Assembly: GCA_025451375.1 (NCBI GenBank)
Contig: JANWKL010000076.1
Location: 1 to 48,602 of the forward strand
Length of the DNA stretch: 48,602 bases
Source of the DNA: Steroidobacteraceae bacterium
Lineage (GTDB): Bacteria; Pseudomonadota; Gammaproteobacteria; Steroidobacterales; Steroidobacteraceae
Direction of reading: 5' to 3'
This document shows, piece after piece, positions 1 to 48,602 of this stretch (within the stretch, counting starts at the first letter, position 1; every line of letters starts with the position of its first letter). The position numbers were made by a program, and so were the translations under genes. The notes beneath the pieces were generated by a model. That model was not told the origin of the DNA and searched no databases. It was given only the letters and a program-made list of their open reading frames with translations.

Positions 1-647
1 AACTTCTTCAGCTGCAGGCACAGGAGCAGCACGGTCACGGCCGCCGGGCAGGGCAGCAGGCCGCCGGTCAGGCCGAACATCACGATCTGCCCGGTCGTGA
101 CCTCGCGATTGGCAAAGCGGCGGCGGATGTCGTTGGCATGCGCGAGCTCATGCGGGTCAGCGCCGCTCCCGGAGGACAGGCGGAATCGCGGCCGCACGAC
201 ACCGTGCCCGGTGTCGATCCGCCGTACGTCATCGTGCCCATGACCATGGTCGTGGTCGTGGTCGTGGTCGTGCCCATGGTGATCAGGGGAATGATCGTCG
301 AAGGCCGCCCGCTGCCGCCAGGTGCGCCACACCATCCACAGCGCCACGGCGATGATCAGCACCGCGGAGGCGACCTGGAAGTACGGCTCGGTGGTCTCGG
401 TGTTCCATTGTTTCCCGAAATACAGTCCGCCGAGCGCGATCGCCCACACGACGGCGGTGTGCGACAGCGTCGCCGCAAGGCCCAGCAGCACCGCCTGGCC
501 GAGCGTGCCGCGGATCGCGACGATGAACGCCGCCATCATGGTCTTGGAGTGCCCGGGCTCGAGCCCGTGCAGCGCGCCCAGAAGAATCGCGCTCGGCACG
601 AACAGCCAGGAATTTCCCTGGCTCAGCAGGGTGGTGAAATTCGCCAT
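1..647 (-). CDS. rcnA: Nickel/cobalt efflux protein RcnA (NicO family), 5' part
   Basis: Inner-membrane exporter of Ni(II)/Co(II). The ATG is at 647 and 215 codons are present before the window edge; E. coli RcnA is about 274 residues, so the C-terminus is missing. The N-terminal [15 protein letters not shown] segment is the family signature. A cytoplasmic loop made largely of His/Asp (roughly residues 120-140, DNA 236-300) is the usual metal-binding loop. After it come the conserved HANDIRRRF stretch and the membrane segment [13 protein letters not shown]. The His-rich loop is encoded by a short imperfect DNA repeat. The 81-bp gap upstream holds a CsoR/RcnR-like operator, so metal-induced derepression is likely. 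No rcnR gene lies in the window. The assignment rests on near-continuous match to the known family pattern. Confidence 0.93.
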
Positions 648-671
648 CGCAGAACCGCCGCAGGAAACTAC

Positions 672-696
672 GTATACCGTAGGGGGTATAGTATAC
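672..696. promoter_or_regulatory. CsoR/RcnR-type operator upstream of rcnA
   Basis: On the rcnA strand the core reads TATACCCCCTACGGTATA: a C-tract flanked by TATA arms, beginning about 25 bp before the rcnA start. This is the layout of operators bound by the RcnR/CsoR family of all-alpha metal-sensing repressors (known for the family). GTATAC occurs at both outer edges (672-677 and 691-696). Specific recognition by RcnR is inferred from the position in front of rcnA. Confidence 0.6.
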
Positions 697-728
697 GGTG
701 GCCGGCGCTGACCGGCAGCCGGAAACCG

Positions 729-2930
729 TCAGACGGGTTTCGGGCCGCGCCGCCCGCGTGGCGCACGCGGCAGCTGCGGGAGTCCGGTGTGCTGGGTACG
801 GAACGGCCGCGCCGGCGCTGCCCGCCTGCCCTCTGGCGAGCCCCCGGTGCCCGCCGGCTGGTAAGCGGGAATGAGCTGCCGGCGGCCGTTGCCGATGAGG
901 TCCGCGCGACCCATGCGCCGCAGCGCCTCGCGCAGCAGCGGCCAGTTGTTGGCGTCGTGGTAACGCAGGAACGCCTTGTGCAGGCGGCGTACCTTCAGGC
1001 CCTTCGGGATCAGCACTGCCTCGCTGGCCCGGGTGACGCGTTTCAGCGGATTCTTGCCCGAGTGGTACATGGCGGTAGCGGTCGCCATCGGGCCGGGCAG
1101 AAACGCCTGCACCTGGTCGGCGCGGAAGCTGTTTCTCTTCAACCACAGTGCGAGATCCAGCATGTCCTGATCCGAGGTTCCGGGATGCGCGGCGATGAAG
1201 TACGGGATCAGGTACTGCTCCTTGCCCGCCTCCTTCGAGTACCGATCGAACAGCTCCTTGAAGCGATCGTAGGCGCCGACCCCCGGCTTCATCATTTTCG
1301 ACAGCGGCCCCTCGGCGAGCGCCTCGGGAGCAATCTTTAAATACCCGCCGGTGTGATGCTGGGCGAGCTCTTTCACGTATTCGGGTGACTCGATCGCCAG
1401 GTCATAACGCACTCCGGAAGCGATGAGGATTTTCTTGATCCCCGGTAATGCGCGGGCGCGTCGGTAGAGGCGGATGAGGGGCGCGTGGTCGGTATTGAGG
1501 TTCGGGCATACGCCCGGAAATACGCACGAGGGCCGGCGGCAGGCACTTTCGATCTCGCGGCTCTTGCAGGCGAGCCGATACATGTTGGCGGTTGGTCCGC
1601 CGAGATCGGAAATGACGCCGGTGAATCCCGGCACCTTGTCGCGCACTGCCTCGATCTCGCGCAGCACCGAGTCTTCCGAGCGGCTCTGGATGATGCGACC
1701 CTCGTGCTCGGTGATGGAGCAGAAGGTGCAGCCGCCGAAACAGCCGCGTTGAATCGCGACCGAGAAGCGGATCATTTTGTAAGCGGGGATATTGGCAGCG
1801 CCGTAGAACGGGTGCGGCGCGCGGGCGTAGGCGCGCTCGTACACCCAGTCCATCTCCTTCATGGTGAGCGGAATCGGCGGCGGGTTCAGCCATACGTCGG
1901 TGTCGCCGTGGCGCTGCACCAGCGCGCGCGCATTACCGGGATTGGACTCCAGGTGCAGAATCCTGCTGGCGTGCGCATACAGGACCGGATCGGCGGCTAC
2001 CGCCTCGTGCGAGGGCATGCGGATCACGCTGCGCTCCCGATCTGCGTTCTTCACCCGCCGCACGAAGCGCACGACCTTCTCGCCGCCATCGACGGCCGGT
2101 GACGCGCTGGCGCAGGGAGCGGGCGCTGCCGCCGTGGTATTGGGTGATGCCACTGCGGCGTCGGGCGTGGCGGCCGCCATGGCGTAAGGATCCACCGGCG
2201 GGTTCAGGGGTCCTGGCGCGTCCAGATGCGTAGAGTCGATTTCGATCCAGTCCGGGGGCGTTGCCTTGCGGGCAAATACGGTGCCGCGCATATCCGTGAT
2301 GTCATGGAGCGCTTCGCCCGCGGCGACGCGATGTGCGAGCTCACAGATCTGGCGCTCGCCATTGCCATAAACCAGCATGTCGGCCTTGGCGTCGAGCAGC
2401 ACCGAGCGGCGTACTTTCTCCGACCAGTAGTCAAAATGCGCGATGCGCCGCAGCGACGCCTCGATGCCACCGATGACGATCGGCACGTCGCGATAGGCTT
2501 CGCGCGCGCGCTGCGCGTACACGATCACCGAACGGTCCGGGCGTTTGCCGCCCTCGCCCCCCGGGGTGTAGGCATCGTCGCTGCGAATACGGCGCTCCGC
2601 GGTGTAGCGGTTCACCATGGAATCCATGTTGCCGGCGGTAATGCCGAAGAACAGGTTTGGCGGCCCTAGCGCCGTGAACGCTTCCGCGCTGTGCCAGTCC
2701 GGCTGGGCGATAATGCCGACGCGAAATCCCTGCGCCTCAAGCACCCGCCCGACGATCGCCATGCCGAAACTCGGGTGATCGACATAAGCATCGCCGGTCA
2801 CGATGATGACGTCGCAGCTGTCCCAGCCCAGGAGTTGCATCTCGGCGCGTGACATCGGCAGGAACGGGGCGGTGCCGAAGCGTTCCGCCCAGTGCTTGCG
2901 GTAGCCGGAAATATCGGGCGCGGGCTGCAT
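729..2930 (-). CDS. ygiQ: YgiQ family radical SAM protein
   Basis: A 733-residue protein of the YgiQ/UPF0313 family, close to the usual length of about 740. The N-terminus carries the family stretch [13 protein letters not shown] (about residues 44-56) and a B12-binding-like alpha/beta region; the radical SAM core carries the CxxxCxxC motif at C397, C401 and C404 (sequence [11 protein letters not shown]). These cysteines bind the SAM-cleaving [4Fe-4S] cluster. The substrate is unknown for the whole family. An Ala/Pro-rich low-complexity insert lies at about residues 250-280. The gene is convergent with rcnA's upstream region (stop at 729) and divergent from the secreted protein at 3070. No strong Shine-Dalgarno precedes the ATG at 2930, but the N-terminus matches the family. 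Confidence 0.93.
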
Positions 2931-2954
2931 GGAACCGTCTATTTAAACAGAATC

Positions 2955-3015
2955 AGGAGGGTCCGCGATGGGTGAATCGAGCCATCGACGCGTCCTTCAG
3001 ACTGGCACGCCCTGA
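2955..3015 (+). other. Possible 15-codon leader ORF with strong ribosome site
   Basis: A perfect AGGAGG (2955-2960) is followed 7 nt later by ATG (2968) and 15 codons ending in TGA at 3013-3015, about 55 bp before the start of the next gene. The good ribosome site is unusual for such a short frame. It could be a leader peptide or simply chance in GC-rich DNA. Nothing in the peptide suggests a function. Confidence 0.25.
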
Positions 3016-3069
3016 CAATACCTGCCGGGTTGCGTCTTGGTCCTGAGAGCCCCATACGAGGGTCAAGCA

Positions 3070-4182
3070 GTGACAAGAGTAACGATCGCAATCGCCTGTC
3101 TGATCGCCATTGCGCTCGGTGCAACCAGCCCAAAGGCGATGGCACAGGACTATCCGGGCCAGCTGCCCGACGTGAGCACTTACCGAGGCAGCATGGAGCA
3201 GGAGCGGCGCGACGCGGAAAGCACCCAGCAGGTGCAGCAGCAAAACCAGCAGATGCAGCAACGCCTGGATGAGAACTACAGATCCTATGCGCCCGGCGGA
3301 GCGGGCGGGGGTGGCGGCCGTGGGGGACCGCCCTTGACGTCCAAGCCGCTACTGCCGCCAGACAAGAACCCGCTCCTCGGTCGTTGGCGACAGACCGCCG
3401 GCAAGCCCGTGAATCTCGGTCTCCTCGGTCAGATGCCCGGCGCGTCACAGATGGTCAACGGCGCTTTTGGTGGCGGCTGTCAGTCGATATTCGGCAAGGG
3501 CATGGTTGCGTTCGCACCCAGCACGTACAACTGGGTGGCGCCGGACGGTCACGAAGAAGTTCTCAACCACGTGGAGTACCGGTCCGACGGACCCAACGTG
3601 ATCGTCATTCCCAGCGATCCGCAGCCGCTGCCACTGATCTTTGGCTTTCCCAACCATGATCATGCGGTGGTGGCCCTGCTGGGCTGCACCATGCAGCGGG
3701 TCGCGCCCGGCGCCGAGCAGGCACAGGCCAGTCCGGCGGCATCGAAGGTTCCGGCCGGACAGGCGATTCTCGACCTCAACGCGGGGGCGACGGTGGCAGG
3801 GAAATTCTCGCCTGTGCCCGCCGGAACCCCGCTGTGGCTGACTCAGCAGAACCCTGACGCCAGCCTGGTGAAGGCGGGATTCACGCCCGACGCCGGCGGG
3901 CAGCCGATCGAAAAGCTGTTCGCAGCCTGCAAGATCGGTCACGGCGGCACTATGGAGGGCTGCAATCGCGGCATGCAGGCCATGCTCACCGGCGCGCTCG
4001 GCGTTGCGCGCACGGATGCCGCGGGCCATGCCCGCACTGGCGCGGTCACCCCGGGCCGATACTACCTGGTGGGCTTTGTGCCGTATCAGGGTCACTCGCT
4101 GATGTGGCACATGCCGGTGGACATGAGGCCCGGCGTGAATTCCCTGACGCTCGAACCGCAGAACGGCAGCATCAGCCACTGA
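3070..4182 (+). CDS. Secreted protein of unknown function
   Basis: I do not recognise the family. From the GTG at 3070 (GAGG 8 nt upstream) the product is 370 residues and begins with a typical Sec signal peptide ending in PKAMA before QDYPG; the earlier in-frame TTG at 3037 would only add residues in front of the signal. The mature N-terminus is Gln/Glu-rich and probably helical (about residues 25-65), followed by a Gly-rich linker. The next region, with paired cysteines and the segment CQSIFGKGMVAFAP, may form a beta fold. The C-terminal third resembles a small beta-sandwich repeat in which 'GHARTGAVTPGRYYLVGF' looks like a carboxypeptidase-regulatory-type motif. Likely periplasmic or outer-surface. 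It is divergent from ygiQ and convergent with the protease gene. Confidence 0.75.
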   Translation: MTRVTIAIACLIAIALGATSPKAMAQDYPGQLPDVSTYRGSMEQERRDAESTQQVQQQNQQMQQRLDENYRSYAPGGAGGGGGRGGPPLTSKPLLPPDKNPLLGRWRQTAGKPVNLGLLGQMPGASQMVNGAFGGGCQSIFGKGMVAFAPSTYNWVAPDGHEEVLNHVEYRSDGPNVIVIPSDPQPLPLIFGFPNHDHAVVALLGCTMQRVAPGAEQAQASPAASKVPAGQAILDLNAGATVAGKFSPVPAGTPLWLTQQNPDASLVKAGFTPDAGGQPIEKLFAACKIGHGGTMEGCNRGMQAMLTGALGVARTDAAGHARTGAVTPGRYYLVGFVPYQGHSLMWHMPVDMRPGVNSLTLEPQNGSISH

Positions 4183-4227
4183 TTTGGTCAGCCCAAGGCC
4201 CGCAATCCGATGAAATCGAGGACCTGG

Positions 4228-7158
4228 TCATGAAAACGAGACTTCACTTCGCGGCTCCGCTGAGTCTTGCGGCACTCCTTGCCTGTAGCGTGTACGTAAC
4301 GAAGACGGCATCGCCCGAGCTACGCGAGGCCGGCGCCAAGCCCCCAGCACTGCCAGGAGCGTCAGCTCCAGCACACCGATAGCGCCGCCCCCGCCATGGC
4401 CAGCGTCGGGCGCAGGGCCCGCGACGTGGCTCACGTTGTGGGCCGCGATATTCAGTGTCGCCTGCGTCGTGACGGATCCCACGCTGGGATCAACGCTCTG
4501 ACACGTGAGCCCGTAGGTGAATTGGCCGGACTGCGCGATGTCGGCCACGCTGCCGGCGGGAGGCCCGCTCACGTCCGCGCTTTGCGCCCAGGCGCCTCCC
4601 GGAATGCCGCCCGTGGCGGTGCAACTTTCGGCGTTGATCGATGACCACGAGATCGTGAAGGGCTGGCCCACGACCGGGGCGCCCGGGTTGAAAGCGATGG
4701 TCGCCGTCGGTGCGGGCGGCGGCAGCACCGTGAGCGTCGTGGGCGTGGTGTTGACCGTAACGCTCGCGCCGGCGATGAATGCGGTGCATGTGAGCGACAC
4801 CTGGTAAGTGCCGGACGCCGGCGGAGCGAGCGTCAGTACGCCCTGCGGCGCCGTCCCGACGGCGGCGCTGCTGGTGTTGATGTTGGAAGTGGACGACAGC
4901 GAGCAGCTCGACAGGTTCGAGTTGTAAGTCAGCGTCACGTAGTCCGCCGGCGAATCACTGAAAGTCACCGTCGGATTGCCGAGGGTGGCGGTTGCGTAAG
5001 GAGCAGAGTCTTCAAACGTCACCGTGACGCTCTTCTGCAAAGAGAGCGCGCCAGCGGAGCAGGTCAGGGAGTACGTGTAGGTGCCCAGCGTTGTAACCTG
5101 TGGATCGAACTGCGGCGCAGACCCCGGTGGGAATGCGGTACTCGCCCAGCCGTCGTTGGGAGCGCCTCCTGAAGGAGTGCACTGTGTGTTCGGGGCAGTT
5201 ACCCATTGCAGGCTGAACGCTGCTCCCAGCAGACGGTCGGTGCCATTGGCGTAGAACGCCAGGCTCGGGTCAAGCCATTGAACCGGGGTCGTCACCCTGC
5301 CGCCGTCGTTGGCGGGACCGCAGCTCAGGGTGTAAAGCACTTCACCGGCGGCAGTCCCGGTGATGGGGGTGGTACCGGACGCCGACAGATTGCTCAACGC
5401 AACACCGCCGCCACTGATCGAGCACGGCGCTACATTGGAGCTCCAGCTTAAGCTCACCCCAGTGCCCGCCCAGGCACTGGCTGTAGATGCAGTGAATTGC
5501 AGCTGTGGCGCCGGGCTTGCCCAGGTGATGCGGGTCGACGCCACGCTGCTGCGACCCCCCGGATACGCGCAGGTCAGTGAGTAGCTCACGACGCCCACGC
5601 CCGGTTCGCTAACCAATTGGGTTCCGGAAGGCGGCAGCGTGCCCGTCCAGCCGTCGCCCGCCACCCCCTCGCCAGCGCTGCATTGCGTGGCGTTGGCGGC
5701 ACTCCACATGAGCCGCACCGGCTGCCCGAAGATGACCGTGTCCTCGGCCGCACCGAAAATAATGACAGCCAGCGGCGCACTTGGCACCACGGTGATGCCG
5801 CTGTTGTTCGGGTCGAGCACTGATTTAAGTGTCGCGCTTCCGGTAGTACTGGTGGAATCCGCGGTCGAGTTCCACACCGACGCGAGCGCGGTGAAGTCCG
5901 CCACGCCGTTGGCGCCATTCGGGGCTGGCGGATTGGCGATGGGGCAGGAGCCGTAACCGGACGCGTCGCTGGTCGCACGGCCCAGGGTGAGCGCTCCGAC
6001 CAGGTGGTTGTTCTGATCGAACAGGCCGCTGCCGGAGGCGCCCGGTCCAACGTTGCCGGTAGCATTCACCGTTTCCCAGAAGTCGGAAACATACTTCACG
6101 CCCAGCACGGCGCTTTGCTGCAAGGCCATCGCCTGACCGAACCAGCCGGTGAACTGCTTGTCGTAGCCTTGCGCGTGGTGGATGGTGTAGCCGCCCTGCA
6201 CCGGACCGCCGGAGGCGTCGAAGCCCGCAAGCTGCGCATCGGCGACCACCGGCTGGGCATCCAGCTCGATCAGCCAGGCGTCCTGCTGCTCAACGATGGT
6301 TCGCGCGCCGGTCTGAGCCGGCACGCCCGCGTCGTAAATCGAGGCCAGGGTCTTGCCGCACGGGCTCGTGGCGTCCCAATAGACCGTGACGCCCGACGCC
6401 GCGCCCGGCAGGCCACCGCCCAGGTGTCCGGTCTCGCAGTGCCGTGCCGTGAGGATGTACGGGGTATTGTCGCCCGGCACGTCATTGATCAGTGAGCCGG
6501 AACACTGGTTCAGGTTGCCAACAACCAGCGCCACGGTGGCAGCTCCCGACGGCGTGTTGCCGGGGCTGACCTGACAAGCGTAGTTGGTGACGCAGGACGC
6601 ACTGCTGGTAGCCGCGGCCTGTTGCGCCTTGAGTTCACGGTAGTAGGGGTGATCGGACACACCGGGACCGAGGGAGCGATAACCGGCCTGCAGACTGACG
6701 ATGTTAAAGGCGACCTTGCCGCGGTCTTCGGCGGCGACGTTGAGTGCAAACTGCAACGCTGCGCCGGGCTGGATGCGGCTCCACAGCTCGCCGCGGTGCA
6801 GATCGTGCGCGCGGTAGCTCACCGTGCTCTGCGTGCCGCGCACGACGAGCACCGCGCTGGCAGGCAGCGACGAAAGGGTGGCGTGAAACGACAGCGACAC
6901 CGCCGTCGGCACGTCGACGGCGTATTGCCAGGTGGCACGGCCGGCCGCGACTGACCAGCTGCCACCTGACGCCGCCGAAACCGCGTGCGGTACCAGGACC
7001 GCAAATTGCACCGGCGAATCGAAGCCGGCACGGATGAGCGGCTTCAGATCCGTTTTGACAATATGCACCGGTACGGCCGCCACTGCCACGGTCGCTGACA
7101 TCGATAGCAACGCTGCGAGTGCGGCTGCGGAGCCGCGCCGGCAGATTCCCCTGGTCAC
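4228..7158 (-). CDS. Secreted trypsin-like serine protease with Ig-like repeats and GlyGly-CTERM tail
   Basis: A 976-residue exported endopeptidase starting at GTG 7158. An N-terminal signal peptide (about residues 1-28) precedes a propeptide-like region. The peptidase domain spans about residues 200-430: the catalytic triad is visible as H240 (TARHC), a D in QQDAWLIELD (D293) and S375 (GPGASGSG). C219, C241 and C267 suggest disulfides, as in lysyl endopeptidase-like enzymes. Several Ig-like beta-sandwich repeats of about 90-100 residues follow, each with paired cysteines. Near the end is a GlyGly-CTERM-like block (about 920-945): Gly run, hydrophobic helix, RRPR. This is the rhombosortase-type sorting signal. 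Odd point: the frame continues 31 residues past RRPR, overlapping an opposing small ORF. It lies 28 bp after the rhombotarget lipoprotein gene, so the two are probably one operon. Preferred cleavage specificity cannot be read. Confidence 0.85.
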   Translation of the reverse strand: MTRGICRRGSAAALAALLSMSATVAVAAVPVHIVKTDLKPLIRAGFDSPVQFAVLVPHAVSAASGGSWSVAAGRATWQYAVDVPTAVSLSFHATLSSLPASAVLVVRGTQSTVSYRAHDLHRGELWSRIQPGAALQFALNVAAEDRGKVAFNIVSLQAGYRSLGPGVSDHPYYRELKAQQAAATSSASCVTNYACQVSPGNTPSGAATVALVVGNLNQCSGSLINDVPGDNTPYILTARHCETGHLGGGLPGAASGVTVYWDATSPCGKTLASIYDAGVPAQTGARTIVEQQDAWLIELDAQPVVADAQLAGFDASGGPVQGGYTIHHAQGYDKQFTGWFGQAMALQQSAVLGVKYVSDFWETVNATGNVGPGASGSGLFDQNNHLVGALTLGRATSDASGYGSCPIANPPAPNGANGVADFTALASVWNSTADSTSTTGSATLKSVLDPNNSGITVVPSAPLAVIIFGAAEDTVIFGQPVRLMWSAANATQCSAGEGVAGDGWTGTLPPSGTQLVSEPGVGVVSYSLTCAYPGGRSSVASTRITWASPAPQLQFTASTASAWAGTGVSLSWSSNVAPCSISGGGVALSNLSASGTTPITGTAAGEVLYTLSCGPANDGGRVTTPVQWLDPSLAFYANGTDRLLGAAFSLQWVTAPNTQCTPSGGAPNDGWASTAFPPGSAPQFDPQVTTLGTYTYSLTCSAGALSLQKSVTVTFEDSAPYATATLGNPTVTFSDSPADYVTLTYNSNLSSCSLSSTSNINTSSAAVGTAPQGVLTLAPPASGTYQVSLTCTAFIAGASVTVNTTPTTLTVLPPPAPTATIAFNPGAPVVGQPFTISWSSINAESCTATGGIPGGAWAQSADVSGPPAGSVADIAQSGQFTYGLTCQSVDPSVGSVTTQATLNIAAHNVSHVAGPAPDAGHGGGGAIGVLELTLLAVLGAWRRPRVARAMPSSLRTRYRQGVPQDSAEPRSEVSFS
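4230..4382 (+). CDS. Possible small lipoprotein, antisense to protease 3' end
   Basis: A 50-codon frame with GAGG 10 nt before the ATG. Its N-terminus (MKTRLHF, then the hydrophobic stretch LSLAALLAC) looks like a lipoprotein signal with a LAAC-type lipobox. It lies 48 bp after the preceding plus-strand gene and entirely overlaps the last 51 codons of the convergent protease frame. One of the two readings over this stretch may not be real, because the protease's expected C-terminal sorting tail ends before it. Could be a truncated remnant of a longer gene. Confidence 0.3.
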   Translation: MKTRLHFAAPLSLAALLACSVYVTKTASPELREAGAKPPALPGASAPAHR

Positions 7159-7186
7159 CCGGACCCCCGTACTTAGAGTTCTTCTT

Positions 7187-8041
7187 CTACGGTGCCAACT
7201 TACGCGGATATCGCAGTTTGCAGGCCGCGACCAGACTTAATAGCGCCAGAAGCCACGGCCAGGTGAAGGCACCACCGCCTCCGGCGCGGCCGTCCTTGTG
7301 CACGACGTGAACGTTGGCCCGGCCAGCGCGCACCTGCGCTTCAAAGTCGCTGAGGGCCACATCGAAGTGTTGAAGCATGGCGTCGGAGGCCGCGCTGAAT
7401 CCCGCGGTACCGGCATCGCGAGAGTCGCGCTGCTCGGCGATCAGGGTTGTATTGCCGTGACGGGTGTCGACACCCCCGGCGCGCAGCACCAGCGAGCGGG
7501 TCGCGGGATCGACGACGGCCAGATCCACCAGCGTGGCGACGTCGTAGCGGCTGCCCTTGAGCACGTAGGCGCCGACAATGGTCAGATAGCCGAGCGACCA
7601 GCCGTTGTCGTCCGCGTGCGTGACCTGGTCATACGACACGAGGGCCATGAGGTCGACCGAGTACAGGCGCTGAACGCCTTCAAGACCCGCAAACCCGCTT
7701 TGCCTGCCCAGGTAGTAGTCGGGGATGACCACGATCTCGCTGACGAACTTGCGGTCGCTGAAGCGCTGCCGGACCCGCTCGAGCAACGCCTCCTTCAGCG
7801 CCGCGTCCGGTCCTGCCCCGCCTTGTGCCGGCAGAAACGCCAGGCCCACCCGTAGCGGCACGTGCAGTTCCGGGACGCTGTTCTGCGCCGGCGGCAGCTC
7901 GCCTCGGGGATAGAGAAACTCGACCAGGCTCGAGGAGTTGTGTCGGGTGGCGCCGCACGAGGGATAGCAGAACGGCGCGGTCGCGCATCCTGCGAGAGCG
8001 GCGCCGATGAGGGCGATGCAGATCATGAGGCACTTGCGCAT
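7187..8041 (-). CDS. Rhombotarget lipoprotein (GlyGly-CTERM)
   Basis: A 284-residue lipoprotein. The ATG at 8041 is chosen because GGAGG lies just upstream and the product then begins with a textbook lipoprotein signal (MRKCLMICIALIG..., LAGC lipobox, C19). The body has the features of the 'rhombotarget lipoprotein' family, which is defined by a lipid-modified N-terminus together with a C-terminal GlyGly-CTERM: here a GGGG run, a Trp-containing hydrophobic helix and a basic end (about residues 255-284). In known genomes these proteins travel with a rhombosortase protease, which is not in this window. Substrate or partner unknown. First gene of a probable operon with the GlyGly-CTERM protease and divergent from the XRE regulator, whose putative operator lies 100 bp upstream. 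Confidence 0.8.
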   Translation of the reverse strand: MRKCLMICIALIGAALAGCATAPFCYPSCGATRHNSSSLVEFLYPRGELPPAQNSVPELHVPLRVGLAFLPAQGGAGPDAALKEALLERVRQRFSDRKFVSEIVVIPDYYLGRQSGFAGLEGVQRLYSVDLMALVSYDQVTHADDNGWSLGYLTIVGAYVLKGSRYDVATLVDLAVVDPATRSLVLRAGGVDTRHGNTTLIAEQRDSRDAGTAGFSAASDAMLQHFDVALSDFEAQVRAGRANVHVVHKDGRAGGGGAFTWPWLLALLSLVAACKLRYPRKLAP

Positions 8042-8142
8042 GGGTCCTCCACGTTGGGGCCGCGAAACGACGGGCGCGACTGTGGTGCATGGGTTCACTT
8101 ACCGCTACCCGGATCGCTCAAGAGGCTCCAGAAGCGCCCTTT

Positions 8143-8161
8143 GGTATCACCAGGTGATACC
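8143..8161. promoter_or_regulatory. Perfect 19-bp palindromic operator
   Basis: GGTATCACC-A-GGTGATACC is a perfect palindrome in the 155-bp divergent region between the rhombotarget lipoprotein and the XRE regulator, 35 bp before the regulator's ATG. The half-site TATCACC resembles half-sites recognised by lambda-type HTH repressors. It is the obvious candidate binding site for the adjacent regulator and could control both directions. Binding is inference. Confidence 0.65.
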
Positions 8162-8196
8162 CTGCTCAGTGGGGACAGCGACACAAGGGCGCGAGC

Positions 8197-8934
8197 ATGA
8201 GTGAGCGGAACCTGGTCGTCACCGAGCTGAAGCGCGCGCTGCGCGAGCGCGGCCTCACCTACCTCGCGGTGGCGCGCCGGCTGAACCTGAGTCTCGCCAC
8301 CGTCAAACGGCTGTTCTCCAGCGGTGATTTTTCACTCGAGCGGGTCGAGCTGATCTGCGAGATGCTCGGGCTGCGCCTGAGCGAAATTCTCGAACGCGCC
8401 CGCGATCACCACACCCCGACGAACCAACTCACGCTCACCCAGGAGCGGGAAATCGTCGCCGACCCGAAGCTGTTCTTCGTGACCTGGCTGGTGCTCAACC
8501 GCGTGCCCGCCGAGGATATCCTGCGCCTCTACCGGCTCACGCAGCGCGAGCTTGTGCGCTGCCTGATCAAGCTCGATCGGCTCAAGGTGCTCGAGCTGCA
8601 GCCCGGCAACCGCGTGCGCCTGCTGGTCAGTCGCCGTTTCAGCTGGCGCCCGGGCGGGCCGGTGCAGCGCCACATCCATCAGAAACTGCTGCGCGAATTC
8701 CTGGCGAGCGCATTTGTCGGCGCGCAGGATGAGTTCTTCTTCCACGGAGCGATGGTTTCGGAGGAAGTGCACGGGCACCTGAAGCGCGTGCTGCAGAGCG
8801 CCGCGCGTGAATGCATGGACCTGGTGGAGCGTGATCGCTCGGCGACGCCGAGTCGCAACGGCGCCGCATTCGTGCTGGCGCTGCGGCCGTGGGGCTATAG
8901 CGGCTTCAAGGATTTTGAGCGCCCGCCACCTTAA
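8197..8934 (+). CDS. XRE-family (lambda-repressor-like HTH) transcriptional regulator
   Basis: A 245-residue protein. Residues about 8-62 form a Cro/CI-type HTH: 'LTYLAVARRLNLSLATVKRLFSS' holds helices 2 and 3, followed by LICEMLGLRLSEIL. The C-terminal 180 residues have no recognised ligand domain; they contain a second winged-helix-like stretch (LTQRELVRCLIKLDRLKVLEL, about 110-130) and a mostly helical end. The architecture matches a group of proteobacterial XRE regulators of unknown ligand. It is divergent from the GlyGly-CTERM operon and separated from it by a perfect palindrome, which suggests autoregulation and control of that operon. Confidence 0.85.
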   Translation: MSERNLVVTELKRALRERGLTYLAVARRLNLSLATVKRLFSSGDFSLERVELICEMLGLRLSEILERARDHHTPTNQLTLTQEREIVADPKLFFVTWLVLNRVPAEDILRLYRLTQRELVRCLIKLDRLKVLELQPGNRVRLLVSRRFSWRPGGPVQRHIHQKLLREFLASAFVGAQDEFFFHGAMVSEEVHGHLKRVLQSAARECMDLVERDRSATPSRNGAAFVLALRPWGYSGFKDFERPPP

Positions 8935-8962
8935 AGGCGTCCCGCGGCACACACGCTGACGA

Positions 8963-10168
8963 TCAGTAGATCAAGGCCGCCTGCCGCTGCGCCAGCCAGT
9001 CCGACTCGTCGGCGGCGGCGAGCTCATCCAGATCCGCGGGAGTTGCCGCCGGATCATCCACCCACTTTCGGAGCAGTGGACTGCCGTTGATCACATCGAT
9101 AGCGAGCCGCCCCTGCTCGTACTCGTACGGGAAGTCCCGCCACAAGGGGTAGTCCGGGCGCAGCTGTCGCAGCGCTTTGAACGCCAGCGCGAACAACCGC
9201 CAGGGACGGAAGGCTGCGTGATCGTAGTAGGCGGCGTCTTCCACGTGCACCTGAAATCCCGCGCACAGTTTGCCCGCGTGCTTATGGAACGTGGGCTCGA
9301 ACCAGCACGGACGCAGGCGGCAGCCCTGCAGCCACGTCGGCGCCAGCGCCTGCATCGCGCGCAGCAGCGCCGGCACGTCAAGGTCCGGCGCCCCCAACAC
9401 TTCCAGCGGCCGCGTCGTGCCGCGGCCTTCCGACAAGGTCGTGCCTTCCAGCATGACGGAGCCGGCATAGCACCGCGCCATCCACGGATTGGGCGCGTTA
9501 GGACTGGGATTCACCCAGGTCCGTTCGCCGGGCGGCCAGCCGTAGCCAGGGGCGGCTTGCGGCCGCCAGCCCTGCATCGCAACGACCTGGCACTTCACGT
9601 CCAGACGCAGCGTGGCCACGAACCAGCGCGCGAGTTCGCCCATGGTGAGCCCGTGCCGCATGGGCAGGGCGCCCGCGCCGACAAAGCTTTCCCAACCGGG
9701 TCGCAGTGTCAGACCCTCCGCGGGACGCCCCACGGGATTCGGCCGGTCGAGGATCCAGACTTCCTTGTGCTGCTTCGCGGCCGCTTCCAACACGTAGCGC
9801 AGCGTCGTGATGAAAGTGTAAATCCGGCAACCCAGATCCTGCAGATCAACGAGCAGCACATCGAAACTGTCCATCATGGCCGCGGTGGGGCGGCGCACGG
9901 CGCCGTAGAGACTGAACACCGGGATGCCGTGCACCGGATCCGCGTAGTCCGCCGACTCGACCATATTGTCCTGCTTGTCGCCCCGCAGACCGTGTTGAGG
10001 ACCGAAGGCCGCCGTCAGCCGCAGGTCGCCCAAGGCCGCCAGCGCATCGAGGGAATGCGTGAGATCGCGCGTCACCGAGGCCGGGTGAGCCAGCAGCGCC
10101 AGGCGCTTTCCGGCCAGCGGCAGGCGCCGCGTGGGATCCTCGAGCAGGAGATCAATGCCGAATTTCAT
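8963..10168 (-). CDS. namZ: DUF1343/NamZ-family exo-beta-N-acetylmuramidase
   Basis: A 401-residue protein of the DUF1343 family, whose characterised member NamZ removes N-acetylmuramic acid from the non-reducing end of peptidoglycan fragments. Family landmarks include LLAHPASV (about 24-31), FGPQHGLRGDKQDN (about 55-68), the LVDLQDLGCRIYTF block (about 105-118), ILDRPNPVGR (about 138-147) and 'LSEGRGTTRPLE' (about 244-255). No convincing signal peptide is present, although many homologues are exported. Its ATG overlaps the stop of the DOMON-like gene by 4 bp, so it is the last gene of the minus-strand run and is translationally coupled. Role as muropeptide recycling enzyme is inferred from the family. 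Confidence 0.88.
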   Translation of the reverse strand: MKFGIDLLLEDPTRRLPLAGKRLALLAHPASVTRDLTHSLDALAALGDLRLTAAFGPQHGLRGDKQDNMVESADYADPVHGIPVFSLYGAVRRPTAAMMDSFDVLLVDLQDLGCRIYTFITTLRYVLEAAAKQHKEVWILDRPNPVGRPAEGLTLRPGWESFVGAGALPMRHGLTMGELARWFVATLRLDVKCQVVAMQGWRPQAAPGYGWPPGERTWVNPSPNAPNPWMARCYAGSVMLEGTTLSEGRGTTRPLEVLGAPDLDVPALLRAMQALAPTWLQGCRLRPCWFEPTFHKHAGKLCAGFQVHVEDAAYYDHAAFRPWRLFALAFKALRQLRPDYPLWRDFPYEYEQGRLAIDVINGSPLLRKWVDDPAATPADLDELAAADESDWLAQRQAALIY

Positions 10169-10728
10169 AGGACGCCCAGCTCGAGTGCGAAGCCATCCGC
10201 ATGATGGAAGTCCGGGTTGCCGGGCGGGTGTTGCAGCGCCCAGTAGGAAAGTCTGCCGTCCTCCTCCTCAACCACGGCCGCCAGCGCGACGCGCAGCCGC
10301 GGTGCGGTGAAGGCTGTACCGAGCCCAGCGAGGTGCACGGTCGCGGACAAATCGAGGCGGTCGGCCATGCGCCGCACGTTCAGGCCCGGCGCCTGCGCGA
10401 GATTCGCTGGCGACATCTCCTTACGGTAAGCGGCGAAGCGATAGGCCGCCCAGTCGAGCCCCGGAGAGAAGTTGAATTCGAGATACCCCGGATCGCCGGC
10501 CGCCGCCACGAACACCTCGAAGCAGGTGTGCTGCCACAGGCCATCGGCGCGCCGCCCGGTGCGTGCCCCGGGGACGCGTACGCGCTCGAGATCCCCGTGC
10601 AGCGAGTAGTTGCAGCCAAGAGTCATGCCGGCAACCAGGTTTGCCTCCACCGCGATACGCCATACCGCCTCGCCTGGGGTGTCGGGATGAGAAACGAGCG
10701 CCGCGCGCTGCATCTCGGCTGCCGGCAT
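10165..10728 (-). CDS. DOMON-like (CBM9-type) domain protein
   Basis: About 187 residues from ATG 10728; in-frame ATG 10755 (overlapping the hydrolase stop) and 10710 are alternatives. The domain shows the pattern of the DOMON-like, family-9 carbohydrate-binding-module-related proteins: HPDTP near the start, LxCNYSLHGDLERVRVP, LWQHTCFEVFV and YLEFNFSPGLDWAAYRF (about residues 85-110). Such proteins are thought to bind a sugar or cofactor; no enzyme motif is seen. It sits between the hydrolase (12-bp gap) and namZ (4-bp overlap), so a link to cell-wall sugar handling is possible but unproven. Confidence 0.75.
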   Translation of the reverse strand: MPAAEMQRAALVSHPDTPGEAVWRIAVEANLVAGMTLGCNYSLHGDLERVRVPGARTGRRADGLWQHTCFEVFVAAAGDPGYLEFNFSPGLDWAAYRFAAYRKEMSPANLAQAPGLNVRRMADRLDLSATVHLAGLGTAFTAPRLRVALAAVVEEEDGRLSYWALQHPPGNPDFHHADGFALELGVL

Positions 10729-10739
10729 CACGACGTTCG

Positions 10740-11441
10740 TCAGCTCTGCAGCCATTCGAGCAGCGCCGCGGTCACCGCCTCGGGCCGCTCGAGTGTCGAC
10801 AGGTGTCCGCACTCCGGTACCTGGACCAGGCGCGCACCGGGGATGCCAGCAGCCATTTCGGCCGCGCGATCGGGCGGCGTGAGTGCATCCGCCTCCCCCA
10901 CCAGCACCAGCGTGGGACAGCGGATGTCCTTGAGCATCGGGCGTGAATCCACGCGTCCGACGATCGCGGTCTGTTGCCGGATGAACGCCTGCGCTCCGAC
11001 CTCCCGCGACATCATGCGGTTGACCTCGCGCAGGCTTGAATCCTCACGCCGCGCCGGGTGGACCAGGCGCATGAACTGCGCGTCCGCGACTTCCGCAAGA
11101 CCCCCCGCCGCCGCCTGCGCAATTTGCGCCTTGCGTGCGGCAACCGCTTCGGGTGTGTCGGCGCGCGCCGAGGTGTCCAGTAGCGCCAGTTTCACCACGC
11201 GATCCGCCGCCTGCCGCAGGATCTCGAACGACAGGTACCCTCCCATCGAGAGCCCCGCGAGCGCGAACCGGGGTGGCGCGGCGGCGAGAATCCGCCGCGC
11301 AATCGCCGCCATGGTGTCGTCGCGGGTGTGATCGGCAATGGTCACCGGACCGCAGGACCACAGCTGCGGAATCTGCGCGGCGTACAGTCGCGCCGAGCAC
11401 AGGAGGCCCGGAACCAACACCACCGGAAGCGGCTCGCTCAT
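10740..11441 (-). CDS. Alpha/beta-fold hydrolase
   Basis: A 233-residue alpha/beta hydrolase. The oxyanion region is VLVPGLLCSARLY (about 8-20). The nucleophile elbow is GLSMGG with S65. The acid is in GEADALTP (about 187-194) and the catalytic histidine in PECGHLS (about 210-216), so the triad is complete. Substrate unknown. The start overlaps the stop of the gamma-lyase gene by 4 bp (ATGA), indicating translational coupling with the transsulfuration genes. Confidence 0.87.
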   Translation of the reverse strand: MSEPLPVVLVPGLLCSARLYAAQIPQLWSCGPVTIADHTRDDTMAAIARRILAAAPPRFALAGLSMGGYLSFEILRQAADRVVKLALLDTSARADTPEAVAARKAQIAQAAAGGLAEVADAQFMRLVHPARREDSSLREVNRMMSREVGAQAFIRQQTAIVGRVDSRPMLKDIRCPTLVLVGEADALTPPDRAAEMAAGIPGARLVQVPECGHLSTLERPEAVTAALLEWLQS

Positions 11442-12604
11442 CCGAGCGCCGCCTTGAGTTCCTCGATCAGGTCATTCACGTCCTCTACGCCGACCGAGAG
11501 CCGGATAAGGCCGTCGCCGATTCCCAGCGACTGGCGCAGCGCCGCTGGCAGCGAGGCATGGGTCATGATGGCCGGATGTTCGATGAGACTTTCCACACCG
11601 CCCAGGCTCTCGGCGAGCGCGAACAGGTGGCAGCGCTCGAGCATGCGGCGCGCGGCCTCGAGCCCGCCGCGCAGCACCACCGTGACAATGCCGCCGAAGC
11701 CGCCCGCCATCTGCCGCTGCGCGAGCGCATGTTGCGGGTGGCTGGCGAGTCCCGGGTAGTACACCCGCTCGACGCGGGGATGCTTTTCAAGGAAGGCGGC
11801 GATCTCAAGCGCGCTGGCGCAGTGTCGCTCCATGCGCAGCGCGAGCGTCTTGATGCCGCGCAGCGTGAGGAATGAATCGAACGGTCCTGACACTCCCCCC
11901 GCGGCGTTCTGCAGGTAGCCGATGCGCTCCGTGAGATCAGGATCCGCGCGCACGACCGCCGCTCCGCCGATCGCATCCGAATGCCCGTTCAGGTACTTGG
12001 TGGTCGAATGGACCACGATATCGAAGCCGTGCTCGAGCGGCCGCTGGATATAGGGCGTCGCGAAGGTGTTGTCGCACACCGAGATGAGGCCGCGCCGCCT
12101 GGCTATTGCGGCCACGGCGCTCAGGTCCACGAGTTTCAGGAGCGGATTGGTGGGCGTCTCGACCCACACGAGGCGGGTGTCGGGACGGATGGCGGCTTCC
12201 AGCGCCTTGGGGTCCGACAGGTCCACGAACGAGACCTTGTGCCCGGCCGACCGCTTGCGCACGTTCTCGAGCAGCCGGTAGGTGCCGCCGTAAAGATCGT
12301 TCATGGCGATGATGTGCGAGCCGCTGTCGAGGAGCTCGAGGAGGGTCGCGGTCGCGGCCATCCCCGAAGCGAAAGCGAATCCCGCCGCACCGCCCTCGAG
12401 GTTCGCCATCGACGCCTGCAAGGCGTCGCGGGTTGGATTGCTGGTGCGCGAGTACTCGTAACCTTTATGCACTCCGGGACTGGACTGCACGTAGGTTGAG
12501 GTGGCGTAGATCGGCGTGTTCACCGCGCCGGTGAGCGGGTCGGGGTGCTGGCCGCCGTGAATTACCCGCGTTGCAAAGCGCTGGTCCCGGGTCTCGTCAT
12601 TCAT
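11438..12604 (-). CDS. Cystathionine gamma-lyase / gamma-synthase family PLP enzyme
   Basis: A 388-residue Cys/Met-metabolism PLP enzyme. The catalytic lysine is K203 in VHSTTKYLNGHSD. YSRTSNPTR (about 51-59) binds phosphate of a neighbouring subunit, and FASGMAA (78-84) is the PLP phosphate loop. Sequence alone does not separate gamma-lyase (cystathionine to cysteine) from gamma-synthase. The gene lies 36 bp after cystathionine beta-synthase, which favours a gamma-lyase acting in reverse transsulfuration. It overlaps the hydrolase downstream by 4 bp. Confidence 0.92.
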   Translation of the reverse strand: MNDETRDQRFATRVIHGGQHPDPLTGAVNTPIYATSTYVQSSPGVHKGYEYSRTSNPTRDALQASMANLEGGAAGFAFASGMAATATLLELLDSGSHIIAMNDLYGGTYRLLENVRKRSAGHKVSFVDLSDPKALEAAIRPDTRLVWVETPTNPLLKLVDLSAVAAIARRRGLISVCDNTFATPYIQRPLEHGFDIVVHSTTKYLNGHSDAIGGAAVVRADPDLTERIGYLQNAAGGVSGPFDSFLTLRGIKTLALRMERHCASALEIAAFLEKHPRVERVYYPGLASHPQHALAQRQMAGGFGGIVTVVLRGGLEAARRMLERCHLFALAESLGGVESLIEHPAIMTHASLPAALRQSLGIGDGLIRLSVGVEDVNDLIEELKAALG

Positions 12605-12640
12605 GCAATCGCTACCTTTGTCGTGTCAGCCGCGCGCCGG

Positions 12641-14014
12641 TCACAGCCGGCGACGCAGCCAGTTGAGCAGATCAATGCGCGTGATGAGTCCCTGGAACTC
12701 GTTACCGTGCACCACGATCGCCACCATGCCGCGCTTGAATATCTCCATGAGCTGCGAGATCGGCGCATCCACCGGCACGGTCACGAGATGGCTCGCCATG
12801 GCTCGCGTCACCGGCTCGTTGAAGTGCGCGGGGTTGGCGACCACTTCGAGCAGGATGTCTTCCTCATCCACGATGCCGGCGATCTTGCCGTCCTGCATCA
12901 CCGGTACCTGCGACACGTCGTAGAGCTTCATGCGCCGGTACGCCGCCATGACGGTTTCCGTGGAGTTCACGGTCACCGCCGCGCGCTCGGAGTGGCGCCG
13001 CGCGATCAGATCGCGCAGGTCGCCCAGGTGCTCGCGCTCTATGAATCCCTGGTCCAGCATCCAGTAGTCGTTGTAGACCTTGGACAGATACTTGTTGCCG
13101 CTGTCGCAGACGAAGGTCACGACGCGCTTGGGTTGCGTCTGCTCGCGGCAGTAGCGCAGCGCCGCGGCGAGCAGCGTGCCGGTGGAGGTGCCGGCGATGA
13201 CGCCCTCTTTACCGAGCAGCTCGCGGCAGGTGCGGAATGCCTCCACGTCCTTGATGCTGTAGGTGCGTTTGACGCGCGAGAAATCCCCGACCGGCGGCAC
13301 GGAGTCGCCACCGATCCCCTCCACCAGCCACGGCGTCATGTTCTCAGGGAGCTTGCCGGTGGTGGCGTAGGCAGCAAGACCAGAGCCTGCAGGATCAGCG
13401 AGTATCAGTTCCACCTGTGGCGCGGTGCGCGCGAAATAATGCGTCAGGCCTGCGAGCGTGCCGCCGGTGCCCGCGCCGCACACGATCGCATCCAGTCTGT
13501 GGCCCATCTGCTCCCAGATCTCAGGCGCGGTGGTCTCCTCGTGAGCCTGCGCGTTGGCGGGGTTGCCGAACTGGTTGACGAAGTACGAGTTGGGCATCTC
13601 GCGCGCCAGCCGTTCGGCGACGTCACGGTAGTACTCCGGGTGCCCCTTGCTCACATCCGAGCGGGTCATCATCACCTCGGCGCCCATGGCACGCAGGTGG
13701 AAGATTTTCTCCTGGCTCATCTTGTCCGGAATGACGAGCAGCAGACGATAGCCTTTCTGGGCGGCAACCAGCGCAAGTCCCAGTCCGGTATTACCAGCCG
13801 TCGCTTCGATGAGCGTGCCGCCCGGCTTGATGCCGCCGGCGCGTTCCGCCGCTTCGATGAGATACAGGCCCACCCGGTCTTTTATTGAGCCGCCCGGATT
13901 CTGATTCTCCAGTTTCACGAACAGCTCGCACGGTCCGGTGTCGAGGCGCCGCAACGCCATCAGCGGCGTGTTGCCGATCATCTCGAGCACGTTGCCGTAG
14001 GAAGAAAGCGACAT
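12641..14014 (-). CDS. Cystathionine beta-synthase with C-terminal CBS pair
   Basis: A 457-residue PLP enzyme condensing homocysteine with serine (or a related amino acid) into cystathionine. ATG 14014 is chosen over the upstream in-frame start because AGGA precedes it and the family N-terminus begins at MSLSSYGNVLEMIGNTPL. PLP lysine is K45 in GGSIKDRV; EATAGNTG and GAGTGGT form the phosphate and substrate loops. A paired CBS domain occupies about residues 335-455, as in eukaryotic and bacterial CBS enzymes, and may sense an adenosyl ligand. There is no N-terminal heme domain. It is preceded by the DUF2063 gene (44-bp gap) and followed by the gamma-lyase, forming a reverse transsulfuration pair. 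Confidence 0.92.
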   Translation of the reverse strand: MSLSSYGNVLEMIGNTPLMALRRLDTGPCELFVKLENQNPGGSIKDRVGLYLIEAAERAGGIKPGGTLIEATAGNTGLGLALVAAQKGYRLLLVIPDKMSQEKIFHLRAMGAEVMMTRSDVSKGHPEYYRDVAERLAREMPNSYFVNQFGNPANAQAHEETTAPEIWEQMGHRLDAIVCGAGTGGTLAGLTHYFARTAPQVELILADPAGSGLAAYATTGKLPENMTPWLVEGIGGDSVPPVGDFSRVKRTYSIKDVEAFRTCRELLGKEGVIAGTSTGTLLAAALRYCREQTQPKRVVTFVCDSGNKYLSKVYNDYWMLDQGFIEREHLGDLRDLIARRHSERAAVTVNSTETVMAAYRRMKLYDVSQVPVMQDGKIAGIVDEEDILLEVVANPAHFNEPVTRAMASHLVTVPVDAPISQLMEIFKRGMVAIVVHGNEFQGLITRIDLLNWLRRRL

Positions 14015-14058
14015 GAGCGGTCCTGCGCAAAAACCGCAATTGTACGCGGTCAAGGCCC

Positions 14059-14835
14059 TCAGGCGGCGCCGATGATGAGCCCCGCGTCGATCCAGCCGCG
14101 CAGCAGCGTCGCGGCTGTTGCCGGCGCCTGCGCCTCGCCCACTTCGTCACACAGAAGATCGCACAGCTCACCGAACGGCCAAGCGTCGCGCGCGGCATCG
14201 AGCGTGCGCGCCTCGGCCTTTGGCAGAGAGCGAAAGTAAGTCGTGAGGTCCTGGCGCCACAAAAGCCACTGCACCGGTTCGCGGTTCACGCTTGCCACCG
14301 GACGCTCCGCGTCTTCGTTCAGCGCCTGCCACAGCTGCGGGACATTCCAGGCGAGCCCTAAGCGCGCCATGCTCGGATGCCATGTGAATCGCAGCTGCGC
14401 CCACTCCTGCGGTGACAGGAGTGAGAGGTCGGTGTGAACCAGCGGGCTGGCGTCAGCAGCGTCAAAGGTCCCCGTCATGGCCCATTCCCAGCGAGCGAGC
14501 TCGGCCAGCACCGGGGCATCCGTGTAGTCCGGGTGCGTGCTGAGGAACTGCGGCAGCTCGTGGCCGTAGTAGCGGATGGAAAAGAAAGACGAATCGTGGG
14601 CGGCCACGTAATGTGCGGCGAGCGCGCCAAAGTCCTCGGTGTCGAGGAGCTTCGCCAGCGCCGGGAAGTTCGCCTGCAGCGCTTCGGCGAGACGCGCACG
14701 GTAGGCGTCACCGTAAATCCCCAAGCGCGTGGCGACGGGCACGCGTGCGGTGCCGACGACCTGTCCCTCTATCGCCGTGTTGCCGCGCAGCAGGTATTCC
14801 TGGAAGTCGCCCTGCACGAGCCCGAGTGGGGTCAC
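14059..14835 (-). CDS. DUF2063 DNA-binding-like protein, BufC/HvfC-type partner
   Basis: A 258-residue protein of the DUF2063 family ('putative DNA-binding domain'), the usual partner of DUF692/MNIO enzymes; the partner is now thought to recruit the precursor peptide (known for the family). The GTG at 14835 is chosen because it overlaps the MNIO stop by 4 bp (GTGA) and gives the conserved start [11 protein letters not shown]; the frame also opens further upstream, but that part merely shadows the MNIO gene. The N-terminal helical domain contains [17 protein letters not shown], a family hallmark; the C-terminal part is winged-helix-like. Confidence 0.87.
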
Positions 14836-15710
14836 GGGCCTGTCACCGCTGCGTGCTGCGGACGTGCCGAGCGCCGCGCTGCTTCCTCCGACAGCGTGCG
14901 CGCGCTCAACGCCCGTGCGTGGGTAAGCTCCGCGCACAGCTCGGCGAGCGGTGGAATGTGGTCGTCGCGCTCGATCATGGTCGACACGGCCCCGAAACGC
15001 CGCACCGCCGCGGCGTAGAGTTCCCACACCGGGTCGGGCACCGGATGGTCGTGCGTGTCGATCAGGTAGTCGCCTCGATTCTCATGGCCCGCGAGGTGAA
15101 TCTGCTGCACACGGCCCAGGGGAATGGCGTTCAGGTACTCGAGCGCCTTGAATTCGTGGTTGACCGCGCTCACATAGATATTGTTGACGTCGAGGAGGAT
15201 CAGGCAGTCGGCGCGCACCGCAATCTCGCTCAGGAAATCCCACTCCGTGAGCTGCGAATCGCGAAAGGCCAGGTAGCTCGAGACATTTTCCAGGAGGATG
15301 CGGCGGCCGAGGAAGTCCTGCACCGTGCGGACGCGCCCGACCACATGGGCGAGCGCCTCCTCGGTATAGGGCAGCGGCAGGAGATCGTGGGCATTTCGGC
15401 CCGCAACCCCGGTCCAGCACAGGTGGTCCGAGATCCACACCGGCTCAACGCGCGCCGCCAGCGCCTTCACCTGGCGCAGGTAATCAAGGTCCAGTGGCGC
15501 GGTACTGCCTATGGAGAGAGACACGCCGTGCATGGCGAGCGGATAGCGCTCGCGAAAGCGCATGAGGTAGTCCAGTGGCTTGCCCCCTGGCACGAGGTAG
15601 TTTTCGGTGAGCACCTCGAACCAGTCGACCGGCGGACGATCGGCAAGGATCGCGTCGTAGTGATCGACACGCAGTCCGAGGCCAAAGCCGAGAGAGGGGC
15701 GAGTCAGCAT
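14832..15710 (-). CDS. MNIO-family (DUF692) iron oxidative enzyme, BufB-like
   Basis: A 292-residue TIM-barrel enzyme of the multinuclear non-heme iron (MNIO, DUF692) family. Members modify cysteine or other residues of ribosomally made peptides; the BufB type makes copper-binding bufferins. The usual signatures are present: GFGLGLR at the start, [10 protein letters not shown] (about 30-39), [10 protein letters not shown] (about 60-69), ISDHLCW (93-99), [22 protein letters not shown] and [17 protein letters not shown]. The conserved His/Asp/Glu/Asn residues in these blocks are the metal ligands. The gene is first in a seven-gene run. A bufA-like (DUF2282) precursor gene, normally just upstream, is not present. 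Confidence 0.92.
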
Positions 15711-15735
15711 GGTTGCTCAATGGGGGCAATGAGCC

Positions 15736-15763
15736 GCCGGCAAAAGCCGCGCCTTTTGCCGGC
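15736..15763 (-). promoter_or_regulatory. Strong hairpin in the bufB leader
   Basis: An 11-bp perfect stem, GCCGGCAAAAG / CTTTTGCCGGC, with a 6-nt loop, lies 26 bp before the bufB ATG. On the bufB transcript no U-run follows, so it does not look like an intrinsic terminator in that direction. It may be a leader regulatory structure or the remnant of an intergenic hairpin that once separated a precursor gene from bufB. Promoter direction is not resolved. Confidence 0.5.
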
Positions 15764-15964
15764 AGAAACGTAGCCGTGGTCCGAAAAAGCGCGGCAGGCG
15801 ACTTTTTCCCATTAACTAGCGGCAAACGCAAATCCGCGTCATACAGTAGACCGGACCGCCTCATGCTGGATTGCACGCGGCGCGAATCCACTACAATTGC
15901 GGAGCCTGTGCCTGGCCCACTTCGGGCGCGCTCCCTTTCACAACCTTAAGCTGATAGTGACGGA

Positions 15965-18900
15965 ATGACCGACGTCCCCGCTGACGCCATCCTCGTAAAG
16001 GGTGCGCGCCAGAACAACCTGAAGAATCTCGATCTCGACATCCCGCTCAATGAGCTGATCGTGGTGACCGGCGTGTCGGGCTCGGGCAAGTCGTCGCTGG
16101 TATTCGACACACTGTACGCCGAAGGCCAGCGGCGCTACGTCGAGACCTTCTCGCCCTACGCGCGCCAGTTCCTCGACCGCATGGACAAGCCGCAGGTCGA
16201 TTCCATTCGCGGCATCCCGCCGGCCATCGCCATCGATCAGACCAACCCGGTGCGCACTTCACGCTCCACCGTCGGCACGATGACCGAGCTCAACGACCAC
16301 CTGAAGCTCTTGTTCGCGCGTGCGGCCGTGCTGCATTGCCGGCGCTGCGGCAATCCGGTGCGGCGCGACAGCGCGGAGAGTATCTACGCCGACGTTCTCG
16401 CCCGCGCCCAGCGGGCCGGTGATCCGCGGCTGCTCGTGACCTTCCCGGTGCCGGTACCGGCGAATTTCAAAGTCGAGGAAGTGCGCGAGCTGCTGGCGAA
16501 GCAGGGCTACACACGCTTCTTTGATCCTCCGTTCGCGCCCGCTACACCAGCCGTGGCTGCCGCGCCCCCCAAGCCGGCGCGCGGCAAGAAACGCGCGGCG
16601 GCGCCGGCCGCCCCGCAGGTGATACTGGAGGTCGTGCAGGACCGACTGCGCGCCGGCGTTGCTGAACGCGGCCGGGTGCTCGAATCACTCGAAGCGGCGC
16701 TGCGCGTGGGTCGCGGGCGGGTCAACTTTCAGGTCGTGGACGATGCGGAAACGCCGCAGCACCTGGACACGTGGCGCTATTCGAGTGAGCTGCACTGCGC
16801 GCCGTGTGATCTTTCCTACCAGACGCCGACACCCAGCCTGTTTTCGTTCAATTCTCCGCTCGGCGCGTGTGAGGCCTGTCGCGGCTTTGGGCGCACCATC
16901 GGTATCGACTACGGCCTGGTCATCCCGGATGAGACCAAGTCGCTGCGCGCCGGCGCGATCAAGCCCTGGCAGACCAAGTCCTACCTCGAGTGTCAGCAAG
17001 ACCTGGAGAAGTTCGCGAAGCTGCGCGGCATTCCCCTCGATACGCCGTGGCGCGAACTGACGGCCGAGGCGCGCAAGTGGGTGCTCGAGGGCGAAGGTGC
17101 GTGGACGAAGAAGGTCTGGTACGGAGCCAGACGATTTTTTGCCTGGCTCGAGACGCGCGCCTACAAGATGCACGTGCGGGTGCTGTTGTCGCGTTACCGC
17201 GCGTACACACCCTGCGCCACCTGCGACGGCGCGCGCCTGAAAACCGCAGGACTGCTCTGGCGCCTCGGCAGTCGTGAGGTCGCCGCCAGCGCGCTCGCCG
17301 CAACGCCCCGCTTCCGCCCGCATGGTGTTGAGTGGAGCGCGGCAACTCTCACGGCCCTCCCCGGATTGTCGATTCACGACCTGATGCTGCTGCCGGTGGA
17401 GCGCAGCTACGAATTCTTCCGCAACCTCACCCTGCCGCAGCCGCTGGATGAAGCCACCGATCTGCTGCTCGCGGAGATCCGCGGACGCTTCCGCTACGTG
17501 ACCGACGTGGGGCTGGGATATCTCACGCTCGACCGGCAATCACGCACGCTCTCGGGCGGGGAGGTGCAGCGCATCAACCTCACGACCGCGCTCGGCACTT
17601 CTCTCGTCAACACGTTGTTCGTGCTCGATGAGCCTTCCATCGGCCTGCATCCGCGCGACATGCAGCGCGTCATCGGGGTCATGAAGCGCCTGCGGGATGC
17701 CGGCAATTCGCTCGTGGTCGTCGAACACGATCCGCAGATCATGCTCGAGGCCAACCGGATCCTCGACCTGGGGCCCGGTGCCGGCGAACGCGGCGGTGAA
17801 ATCGTATTCTTCGGCAGTCCCGACGCAATCCGCGCCGCTCCAGAGTCCCTCACCGGCCAGTATCTCGGCGGACGCAAGCGTGTGGCGCCCGCGGCGCAGC
17901 CCGCGGCCTACCGCGAGCGCACAGCCCGGGCGCCGGTAGCGGGCGTGGCCGACGGCGGCATTGTCGCCGAGGCGCGCTCCAATCGCTGGCTGGAACTGAC
18001 GGGCGCAACCGAGCACAACCTCAAGAATCTCAACGTGCGCATCCCGCTCAAGCGCCTGGTGTGCGTGACCGGGGTGTCCGGATCGGGCAAGTCGACGCTG
18101 GTGGAGGACGTGTTGTACCCGGCGCTGCTCAAGTACCGCGGCAAACCGACCGAGGCGCCGGGCCAGTTCGCGGGCCTTACCGGAGCGGAACTGATCGATG
18201 ACGTGGTCATGGTCGATCAGAATGCCATCGGCCGCACCACGCGCTCCAATCCCGCCAGCTACGTCGGCGCGTTCGATGCCATCCGCGCGCTGTTTGCCGC
18301 CGAACCGGCGGCCCAGGAGCGCAAGTACACCCCGGGCACCTTCAGTTTCAACTCCGGCAACGGGCGCTGTCCCGCGTGCAGCGGCAACGGCTTCGAGCAC
18401 GTGGAGATGCAATTCCTCTCGGACGTGTATCTGCGCTGCCCGGATTGTGACGGCCGCCGCTACCGCGATGAAGTACTCGATATCCGGCGCGAGGGCGCCG
18501 ACGGCCGCCGCCTGAGCATCGCTGATGTGCTCAACCTCACCGTCACCGAAGCGCGGGCGTTCTTCGCCGACACGCCGGAAGTTGCGGCGCGCTTAGGCCC
18601 GCTCGCAGACGTGGGACTGGAGTACCTGAAGCTCGGCCAGCCAGTACCGACCCTCTCGGGCGGAGAAGCGCAGCGCTTGAAGCTCGCCGGACACCTGGCG
18701 CAAGCCGGCTCGGTGCTGTCGAGCACGACCCATCGCGGCAAGCTGTTTCTCTTTGATGAGCCCACCACGGGGCTGCATTTCGAGGACGTGGCGAAACTCC
18801 TGAGGGCGTTTCGCAAACTCCTGATCGCCGGGCATTCGCTGTTGGTGATCGAGCACAACCTCGACGTGATCCGCGCCGCCGACTGGATCATCGACCTGGG

Positions 18901-21730
18901 TCCGGAAGGCGGCGAACGCGGCGGTCAGATCGTCTGCGTCGGAACACCCGCGCAGCTGCGCGCGCATGCGGAATCATTCACCGGCCAGGCGCTCAAGGCC
19001 TACGACCAGGCACTGTCACCCGCCGCCGCCGTTCTGGCCACGCCGGCCGTGGTCGCCGAATCACCCGCGCACTACGGCAACGGCCGCGAGCGCAATTCGG
19101 TGATCATCCACAAGGCACGCGAGCACAACCTCAAAAACATCGACGTCGAGATTCCCCGCGATCGCTTCACCGTCATCACCGGAGTATCCGGCTCGGGCAA
19201 GTCCACCCTCGCCTTCGATATTCTTTTTAACGAAGGCCAGCGCCGCTACCTCGAGTCCCTCAACGCCTACGCACGCCAGTTCGTGCAGCCGGCCGCGCGA
19301 CCGGACGTGGATGCGATCTTCGGCATTCCCCCCACGGTCGCGATCGAACAGCGCACCAGCCGCGGCGGGCGCAAGAGCACCGTGGCGACGCTCACCGAGA
19401 TCTACCATTTCCTGCGCCTGCTGTACGTGAAGCTCGGCACCCAGTACTGCCCTGACTGCGACGTCGCCATCGAGCCGCAGAGCCCCGACTCGATTGCCGC
19501 GCGCCTGCTGCGTGACTACAAGGGCAAACGGATTGCGCTGCTCGCGCCGCTCGTGGTCGCGCGCAAGGGCTACTACACCGACCTTGCCAAGTGGGCCGGG
19601 AAGAAGGGCTTCCGCTCGCTGCGCGTCGACGGTGAGTCACTGCCAACTTCACCGTGGCCACGGCTGTCGCGCTTCAAGGAGCACACCATTGAATTGCCGG
19701 TGGCCGAGATCGATGTCAGTGTGAAGTCCGAGGGCGCGCTGCGCGCCGCGCTCGAGCGCGCGCTGGACTTCGGCAAGGGGCTGGTACACGTGCTGCCACC
19801 CAAGGCCGCGCGGGTCACGGTGTTTTCCACCAAACGAGCCTGCCCGTCCTGCGGCAGGAGCTTCGCCGAGCTTGATCCGCGCCTGTTCTCGTTCAACTCG
19901 CGGCACGGCTGGTGCGAGAGCTGCTTTGGCACCGGAATCGAGATGCCGGGATTCGATGCCGAACAAAGTGGCGAGGAGCGCTGGTGGAACGAATGGAGCG
20001 CGCAGGACCACCAGGCATGCGGCGCCTGTCATGGCCAGCGTCTCAATCCCACTGCACTCAACGTGCGCTTCCGGGCCCGTTCGATCGCGGCGCTGGCCGG
20101 TGAAGCGGTCGCCGCCAGCGCGAAATTCTTCACGCGCCTGCGGCTCGGTGCGCGCGAACGGCAGATAGCCCGCGACCTGCTGCCGGAAATCCGCGCGCGA
20201 CTGAAGTTTCTCGAGCGGGTCGGCCTCGGCTACCTGCAGCTGGACCGGGCGGCGCCGACACTCTCGGGCGGTGAAGCGCAGCGCATTCGTCTCGCCGCAC
20301 AGCTCGGCTCGAACCTGCAGGGCGTGTGTTATGTGCTGGATGAGCCCACCATCGGACTGCATCCGCGCGACAACGAGATCCTGCTCACCGCCCTCGCGGA
20401 GCTCGCCGGGAATCGCAACACCCTGGTGGTGGTCGAGCACGATGAGGAAACCATCCGCCGCGCGGACCATGTGCTGGACCTCGGGCCGGCGGCGGGTGTG
20501 CGCGGCGGCGAGCTGGTGGCCGCCGGTACGGTTAAAGATCTCATGCGTAACCCACGCTCGGTCACCGGCCGCTTCCTGCGCGAGCCGCTGCTGCACCCGG
20601 CGCGGCCTCATCGGCCGGTAAACGCCGCCACGCAATATCTCACGCTCGCGCGCGCGGCGCTGCACAACCTGCGCGGCGTCGACGTGCGCATCCCGCTCGG
20701 GCGGCTGGTGGTGATCACCGGCGTTTCCGGCTCCGGCAAGTCGACCGTGGCGCGCGATGTGCTGTACGCAAACCTGCGGCGCCTGCTGGGCGAGAACACG
20801 CCCATGGGCAAACACCGCCGGCGGGCCGCGGGCGGCAAGCGCGGCGCCGGACCTGCGCTCGTAGGCTGCAAGGCCATACGGGGAATCGAGCATATCGATC
20901 GGGTGCTGGAAGTGGACCAGACTCCGATCGGCAAGACGCCGCGCTCCTGCCCCGCCACCTACATCGGCTTCTGGGATGAGATCCGGCGCATCTATGCCGG
21001 CACCACCGAAGCGCGCATTCGCGGCTATACCAACAGCCGCTTCTCCTTCAACACCGCGGGCGGTCGCTGTGAGGCGTGCGAAGGCCAGGGCGTCAAGACC
21101 ATCGAGATGAGTTTCCTGCCCGACGTCAAGGTGTTGTGTGACGTGTGCGCGGGCAAGCGTTTCAACTCCGAGACGCTGGCGGTGTTGTGGCGCGACCAGA
21201 GCATCGGCGATGTGCTGGCCATGGACGTCGACGATGCGGTCGGATTCTTCGCCGCCCATCCGCGGGTGCATCATGCCCTCAAGTTGCTGCAGGACGTGGG
21301 TCTCGGTTACCTGACACTCGGCCAGCCGAGTCCGACGCTCTCCGGTGGCGAGGCGCAGCGCATCAAGCTCGTCACCGAGCTGTCAAAGGTGCGCGACGAC
21401 GTCGCCCGCGGCCCACGCCAGCTTGCGAAGCACACCCTTTATGTTCTGGACGAACCGACCGTGGGCCTGCACATGGCGGACGTCGAAAAGCTGATCCACG
21501 TGCTGCATCGGCTGGTCGCCGCCGGCAATACCGCGGTGGTGGTCGAGCACAACCTCGACGTCATGGCGGAAGCGGACTGGATCCTCGACCTGGGGCCGGA
21601 AGCAGGCGACGACGGCGGCCGCATCGTCGCACAGGGCCCGCCGGCGCGGATTGCGCGGCGCGCGAAGCAATCCCACACCGGGCGGGTACTGCAGGGGTTC
21701 CTTCCCGGACGGACGCGCGAGGTAAAATAG
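15965..21730 (+). CDS. uvrA: Double-length UvrA (four ABC ATPase modules)
   Basis: A 1921-residue protein, twice the normal UvrA length of about 940. It consists of two UvrA units in one chain. Four Walker A motifs GVSGSGKS start near residues 36, 703, 1073 and 1586, and four ABC signatures LSGGE near 529, 896, 1433 and 1792, so all four nucleotide sites look intact. UvrA zinc modules recur: CEAC/CAPC in unit 1, CPAC...CPDC, then CPSC...CESC and CEAC...CDVC in unit 2. UvrA normally works as a dimer that finds bulky DNA lesions and loads UvrB; here one chain could be a covalent dimer. An Ala/Pro/Lys linker lies near residues 196-216. Similar long UvrA proteins are known in some proteobacteria as a second copy beside normal uvrA. 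No LexA box is visible upstream. The small zinc-ribbon gene follows after 4 bp. Confidence 0.93.
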
Positions 21731-21734
21731 CTCC

Positions 21735-22037
21735 ATGGCTCACGATCTGGTGTGCTGGAAATGCGGTGCATCGCTGGCGCAGCTGAGCCTGCCGCTGCGG
21801 CGGCTCGATGAATGCCCGCAGTGCCGCTCCGAGCTGCATGTGTGCCGGATGTGCGTCGAGTACGACATCCGCGTCGCCAAGCACTGCCGTGAACCCACCG
21901 CGGAGGAAGTGAGCGACAAGATCCACGCGAACTTCTGCGATCATTTCAAGCCGCGTGCCGCGGCCTACATCCCGCCCAACACGGCTGAAGTCAGCAAGGC
22001 GCGCTCCGAACTGGACAAGTTGTTCGGCAAGGGCTGA
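21735..22037 (+). CDS. Small zinc-ribbon protein of unknown function
   Basis: A 100-residue protein with eight cysteines: CxxC pairs at C7/C10, C27/C30 and C37/C40, plus C51 and C68 with H66-H70 nearby. The pattern indicates two zinc sites. The C-terminal segment (AAAYIPPNTAEVSKARSELDKLFGKG) is a short helix-forming tail. Conserved small proteins of this kind occur in gammaproteobacteria without an assigned role. The gene starts 4 bp after the uvrA stop, so it is co-transcribed and probably translationally coupled with it; a part in DNA repair is only suggested by that position. Confidence 0.82.
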   Translation: MAHDLVCWKCGASLAQLSLPLRRLDECPQCRSELHVCRMCVEYDIRVAKHCREPTAEEVSDKIHANFCDHFKPRAAAYIPPNTAEVSKARSELDKLFGKG

Positions 22038-22080
22038 ATGCGCCGGTGGGCGCCGCCGTGACGAAGCTGCGGTACGCGAA

Positions 22081-23808
22081 CTAGCTCTTCTTCACTCGTT
22101 CGCTGAGGCGCTCCAGGAGGCGCCCGAACGGCGAATTCTTCTGTTCGATGCGCAGGTGACGCACGCCGGTGTCGTTGAGCGTTTCGCCGTTACCGCTGTC
22201 GATGGTCAGGGCGCTCGCGCCGAGGATCTCCAGGGTCTCTTCGAGAGTCTGTGCACCGCGGCGTTCACGGGCGCCGACTCTGCCGCCGCTCTTGCCGCGA
22301 ACACTCGCGGCCGCGTCGCCCTGGCGCACCATGCGTCCCACCGCCACCTTCGGCTGCGCCTTCGCGACGGCTTTCGCAGCCGGCTTCGCCGCGGCGCTTT
22401 TCGCGGCCGAGGTGACCGCCGGCGGCGGACCCGATGGCAGCGTGAAGCGCGAGCCGTCATCGTCAAGCAGCTTGAACTCATCGGCGGTCTCGGCGCGAGC
22501 CGTGTCCGGCGCCGCGACCGTGGCAGCTTTCTTGTCCTGCTCGGTGGCGCGTACGCGCTCTTCCGGGCTGACCGGCACCACGGCAACGGAGGCGAATTCG
22601 GAGCGTACGTAGTGCGCCACCTGCTTGGCGGAAATCGCATCGCTGAAAAAGCCGAGGCGTAGTCCGTACCATTTACGGCCGTCGCGGCTGCCTTCGACCG
22701 TATACAAGGTGTAGGCGCTGAAGATCGCCAGCGGCGGCACTTTAAGGAGGTCCGCAGGCTGAACCGACCACTGCAGCTGCACGGCAAACGCCACCGGCGC
22801 ATTGTTGGCAACGGCCTCCTGCAGCGCCCGCCGCGTCGCGGTGTCATCCGGCTTGAGGAAAGGAATGCTGCCGCCGGAACCCTCCGCGGCCGACGGTGCG
22901 CCTTCCGGGCCGCGCGTCTCCAACAACTTCAATACCTGGGTGTCGCTCAGTGCCCCGCTGGCCGGGGTCTGTGGCGCCACCGGGCGCGGCGGCGGCGCGC
23001 GCATCAGGCGTGTCTCGCCCGTGGCGCTGGCGTCGCCGAGCGCTGCCAGTACCTCGCGTACGTTGGAATCTTCAAACACGCCCTTGCGGCCAGGCGCGGG
23101 TGTGGCATGACCCGCAGCAACCGTGGCGGGCGCAACTGGCTGCGGTTTCGGTTTGTTCGCAACTGCAGGCGGCGCAGCCGCAGGCGCCACGCGCGCTGGT
23201 GGCGTCGCTGCCACCGCAGCAGCCGCGGGTTTCGGGGCGGCGGGTGCCATGCGCATCGCGCTCGGTGCCGTCTTTGGAGCCTGCGCCGGCACAACCGGCG
23301 CGGCGCGTGCGACCGGCGGCGGCGCGGGTTGCACGACGGGCACATTGAGGATCGGCGGCGGGCGTGGCGGTGGCGGCGCGGGCCGGGCAACCGGTCGTGC
23401 CGCCTCCCGCGCGACCGGGAGCGCCATCTGTGGCTGCGGCCCTGCCGCGTGTTGTACCTGCGCGGCCGCGGCGGCGGCGGCGCGCTCACGCAGTTTGCGG
23501 CCCGGTGCCTCGCCGGCCCAGGCGCCCGGATAGATCTCACGTACTACCGCGAGCCATTCCTCGGCTTCGGCGAGGGTGGCGAAATAGCCCATGTGCAGCC
23601 GGAAGCGCTCGCGGCCTTCCTCGAAGCGGCGGCTGACAAAGAACGTGAAACGTTTGAGTTCGGGCAGCTCAGTCTGCGCCAGGGCCATCGGCGTCGTGGA
23701 GGAACACAGGTTCAGCACGAAAGGTCCGGTGTTCGGCGCTGCCGCCGCCGGACTCTCGGCCTCGGCGCCCTCGTGCACGCCTGGCGCGATGTTAGGTATG
23801 GCTGTCAT
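22081..23808 (-). CDS. SPOR-like domain protein under c-di-GMP riboswitch
   Basis: A 575-residue protein from ATG 23808 (GGGGAAG upstream; the in-frame codon at 23832 lacks a site). Residues about 45-95 (FTFFVSRRFEEGRERFRLHMGYFATLAEAEEWL) form a SPOR-like unit; a second related unit is at about 370-425 (LYTVEGSRDGRKWYGLRLGFFSDAISAKQVAHYV). Between and after them are long Pro/Ala-rich linkers. The C-terminal end has a 'LEETLEILGASALTID' block that echoes DSNVREVLAALG in the middle. SPOR domains bind denuded peptidoglycan, but no signal peptide or membrane anchor is visible, so the cellular site is uncertain. A GEMM-I riboswitch lies 100 bp upstream on the same strand, so expression should respond to cyclic di-GMP. 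Confidence 0.82.
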   Translation of the reverse strand: MTAIPNIAPGVHEGAEAESPAAAAPNTGPFVLNLCSSTTPMALAQTELPELKRFTFFVSRRFEEGRERFRLHMGYFATLAEAEEWLAVVREIYPGAWAGEAPGRKLRERAAAAAAAQVQHAAGPQPQMALPVAREAARPVARPAPPPPRPPPILNVPVVQPAPPPVARAAPVVPAQAPKTAPSAMRMAPAAPKPAAAAVAATPPARVAPAAAPPAVANKPKPQPVAPATVAAGHATPAPGRKGVFEDSNVREVLAALGDASATGETRLMRAPPPRPVAPQTPASGALSDTQVLKLLETRGPEGAPSAAEGSGGSIPFLKPDDTATRRALQEAVANNAPVAFAVQLQWSVQPADLLKVPPLAIFSAYTLYTVEGSRDGRKWYGLRLGFFSDAISAKQVAHYVRSEFASVAVVPVSPEERVRATEQDKKAATVAAPDTARAETADEFKLLDDDGSRFTLPSGPPPAVTSAAKSAAAKPAAKAVAKAQPKVAVGRMVRQGDAAASVRGKSGGRVGARERRGAQTLEETLEILGASALTIDSGNGETLNDTGVRHLRIEQKNSPFGRLLERLSERVKKS

Positions 23809-23886
23809 AACTTCCCCGAACGAAACCAACACGCCAACCGCAGTGTTCAGGCGGTTCCGTGCGACGGGGATGGGAGTGCGAGCGGC

Positions 23887-23905
23887 CGCGCTTTGGGAAA
23901 GCGCG
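23887..23905 (-). promoter_or_regulatory. Hairpin after the riboswitch (expression platform candidate)
   Basis: An 8-bp perfect stem CGCGCTTT/AAAGCGCG with a 3-nt loop begins one base after the riboswitch P1 helix and ends about 78 bp before the SPOR gene start. No U-run follows, so it is not a standard intrinsic terminator. It may be part of a switch controlling translation or Rho access. Confidence 0.45.
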
Positions 23906-23906
23906 A

Positions 23907-23994
23907 CCGTGGCAGCCCCGCCGTCATAGGAACCCGTTCCTTTAGACCGGTGGCTTTGCGTCCCCGTCTTTCGACGGGTTTGCCCTTGTCACGG
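23907..23994 (-). ncRNA. Cyclic di-GMP-I (GEMM-I) riboswitch aptamer
   Basis: Read on the minus strand, the segment has the GEMM-I core in order: GGGCAAACC, a P2 arm closed by a GAAA tetraloop (cgtcGAAAgacg), GGGACGCAAAGCC, then CCGG-CTAAA, a second arm (GGAACgggttcc) and the 3' core GGCGGGGCTGCC. The outer helix P1 forms between CCGTG (23994-23990) and CACGG (23911-23907). This matches the Vibrio Vc2 layout closely, including the tetraloop and its receptor. It precedes the SPOR-domain gene. Whether ligand turns the gene on or off cannot be read with certainty. Confidence 0.9.
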
Positions 23995-24099
23995 CAGTAG
24001 TGTCAAAGCGTCGCGGATCGCCGTCAAGTCCGGAAATGTGCCGCGGCTCTCAGAAGGTGTGCGCAATTGGCGACAGTGGAACCAGCGCCGCCTTATGTC

Positions 24100-24582
24100 T
24101 CACCAGAATCGTCCCGCGCTCATCAGGTGGCGCGCGTAGTACGGGCTCGCAAGTTCCGCGTACGACACCGCGACCCCGGCGTGTGGCGCATGAATGAAGC
24201 GGCCGAAGCCTGAGTAGATGCCGACATGATCGACGGCCCCACTGTCACTGCTGAAGAACACGAGGTCACCCGGCTGAAGTTCCGTCAGCGGCACGGGCCG
24301 CGCGGCGCGCTGCTGCGCGGCGGCGGTACGCGGAACGCCGAGCCCCACGTGCTGGTGCACGTAAAGCACGAGCCCGCTGCAATCAAAGCCTGCTTCGTCG
24401 GCACCACCGAACTGGTAGCGCGTGCCAACGAGCGACGCGGCGAGAGCCACGATGGCGGCGCCCGCATCGGTTGGCTCCGCAGATGGCGTGGTTGCCGGCA
24501 CGGGCGCAGCGCGCGGCGGAAGCTCGCCACAGCCCGCGACAAGGACCACGACGGCGGCTAGAGAGGCGATGCACGCACGCAT
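24100..24582 (-). CDS. NlpC/P60 family lipoprotein (peptidoglycan endopeptidase)
   Basis: A 160-residue lipoprotein cell-wall hydrolase. The signal peptide ends in the lipobox VAGC (C18). The NlpC/P60 domain covers about residues 42-155 with catalytic C68 in FDCSGL, H119 in VDHVGIY and a third polar residue H131 in FIHAPH. The expected reaction is cleavage of the D-Glu-diaminopimelate bond in stem peptides. ATG 24582 is preferred to the TTG two codons before it. Lies 18 bp after the stop of the SDR gene on the same strand and upstream of the riboswitch-controlled SPOR gene, giving a small cell-wall-related group. Confidence 0.93.
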   Translation of the reverse strand: MRACIASLAAVVVLVAGCGELPPRAAPVPATTPSAEPTDAGAAIVALAASLVGTRYQFGGADEAGFDCSGLVLYVHQHVGLGVPRTAAAQQRAARPVPLTELQPGDLVFFSSDSGAVDHVGIYSGFGRFIHAPHAGVAVSYAELASPYYARHLMSAGRFW

Positions 24583-24605
24583 CCCCAAGATGCGGATCCT
24601 TGGCG

Positions 24606-25334
24606 CTAGCGGGCGCGCGCGGATGAGCGCGGCTGCGCGGGCGGCACGCGGGTACGGGCGGTGACGCGGGCGAGCGCCTCGATACCGGCCCAGGTGTAGC
24701 GCTGCACGCCGCGGCGGCCGGAGCGGGTTGCCCCCAGCATCGCGGCGGCCACGGTGCGCGCCTGAATGCCACGCCAGGCGGCGTAGCGCCCCAGGAACAG
24801 CGGGTTCACGAGCGGCATGAGGAGTCGCGCGCCGAGTTCCAGCGGCCGCATCTCGGCGCGCCAGGCGAGCAGTACCGAGGGCTGCAGAATATCCAGCGAG
24901 GGGAACCCCAGGGTGGTGAGCTGTTGTTCCATTTCACCCTTGGTGCGCAGGTAGAAATTGCGCGACTGCGGATCCGCGCCCACGCTCGACATGACGACGA
25001 AGCGCTGCGCGTTCGCGGCCTTCGCGGCACGTGCGAAGCTCAGCACGCAGTCAAGATCGACGGCGCGAAAGCCCTCCTGGGAGCCCGCCTGGCGGATGGT
25101 CGTGCCGAGGCAGCACAAGGCAACATCACAGCTCACGCCCGCGAGCTGCGCGCCAAGTTTTTCGAACTGCACGATGCGGTTGGCAAGACGCGGGTGATCG
25201 CGCCCGAGAGGCCGCCGCGACAGCGCCACGACGCGACTGACGTCGGGAGCTGCAAGGAACGCGTCGAGGACCAGGCCGCCGGTCAGTCCGCTCGCGCCTG
25301 CGAGCAGCGCCACCTTCACATCAGGCTCGGCCAT
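24606..25334 (-). CDS. Atypical SDR / NAD(P)-binding oxidoreductase
   Basis: A 242-residue Rossmann-fold protein of the HTATIP2/YwnB-like atypical short-chain dehydrogenase group. The dinucleotide loop is GASGLTGG (13-20). VVMSSVGAD (about 113-121) and the NFYLRTKGEME segment (about 127-137) follow the family pattern, with YxxxK-like Y/K residues. The substrate is unknown; members are often described only as NAD(P)H-binding. The ATG overlaps the kinase stop by one base (TGATG), so the pair is translationally coupled. The C-terminus is Arg-rich and appears to be unstructured. Confidence 0.85.
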   Translation of the reverse strand: MAEPDVKVALLAGASGLTGGLVLDAFLAAPDVSRVVALSRRPLGRDHPRLANRIVQFEKLGAQLAGVSCDVALCCLGTTIRQAGSQEGFRAVDLDCVLSFARAAKAANAQRFVVMSSVGADPQSRNFYLRTKGEMEQQLTTLGFPSLDILQPSVLLAWRAEMRPLELGARLLMPLVNPLFLGRYAAWRGIQARTVAAAMLGATRSGRRGVQRYTWAGIEALARVTARTRVPPAQPRSSARAR

Positions 25335-27820
25335 CAGATCGCCTCGTAACAGCTGACGCTCACCGTCTGGGCTTCGCCGGGAGCAATGGTGATCTGGCGA
25401 TGGACGTCGCGGTAGCCGACGCGCGAGCCGATCACGGTGTAGGTGCCGGGTTTGAGCTCGATGTCGCGGCGTTCGAAACTGCCGAAGCTGCCCACGCTCA
25501 AAATCGCGACCTGCGTGACGTTGTCCGACACCAGCGCAATGTGCACCGGCTTATCGAAGTCCGGCAGCAGAATCTGCAGGCGCGCGATCTGCGAACGCAG
25601 TACCGGGCCTGAGGGGGTCGTAGCCTGGGCGGTGTCGAGCAGGCCGCTCGCCTCGTCGCGCACCTGTGCGGATTCCAGCCGCTCCGGATGATCGAGCAGC
25701 CCCTGCAGCGCGTGATCGAGGCGCGCCCGCCCGCCGGCCCGCGCCCTGCCCGCCTGCGCGAACGACAGCGAGCCGTTGTCACGCAACACGGCCGCGTACA
25801 GCGCCGCCGCCTCATCCCAGCGTTCCTGCGCTTCGAGCGCTTCCGCGTGGGTGCGCATGCCGGCCACGCTGTCGACGGCGCTGCTGGCGGGGCTGCCGGC
25901 AGGAACGGGACCGGGCGCCGCGGCGGGATGTGCCGCTGCTGCAGTTCGGGTGCCCTCCGCCGCGCTCACCCGCTTCAGGCCATCGAGTGCCTCCGGGCCG
26001 TTGGGGCGCAAGGTGCGTGCGCGTTCGAAAGCAGCACGCGCCTCCGCGAGGCGGCCAGCGCCGAGGGCCGCGAAACCCTCGCCGGCCGCGCGGGCGTAGT
26101 TGTCATCACCCAGCGCAGCCTCGGCCTGCGCAAGGCCGCTGCGTGCCTGGGCGCTCTTTGGATCGAGCGCCAGCACCTGCGAGTAGTCCTGCGCGGCACG
26201 CGAGTACTGATGCGCCGTCTGCGCACTTTGCGCATCCGCGAGCAGCGGCGCTACACCCACCGGACGCTGCGAGCGGGCTTGCCCGGCGATCGCGCGCGCG
26301 TCCGTCGGATCGATGCGGTGCGCAAGATCAAACGCCTGCGCCGCGAGATCCTGCTGGCCCGCGCTGAGCGCCCGATTGCCGGCGTCGAGTTGCGCGGCGA
26401 GGGCGACCGGTGCCGCCCGTTCCACCGAATTCAGGAGCTGCGAGGCTTCGACAAGCCGCTGGCGCGCGAGGGCGAGATCGCCGGCATCGTGAGCGCCGAC
26501 GGATTCCGCCGCTCGGCCACTCGCGGCGGCGAAATCGGTCCCGCCCCAGACGTCCGCGCCGCGCGCGGCGAGCGCGGCCTGGCGCCGATCAAACCCGGCG
26601 CGCTGCGCCTGCAGCGCGTCCTCGTCCGCCGCGTTGGTCGCGGCGGCAACAGTCGTCGGGGCTGCAGCCGGTGTCGTGCCATCGGCGCGCAACCAGGCTG
26701 CCGGCGACCATCCTGGATACTTCGGCAGCCAGTGGACCGCAGCCAATGCGGCCGCCGCCAGGATGCCGAGAACGATAAGCGCATTGGGCCGACTGCTGCG
26801 CATCGGCTCGAGCCTTCCCAATGCCGGAACCGGATCCGGGCGCATCTCCTCCCACAGCGCTTGCCCATCCACGATCCCGGGCGCGGGCAGGCCACCGGGG
26901 ATGGTCGGAGGAGTCGCGGGCAGGCTCAGCTGCAACGCCGCGTGCCTGCCAGTGCGCTCCACCGGCGCCGACACCTCGCGTGGCGGCTCGGCGGTCTCGA
27001 ACTCGAAAGTAAGCGTGTCGTTGAGAGCGGTATCGAGCGCCTCGATGATTTCCTGCATGGATGCGGGACGCAGCTGCGCGTCCTTGTCCAGCATGCGGGC
27101 GATGAACACGCCGAGCTGTGGCGGCATCTGCACCGCCGGGACCAGCGCCGGCACCGGCTCGCGCTGCATCTTCTGCGCATCGAAGTGCGGATGGTGCGGC
27201 GGATAACCGGATAGCAGCTCGTAGGCCAGCGCGCCCAGTCCGTACACGTCATCGGCAGGGGTCGGCGGCTCGCCGCGCAACTGCTGGGGGCTCGCGCTGA
27301 AGGGTGACAGGCCGCGTGCCTGATCGGAGGTTCCGGCCAGCGCCGTGCCGGCGATGCCGAAGTCCGCGAGCTTCACCGCGCCGCGCGCGTCCAGGAGTAC
27401 GTTGCCGGGCTTCAGGTCGCGGTGAATCACCCCGCGCTCGTGCGCGTGCTCGAGCGCCTGCGCCACCTCCAGCAGCACCGGCACGATGGCCAGGTAGTCG
27501 GCACCGCGTAAGCGGCGCAGGTCACCGCCGCCGGCCAGCTCCATGGGCAGGAGCAGCGCGTCCTCGGTGGCCTCGGGAGGAAACACTTTGAGGATGTGCG
27601 GGTGGTCGAGCCGGCTGTTGATCGCGTACTCGTGCTCGAGCGCCGACCAGGCCGGCGCAATCCGCGCCGCGCCGGGGTGCATGATCTTCAGCGCAATATC
27701 GCAGTCGCGCTGGGGATCACGCGCGCGCCAGACCTCTCCCTGACCGCCCGCGCCCAGCCGCTCGTGCAGCGTGTAACGCACGTTCAGCACTCGTCCGGAA
27801 TTCGTGGCGGCGTCGTTCAT
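25334..27820 (-). CDS. Transmembrane Ser/Thr protein kinase with TPR-like and PEGA-like regions
   Basis: An 828-residue Hanks-type kinase. Kinase domain about residues 14-265: glycine loop GAGGQGEV (23-30), K45, HRDLKPGN with D135, and DFG at 153-155, so it should be active. One transmembrane helix at about 346-363 places the rest outside the inner membrane. The external part has Ala-rich helical repeats of TPR type (about 400-680). The last 90 residues (DIELKPGTYTVIGSRVGYRDV) form a PEGA-like beta domain. A role in signalling from the envelope is likely. The SDR gene is coupled downstream. Two FHA-domain proteins 7-10 kb away are possible phospho-readers. Confidence 0.92.
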   Translation of the reverse strand: MNDAATNSGRVLNVRYTLHERLGAGGQGEVWRARDPQRDCDIALKIMHPGAARIAPAWSALEHEYAINSRLDHPHILKVFPPEATEDALLLPMELAGGGDLRRLRGADYLAIVPVLLEVAQALEHAHERGVIHRDLKPGNVLLDARGAVKLADFGIAGTALAGTSDQARGLSPFSASPQQLRGEPPTPADDVYGLGALAYELLSGYPPHHPHFDAQKMQREPVPALVPAVQMPPQLGVFIARMLDKDAQLRPASMQEIIEALDTALNDTLTFEFETAEPPREVSAPVERTGRHAALQLSLPATPPTIPGGLPAPGIVDGQALWEEMRPDPVPALGRLEPMRSSRPNALIVLGILAAAALAAVHWLPKYPGWSPAAWLRADGTTPAAAPTTVAAATNAADEDALQAQRAGFDRRQAALAARGADVWGGTDFAAASGRAAESVGAHDAGDLALARQRLVEASQLLNSVERAAPVALAAQLDAGNRALSAGQQDLAAQAFDLAHRIDPTDARAIAGQARSQRPVGVAPLLADAQSAQTAHQYSRAAQDYSQVLALDPKSAQARSGLAQAEAALGDDNYARAAGEGFAALGAGRLAEARAAFERARTLRPNGPEALDGLKRVSAAEGTRTAAAAHPAAAPGPVPAGSPASSAVDSVAGMRTHAEALEAQERWDEAAALYAAVLRDNGSLSFAQAGRARAGGRARLDHALQGLLDHPERLESAQVRDEASGLLDTAQATTPSGPVLRSQIARLQILLPDFDKPVHIALVSDNVTQVAILSVGSFGSFERRDIELKPGTYTVIGSRVGYRDVHRQITIAPGEAQTVSVSCYEAI

Positions 27821-27872
27821 CAGCGGCGATCATTGTAACCGCACGGCAAACAAGGGTTGGGGCAACCGCGGG

Positions 27873-29996
27873 TCAGATATCGAGGTGCAGCTGCGCCTGG
27901 CCTGGGCCGGGCGCGCGAAAGAGCGTCGTTCTCAAGGCATCGCGCCCCGATGACGCGAGCTTCAGGCGCGCGCAGGCCATGCGAAATCGGTTGCGTAGCA
28001 ACAAAGCAAAAGGCCCCGTCCCCCGCATCCGCGAGCCGAAGTTCGGGTCGTTGTCGCGCCCGTCGCGCATGGCGCGCACCAGCGACATGACGTGTGCCGC
28101 GCGCTCCGGATAGTGCTGCGCCAGCCATTCGGCGAACAGATCCTTGATCTCGTAGGGCAATCGCAGCAGCACGTAGCTCGCCCAGCCAACGCCCGCCGCG
28201 GCCGCGGCGGCCAGGATGTCTTCCATCTCGTGGTCGGTAAGCGCGGGGATCACGGGAGCGACCATGACGCCCGTCGGCACGCCGGCGGCGTGCAGTCCGG
28301 CGAGCGTGCGCAGGCGCGCCTGCGGCGAGGCGGCGCGCGGCTCCAGCGTGCGCTTGAGGTTCGGGTCCAGGGAGGTAACGCTCACCGCGACGCTCGCCAG
28401 GCCATCGCGCGCCATGTCAGCGAGCAGGTCGAGATCGCGCAACACGAGCGCGCTCTTGGTGATCACGGTTACCGGATGGCGCGTGCGCGCCAACACTTCG
28501 AGAATGGAACGCGTCACGCGCATTTTTTTCTCGACCGGCTGATAGGGATCGGTGTTGGCGCCGAGCATGATCGGCTTGCACACATAGCCCGGGCGCGACA
28601 GCTCCCCTTCCAACACCCGCGCGGCGTCCGCCTTGTAGAAGAGGCGCGTCTCGAAGTCCAACCCGGGCGAGAGACCCATGTAGGCGTGGCTCGGGCGGGC
28701 GTAGCAATTGTGGCTTATCACGCCGTTGGCGATGAAGTCTTCGGTCTCGGTCGTGATGTCGTAGAGGCGCATCGCTTTTAACGGCTCAATGCTGACGACA
28801 CCGAGGCGGGCGTCGCTCTTGACGGCCTGACCAGTGATGTCGAGCTTGCGCAAAATGGCAGGGTCGAAGGTATGAAAGAAACGAAGATGCTCTTTCAATC
28901 CGCCCGTAAGTCTCACGATATCCATAGGCTTTCTGTGTTCGAAATGCACTTGCTCAACCACGAAAGAAAAGCCAAAGTCGCGCATGCACCTGCAAATCCA
29001 ACCGATAATTTCCGGGTCGGTGTTTGGAATGCGAAAGACTGTCTGACTGAAGCTGCCTTCGGCATCGAATATCCCGGCGAGAAAGCCCGCCGACCACTGC
29101 GCGTTGGGAGAAAGCGGCCAGGCGATGAGTCGGCGAATCGATGCTACATTCGCGAAGGAGTGGGTCCTGATCGCGTGCATGGCTCTTCGATTGCCGGCGG
29201 CAGCCTGGAACAAGTACCCGTTGGTCGAGATCTCGAAGTCGAGAAGATAGTTGCGCGCCCTGACCAGAGCCTCCTGATCACATAAGGCGAGTCGGAATTG
29301 GTGTTGATTGCCATGGCTCCTTCCCGGCCGCGAGTAGGAGTAGGACGCCAGCAACCCGTCGCCGCGGATCATCCCGCACAGATAACCTGACCGATAGTCG
29401 ACGCCCTTCTCCACCGATGCGGCGAAGGCGCCCGTTCCCATGAGTTTGTTCGAGGTCGTGAGGTGCGGCCTTCGGTTGGTACCCTGTTCAGTGCCGGTCA
29501 CGAACTTCCAGCCGCGATCCGACAGAAAACGGTGGTCCGCGCCTGACACGAGCGTGGTGCCGTTCTCCAGCGTTGTCCGGAATGCCGGCTTGATGCTGCT
29601 CCAGTGCGCGAGCACGCGAGATTTCACGTAGCGCCGGAACTGTCCGACACGCCGGGTGCCATAGATTTCATCACCAACTCGCAACTCTGATATGGGACGC
29701 GTGCGGCCATCTGACATGAGGACCGGTGTGTCGCCAGCTACGCAATAGGTGCAACCATGAGAGCATCCGCGATATGGATTGATGGACCGCTCAAAGGGAA
29801 TGTCGGGAGAGTCGTTGGTGCTGATGACCGAGCGGGCGCGCTCGGGCTCCAGCGTCGTGGGAATGCTGTCGGGAGTCTCTTCGAGGTACCACCCGTCATC
29901 GACCGGGGCGAGGCTCTGCAGGTCGAAACGCCCGGGAGGATTTGAGAGCGCCCCCCTGCCCTTGAACAGCTGCTTGCCTGTGATCGAGCGCCTCAC
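27873..29996 (-). CDS. PA0069-family radical SAM protein interrupted by an intein
   Basis: A 707-residue precursor starting at GTG 29996. Residues 1-84 and 431-707 together form a 361-residue PA0069-type (SPL-like) radical SAM protein, a normal size for that family. The cluster motif CxxxCxxC is C78, C82 and, after splicing, C431: the intein lies between Y84 and C431, so mature sequence reads RGCSHGCTY|CYARPSHAYM. Without splicing the third cluster ligand would be replaced in position by the intein's own C85. The natural substrate is unknown; relatives include spore photoproduct lyase-like enzymes. A LexA box lies 7 bp before the start codon, suggesting SOS induction and a DNA-damage role. 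The Rv2578c radical SAM family in mycobacteria is also known to carry inteins. Confidence 0.93.
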   Translation of the reverse strand: MRRSITGKQLFKGRGALSNPPGRFDLQSLAPVDDGWYLEETPDSIPTTLEPERARSVISTNDSPDIPFERSINPYRGCSHGCTYCVAGDTPVLMSDGRTRPISELRVGDEIYGTRRVGQFRRYVKSRVLAHWSSIKPAFRTTLENGTTLVSGADHRFLSDRGWKFVTGTEQGTNRRPHLTTSNKLMGTGAFAASVEKGVDYRSGYLCGMIRGDGLLASYSYSRPGRSHGNQHQFRLALCDQEALVRARNYLLDFEISTNGYLFQAAAGNRRAMHAIRTHSFANVASIRRLIAWPLSPNAQWSAGFLAGIFDAEGSFSQTVFRIPNTDPEIIGWICRCMRDFGFSFVVEQVHFEHRKPMDIVRLTGGLKEHLRFFHTFDPAILRKLDITGQAVKSDARLGVVSIEPLKAMRLYDITTETEDFIANGVISHNCYARPSHAYMGLSPGLDFETRLFYKADAARVLEGELSRPGYVCKPIMLGANTDPYQPVEKKMRVTRSILEVLARTRHPVTVITKSALVLRDLDLLADMARDGLASVAVSVTSLDPNLKRTLEPRAASPQARLRTLAGLHAAGVPTGVMVAPVIPALTDHEMEDILAAAAAAGVGWASYVLLRLPYEIKDLFAEWLAQHYPERAAHVMSLVRAMRDGRDNDPNFGSRMRGTGPFALLLRNRFRMACARLKLASSGRDALRTTLFRAPGPGQAQLHLDI
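28707..29744 (-). mobile_element. In-frame intein with LAGLIDADG homing endonuclease
   Basis: Covers residues 85-430 of the radical SAM precursor (346 residues). Splicing residues are present: N-terminal Cys (CVAGDTPVL, block A), the block B region with H155 (SGADHRF), block F (LYDITTETEDFIANG) and C-terminal His-Asn (VISHN, H429/N430) followed by Cys +1. Two LAGLIDADG-type motifs, LCGMIRGDG (about 206-214) and LAGIFDAEG (about 306-314), indicate a homing endonuclease that looks intact. The DNA here is visibly less GC-rich than the flanking gene (stretches such as that near 28870-29010), which fits recent horizontal arrival. Splicing is inferred, not shown. Confidence 0.93.
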
Positions 29997-30002
29997 ACGG
30001 CA

Positions 30003-30022
30003 TACTGTACATTCATACAGTA
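30003..30022. promoter_or_regulatory. LexA (SOS) box
   Basis: TACTGT-N8-ACAGTA, a perfect match to the E. coli-type consensus CTGT-N8-ACAG with symmetrical TA flanks. It starts 7 bp before the GTG of the radical SAM gene. A TATACT (-10-like, minus strand, 30019-30024) overlaps it, so bound LexA would block the promoter. The other neighbour (DUF4870 gene) ends toward this site and is not a target. Confidence 0.8.
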
Positions 30023-30059
30023 TAGACGTAAAGACTGTATAAGCCGCTGATTTACAACG

Positions 30060-30440
30060 CTATTTCACCAGGCGCAGCGACAAGGGGTATTGGTACAGCA
30101 CGCCTTCACTCGCCCGGATCGCGGCGACCAGCGTCATCACGAGCCAGGCAATGAACAGCGCCGTGCCGAGCAGCAGCCCGATGAAAATCAGCGCGAGGAA
30201 ACCACACACGACGCCCGCCAACGTCACGGTGATGTTGAAGTTAAGCGCCTCCTTGGCGTGCGCGGCGACGAACGCGGACTGGTCGCGCTTGGTGAGCCAT
30301 ACCAGGAGCGGTCCGAGGACATTGCCGGCCAGCGGAAACACGAGCCCGAACAGCGCAGACAGATGCGCGAGCATTCCCCAGGTACGCTCGTTTTCCGTCG
30401 GCGCCGCGGGCGTCACCGGCGGGATGTTCGGGTCGCTCAT
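30060..30440 (-). CDS. DUF4870 domain membrane protein
   Basis: A 126-residue protein with the DUF4870 pattern: WGMLAHLSALFGLVFPLAGNVLGPLLVWLTKR (residues 21-52), AAHAKEALNFNITV (59-72) and two further hydrophobic helices. Three membrane helices are expected. Function unknown in the whole family. The ATG is 20 bp after the btuB-like stop on the same strand, so it may be transcribed from the B12-controlled promoter. Confidence 0.9.
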   Translation of the reverse strand: MSDPNIPPVTPAAPTENERTWGMLAHLSALFGLVFPLAGNVLGPLLVWLTKRDQSAFVAAHAKEALNFNITVTLAGVVCGFLALIFIGLLLGTALFIAWLVMTLVAAIRASEGVLYQYPLSLRLVK

Positions 30441-30460
30441 GGCCGCCCAAGGTTATCACC

Positions 30461-32410
30461 TCACAGCTTGACCTTGATGCCGGCGAAGACCCCGAGGCTC
30501 GGCTGCAGAAAGCCGACTGGGTTCTCGTAGTGGCGGTCGAAGAGATTGTCTATGCGCCCGAACAGGGCGAAACGCGGGCTCAGATCGTAAGTCGTCGCGA
30601 GATTGAGGGTCGTGTAGCCCGGGGCGTCCAGTCGCCCAACCGAAAAGTCGCGATTGCCGTCGACCCAGGTGCCGACCCACAACACGTCGAGATTCCACTG
30701 CCAGGCGCTCGTCGCCTGCCAGGTGGTGTCGAAGCTCGCCCGGTGCTTCGGTCGGCGCAGCAGCTCCTGATGCAGCACTTCGTCGGAAGCCTCCGTGAAG
30801 GTGTAGTCCAGACGCAGGGTGAGGGTCTGCAGCGGCTGCCAGGCGATGAAACTCTCGATGCCCTGGGTGGTGGCGCGTCCGACGTTGGCGTAGGTCGTGC
30901 CGGTCACGTCGGTGGTGATGAGGTCGCGGATGCGGTTGTAGTACGCCGTAACGCCGGCGCGCAGCACGTCGCGGATCAAGCCCTGCTCTATCCCTAAATC
31001 GTAACCGGTGCTGCTCTCGGGCTTCAGATTGGGGTTGGCAAAGAAAAACGGCGGGAAACTCTGGTACAGCTCGCTCAGCGTCGGCGCCTTGAATCCCGTG
31101 CCGACCGAGGCCTTTAGCTTGGTGTCAGTATCAGCGATCACCCAGGCCGGTGCGAAACGCCAGGTTGCCTTGCTGCCAAAGAGGCTGTTGTCATCGTAGC
31201 GGGCATTGAGGGCCGAGAACCAGTGTTCGCCAAGTTGCGACTGCAGCTCCGCGTAGCCGGAGGTGACGTGCACGTTCGCCTCGATGGGCTGGTCGATCTC
31301 GTCACGTTCGTACTCGGCGCCGAGCACCACCGTCTCAGTAGGATCGAACTTGAGGTTGCCCTGCCAGTCGGCTTTGCGACGCTCGCCGGTGTTGAGAGCA
31401 GCAGGCGTCTGCGGCACCACCGTCGAGGTGCGATCGTGGGTATAGGCGAGCCCCAGCGTCTGATCGAGCAAGCCGTCGAAAGAGAGCGCGTGCGCGGCGA
31501 GGCGGGTGAAGTATTCATCGGTCGCGGCCGCGGTCTGTTCAGCCGCCGGTACGCCGACGAAAAGGGGCGGCAGGTAGTCCTCCCCGGTGGTGCGCACGTG
31601 AATGTCGGTGTAGCGCGCGACCAGCCCCAGGTCGAACCCGGGCGTGACATCCAGCCCGAGCTTGGTGGAGAAGGTGAGGTTGTCGTCGTAGTCGTTGTTG
31701 CGTGCTTCCCCGGGCGCAAGCAGATCGAGCGGCGTCACCGGCACCGAGCCGGCGTGATAGTGCGAAACGCTGGCACTGTAATGAAAGGCGTCCTGCGAGC
31801 CACTCAGCGTGCCGGCCTGATTGAAGGTGTCGAATGTGCCGCCTTCGACTGCGCCGGTGAACTGTAGCGGCCCGGAGCCGGACCTGGTGATGATGTTGAT
31901 GACCCCGCCGATGGCGTCGGAGCCGTACAGGCCGCTCTGCGGACCGCGCAGCACTTCCACCCGCTGTATGTCCTGGGTGAGGAGTTGCCCGAAGTCGAAG
32001 GCGCCGGTGGAGTTGCTCGGATCTGAAATGTCGATGCCGTCCACCAGCACCTTGGTGTGGTTGGAGTTGGTGCCGCGCATGAACACCGACGTCGCGCCGC
32101 CTGGGCCGCCGGTCTGCACCACGTTCACCCCGGGGATGTCCTTGAGGACGTCCGCGAACGTGCGCTCCTGGCGTGCCTCGATGTCGGCGGCGGTGACGAC
32201 GGTGATACTGCTCGCCACCTCGAGCACCGGTGTCGGCACGCGGGTCGCGGCAATGACGATCGGCTGCTGTTCGTCGGCATTGGCGGCGCACAACGAACTG
32301 GCGTAGCTAAGCGCTATGCAGCCCACAGCCGCTGAAATCCCAAAACGGGAGGACCAAAGTTGGCGAGACGGCGCGGCGGCCGCACGGCACACGTAAAGAC
32401 CTGCTGACAT
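30461..32410 (-). CDS. btuB: TonB-dependent vitamin B12 receptor (BtuB-like)
   Basis: A 649-residue outer-membrane receptor importing cobalamin with energy from TonB. ATG 32410 is chosen: AGGAG sits 7 nt upstream and the frame upstream of it belongs to the riboswitch. A signal peptide of about 45 residues ends near SSLCAANA; the following PIVIAATRVP is the TonB box region. Plug domain about 60-170 (DIPGVNVVQTGG, SVFMRGTNSNHTKVLVDGI, VEVLRGPQSGLYGSDAIGGVINIIT). The remaining beta-barrel ends in GIKVKL, lacking the usual terminal Phe. The specific B12 assignment comes from the cobalamin riboswitch directly upstream. Confidence 0.92.
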   Translation of the reverse strand: MSAGLYVCRAAAAPSRQLWSSRFGISAAVGCIALSYASSLCAANADEQQPIVIAATRVPTPVLEVASSITVVTAADIEARQERTFADVLKDIPGVNVVQTGGPGGATSVFMRGTNSNHTKVLVDGIDISDPSNSTGAFDFGQLLTQDIQRVEVLRGPQSGLYGSDAIGGVINIITRSGSGPLQFTGAVEGGTFDTFNQAGTLSGSQDAFHYSASVSHYHAGSVPVTPLDLLAPGEARNNDYDDNLTFSTKLGLDVTPGFDLGLVARYTDIHVRTTGEDYLPPLFVGVPAAEQTAAATDEYFTRLAAHALSFDGLLDQTLGLAYTHDRTSTVVPQTPAALNTGERRKADWQGNLKFDPTETVVLGAEYERDEIDQPIEANVHVTSGYAELQSQLGEHWFSALNARYDDNSLFGSKATWRFAPAWVIADTDTKLKASVGTGFKAPTLSELYQSFPPFFFANPNLKPESSTGYDLGIEQGLIRDVLRAGVTAYYNRIRDLITTDVTGTTYANVGRATTQGIESFIAWQPLQTLTLRLDYTFTEASDEVLHQELLRRPKHRASFDTTWQATSAWQWNLDVLWVGTWVDGNRDFSVGRLDAPGYTTLNLATTYDLSPRFALFGRIDNLFDRHYENPVGFLQPSLGVFAGIKVKL

Positions 32411-32423
32411 GATTGAGCTCCTG

Positions 32424-32458
32424 AAAAACGCACCACCCGTGCCCGAAGGGGGTCGTGG
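32424..32458 (-). terminator. Riboswitch-linked intrinsic terminator
   Basis: On the minus strand, CACGACCC pairs with GGGTGGTG (one mismatch) around an inner CCC-TTC-GGG hairpin, and is followed at once by TTTTT. It lies between the cobalamin aptamer and the btuB ribosome site, the position of a transcription-attenuation expression platform. Confidence 0.65.
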
Positions 32459-32527
32459 CTTTCGGAAAGCTGGCCGGCACCGCGGATGCGGCACCGTAAG
32501 CCAGCATCGCCCGCCGCGACACCCACC

Positions 32528-32707
32528 GGTGACTCGTAAGGCCGGTCTCCGGGCTGTCGAGCTGGAGATCACTCTCCGGCGGATCGCCTTCCCGCACCCG
32601 TGAGGGAGCAGTGGCTCAAATGATCCGCCTGGTCTCGATTACCGTTGCGGGGGCAGCGCCGGCTTTGGACGAATCCACACCGGACTTCCCGTTTCACCCA
32701 TGTCACC
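32528..32707 (-). ncRNA. Cobalamin (AdoCbl-class) riboswitch aptamer
   Basis: On the minus strand the order of conserved elements is GGTGAAACGGGAAG, CCGGTG, AAAGCCGGCGCTGCCCCCGC, CGGTAA, GGGAAGGCG and the B12 box AGCCCGGAGACCGGCC (32555-32540). The outer helix P1 forms from GGTGAC (32707-32702) and GTCACC (32533-32528). All core blocks are present in the right order. It should repress btuB when cobalamin is plentiful, through the downstream terminator. The stretch 32606-32819 holds no gene apart from this element. Confidence 0.95.
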
Positions 32708-32819
32708 GCGCGCGGTCACCTAAAGCCGCATGCGCGCTGGCACGGACACCTTACGTCGCGCGCAGCCTGCCAGCGCCCTTAGGTAGGCGTCAAGCGCCCG
32801 TTACCGGGGTGTGCGTGGC

Positions 32820-33308
32820 ATGATCGTAAGCGTGCGCGTGACTCAAAACAGTTCCGGCAATCCAGGCCTCAGCGGTTCAGCCGAGCTCGCCAGCTACCTG
32901 GCGGTTGCACCCCTGGTGTTGGGTCTGCTCGGCGTGGGCCTTCTGCCGCAGCTGCCCGGCCGTGAGCTCGCGCAGCGGCTCGCGATCGCCTGGGGCGCGG
33001 TGCTGCTGGCGGGCTGCGGCGGTGTGCACTGGGGGCTCGCGCTTGCCGGGCGGCTGCCGTGGACGAACGCGCGCATTGGCGCGGCGCTGCTGCCCGGTCT
33101 GTGTGGCGCCGCGGCGGTCGTGGTCGGCGGACAAAGAGGACTCGCGATACTGGTGGTTGGACTTGGCGGCTTCTGGCTGTACGAACACCGGGTCCTCGGC
33201 GCTACCCTGCCGCCAGCCTGGCTCAACCTCCGTCGCAGCCTGACGCTGGCGAGTTGCATGTTGCTGGCGCTGGTCATGTTCGCCTCCGAGACCGCCGGCC
33301 TGAGCTGA
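32820..33308 (+). CDS. DUF3429 membrane protein
   Basis: A 162-residue hydrophobic protein of the DUF3429 family (related to eukaryotic TMEM69). About five membrane helices are visible; the family motif GGVHWGLAL (about residues 64-72) is followed by RIGAALLPGLCG. Function unknown. ATG 32820 is the likely start; a GTG three codons upstream is possible. It precedes the AI-2E-family transporter by 11 bp, so the two are probably one operon. Its promoter must lie in the region opposite the cobalamin riboswitch. Confidence 0.88.
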   Translation: MIVSVRVTQNSSGNPGLSGSAELASYLAVAPLVLGLLGVGLLPQLPGRELAQRLAIAWGAVLLAGCGGVHWGLALAGRLPWTNARIGAALLPGLCGAAAVVVGGQRGLAILVVGLGGFWLYEHRVLGATLPPAWLNLRRSLTLASCMLLALVMFASETAGLS

Positions 33309-33319
33309 ATGCACCGCGC

Positions 33320-34384
33320 ATGATCGAAGATTTCGTATCCGCGCCCTGGCTGCGCCGGCTCATCACCGTGGTGGTACTCGCGGGGCTCGTGCTGCTCGGC
33401 TTTCGCGTCATGGAACCGTTCATCGTCCCGCTCGTGTGGGCGGGCATTCTCGCCTTCGTCAGCTGGCCCGCGTACGAGTGGATGCTGCGGCTGGTGCGCG
33501 GGCGCGGCGTCCTGGCCGCCCTGATCATGGCCACCGCTGTGTCGGTCGCCGTGGTCGCGCCGCTCGCCTGGCTTGGGATCGTGCTGCGCATCGAACTCGT
33601 GCACGCCTATCACGAAATCCAGGCGCTGCTCGCCGGCGGCCTGAAGCTTCCCCCGGCGGTGCTCAAGCTGCCGTGGATTGGCGAGCAGTTGCAGGATCTG
33701 GCGAACCGCGCCGCACAGGACCCGCACGCGCTCGGCCTGGAATTACGCAAGATCACCGACAACTCTTTTGATCAAATCGCCAAGTTCATCGGCGGTGTCA
33801 GCCGCAACGCGGTCAAGCTGATGCTGGCCGTGCTGTGCCTGTTCTTCGTCTATCGCGGCGGCGAGCGCTTTTCGGGCCAGGTGGCCCGCGCGCTCGAACA
33901 GGTGCTCGGGCCGCGCGTGCACAACTACCTGCAGGCGATCGGACAGACCGTCAAGGCGGTGGTCTACGGGCTGGTGCTGGCGGCGACGGTGCAGGGCGTG
34001 CTGGTTGGGATCGGCTACTGGGTCGCCGGCGCCGGCGCGCCGGTGTTCCTCGCGGCGCTCACGACCGTGTGCGGCCTGATCCCGTTCGCGGTGCCGGCGC
34101 TTCTGGGTGGCGTGATTCTGTGGCTGCTGTTAGCGGGCAAGACCGTGGCCGCGATTGGACTCCTGGTGTGGGGTTCGCTGGTGGTGGGCTGGACGGATCA
34201 CATCGTGCGGCCGTTCCTCATCAGCCGCGAGGCGCAGATCCCCTTTATCGTCGTGATATTCGGTGTCCTTGGCGGTCTCGCGGCGTTCGGCCTGGTCGGC
34301 CTCTTCATCGGCCCGGTGATCCTGGCCGTGCTGCTCACCATCTGGCGCGAGTGGCTGCTGGAGAGCGCCGCGCCTGCAAAGTAA
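33320..34384 (+). CDS. AI-2E family transporter (PerM/YdiK-like)
   Basis: A 354-residue inner-membrane protein with about eight transmembrane segments and the central soluble loop typical of the AI-2E/PerM family (residues about 95-165). The C-terminal signature appears as GLIPFAVPALLGGVILWLL and HIVRPFLISREAQIPFIVVIFGVLGGLAAFGLVGLFIGPVIL. Members export autoinducer-2 or act as Na+/H+ antiporters; the substrate here is unknown. The start at 33320 (ATGATCGAAG) is favoured; the frame remains open upstream only as a shadow of the DUF3429 gene. Its stop lies 2 bp from the stop of the convergent FHA gene. Confidence 0.9.
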   Translation: MIEDFVSAPWLRRLITVVVLAGLVLLGFRVMEPFIVPLVWAGILAFVSWPAYEWMLRLVRGRGVLAALIMATAVSVAVVAPLAWLGIVLRIELVHAYHEIQALLAGGLKLPPAVLKLPWIGEQLQDLANRAAQDPHALGLELRKITDNSFDQIAKFIGGVSRNAVKLMLAVLCLFFVYRGGERFSGQVARALEQVLGPRVHNYLQAIGQTVKAVVYGLVLAATVQGVLVGIGYWVAGAGAPVFLAALTTVCGLIPFAVPALLGGVILWLLLAGKTVAAIGLLVWGSLVVGWTDHIVRPFLISREAQIPFIVVIFGVLGGLAAFGLVGLFIGPVILAVLLTIWREWLLESAAPAK

Positions 34385-34386
34385 GG

Positions 34387-36288
34387 TCAGTGGCCACCTG
34401 AGCGCGGATTGTGCTCCGGAAGGTCAGCGCTTCTCGCCCGCACGGCAAAGCGGTAGTGGGAGATGCCAATGAGCACATCGTCCCCATCCTTGAGCAGCTG
34501 GCGGGTCACGCGCTTACCGTTGACGAGCACGCCGTTGGTGCTGTGCAGATCCTCGATGACCGTGTGCTGCGATCCGCTGAGGATGACGGCGTGGTGGCGG
34601 CTGACACAGGTGGCATCGATCCGCACATCGTTGTCGGGCGTTCTTCCGATGCCCGTCCGGCGACCGAGCACGTGGACGATTTCTCGCTCGCCAGCGGTTT
34701 GAATGAGCAGGCGCACCGCGCTGCCAGGCACGGCTTCCGCGTGCAGCGGCGGCTCATCGTCGCCGACGCGCGGGACAACACTGCGCAGGGCAGGCCGCGG
34801 CCGGCTATCGGTTGCATTGAGCCGCATTTCCTCGAGGGCGGCGCGCCACATCTGTGTGGCTTGTTCGAGTTCTGCGATCCGTGCCTTGCTGCTGCGCGCC
34901 TCGGACTCAAGGCGATCAATGGCTTCCCGGGACACGCGCAGGTCGCCCTCAAGCTCACCCACGCGTACCGCGCCGGCGTGCGCCTGTGTTTGCAGTGCGC
35001 TCATCGCGGCCGTCTGTTGTGCCGCGTGCTGCTCGATCTCGTGAATGCGCACCTCGCCGGCGGCAACGGCGGCCAAATGCCCGTCGCGCTCCCGCTGGGC
35101 GTTCCCGAGCACTTGGCCCCAGTCTTCCATCTCCCCGCGCACACCCGCCAGCTCACTCTCGAGCTGAGCGCTGTGCTCGTGACCGATGGCAAGCGCGGTT
35201 TCAAGTTTCGCAGTTCGCTCGCCCGCGCCGACCAGCGCCGCCTGCTGCGCCGCGAGCTGCTGCGTCGAGGCGACGGCGGCCGTGCGTGCTGACTCGAGCG
35301 CGACCTTGAGCTCGGTCTGCAGGCGGCTGAACTCCTGCTGCAGCCCTTGTGACTCTTGCCGCGCTTCGCCCAGCTGCGTGTCGCGCTGCGAGAGCGTCGT
35401 GGCGAAGGAGCTCACCTGCTGTTCGAGCTGGGTGTGGTGCGCCGTACGGTGCGCAAGTGCCGCCTCCAGCTCCCGTACCCGGGCCTGCTCGGCGGCCAGA
35501 TTCCGCTCCAGTCCCGCCAGATCAGCCGCGCGCGCCTGCGCTTCGCGCTGCAGGTCAACCACCAGTTCCTCGCACATCGACCGCCGGCTCTCCGCGGTCC
35601 GCAGCGCCTCGAAATAAGTCGCTGCGCGCGCCTGTTGCGCCTGCAGCTCACCCGTGAGGCGCTCGCTGCCGGCACGCTCGCGCGCGGCGAGCGTCTCCCG
35701 CGCTGCCAATTCGCGCGCCAGCTGCTCGAGGCTGGCACGCTGCTGCACCGCGTGCGCCTGCTCAAGCTGCGTCGCGCGCGTGCTGGCGCTGCTCGCCAGG
35801 GACAGAGCCTGCGCGAGTTCCTCATTCAGCTGCGCGGCGCGCTGTGCCGCGGCGCTGCGCGCGCGCGCGAGTTCGTCGGTGAGCTGCCTGGCACGTTCGT
35901 CCGCCGCGGCACCCGCCTGCGTCAGCTCGGCAATCTGCGCCGCGGACTGCACGGCGGCGGCCCGCAACTGCTCGAGCTGCGCGTTGAGGTCTACGGCATG
36001 TTGCTCGGCGGCCGCGCGGCCCACGCGCTCCTCGTCGTGGGCGTTCTCGAGCTGTCTTAGCCGCTCGTTCTTGTTTGCGAGCCGCTCCTGGATTTCGCGC
36101 ACCTTCGCCGACACGGCCTGCGACTCGGAATCGAGCTGTTCGATGGCCTCAGCATTGGCACGCTGCGCGTTTTCCTGGAGCTCGTTTTCCTGGAGCGCGT
36201 ATTCGGCGTCCTCGAGTGCCGGCAGCTCAGCGGTAATTTCGAGGTCAGCCGCTGCGGCTTGCGGCAGGGGCGACGGTTGCGGGTTCAT
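34387..36288 (-). CDS. FHA-domain protein with long coiled coil (paralogue 1)
   Basis: A 633-residue protein. ATG 36288 has AAGGTGG upstream. The N-terminal 30 residues contain the short motif TAELPAL. Residues about 40-500 are a nearly continuous coiled coil rich in Ala, Glu, Arg and Gln. The C-terminal FHA domain (about 525-615) has the expected phosphothreonine-binding residues: GRTPDNDV (R), SRHHAVI (S-R-H) and STNGVLVNG (N). No membrane segment. FHA domains bind phosphothreonine peptides, so this is likely a scaffold reading the output of a Ser/Thr kinase; the partner is unknown. It is the downstream member of a tandem duplication. Confidence 0.88.
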   Translation of the reverse strand: MNPQPSPLPQAAAADLEITAELPALEDAEYALQENELQENAQRANAEAIEQLDSESQAVSAKVREIQERLANKNERLRQLENAHDEERVGRAAAEQHAVDLNAQLEQLRAAAVQSAAQIAELTQAGAAADERARQLTDELARARSAAAQRAAQLNEELAQALSLASSASTRATQLEQAHAVQQRASLEQLARELAARETLAARERAGSERLTGELQAQQARAATYFEALRTAESRRSMCEELVVDLQREAQARAADLAGLERNLAAEQARVRELEAALAHRTAHHTQLEQQVSSFATTLSQRDTQLGEARQESQGLQQEFSRLQTELKVALESARTAAVASTQQLAAQQAALVGAGERTAKLETALAIGHEHSAQLESELAGVRGEMEDWGQVLGNAQRERDGHLAAVAAGEVRIHEIEQHAAQQTAAMSALQTQAHAGAVRVGELEGDLRVSREAIDRLESEARSSKARIAELEQATQMWRAALEEMRLNATDSRPRPALRSVVPRVGDDEPPLHAEAVPGSAVRLLIQTAGEREIVHVLGRRTGIGRTPDNDVRIDATCVSRHHAVILSGSQHTVIEDLHSTNGVLVNGKRVTRQLLKDGDDVLIGISHYRFAVRARSADLPEHNPRSGGH

Positions 36289-36341
36289 CGGTGTTTCCAC
36301 CTTATTATTTTTACGAGGGAAAAGTGTAGCGCTACCAGGGC

Positions 36342-36360
36342 CAGCAGCCACACGCTGCTG
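36342..36360. promoter_or_regulatory. Inverted repeat between the FHA genes
   Basis: CAGCAGC and GCTGCTG separated by 5 nt form a perfect 7-bp stem 54 bp before the FHA paralogue 1 start. A perfect 10-bp palindrome GTAGCGCTAC also lies at 36326-36335. Either could be an operator; no U-run supports a terminator. Confidence 0.35.
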
Positions 36361-36444
36361 AACATAATCTGGAACGCAGGTCACACCTGAGCCCGAGACC
36401 CGCTGCCGGCTGCCACCAGCCCCTGTGGATCGCGCCGGGCAAGC

Positions 36445-38013
36445 TCAGCGTGCGATAGTTGATTCGCGCTTCTCGCCCATCCGCCGCACGGCAAAGCGGT
36501 AGTGCGCGCGGCCGATCACCACGTCATCCCCATCCTTGAGCATCTGGCGGGTGACGCGCTGACCGTTCACGAGCACGCCGTTGGTGCTGTTGAGATCCTC
36601 GACCACCGTATATACGGGGCCCGCGAGGATGACCGCGTGATGGCGGCTGATGAACTTGGCATCGATCTGCAGATCGTTGTCCGGCGTGCGGCCGATGCTG
36701 GTCTTGCGCCCCAGCACGTGCACGATCTCGCGACCCTTTTCCTTGCAGATGAGCAGCCGCGTCGCGCCTTCGGGTAACGGATCGTGTGCCGCGGCGTCGT
36801 GCGACCCGCGCACCTCGTGCGACGCTGTTGCCAGTAGCACCGTGTTGGTTTGAGCGTCGTCCGCAGTCACCGGCAATTGCTGGCTGGCTTTCTCCCGTTC
36901 CTCCAGGCGCGCACTGCGACCCCGCGCCTGCGATTCGAGCCGGTTGATGGTGTCCTCGGCCGCCCGCAGGTCCGCCTCGAGCTCGCGGGTGCGCTCGCTG
37001 CTGACTTCCTCATACTCCGGCGACTCGGGTTCCGCTTCCGGGTCCGCTGCATGGGCGACGACGGCCGCAATCGCCAACGCCGCCGCCGGATCGGGAGTTT
37101 CGGCCGCGGGTGCCGGTACTGCGGTCGGCGGCGCGAGTGCGGCCGGACTGCCTGCCTGCTGCTCGAGTCGCATGATGCGCGCCGCACGCCGCAGCAGCTC
37201 CGCTTCCTGTTCGTGGGCCCGCGCGTCACGGCTCGCGAGCTCATGGCCGAGACGCGTCAGCGAGGCTTGCTGTTCATCGAGCTCGCGTTGCAAGTCGGCG
37301 ACCACACTGTGGGTCGCCTGACGATGACTTTCAGCGCGATGCAGGGACTCCAGGCTCAGCGCATTGCGCTCGCGTTCCGCATTCAGATCGCGCAGCGCGC
37401 GGGCGTGGGCGCGTTCGCTCGCAACCAGTGCCTGCCGGCGTTCGACCGCGGCGGTTTCGCGGGCGCGTCCTTCCGCCTCGCGAGTCTCCAGCGCCTGTTG
37501 CAGCTCCTTGATGCGTTCGGTCGCGGCGGCCAAAACCCCTTGCGCCTGCGTCAGTTCGCGACCGAGTTGGTTGGCGCGCTGCTCAGCGGCGGCGCCCGCG
37601 GTCCGCTGGGTGGCGTCGATTTCGGTGCGCCGCTGCGCGGTCGCAGCCGCGAAGTCCTCGTGCACGGCGCGCAACTGTGCGAGCTGCTCGCCGGTGGCGG
37701 CGCGCGCCTCCTGCAGTGATTCCTCGAGTTGCCGGACACGCTCGTTCCTGACGGCGAGCAGTTCCTCGGCGTCGCGCAGCCGCGCGCCGGCCTTGCGCAA
37801 GCTGCCCTCAAGCCGGGCTCGTGATCCGTCAACGCCCGCGTCGATCACCGCCGCAGGCGCGGGGTGCGGGACTATCCAGGTCTCGGTGTGGTGCGCGTCC
37901 GCCGTCGCGGCTGTTTCAACAGACTCGTCCGGATCGCCCGCAGGGTCGAGTACCGGCAGCTCGGCGGTGTTTTCCAGGTCAAGAGCCAATGGTGCGGTCG
38001 ATGGTGATGTCAC
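36445..38013 (-). CDS. FHA-domain protein with coiled coil (paralogue 2)
   Basis: A 522-residue paralogue of the next gene with the same order of parts: an N-terminal TAELPVL motif (about residues 16-22), a coiled coil (about 65-385) with the shared RNERVRQLEESL stretch, and a C-terminal FHA domain (about 415-510) with GRTPDNDLQID, SRHHAVI and STNGVLVNG. Its FHA domain is almost identical in its binding loops to paralogue 1, which suggests both recognise similar phosphothreonine sites. The two genes are separated by 156 bp on the same strand, and the acidic linker DDPEAEPESPEYEE-like region near 330 is unique to this copy. Confidence 0.88.
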   Translation of the reverse strand: MTSPSTAPLALDLENTAELPVLDPAGDPDESVETAATADAHHTETWIVPHPAPAAVIDAGVDGSRARLEGSLRKAGARLRDAEELLAVRNERVRQLEESLQEARAATGEQLAQLRAVHEDFAAATAQRRTEIDATQRTAGAAAEQRANQLGRELTQAQGVLAAATERIKELQQALETREAEGRARETAAVERRQALVASERAHARALRDLNAERERNALSLESLHRAESHRQATHSVVADLQRELDEQQASLTRLGHELASRDARAHEQEAELLRRAARIMRLEQQAGSPAALAPPTAVPAPAAETPDPAAALAIAAVVAHAADPEAEPESPEYEEVSSERTRELEADLRAAEDTINRLESQARGRSARLEEREKASQQLPVTADDAQTNTVLLATASHEVRGSHDAAAHDPLPEGATRLLICKEKGREIVHVLGRKTSIGRTPDNDLQIDAKFISRHHAVILAGPVYTVVEDLNSTNGVLVNGQRVTRQMLKDGDDVVIGRAHYRFAVRRMGEKRESTIAR

Positions 38014-38059
38014 AACTGCGGGAGTCTAGCGCCGCGGCCAGCCTTGCCGCCGCACAGCT

Positions 38060-38092
38060 AAAAAAAATTGTGAGGGAGTCCTAGGAACCTCA
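38060..38092 (-). terminator. Probable intrinsic terminator after the hydrolase-fold gene
   Basis: On the minus strand TGAGG and CCTCA (38092-38088 and 38075-38071) form a 5-bp stem around an inner TCCTAGGA palindrome, followed by CAA and eight T residues (38067-38060). It begins 5 bp after the stop of the gene at 38098. The stem is short, so efficiency is uncertain. Confidence 0.5.
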
Positions 38093-38097
38093 TTGGA

Positions 38098-38754
38098 TCA
38101 GTTGCGCACGAAGTCGAGCACCGCCTCTGCCAGCTCCGCCGGTGCACTCGCGAAAGGCTCGGCGCCCGGGTCACGCACGTCAAGCAGGCGCGCAGCCGGC
38201 AACACCTCGCGCACCCGCGCAGTCGCGTCCCACTGCTCATCGTGCACCCGCAGCGCCAGCACGCGCTGGCTCAAGGTGGCAAGGCGCTCGCGCAGCGGAT
38301 ACTGCAGCGCGGCATCCCCCAGCGGCAGCGACGCCAGGATCACGCGCCTGATCTGCGCCGGGCGTGTAGCGGCGAGTTCGGTGGCGAGCAGCGCGCCGAC
38401 GCGAAACCCGAGCACGTCGATTTGCCGGAATCGCATGCTGTCGAGAAAGTCGCCTATGGCGGCGACATAGTTCGCGAGGACCGCCGGGGGCGGGGGCGCA
38501 TCGGACTCACCACAGCCGGGGAGGTCCGGCGCATAGGCCGATCGATCCTTGCCAATCAAGGCCAGGAACCTTGCAAACACGCGCGCCGAGCCGACCGGGT
38601 CGTGCAGACACAGGAGGGACGTGCCCTCCTCAAAGCCGCCGCCACCGGGCATGACGTTGTGCACGTGCAGCTGACCGTAACGGCAGTCGAAGTAACCGCG
38701 GCGCACGCGTGGCTCGTCGGCGGGGCTGTCGCGGCGGATAGTCGCTTTGGGCAT
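38098..38754 (-). CDS. Alpha/beta-hydrolase-fold protein lacking the catalytic serine
   Basis: A 218-residue protein with the hydrolase fold: LLCLHDPVGSARVFARFL (about 47-64), APDLPGCGESD (75-85) and the nucleophile-elbow strand QIDVLGFRVGALLA (111-124). In the elbow the usual GxSxG reads GFRVG, with R118 in the serine position. The C-terminal catalytic histidine also seems absent (region DPGAEPFASAP). It therefore looks like a non-catalytic member, perhaps a binding or scaffold protein. The reading frame is otherwise intact and normally GC-rich, so it is not an obvious pseudogene. It is divergent from the small lipoprotein gene. Confidence 0.8.
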   Translation of the reverse strand: MPKATIRRDSPADEPRVRRGYFDCRYGQLHVHNVMPGGGGFEEGTSLLCLHDPVGSARVFARFLALIGKDRSAYAPDLPGCGESDAPPPPAVLANYVAAIGDFLDSMRFRQIDVLGFRVGALLATELAATRPAQIRRVILASLPLGDAALQYPLRERLATLSQRVLALRVHDEQWDATARVREVLPAARLLDVRDPGAEPFASAPAELAEAVLDFVRN

Positions 38755-38823
38755 CGGAACAATATTGCCACGATCACAGCCGGACTTGCGTAACCGGTCC
38801 GGGCGGGTAAATTGGTGTGCACC

Positions 38824-39036
38824 ATGCGTAACGCACTCGCGGCTTGCCTGTTGCTAACCAGCCTGAGCGGCTGTGGCCTGGCCGAGACCGGCGCCGCGGC
38901 GGCGGGCGGTGCAGCCGCGCAGGCGCAGCAAGCCGCTCAGGCACGGCAGGTCGAGCAGCGGGTCACGGAGCAGATCGGCGCTGCCGACAAGGTCGCCGAA
39001 GAGCAGCGACGCGCGGCGGAAGCACAGGCGCAGTAG
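38824..39036 (+). CDS. Small Ala/Gln-rich lipoprotein
   Basis: A 70-residue protein from ATG 38824. The signal peptide ends with a SLSGC lipobox, followed by an Ala/Gln/Glu-rich helix (QVEQRVTEQIGAADKVAEEQRRAAEAQAQ) that may be a short coiled coil, somewhat like Lpp-type small lipoproteins. Function unknown. The stop comes just before the likely start of the MDR gene, and no strong ribosome site is visible. Confidence 0.7.
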   Translation: MRNALAACLLLTSLSGCGLAETGAAAAGGAAAQAQQAAQARQVEQRVTEQIGAADKVAEEQRRAAEAQAQ

Positions 39037-39037
39037 C

Positions 39038-39967
39038 GTGGCCTCAGTGTCCTCCAACCTGCAGATACGGGTCAGGCGTCCGCCTTCCCAGCCCGCGGAC
39101 CTGGAGCTGATCGAAGCGCCGCGGCCCGCCCTCACCAACGGCTCATTCCTGGCGCGTGCGCTGTGGCTGGCGCTGGATCCGTTCCCGGCGGTGAAGCCTG
39201 GTGATCTGGTGCCAGCGCGCGGCGTCGGCGAGGTAATCGATTCGCGCCATGAGGTTTTCGGCGTCGGCAGCCTCGTCGAGCTCGACTGCGGCTTGCAGCA
39301 GCTTTGTGTATCCGATGGTCAGCACGCGCGCCTCCTGCATCCCGGTCAAACACCGGCGTCGACCGCGCTGGGCGTGTTGGGAACACCGGGGATGGCAGCC
39401 TACTTTGGCCTGCTTGATGCCGCGCGGCTGCGTCCGGGCGAGACCGTGCTGGTGTCCGCGGCCGCCAACGCGGCCGGCGCGATGGCCGGGCAGATCGCCA
39501 TGCTCAAGGGCGCGCGTGCCATTGGAATCGCCGGCTCGCGCGAGAAATGCGACTGGGTTACGCGCCACGCGCGCTTCACGGCCTGCATCAATCACGGCGC
39601 CGAAAAAGTCAGCGCGCGGCTGCGGCAGCTCGCGCCGCACGGCGTGGACGTGTATTTCGATAACGTAGGCGGCGCGCTGCTCGATGGCATCGTCGCCGGA
39701 CATAACTTTGCGCCGGGTGCGCGCGTAGTGCAGAACCATCTGCAGCCCGCCACGCCCGCAGGGTTGAACGGCGTGCAGCTGCTGCGCAGCAACCCGCGCG
39801 AGTACGAACACCGGCGCGGAGAGTTCCTGCGCGAAGCGATCGCCTGGTACGGCGCCGGCCGCATCGCGGCCAAGGATCACGTGGTCGACGGTCTCGCGAA
39901 CGCACCGGCGCACCTGCTGCTCGCCATGCAGGGCGGAAACTTCGGCCGGCCGCTCGTGCGCGTCTAG
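39038..39967 (+). CDS. MDR-family NADP-dependent oxidoreductase
   Basis: A 309-residue zinc-independent medium-chain reductase of the leukotriene-B4-dehydrogenase/prostaglandin-reductase type. GTG 39038 or GTG 39047 is the likely start. The order of blocks is GVGEVIDSRH (about 65-74), LGVLGTPGMAAYFGLLDAARLRPGETVLVSAAANAAGAMAGQIA (cofactor-binding, about 108-150), GIAGSREKCDW and YFDNVGGALLDGIV (about 206-219). The N-terminal catalytic domain is shorter than usual (it lacks part of the loop after LDPF), and the total is about 20-30 residues below the family norm. Substrate unknown. Its stop shares bases with the stop of the convergent VOC gene (CTAG). Confidence 0.85.
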   Translation: MASVSSNLQIRVRRPPSQPADLELIEAPRPALTNGSFLARALWLALDPFPAVKPGDLVPARGVGEVIDSRHEVFGVGSLVELDCGLQQLCVSDGQHARLLHPGQTPASTALGVLGTPGMAAYFGLLDAARLRPGETVLVSAAANAAGAMAGQIAMLKGARAIGIAGSREKCDWVTRHARFTACINHGAEKVSARLRQLAPHGVDVYFDNVGGALLDGIVAGHNFAPGARVVQNHLQPATPAGLNGVQLLRSNPREYEHRRGEFLREAIAWYGAGRIAAKDHVVDGLANAPAHLLLAMQGGNFGRPLVRV

Positions 39968-41076
39968 CGCCTGCGGCCGCGCGTGCTCTTGCGCTTCGCG
40001 CGGGCACGCTTCTTCGGTGCCACGCGACGCGCTGTCTTCCTGCGCGCGAGTTTGCGCTTCGGCTTGCGGACGCTCTTGCGCTTCACAACCCGGGCCTTGC
40101 GCACTGATTTTTTCGGCGCTTTCTTCCGGGCCACGGTCTTTTTAGCCTTCTTTTTGGCTTTCTTCGGCTTCGCAGCCGATTTGCTGACGGCCGGCGCCTT
40201 CGCCGCAGCTGCAGCCGGCAAAGGCTTCGCCACGGGTTTGGCCGCCGCGCTGACGGGTTTCGCTGGCGCCGCCGCGGGCTTCGCAGCCGCGACTGCAGGC
40301 TTGGGCGCGGCAACGGTGCGCGGCATCTCCTGCACCGCGAAAGCGCCGCCCTGCGGATCCATGAAGAGCGCGATCCAGCTGCCGCCCGGAACTTCCATCG
40401 GACCGTGCAGCAATCGTCCACCCGCCGCTTTGGCGGCGGCGACGCTGCGGTTGGAATCGGCGACGTGGACGTAACTCAGCCACGAGGGCGGCGTGGACGG
40501 GCCCTGCACGTTGCACATGCCGCCCACCTGGCTGCCGGCATGCTCGAACAGTTGATAGACGCCCATCGCGCCCATGTCATGTCCGGGTCCCTTGCTCCAG
40601 CCGAACAGCTCGCCGTAGAACCGTAGTGCGCCCGCGACATCGGTCGTCGCGAGTTCGTGCCAGGAGAATCCGCCCTGTGCGGGAGGGGTGCCGGGCGGGG
40701 GGCCGGCACCTGGGGTAAAGACAGCGAAGGTCGCGCCCTGCGGGTCGGCCAACACCGCGAAACGCCCGACGTTCGGGATATCCGTTGCCGCCTTGTGCAC
40801 CTTGGCGCCGAGCGCCTGCGCCTGGGCGCAGGTGGCATCGACGTTCGGCGTACCGACGTACATCAGCCAGTGTGGCGGCGCGCCGGCGGCTTCCGCGGGC
40901 AACGCCATCAGGCCGCCGATCTGCGTCTGTCCCGCCATCCATATGGTGTAGCCGGGCATGCTTGAAGGCTGGGTCCGCCACGGCAGCACCTTCTGGTAGA
41001 AGGCCGCGGAGGCCGCGGTATCGGTCGTCAGCAATTCGTGCCAGATGAATCGTCCACGGATCTCAGCATTGCTCAT
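39964..41076 (-). CDS. Two-domain VOC (glyoxalase-like) protein with histone H1-like tail
   Basis: A 370-residue protein from ATG 41076 (AAGGAAG upstream). Two vicinal-oxygen-chelate domains follow each other (about residues 8-120 and 135-250): FIWHELLTTDTAASAAFYQKVLPW and FSWHELATTDVAGALRFYGELFGW mark their starts, as in CFP-30-like proteins. Residues about 256-370 are a different kind of sequence: first Ala/Pro/Lys repeats, then a very basic Lys/Arg region like histone H1 or AlgP-type tails. Such tails bind DNA or other polyanions. The enzyme substrate is unknown. The tail is a fusion within one frame and not a sequencing join, since codon use is continuous. The ATG overlaps the stop of the DMT transporter gene by 4 bp. 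Confidence 0.88.
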   Translation of the reverse strand: MSNAEIRGRFIWHELLTTDTAASAAFYQKVLPWRTQPSSMPGYTIWMAGQTQIGGLMALPAEAAGAPPHWLMYVGTPNVDATCAQAQALGAKVHKAATDIPNVGRFAVLADPQGATFAVFTPGAGPPPGTPPAQGGFSWHELATTDVAGALRFYGELFGWSKGPGHDMGAMGVYQLFEHAGSQVGGMCNVQGPSTPPSWLSYVHVADSNRSVAAAKAAGGRLLHGPMEVPGGSWIALFMDPQGGAFAVQEMPRTVAAPKPAVAAAKPAAAPAKPVSAAAKPVAKPLPAAAAAKAPAVSKSAAKPKKAKKKAKKTVARKKAPKKSVRKARVVKRKSVRKPKRKLARRKTARRVAPKKRARAKRKSTRGRRR

Positions 41077-42023
41077 GGCGAGTCTTCCTTTGGTAAGCGC
41101 GCGGCGTGTTCCACGGTCGACGACGATTGAGGCGGCATTCTGCCTTGCTCTGCAGCCGCCTGCCATGGTTGTCGGGACTCACGCCAAATCAGGAACAGAC
41201 CGCTGGCAATGACCACGCCGCCCCCGGTGAGCACCCGCGCCGAGGGCAGCACATGCCAGATGATCCGGTCGATGGCGATACCCCACAGGAGCGCGGTGTA
41301 CTCGAACGGGGCCACCAGCGACGGCGGCGCCAGCCGGAATGCGTGGGTCAAGAGGTGTTGAGCGATGGCGGCCACCACCCCCAGCAGCGCGATCCAGGGC
41401 CAGTGCCGGGCCGCGATCGCAACCCACCCGGGAGCCGCCAGCATCGTGGCCATCACGGTCATGAGACTGATGGTCCAGAACACCACGCTGACGGTGGATT
41501 CCGTGCGCGTCAGCACCCGGACGGCGATGGCACTCAGTGCGTAGGCGACGGCTCCCACCAGGGCGGCGAGCGCCCCGAGGGAGAAAAGACCCGCTGAACT
41601 CGGCCGCAGCATGATGATGACGCCCGCCAGGCCAGCGAGGATGGCCGCCCAGGTGCCCGCACTGCTGCGCTCACCCAGAAGCGGTACCGAAAGGCCGGCC
41701 ACGATGAGCGGTGCCGACAGGAACACCGCGTACGCGTTGGCGAGCGACAGCTCGTGGACGGCGTAGACGAAGGAGCCGAGCAGCACCACCGACAGCACGC
41801 CGCGCAGGAGGTGCACCCGAAAGCGCCGCGGACGCAACTCCTTGAGGCGGCCGGCGAGCACCACCGGCAACAACGTGAACGGCAGCGAGGCAGCACCGCG
41901 AAGGACCGCAACCTGCAACGGCGGGTAATACGCAGAAAGCAGCTTCAGCAGTGCGTCCATGCAGGAGAACACCGCCACCGCCGCGATCATGCACGCTATC
42001 GCGCGCAGCCGTGCCTGGCGCAC
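41073..42023 (-). CDS. DMT-superfamily (EamA) exporter
   Basis: A 316-residue inner-membrane protein with ten predicted transmembrane helices arranged as two EamA repeats. Repeat 1 includes FSCMDALLKLLSAYYPPLQVAVLRGAASLPF-like sequence near residues 19-50; repeat 2 begins near LGALAALVGAVAYALSAI (about 150-167) and includes APFEYTALLWGI (about 238-249). The substrate is unknown; relatives export amino acids or metabolites. The C-terminal 35 residues are hydrophilic. The gene is coupled to the VOC gene and starts 6 bp after the stop of the glucan synthase gene. Confidence 0.9.
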   Translation of the reverse strand: MRQARLRAIACMIAAVAVFSCMDALLKLLSAYYPPLQVAVLRGAASLPFTLLPVVLAGRLKELRPRRFRVHLLRGVLSVVLLGSFVYAVHELSLANAYAVFLSAPLIVAGLSVPLLGERSSAGTWAAILAGLAGVIIMLRPSSAGLFSLGALAALVGAVAYALSAIAVRVLTRTESTVSVVFWTISLMTVMATMLAAPGWVAIAARHWPWIALLGVVAAIAQHLLTHAFRLAPPSLVAPFEYTALLWGIAIDRIIWHVLPSARVLTGGGVVIASGLFLIWRESRQPWQAAAEQGRMPPQSSSTVEHAARLPKEDSP

Positions 42024-42029
42024 GGTCTT

Positions 42030-44654
42030 TTAAGCCGAATCCGCTTCAGCGCGCTTCGCGGCGTGCGGCGGGTCGCGATAACTCGTGCCGAGGAGGCGTG
42101 CCGGCAGCGGGAACGCACTTATCAGCGATACCACGAGCGAGGATGCGTAAGGGATCGCCTGCACCAGCAGGACCACGATCCAGGCGAGATGGTCGGGCCC
42201 CGCGTTCTGCGGCAAGGCGGTGTACGACACCGCCCAGGCCGACACGATGAGCGCGGCCATCATCAGCGTCTCCTCACGCGCCGCGCTAAGCGCGTGCAGG
42301 ACACCTGAGGAACTGCCGCCCTTGGGCGTGCGGAAGAACGGTTCGCTCTTGGTGACGAGGCCCTTTACGGCGGCCGTGCCAATGGTGTGCGTGAGCGCGA
42401 GTCCCGCGATCGCGGCCGCCAGGGTCTGCCGGTAGCTGGCGCCCACCCGCACCCGGTACAGATGCGCGAGCTTCGCCAGCTTGAAGGTGAACAGCGACAG
42501 CGGCAGCACCGAGTACATCACCAGCGGCGCATCCACCCTTCCTGGCGCCCACACCATGGCGGCCGACCAGCCGAGGGCGGCAATGTTGAACAGCAGGTTG
42601 ACCCCGTCGGCCACCCACGGCAGCCAGCCGGCAACGAAGTGATAGCGCTGTCCCGGTGACAGCGGGCCGCCCTCGAGGAACAGCTGCCGGCCGTGGGCCT
42701 TGATGATCTGCATGGCGCCGTAGGCCCAGCGGAACCGCTGCTTCTTGAAATCAATAAAAGTATCCGGCATCAGCCCGCGGCCGTAACTCGTCGGCACGTA
42801 GCTCGCATCGAAGCCGCTCTCGAAGATCCGCAGGCCGAGCTCGGCATCCTCGGTGATGCACCACTCGGCCCAGCGGGCCGCATCCAGCTGCACCCGCCGC
42901 ACCATGGTCATGGTGCCGTGCTGGATGATGGCATTGCGCTCGTTGCGCGTGATCATGCCGATGTGGAAAAAGCCACGGTACTCCGCGTAACACATGGCCT
43001 TGAACGCGCTCTGGCCCGCATCGCGATAGTCCTGCGGACCTTGCATGATGGCGATGCGCTGATCCTCGAACACCGGCGTCAGGTCACGCAGCCAGCTCGG
43101 CTCGACCACGTAATCGCTGTCGATCACAGCGACAATCTGCGCATCGGCAACCGTGCGCTCGAGCGCGTAGTTGAGGGCGCCGGCCTTGAAGCCGGCCAGA
43201 GGCGCGGCGTGGAAGAAACGGAAACGGGGTCCGAGCTGCGCGCAATGCGCCTCGACCGGGCGCCAGACGCTCTCATCGCGCGTGTTGTTGTCGATGACCA
43301 GCACTTCGTAGTCCGGGTAATCGAGGCGCGCGAGCGCATCGAGGGTCTCGATGAGCATGTCCGGGGGCTCGTTGTAGGCCGGCACATGGATCGAGACTTT
43401 CGGCGGCTGGGCGCTGTGGGTGAGCAGCGGCCCGCCGCCGCGGCGCCGGTAACTCACCCAGTGCGCCTCGGCCCACTCGTGCGCCTCGGCGAGCAGCACC
43501 AGCATCACGCCGAGCATCCCGAACAGCAGCAGCACGCCGGAAATGATGCCCGCGACCGTCATGTACTGCTGGGTGAAGTCGTAGAACACCCACACCGCGA
43601 TGGTGGCGGCGGCGTACACGACGATCGCGAGGAAGCTGCGGCCGCGGTTACGCAGCGTGCCGCTGTTCAGATACAAAAGCCCGAGCACCACGAGCGACAC
43701 CGCGACCGAGACGGCGGCGAGGATGTGCCACTCCGGAACCCGCACGATGGGTGCGGTGAAGGCGAACTTCGGATGCCGGTTGACGTCGTAGACGCCCCAG
43801 TAGGAGCCGACCGCGCCTTCCTGGTAGGCCTTCCACGGCTGATCGAAGGCCTCCATCACGTAATAGACAATCTGCTCCTTCTCGGCCGCGTGCAGGAAGC
43901 GGCGCAGGAACAGCGCCTCGTTGGCATCCGAGGCGACTGCCGACTCGTGCGTGCGGCCGCGGCTCGGCCAGCCGATCTCCGCCACCACGATCTGCTTGTG
44001 CGGAAAGGCCTTCTGCAGGCGCTTGTACTGCGTCAGCGAGTACTCCACCGCCTCGTCGACTGGCACGCCTTCCCAGTACGGCAAGAGGTGCACGGCGATG
44101 AAGTCGACGTGCGCGGCGAGCTCCGGATGCGCGAGCCACACGTGCCACACCTCCGCGGTGCTCACCGGCTGGCCGATGGCGGCGCGGGCGCGATCGAGGT
44201 TCTTCTCGAGCTCCTCGATGGGCAGGTCCCCGCGCAACAGCACTTCGTTGCCGATGAGCACGCGCACGATGTTGACGTGCGAGTTGGCAAGCTGGATGGC
44301 GGTCTGCAGCTGCTCCTCGTTCTTGTCGCGATGACTGTCGAGCCAGGCGCCGAGGGCGACGTTCATGTCGTGTTTCTCGGCGAGCGCGGGCACGTCGGCG
44401 AGCGTGCCCGCGACGCTGTAAGTGCGCACGGCGTTGACCCTGCCCTGCAGCAGCGTGAGGTCGGCGTCGATTTCCTCATCGGTGGGCATCTGGAAGTGCG
44501 TCGGATCTTCATTGGCCCGAAACGGGGAGAACGCGAACCCCTGGATCAGTGCCGGCCACGGCGGCTCGCTCGTCGGCCGGTTGAGCAGCGCCCAGACCGC
44601 GAAGGTCAGCGTCGCGAACAGCGCCGCGATCAGCAGGCTCGGGATGGCTTTCAT
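42030..44654 (-). CDS. Bifunctional GH17-like / GT2 glucan synthase (membrane)
   Basis: An 874-residue membrane protein from ATG 44654. After an N-terminal helix (about 5-24) comes a GH17-like domain (about 35-300) with putative acid E137 (LIGNE) and nucleophile E226 (AEIGWP). Helices at about 310-390 lead to a processive family-2 glycosyltransferase domain (about 415-660): HVPAYNE, D512/D514 in IDSDY, TED at 601-603 and QRFRW at 639-643, the UDP-sugar and acceptor motifs. Four or more helices follow. The architecture matches NdvB/NdvC-like cyclic or linear beta-1,3/1,6-glucan synthases, in which GH17 acts as a transglycosylase. The product is unknown. It follows glyoxalase I by 19 bp and precedes the DMT exporter. 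Confidence 0.9.
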   Translation of the reverse strand: MKAIPSLLIAALFATLTFAVWALLNRPTSEPPWPALIQGFAFSPFRANEDPTHFQMPTDEEIDADLTLLQGRVNAVRTYSVAGTLADVPALAEKHDMNVALGAWLDSHRDKNEEQLQTAIQLANSHVNIVRVLIGNEVLLRGDLPIEELEKNLDRARAAIGQPVSTAEVWHVWLAHPELAAHVDFIAVHLLPYWEGVPVDEAVEYSLTQYKRLQKAFPHKQIVVAEIGWPSRGRTHESAVASDANEALFLRRFLHAAEKEQIVYYVMEAFDQPWKAYQEGAVGSYWGVYDVNRHPKFAFTAPIVRVPEWHILAAVSVAVSLVVLGLLYLNSGTLRNRGRSFLAIVVYAAATIAVWVFYDFTQQYMTVAGIISGVLLLFGMLGVMLVLLAEAHEWAEAHWVSYRRRGGGPLLTHSAQPPKVSIHVPAYNEPPDMLIETLDALARLDYPDYEVLVIDNNTRDESVWRPVEAHCAQLGPRFRFFHAAPLAGFKAGALNYALERTVADAQIVAVIDSDYVVEPSWLRDLTPVFEDQRIAIMQGPQDYRDAGQSAFKAMCYAEYRGFFHIGMITRNERNAIIQHGTMTMVRRVQLDAARWAEWCITEDAELGLRIFESGFDASYVPTSYGRGLMPDTFIDFKKQRFRWAYGAMQIIKAHGRQLFLEGGPLSPGQRYHFVAGWLPWVADGVNLLFNIAALGWSAAMVWAPGRVDAPLVMYSVLPLSLFTFKLAKLAHLYRVRVGASYRQTLAAAIAGLALTHTIGTAAVKGLVTKSEPFFRTPKGGSSSGVLHALSAAREETLMMAALIVSAWAVSYTALPQNAGPDHLAWIVVLLVQAIPYASSLVVSLISAFPLPARLLGTSYRDPPHAAKRAEADSA

Positions 44655-44673
44655 GCGAGCTGGTGCGCCGCGC

Positions 44674-45093
44674 CTACCAACTGCCGGTGTTGGGCATGGA
44701 TTTCCACGGCTCGGCGGGCGTGAGCGCCGCGCCCTTCTGCAAAAGCTCGATGGAGATGTTGTCCGGTGAACGCACGAACGCCATGCGGCCATCGCGCGGC
44801 GGCCGCAGGATGGTCACGCCATGATCGGTGAGCCGCTGGCAGGTAGCGTAGATGTCATCGACCGCGTAGGCGAGATGCCCGAAATTGCGGCCCCCGCCGT
44901 ACTCCTGCGGATCCCAGTTGTGGGTGAGTTCGACCTGCGCTTCGAGGTCCCCGGGCGCCGCCAGGAACACCAGCGTGAAGCGTCCCTGCGGGTAGTCCTT
45001 GCGTGACAGCTCGGTAAGCCCGAGCGCGTCGCGGTAGAACTTCAAGGAGGCGTCGATGTTGGTGACGCGAACCATGGTGTGCAGGTACTTCAT
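44674..45093 (-). CDS. gloA: Lactoylglutathione lyase (glyoxalase I)
   Basis: A 139-residue enzyme that converts the methylglyoxal-glutathione hemithioacetal to S-lactoylglutathione in the cytoplasm. Metal ligands are visible as H5, E55, H73 and E116, matching E. coli GloA spacing closely. The absence of the extra eukaryotic insert points to the Ni-dependent bacterial class. ATG at 45093. The ilvB gene ends 18 bp upstream on the same strand, so the cluster ilvB-gloA-glucan synthase-DMT-VOC may be one transcription unit. Confidence 0.93.
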   Translation of the reverse strand: MKYLHTMVRVTNIDASLKFYRDALGLTELSRKDYPQGRFTLVFLAAPGDLEAQVELTHNWDPQEYGGGRNFGHLAYAVDDIYATCQRLTDHGVTILRPPRDGRMAFVRSPDNISIELLQKGAALTPAEPWKSMPNTGSW

Positions 45094-45111
45094 CGCTCGC
45101 GCCTCAAGGCC

Positions 45112-46959
45112 CTAGAACATCTCCGACGGCCCCGGCGGCTGAATCTCAACCTCGTGGCGCGCGGCAATAAACTCGCCGGTAATCATCGCATCGTAACCCT
45201 GGCCCGGGCCCACCATCGGATAGACGCCAGCGTCCGGATCGATCAGCACTTCCAGGAATGCCGGGCCTTTGAAAGCGATGAATTCCGCGATCACGCGCGG
45301 CACATCCGCCTTGCGGTCAAGGCGCACGGCGTAACGGAAGCCGTCGGCCTGCGCGGCCTTGACGAAGTCTTTCTTGTGCAGCGAGCGATCACTCGCCGAC
45401 AGCCTTCCTTTGAAGAACAGCTTCTGCCACTGCTTCACCATGCCGTCGCCGAAGTTGTTGAGCACCACCACCTTCACCGGCAGCTCGTAGGTGGTGACCG
45501 TCTCCAGCTCCCCGATGTTCATGCGGATGCTTGAATCGCCATCCACGTCGATGACCAGCCGGTGCGGGCAGGCGATCTGCGCGCCGATCGCCGCCGGCAG
45601 CCCGAATCCCATGGTGCCCATGCTGCCGGAGGTCAGCCACAGCCTGGGGCCGGTGAAGTCGCAGTACTGCGCGGCATACATCTGGTGCTGGCCGACGCCG
45701 GTGGTGATGATGGCCGCGCCGCGGGTGTGACGGTTGAGCTCCTCGAGCACGTAGTAAGGCTGGATGAGCGGGCTCGCGCGATCGTAGTTCATGGCGTGGA
45801 CGCGCTTGAGCTGCGCCAGGTGCGCCGCCCAGGGGCCGAAATCAGGCTGGAACCTGCTCTGCCGTCCATGCGCCGTGAGCGCGCGCAGCGCCTCGGGCAC
45901 CAGCCCCACGTGGCTCCAGTCCGCGTGCTTCACCTTGTTGATCTCGGCCTGGTCGACGTCCAGGTGTGCGATGCGCCGCGCATTGCGGGCGAATTTCGCG
46001 GGCACGCCGGCAACGCGGTCGTCAAAACGGGCGCCGACCGCGATGAGAAAGTCGCAGTCCTCCACCGCGTAATTGGCGAAGGCCGCGCCGTGCATGCCGA
46101 GCATGCGCATCGCGAGGGGGTGGGTGGTATCCAGCGCGCCAATGCCCATGAGGGTCGTCACGACGGGCACGCCGAAGACGGTCGCAAATTCCGTCAGTGC
46201 GGCCGCGGCGTTGCCGTTGATCACCCCGCCGCCCGCATAGATCAGGGGGCGGTCGGACCCTGAGAGCATGGTGAAGAATTGCGCGGCGGTATCGGCATCG
46301 AGGGTCGCGTCGTTGAGCTCCCGCATGCGGCGCCGGTAACCCGGCATCGGCAGGAGCCCCTCGCCCTGGAACACCCCCTCCCAGGTCTGCACGTCCTTGG
46401 GGACATCCACCACTACCGGTCCCGGGCGTCCGGTGCGGGCAATTTCGAAGGCGGTCCGGATGGTGCTTTCCAGACGCGACGGGTCGGTCACGAGGAAAAT
46501 ATGCTTGGCGACGGCGCCCATCATGGTGGGTACCGGCGCCTCCTGGAATGCGTCGGTGCCGATCGAAGCGCGTGCGACCTGCCCACAAATCACGACAATC
46601 GGTACCGAATCAGCCATGCAATCGCGCACGGGTGTAACAGTGTTGGTGGCGCCGGGGCCCGAGGTGACCAGGCATACCCCCACCCGACCACTCGCCCGGG
46701 CGTAGCCGGCGGCCATGAAACCGGCTCCCTGCTCGTTCGCCGGCACGATGAGCGGGATCTGCGGCGCCCCGGTGCGGGTGCTCTCCTCGTTATAGAGAAA
46801 CACCGCGTCATAGGTCGGCAGGATCGCCCCGCCGCTGTAGCCGAAAATGGCGCTGACGCCCTCGTCCGCGAGCACCTGCATGATCATGCGGGCGCCGCTC
46901 ATGGTCTGACCGGCGAGCGGATGCCCGACCTGGCGCGGCTGGATTACCGTGTCGCTCAT
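45112..46959 (-). CDS. ilvB: Acetolactate synthase large subunit
   Basis: A 615-residue thiamine-diphosphate enzyme that makes 2-acetolactate or 2-aceto-2-hydroxybutyrate for valine, leucine and isoleucine synthesis. The catalytic glutamate is E76 in NEQGAGFMA; the TPP/Mg site is DGDSSIRMNIGELETVTTYELPVKVVVLNN near residues 480-510. FAD-region motifs are normal. About 40 residues longer than E. coli IlvI (574). The regulatory subunit is encoded divergently 109 bp away instead of downstream. A potential start at M20 or M25 exists, but the ATG at 46959 is the first. Confidence 0.93.
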   Translation of the reverse strand: MSDTVIQPRQVGHPLAGQTMSGARMIMQVLADEGVSAIFGYSGGAILPTYDAVFLYNEESTRTGAPQIPLIVPANEQGAGFMAAGYARASGRVGVCLVTSGPGATNTVTPVRDCMADSVPIVVICGQVARASIGTDAFQEAPVPTMMGAVAKHIFLVTDPSRLESTIRTAFEIARTGRPGPVVVDVPKDVQTWEGVFQGEGLLPMPGYRRRMRELNDATLDADTAAQFFTMLSGSDRPLIYAGGGVINGNAAAALTEFATVFGVPVVTTLMGIGALDTTHPLAMRMLGMHGAAFANYAVEDCDFLIAVGARFDDRVAGVPAKFARNARRIAHLDVDQAEINKVKHADWSHVGLVPEALRALTAHGRQSRFQPDFGPWAAHLAQLKRVHAMNYDRASPLIQPYYVLEELNRHTRGAAIITTGVGQHQMYAAQYCDFTGPRLWLTSGSMGTMGFGLPAAIGAQIACPHRLVIDVDGDSSIRMNIGELETVTTYELPVKVVVLNNFGDGMVKQWQKLFFKGRLSASDRSLHKKDFVKAAQADGFRYAVRLDRKADVPRVIAEFIAFKGPAFLEVLIDPDAGVYPMVGPGQGYDAMITGEFIAARHEVEIQPPGPSEMF

Positions 46960-47068
46960 GGACGCGTTTCTGGCCTGTTTTTCAGCGGGAAGGCAAAGGG
47001 GCCGATCAGACTATCAGCTTAGGTAAGTGCTGCAAACTCGCGCCGATCCTTTATTCTCAGCGAAGAGC

Positions 47069-47578
47069 ATGCGACACATCATCGCCATCCTGCTGCAGAA
47101 CGAAGCCGGCGCCCTCACCCGGGTGGCGGGCCTGTTCTCCACCCGCGGCTACAACATCGAGTCACTCTCGGTCGCGCCGACCGAGGATGCGACGGTCTCG
47201 CGTCTGACGCTGGTGACGACCGGCTCGGATGCGGTGATTCAGCAGATCCTCAACCAGCTCAACAAGCTCGTGGATGTCGTGCAAGTGCTCGACATGACTC
47301 GCGGCGAGCACCTGGAGCGGGAACTGGTGCTCCTGAAACTCAAGCTTGCGGCGGGTCAGACGGACGCGGTCCGGGGCCATGTGGTCCGCAGCGGCGGCAG
47401 GGTCCTGGATCCGGCCACTGACGGCTTCGTCGTCGAGCTGACGGCGAGCGAGGCTGAGATCAATACCTTCGTCGCTGACCTTGGCGAGCGCGGGCAGCTC
47501 CTGGAAGTGGTGCGCAGCGGTGCGCTGGGGATCTCGCGCAGCGCGCGGGCGCTGCGGGTCGCGGCGGCGACCGTGTAG
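47069..47578 (+). CDS. ilvH: Acetolactate synthase small (regulatory) subunit
   Basis: A 169-residue ACT-domain protein; ATG 47069 gives the usual start MRHIIAILLQNEAGALTRVAGLFSTRG (the frame opens 14 codons earlier but without family similarity). The ACT domain (about 4-78) binds valine and gives feedback inhibition of the large subunit; the C-terminal half (about 80-160) activates it. Length agrees with IlvH (163). It is transcribed away from ilvB, and the 109-bp gap must contain both promoters. TTTATTC near 47049 may be part of the ilvH -10. Confidence 0.93.
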   Translation: MRHIIAILLQNEAGALTRVAGLFSTRGYNIESLSVAPTEDATVSRLTLVTTGSDAVIQQILNQLNKLVDVVQVLDMTRGEHLERELVLLKLKLAAGQTDAVRGHVVRSGGRVLDPATDGFVVELTASEAEINTFVADLGERGQLLEVVRSGALGISRSARALRVAAATV

Positions 47579-47598
47579 GACCTGTTCGGTCCGGCAGC

Positions 47599-47629
47599 CT
47601 GACTGGCTTGATATCAATTTGTATAATTG
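47599..47629 (+). promoter_or_regulatory. Promoter and inverted repeat of the FitAB pair
   Basis: A -35-like CTGACT (47599-47604), a 17-bp spacer and a perfect -10 TATAAT (47622-47627) stand before the antitoxin gene. CAATT and AATTG (47615-47619 and 47625-47629) form an inverted repeat overlapping the -10, the layout expected for autorepression by the FitA/VapB-type antitoxin. The region is locally AT-rich. The 34 bp before the start contain TATCATTTTGTCATC without clear ribosome site. Confidence 0.6.
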
Positions 47630-47665
47630 CTATCATTTTGTCATCGTTTCTATGGAATGCTTGCA

Positions 47666-47902
47666 ATGGCGGCCATAACGGTCAGAAATCTGCCGGAGGA
47701 AACCGCCCGAGCGCTCAAGGCGCGCGCGGCTCACTCCGGGCGCAGTACGGAAGCGGAAGTGCGTGAGATTTTGAACGCCGCGGTGCGGCCGCCCGTAGGT
47801 ATCGGCTCCGCGCTCGCGAAACTGGGCAAGCGCGTTGGCGGCGTCGACCTTTCACGCACTCGTAAGCGCAGCCTGGCGCGGGCGGCGAGCTTCGAATCAT
47901 GA
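47666..47902 (+). CDS. fitA: FitA-type antitoxin (RHH)
   Basis: A 78-residue protein with the ribbon-helix-helix DNA-binding pattern: AAITVRNLPEETARALKARAAHSGRSTEAEVREIL (residues about 2-36), followed by a toxin-binding C-terminal tail. ATG 47666 gives the family N-terminus; ATG 47657 is possible. The stop overlaps the toxin ATG by 4 bp (ATGA). It should neutralise the PIN toxin and repress its own promoter. Confidence 0.88.
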   Translation: MAAITVRNLPEETARALKARAAHSGRSTEAEVREILNAAVRPPVGIGSALAKLGKRVGGVDLSRTRKRSLARAASFES

Positions 47903-48315
47903 TCATTCTGGATACCAACGTGGTATCCGAACCGTTGAAGCCCAGCCCCGATGCTGCGGTCGTGAGCTGGCTGGATCGTCAGGGGCCAACGACACTCTTT
48001 CTGACAACAATCAGCCAGGCCGAACTGTTGGCCGGAGTGCTGGCGTTGCCAGCAGGTAAACGCCGTAGCGAGCTGCAGCGGGTGCTAAACAGCGAGCTGG
48101 CGTCGTTGTTTGCCGGTCGTATTCTCGCCTTTGGCGAGCGCTCAGCCGAGGCTTACGCGCGCGTGGTCACTGCTGCGAATTCGGTGGGGAATTCGATAGA
48201 TTTCGCGGATGCCGCGATCGGCGCAATTGCGATCGAGCACAACTTCATTCTGGCGACTCGCAACGCGCGTGACTTCAAGGGAACATCGGTCAAATTACTG
48301 AACCCCTGGTCCTGA
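47899..48315 (+). CDS. fitB: VapC/FitB-type PIN toxin
   Basis: A 138-residue PIN-domain ribonuclease. Acidic metal-binding residues are D5 (MIILDTN), E42 (QAELLAG), D104 (DFADAAIGA) and D125 (RNARDF), so all four are present and the toxin is probably active. Members cut tRNA or rRNA sites; the target here is unknown. Coupled to fitA by a 4-bp overlap. The module may be transferred; base composition is normal for the window except in the promoter. Confidence 0.9.
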   Translation: MIILDTNVVSEPLKPSPDAAVVSWLDRQGPTTLFLTTISQAELLAGVLALPAGKRRSELQRVLNSELASLFAGRILAFGERSAEAYARVVTAANSVGNSIDFADAAIGAIAIEHNFILATRNARDFKGTSVKLLNPWS

Positions 48316-48323
48316 ACGCTACT

Positions 48324-48602
48324 TTACGGCACCAGCACCGTCGAGCCGGTGGTGCGTCGACCCTCAAGATCCCGATGCGCATCGGCGGCGCGGGCCAGCG
48401 CGTATCTCTGGCCGATCACGATGCGTACCTTGCGGGCGCGCACCGCGGCGAACAGCTCCCGTGCGCCCTTGGTCAGTTCCTCGCGCGAAGCGATGTAATC
48501 AAACAGCGTGGGGCGCGTCAGGAACAGCGAGCCGCGCTTGGTGAGTTCGAGCGGGCTGATGGCGGGCGCCGGACCCGACGCATTGCCGAACGTCACCATC
48601 AT
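48324..48602 (-). CDS. qorA: Quinone oxidoreductase (QorA type), C-terminal part
   Basis: Only the last 92 codons are in the window; the start lies beyond 48602. The sequence MMVTFGNASGPAPAI...KRGSLFLTRPTLFDYIASREEL aligns with the C-terminal end of E. coli-type NADPH:quinone reductase (MDR family), including RRTTGSTVLVP at the end. The visible methionine near 48602 is internal, not the start. It is convergent with fitB and ends 8 bp from the fitB stop. Confidence 0.88.
   Translation of the reverse strand: MMVTFGNASGPAPAISPLELTKRGSLFLTRPTLFDYIASREELTKGARELFAAVRARKVRIVIGQRYALARAADAHRDLEGRRTTGSTVLVP

Follow-up and report, generated by a model that had tools for sequence, protein, structure and literature searches.

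By its sequence, the segment running from 29744 to 28707 on the minus strand of the window (the whole 48,602-nucleotide stretch of Steroidobacteraceae DNA analyzed here) is a class-1-type intein in a radical SAM gene of the PA0069 family. We consider it highly probable that this is a mobile class 1 intein with a probably active, I-DmoI-like endonuclease, residing in an SOS-regulated gene at a site that has been colonized in multiple phyla. This explanation draws on the insertion site, the splicing residues, a LexA box, the endonuclease acids, the presence and absence of the intein among relatives, and a conflict between host and intein trees; it would have the protein splice, the endonuclease cut, and LexA repress the gene in the source organism.

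The proposed sequence of events starts with DNA damage, which would release LexA and allow the precursor to be made. Excision of the intein would follow, carried out by Cys1, His71 of block B, the terminal His-Asn, and the +1 Cys, and splicing would restore the third [4Fe-4S] ligand to yield the mature enzyme along with a free endonuclease. The endonuclease would cut intein-free alleles, leading to their conversion by recombination. Oxidation, or metal or cluster binding at the CxxC or CxxxCxxC cysteines, could stall splicing as a side property.

The family appears as one kind of intein placed at the Fe-S motif of a radical SAM gene that responds to damage, and it spans several bacterial phyla. 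Its endonucleases range from seemingly active to dead or deleted, and the genus of the window adds empty sites. Such a natural set therefore makes two questions testable, namely redox sensing at the CxxC junction and whether an SOS-tied endonuclease aids homing.

An intein at the cluster motif of a PA0069-family gene

The precursor (Table 1) scored 485 bits against the NF033668 model of the PA0069 family in the NCBIfam protein scan, where the cut-off is 360, and the predicted spliced product would have the CxxxCxxC motif of that family as C78-x3-C82-x2-C431. We presume this host to be comparable to SplB (COG1533). The intein begins with CVAGDTPVLM, ends with ANGVISHN, and lies directly before the third cysteine of the host motif.

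Table 1. Features of the intein-bearing gene and its upstream region, in window coordinates.
Feature	Position	Strand	Basis
Host precursor gene, 707 aa, PA0069-family radical SAM with intein, GTG start	27873..29996	-	NF033668
N-extein, residues 1-84, end CSHGCTY (PYRGCSHGCTY)	29745..29996	-	Sequence reading
Cluster cysteine C78	29765-29763	-	N-extein
Cluster cysteine C82	29753-29751	-	N-extein
Intein, 346 aa, C1...HN; C85 (29744) to N430 (28707)	28707..29744	-	ORF reading, profile matches, alignment
Intein Cys1 (C85), completes CxxxCxxC of unspliced precursor	29742..29744	-	Sequence reading
Block B His, intein H71, in 82/82 aligned inteins	29532..29534	-	Alignment
LAGLIDADG motif 1, GYLCGMIRGDG, acid D129	29355..29387	-	Aligns with I-DmoI
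LAGLIDADG motif 2, GFLAGIFDAEG, acid E229	29055..29087	-	Aligns with I-DmoI
C-extein, 277 aa, start CYARPSHAYM	27873..28706	-	Sequence reading
+1 Cys = C431, third cluster cysteine of spliced enzyme	28706-28704	-	Sequence reading
LexA operator (predicted) TACTGTATGAATGTACAGTA, 6 nt before GTG start	30003..30022	-	Box search

A preliminary description of this DNA had placed an intein at these positions in a radical SAM gene, which both the ORF reading and the profile matches bear out. Its numbering of the splicing residues (C85, H429, N430, and the +1 Cys) and its view that they are intact also hold, as does its report of two intact LAGLIDADG motifs, which occupy intein residues 120-130 and 220-230. 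The description further stated that the intein splits the CxxxCxxC motif. The insertion is indeed between the second and third cysteines, but the unspliced precursor still reads CxxxCxxC (C78, C82, and C85), because intein residue 1 is itself a cysteine and the third cysteine of the motif is swapped for the intein nucleophile.

Sequence and alignment gave the residue set of class 1 inteins, with Cys1, a block B histidine, a C-terminal His-Asn, and a cysteine at the +1 position, where Cys, Ser, or Thr is expected. The intein C-terminal motif TIGR01443 scored 20.9 (cut-off 15.6), while the N-terminal motif TIGR01445 (cut-off 24.5) fell short of its threshold in the protein scan (20.2) and exceeded it in the genome scan (24.9); matches to the Pfam models Intein_splicing (PF14890) and LAGLIDADG_3 were under their gathering scores. 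Among 84 complete inteins from 82 distinct genes, Cys1, the terminal Asn, and the +1 Cys were each found in 84/84 and His-Asn in 83/84. Splicing of the window intein would be expected from these residues. The lone complete intein with Leu-Asn rather than His-Asn, at positions 4001-5038 of locus L026, is the nearest to that of the window (87% identical). It may splice poorly or represent a natural loss of the penultimate His, and because this closest relative has Leu in place of that residue, splicing may vary within the group.

One intein family, its predicted endonuclease, and its probable mobility

A scan of genome contigs identified relatives of the intein at 78 loci. The same x|C insertion site was read at 76 of them and the other two are cut by contig ends; the same 76 loci, all those with a readable N-junction, have Cys at intein residue 1. 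Our reading pattern required that cysteine, and no readable-junction locus among the 78 was lost thereby. The 84 complete inteins comprise 71 of these 78, the one in the window, and a further 12 that the genus search supplied, including one in the window's own genome bin. Dropped loci were those with a cut N-junction (L046, L082), a missing C-junction (L039, L062, L068, L078, L085), or an extein of fewer than 150 aa after the junction, along with copies (L027 of L109, L056 of L110, L118 of L010); L127 repeats L057, and L117 and L119 were left unread. L006 has Trp before the site and was therefore missed by the reading pattern; it was later shown to be empty and stands outside the box counts and trees.

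Across both host and intein, residues 41-632 of the window protein aligned unbroken with NF038136, the NCBIfam model for the intein-containing Rv2578c family, at 487 bits (cut-off 700), and the protein scored 220 bits against the Rv2578c model (cut-off 430), a cut-off passed by all three actinobacterial genomes tested. The host tree separates an actinobacterial Rv2578c-type clade (40 rows) from a PA0069-side clade (65 rows) with SH-aLRT support of 100%, and the intein site is common to all 41 Rv-type loci fetched. Homologous inteins at the same site in two host clades therefore point to one intein family, one site, and two related host subfamilies. The preliminary description had proposed a comparison with Rv2578c inteins, which did reveal a homologous intein inserted at this x|C position, but its suggestion that the site might be special to the PA0069-type gene is unsupported for the same reason. 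As read from these alignments, the insertion site is not new and has been colonized by one intein family in many phyla, and the intein is mostly ordinary because its family is widespread at that very site. Our literature searches (on PA0069, on Rv2578c, and on inteins with radical SAM, LexA/SOS, SplB, or MoaA) returned no title or abstract opening on this site, and the available part of one report places phage inteins in terminase, PhoH, and ribonucleotide reductase genes and names none in its radical SAM gene (PMC3322345).

Both LAGLIDADG motifs carry their acid (D129 and E229), as in LAGLIDADG homing endonucleases, and motifs and acids alike aligned with I-DmoI (E 0.0006). Both acids (D or E) were present at 33 of the 41 PA-side loci, window included; five others were mini-inteins, two had neither acid, and one had a single acid. 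The corresponding counts for the 41 Rv-type loci were 10 with both acids, 11 mini-inteins, 10 with neither, and 10 with one. These residues suggest that the window endonuclease is probably active, and the set as a whole looks like a homing cycle of invasion, decay, and deletion. Between the window and L026, dN/dS was 0.10 for the endonuclease and 0.11 for the N-terminal splicing part; for the endonucleases of L111 and L112 it was 0.70 despite acids at both places. We stopped treating a low dN/dS as demonstrating endonuclease activity, since the value was also low (0.16) for L071 and L076, an Amycolatopsis pair with neither acid; a low ratio fits activity and does not prove it.

Sixteen natural mini-inteins of 143-185 aa, in which the endonuclease domain is deleted, occupy the same site (L107 in genome G036, L086, L087, L095, L098, L089-L092, L094, L096, L097, and L099-L102) and are possible short splicing tools. 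L097 is likely a misnamed record: its title is Rhodococcus rhodnii, the genome measures 12.4 Mb, and the intein is almost the same as Kibdelosporangium inteins. A wrong name may also have been given to L036, which is titled Bordetella parapertussis and falls among Betaproteobacteria bins.

In the 37 genomes of the window's genus (its own included), 12 had the intein, 18 had the gene without it, and seven had no clear gene (no match in six and a short one in G003), although such absence is unsure because many of the assemblies are incomplete. Intein-free alleles in close relatives, which the preliminary description had proposed looking for, are thus common. One of them, L115 in genome G023, has a frameshift directly after the insertion site that may be an assembly error or a scar; it was kept unmended and left out of the trees. 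The family cut-off was passed by 87 of the 196 genomes in a sample of the order, with the split match of an intein-bearing gene in five of these 87 and in G147, which is below the cut-off. All belong to the family of the window, and the calls for G155, G120, and G147 were judged by match pattern.

Mapped onto the 105-row host tree, the intein label needs at least 10 changes, three of which are forced by strongly supported branches. The hosts of the window and L113 are sisters (90% identity, support 100/100), yet their inteins, at 63% identity, belong to separate groups of the intein tree. A single group of the window, L026, and L113 inteins was rejected (AU p ~1e-6), a post hoc result in that the group was named after the trees had been viewed. 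Synonymous distance between the window and L113 was 0.60 in the host and 1.38 in the intein; the corresponding values between L093 and L104 were 0.29 and 0.94. The larger dS of the inteins and the conflict between trees match the prediction of intein replacement by homing or recombination, and on this evidence the window intein looks like a mobile homing intein.

Foreign base composition proved a weak sign of arrival (GC3 of 0.71 in the intein, compared with 0.76 and 0.86 in the exteins). Nine stretches in viral contigs matched the search pattern, none encoding a relative, and four plasmid records matched at no more than 29.1% identity, so no vector was found in the viral and plasmid collections. 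One of the plasmid sequences (NZ_CP129127.1, positions 81504-82508, Streptomyces) has no listed gene there and is 29% identical over the whole intein. A hand-written and poorly designed DNA pattern for an empty site had no match in the window's genome.

Alternatively, the intein might be a remnant in decay whose endonuclease no longer works and which persists only because it has to splice. The lost acids and deleted domains of many relatives, above all the Rv-type loci counted above, are in keeping with such decay, and the low dN/dS of the acid-less Amycolatopsis pair means that a low value alone is not exclusive to working enzymes. The window, however, keeps both acids together with its low endonuclease ratio, and the pattern of presence and absence in the genus and the tree conflict favor recent mobility, which leaves the remnant reading distinctly improbable. 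The arrangement could also be an artifact of assembly or binning: the genome is in 173 contigs, its contamination stands at 3.67%, and contig C134 carries the gene a second time in diverged form. We judge the chance of this to be negligible. An assembly error is very unlikely because the same gene structure was read at 76 other loci in many assemblies, and C134, which has an intein of its own, resembles this locus in another member.

On C134 (genome G000, locus L108, 6084 bases), the host is 76% identical to that of the window and the intein 58%. The alignment of this contig with the window starts within the gene and extends across the upstream neighbors (to 33136) at 69-74% DNA identity, while the contig's 3' flank (L108 bases 1-768) had no match in the window as DNA or in translation. 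A paralog was thought unlikely, the upstream synteny being as in another member's locus. C134 probably entered the bin from another member of the genus as contamination, which is likely rather than proven because the 3' flank matched nothing in the window. The same bin holds a second intein on contig C118 (locus L124, 1153-2475, plus strand), in a dCTP deaminase gene (DCD, PF22769), where the Intein_splicing domain sits between GKSTYAR and CGIIVNV.

LexA boxes at the host gene

The preliminary description had also called the host gene LexA-controlled, and the box search fits this, with TACTGTATGAATGTACAGTA lying by the GTG start. Allowing up to one mismatch, the genome bin has just one other TACTGTN8ACAGTA site, right upstream of the predicted lexA start, and the box at the gene start has the same form as this box at the genome's own lexA. 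A sigma-70 scan upstream of the host gene found none.

Within the genus, CTGTN8ACAG was found at 10 of 13 intein loci and at nine of 17 distinct empty loci (18 rows, of which L118 copies L010), where mononucleotide shuffles gave an expectation of about 0.04 loci in either set; all 19 boxes are 274-278 nt before the junction. Beyond the genus, the 40 PA-side intein loci with sufficient upstream sequence included 19 with CTGTN8ACAG, one with the actinobacterial form, and 20 without a strict SOS box. The actinobacterial box GAACN4GTTC was present at 34 of the 41 Rv-type intein loci. Empty alleles gave a similar picture: 12 of 27 on the PA side had strict boxes (19 of 27 when CTGN10CAG was admitted), and GAACN4GTTC was found at eight of the 10 empty Rv2578c alleles read (0.01 expected) and at two of the three intein-bearing relatives in the same follow-up set (15 loci, 13 read).

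The idea that LexA coupling is tied to the intein, as the preliminary description had it, was therefore rejected, since empty PA-side and empty Rv2578c alleles carry boxes too. Because boxes occur with or without the intein and under two LexA motifs, LexA control is a property of the host gene. From these predicted operators, LexA control of the gene is well supported, and LexA would be expected to repress it in the source organism.

Junction cysteines and comparison with known systems

Because intein residue 1 is Cys, the second cluster cysteine, C82, stands at -3 and makes a CxxC pair with Cys1, a spacing in the linear sequence rather than in the fold. By analogy with other inteins, splicing here might be subject to a redox or metal checkpoint, of which the preliminary description had raised the redox form. 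Conservation is uninformative on redox control because the host motif needs the -3 and +1 cysteines and splicing needs Cys1, and such a checkpoint is not needed because about half of the genus has intein-free alleles.

One version of this idea would have the intein kept as a redox switch, with oxidation forming a disulfide between Cys(-3) and Cys1 so that the oxygen-labile enzyme is completed only in a reducing cell. The CxxC at the junction suits this, as do the MoaA intein of Pyrococcus abyssi, where a bond between an N-extein Cys and Cys1 under oxidation blocks splicing (PMC10663303), and the oxidative inhibition of a mycobacterial DnaB intein (PMC6195587). We nonetheless consider it unlikely, as 18 of the 37 genus genomes have the gene without an intein, mobility accounts for where the intein occurs, and the cysteines would be required in any case. 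Alternatively, the precursor CxxxCxxC (two extein cysteines and Cys1) might block Cys1 by binding a metal or Fe-S cluster, and splicing would then sense iron or cluster supply. Zinc on the catalytic Cys does block a DnaB intein (PMC7360933), and the precursor motif is intact in the window and at 76 of 78 loci, the other two being cut by contig ends; Cys1, however, is in the splicing site, which may disallow cluster geometry, and this version seems to us highly improbable. A combination is also conceivable, though quite unlikely, in which LexA would time the precursor and endonuclease to DNA damage while CxxxCxxC, with oxidation or metal or Fe-S, would hold splicing. If true, damage-timed expression would coincide with the abundant recombination proteins needed for homing, and splicing would be delayed to a time when the enzyme's cluster can be assembled; recurrence across phyla would follow from the association of this intein family with a host gene whose SOS control operates through two LexA motifs. 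The mobile intein in an SOS-regulated host remains our preferred explanation.

Its parts resemble several known systems. SOS control of splB genes has been reported in alpha- and beta-Proteobacteria and was unseen in the gamma-Proteobacteria of that study, going by the available part of the report (PMC3323433), and it has been described in Bacteroidetes (PMC8565304). SOS-regulated splB (COG1533) and the window gene are alike in being radical SAM repair-type genes under LexA control, with LexA motifs that differ among groups, whereas the available text of these reports mentions no intein for splB (PMC3323433, PMC8565304). The NF038136 system has a homologous intein, the same site, and the same host type, but the window host is of the PA0069 type, scoring over the NF033668 cut-off, and so belongs to the other host subfamily; the NCBIfam scan contained no separate intein-containing model for that subfamily. 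I-DmoI, a free intron-encoded enzyme, shares both motifs and acids with the window intein at weak similarity (E 0.0006), whereas the window endonuclease is nested inside an intein. MoaA is, like the present host, a radical SAM enzyme. Its intein in P. abyssi has an N-extein cysteine able to pair with Cys1, as C82 of the window gene may be, in a different host and with redox control reported in the available text (PMC10663303); the likeness to the window intein considered here is that of a possible cysteine pairing.
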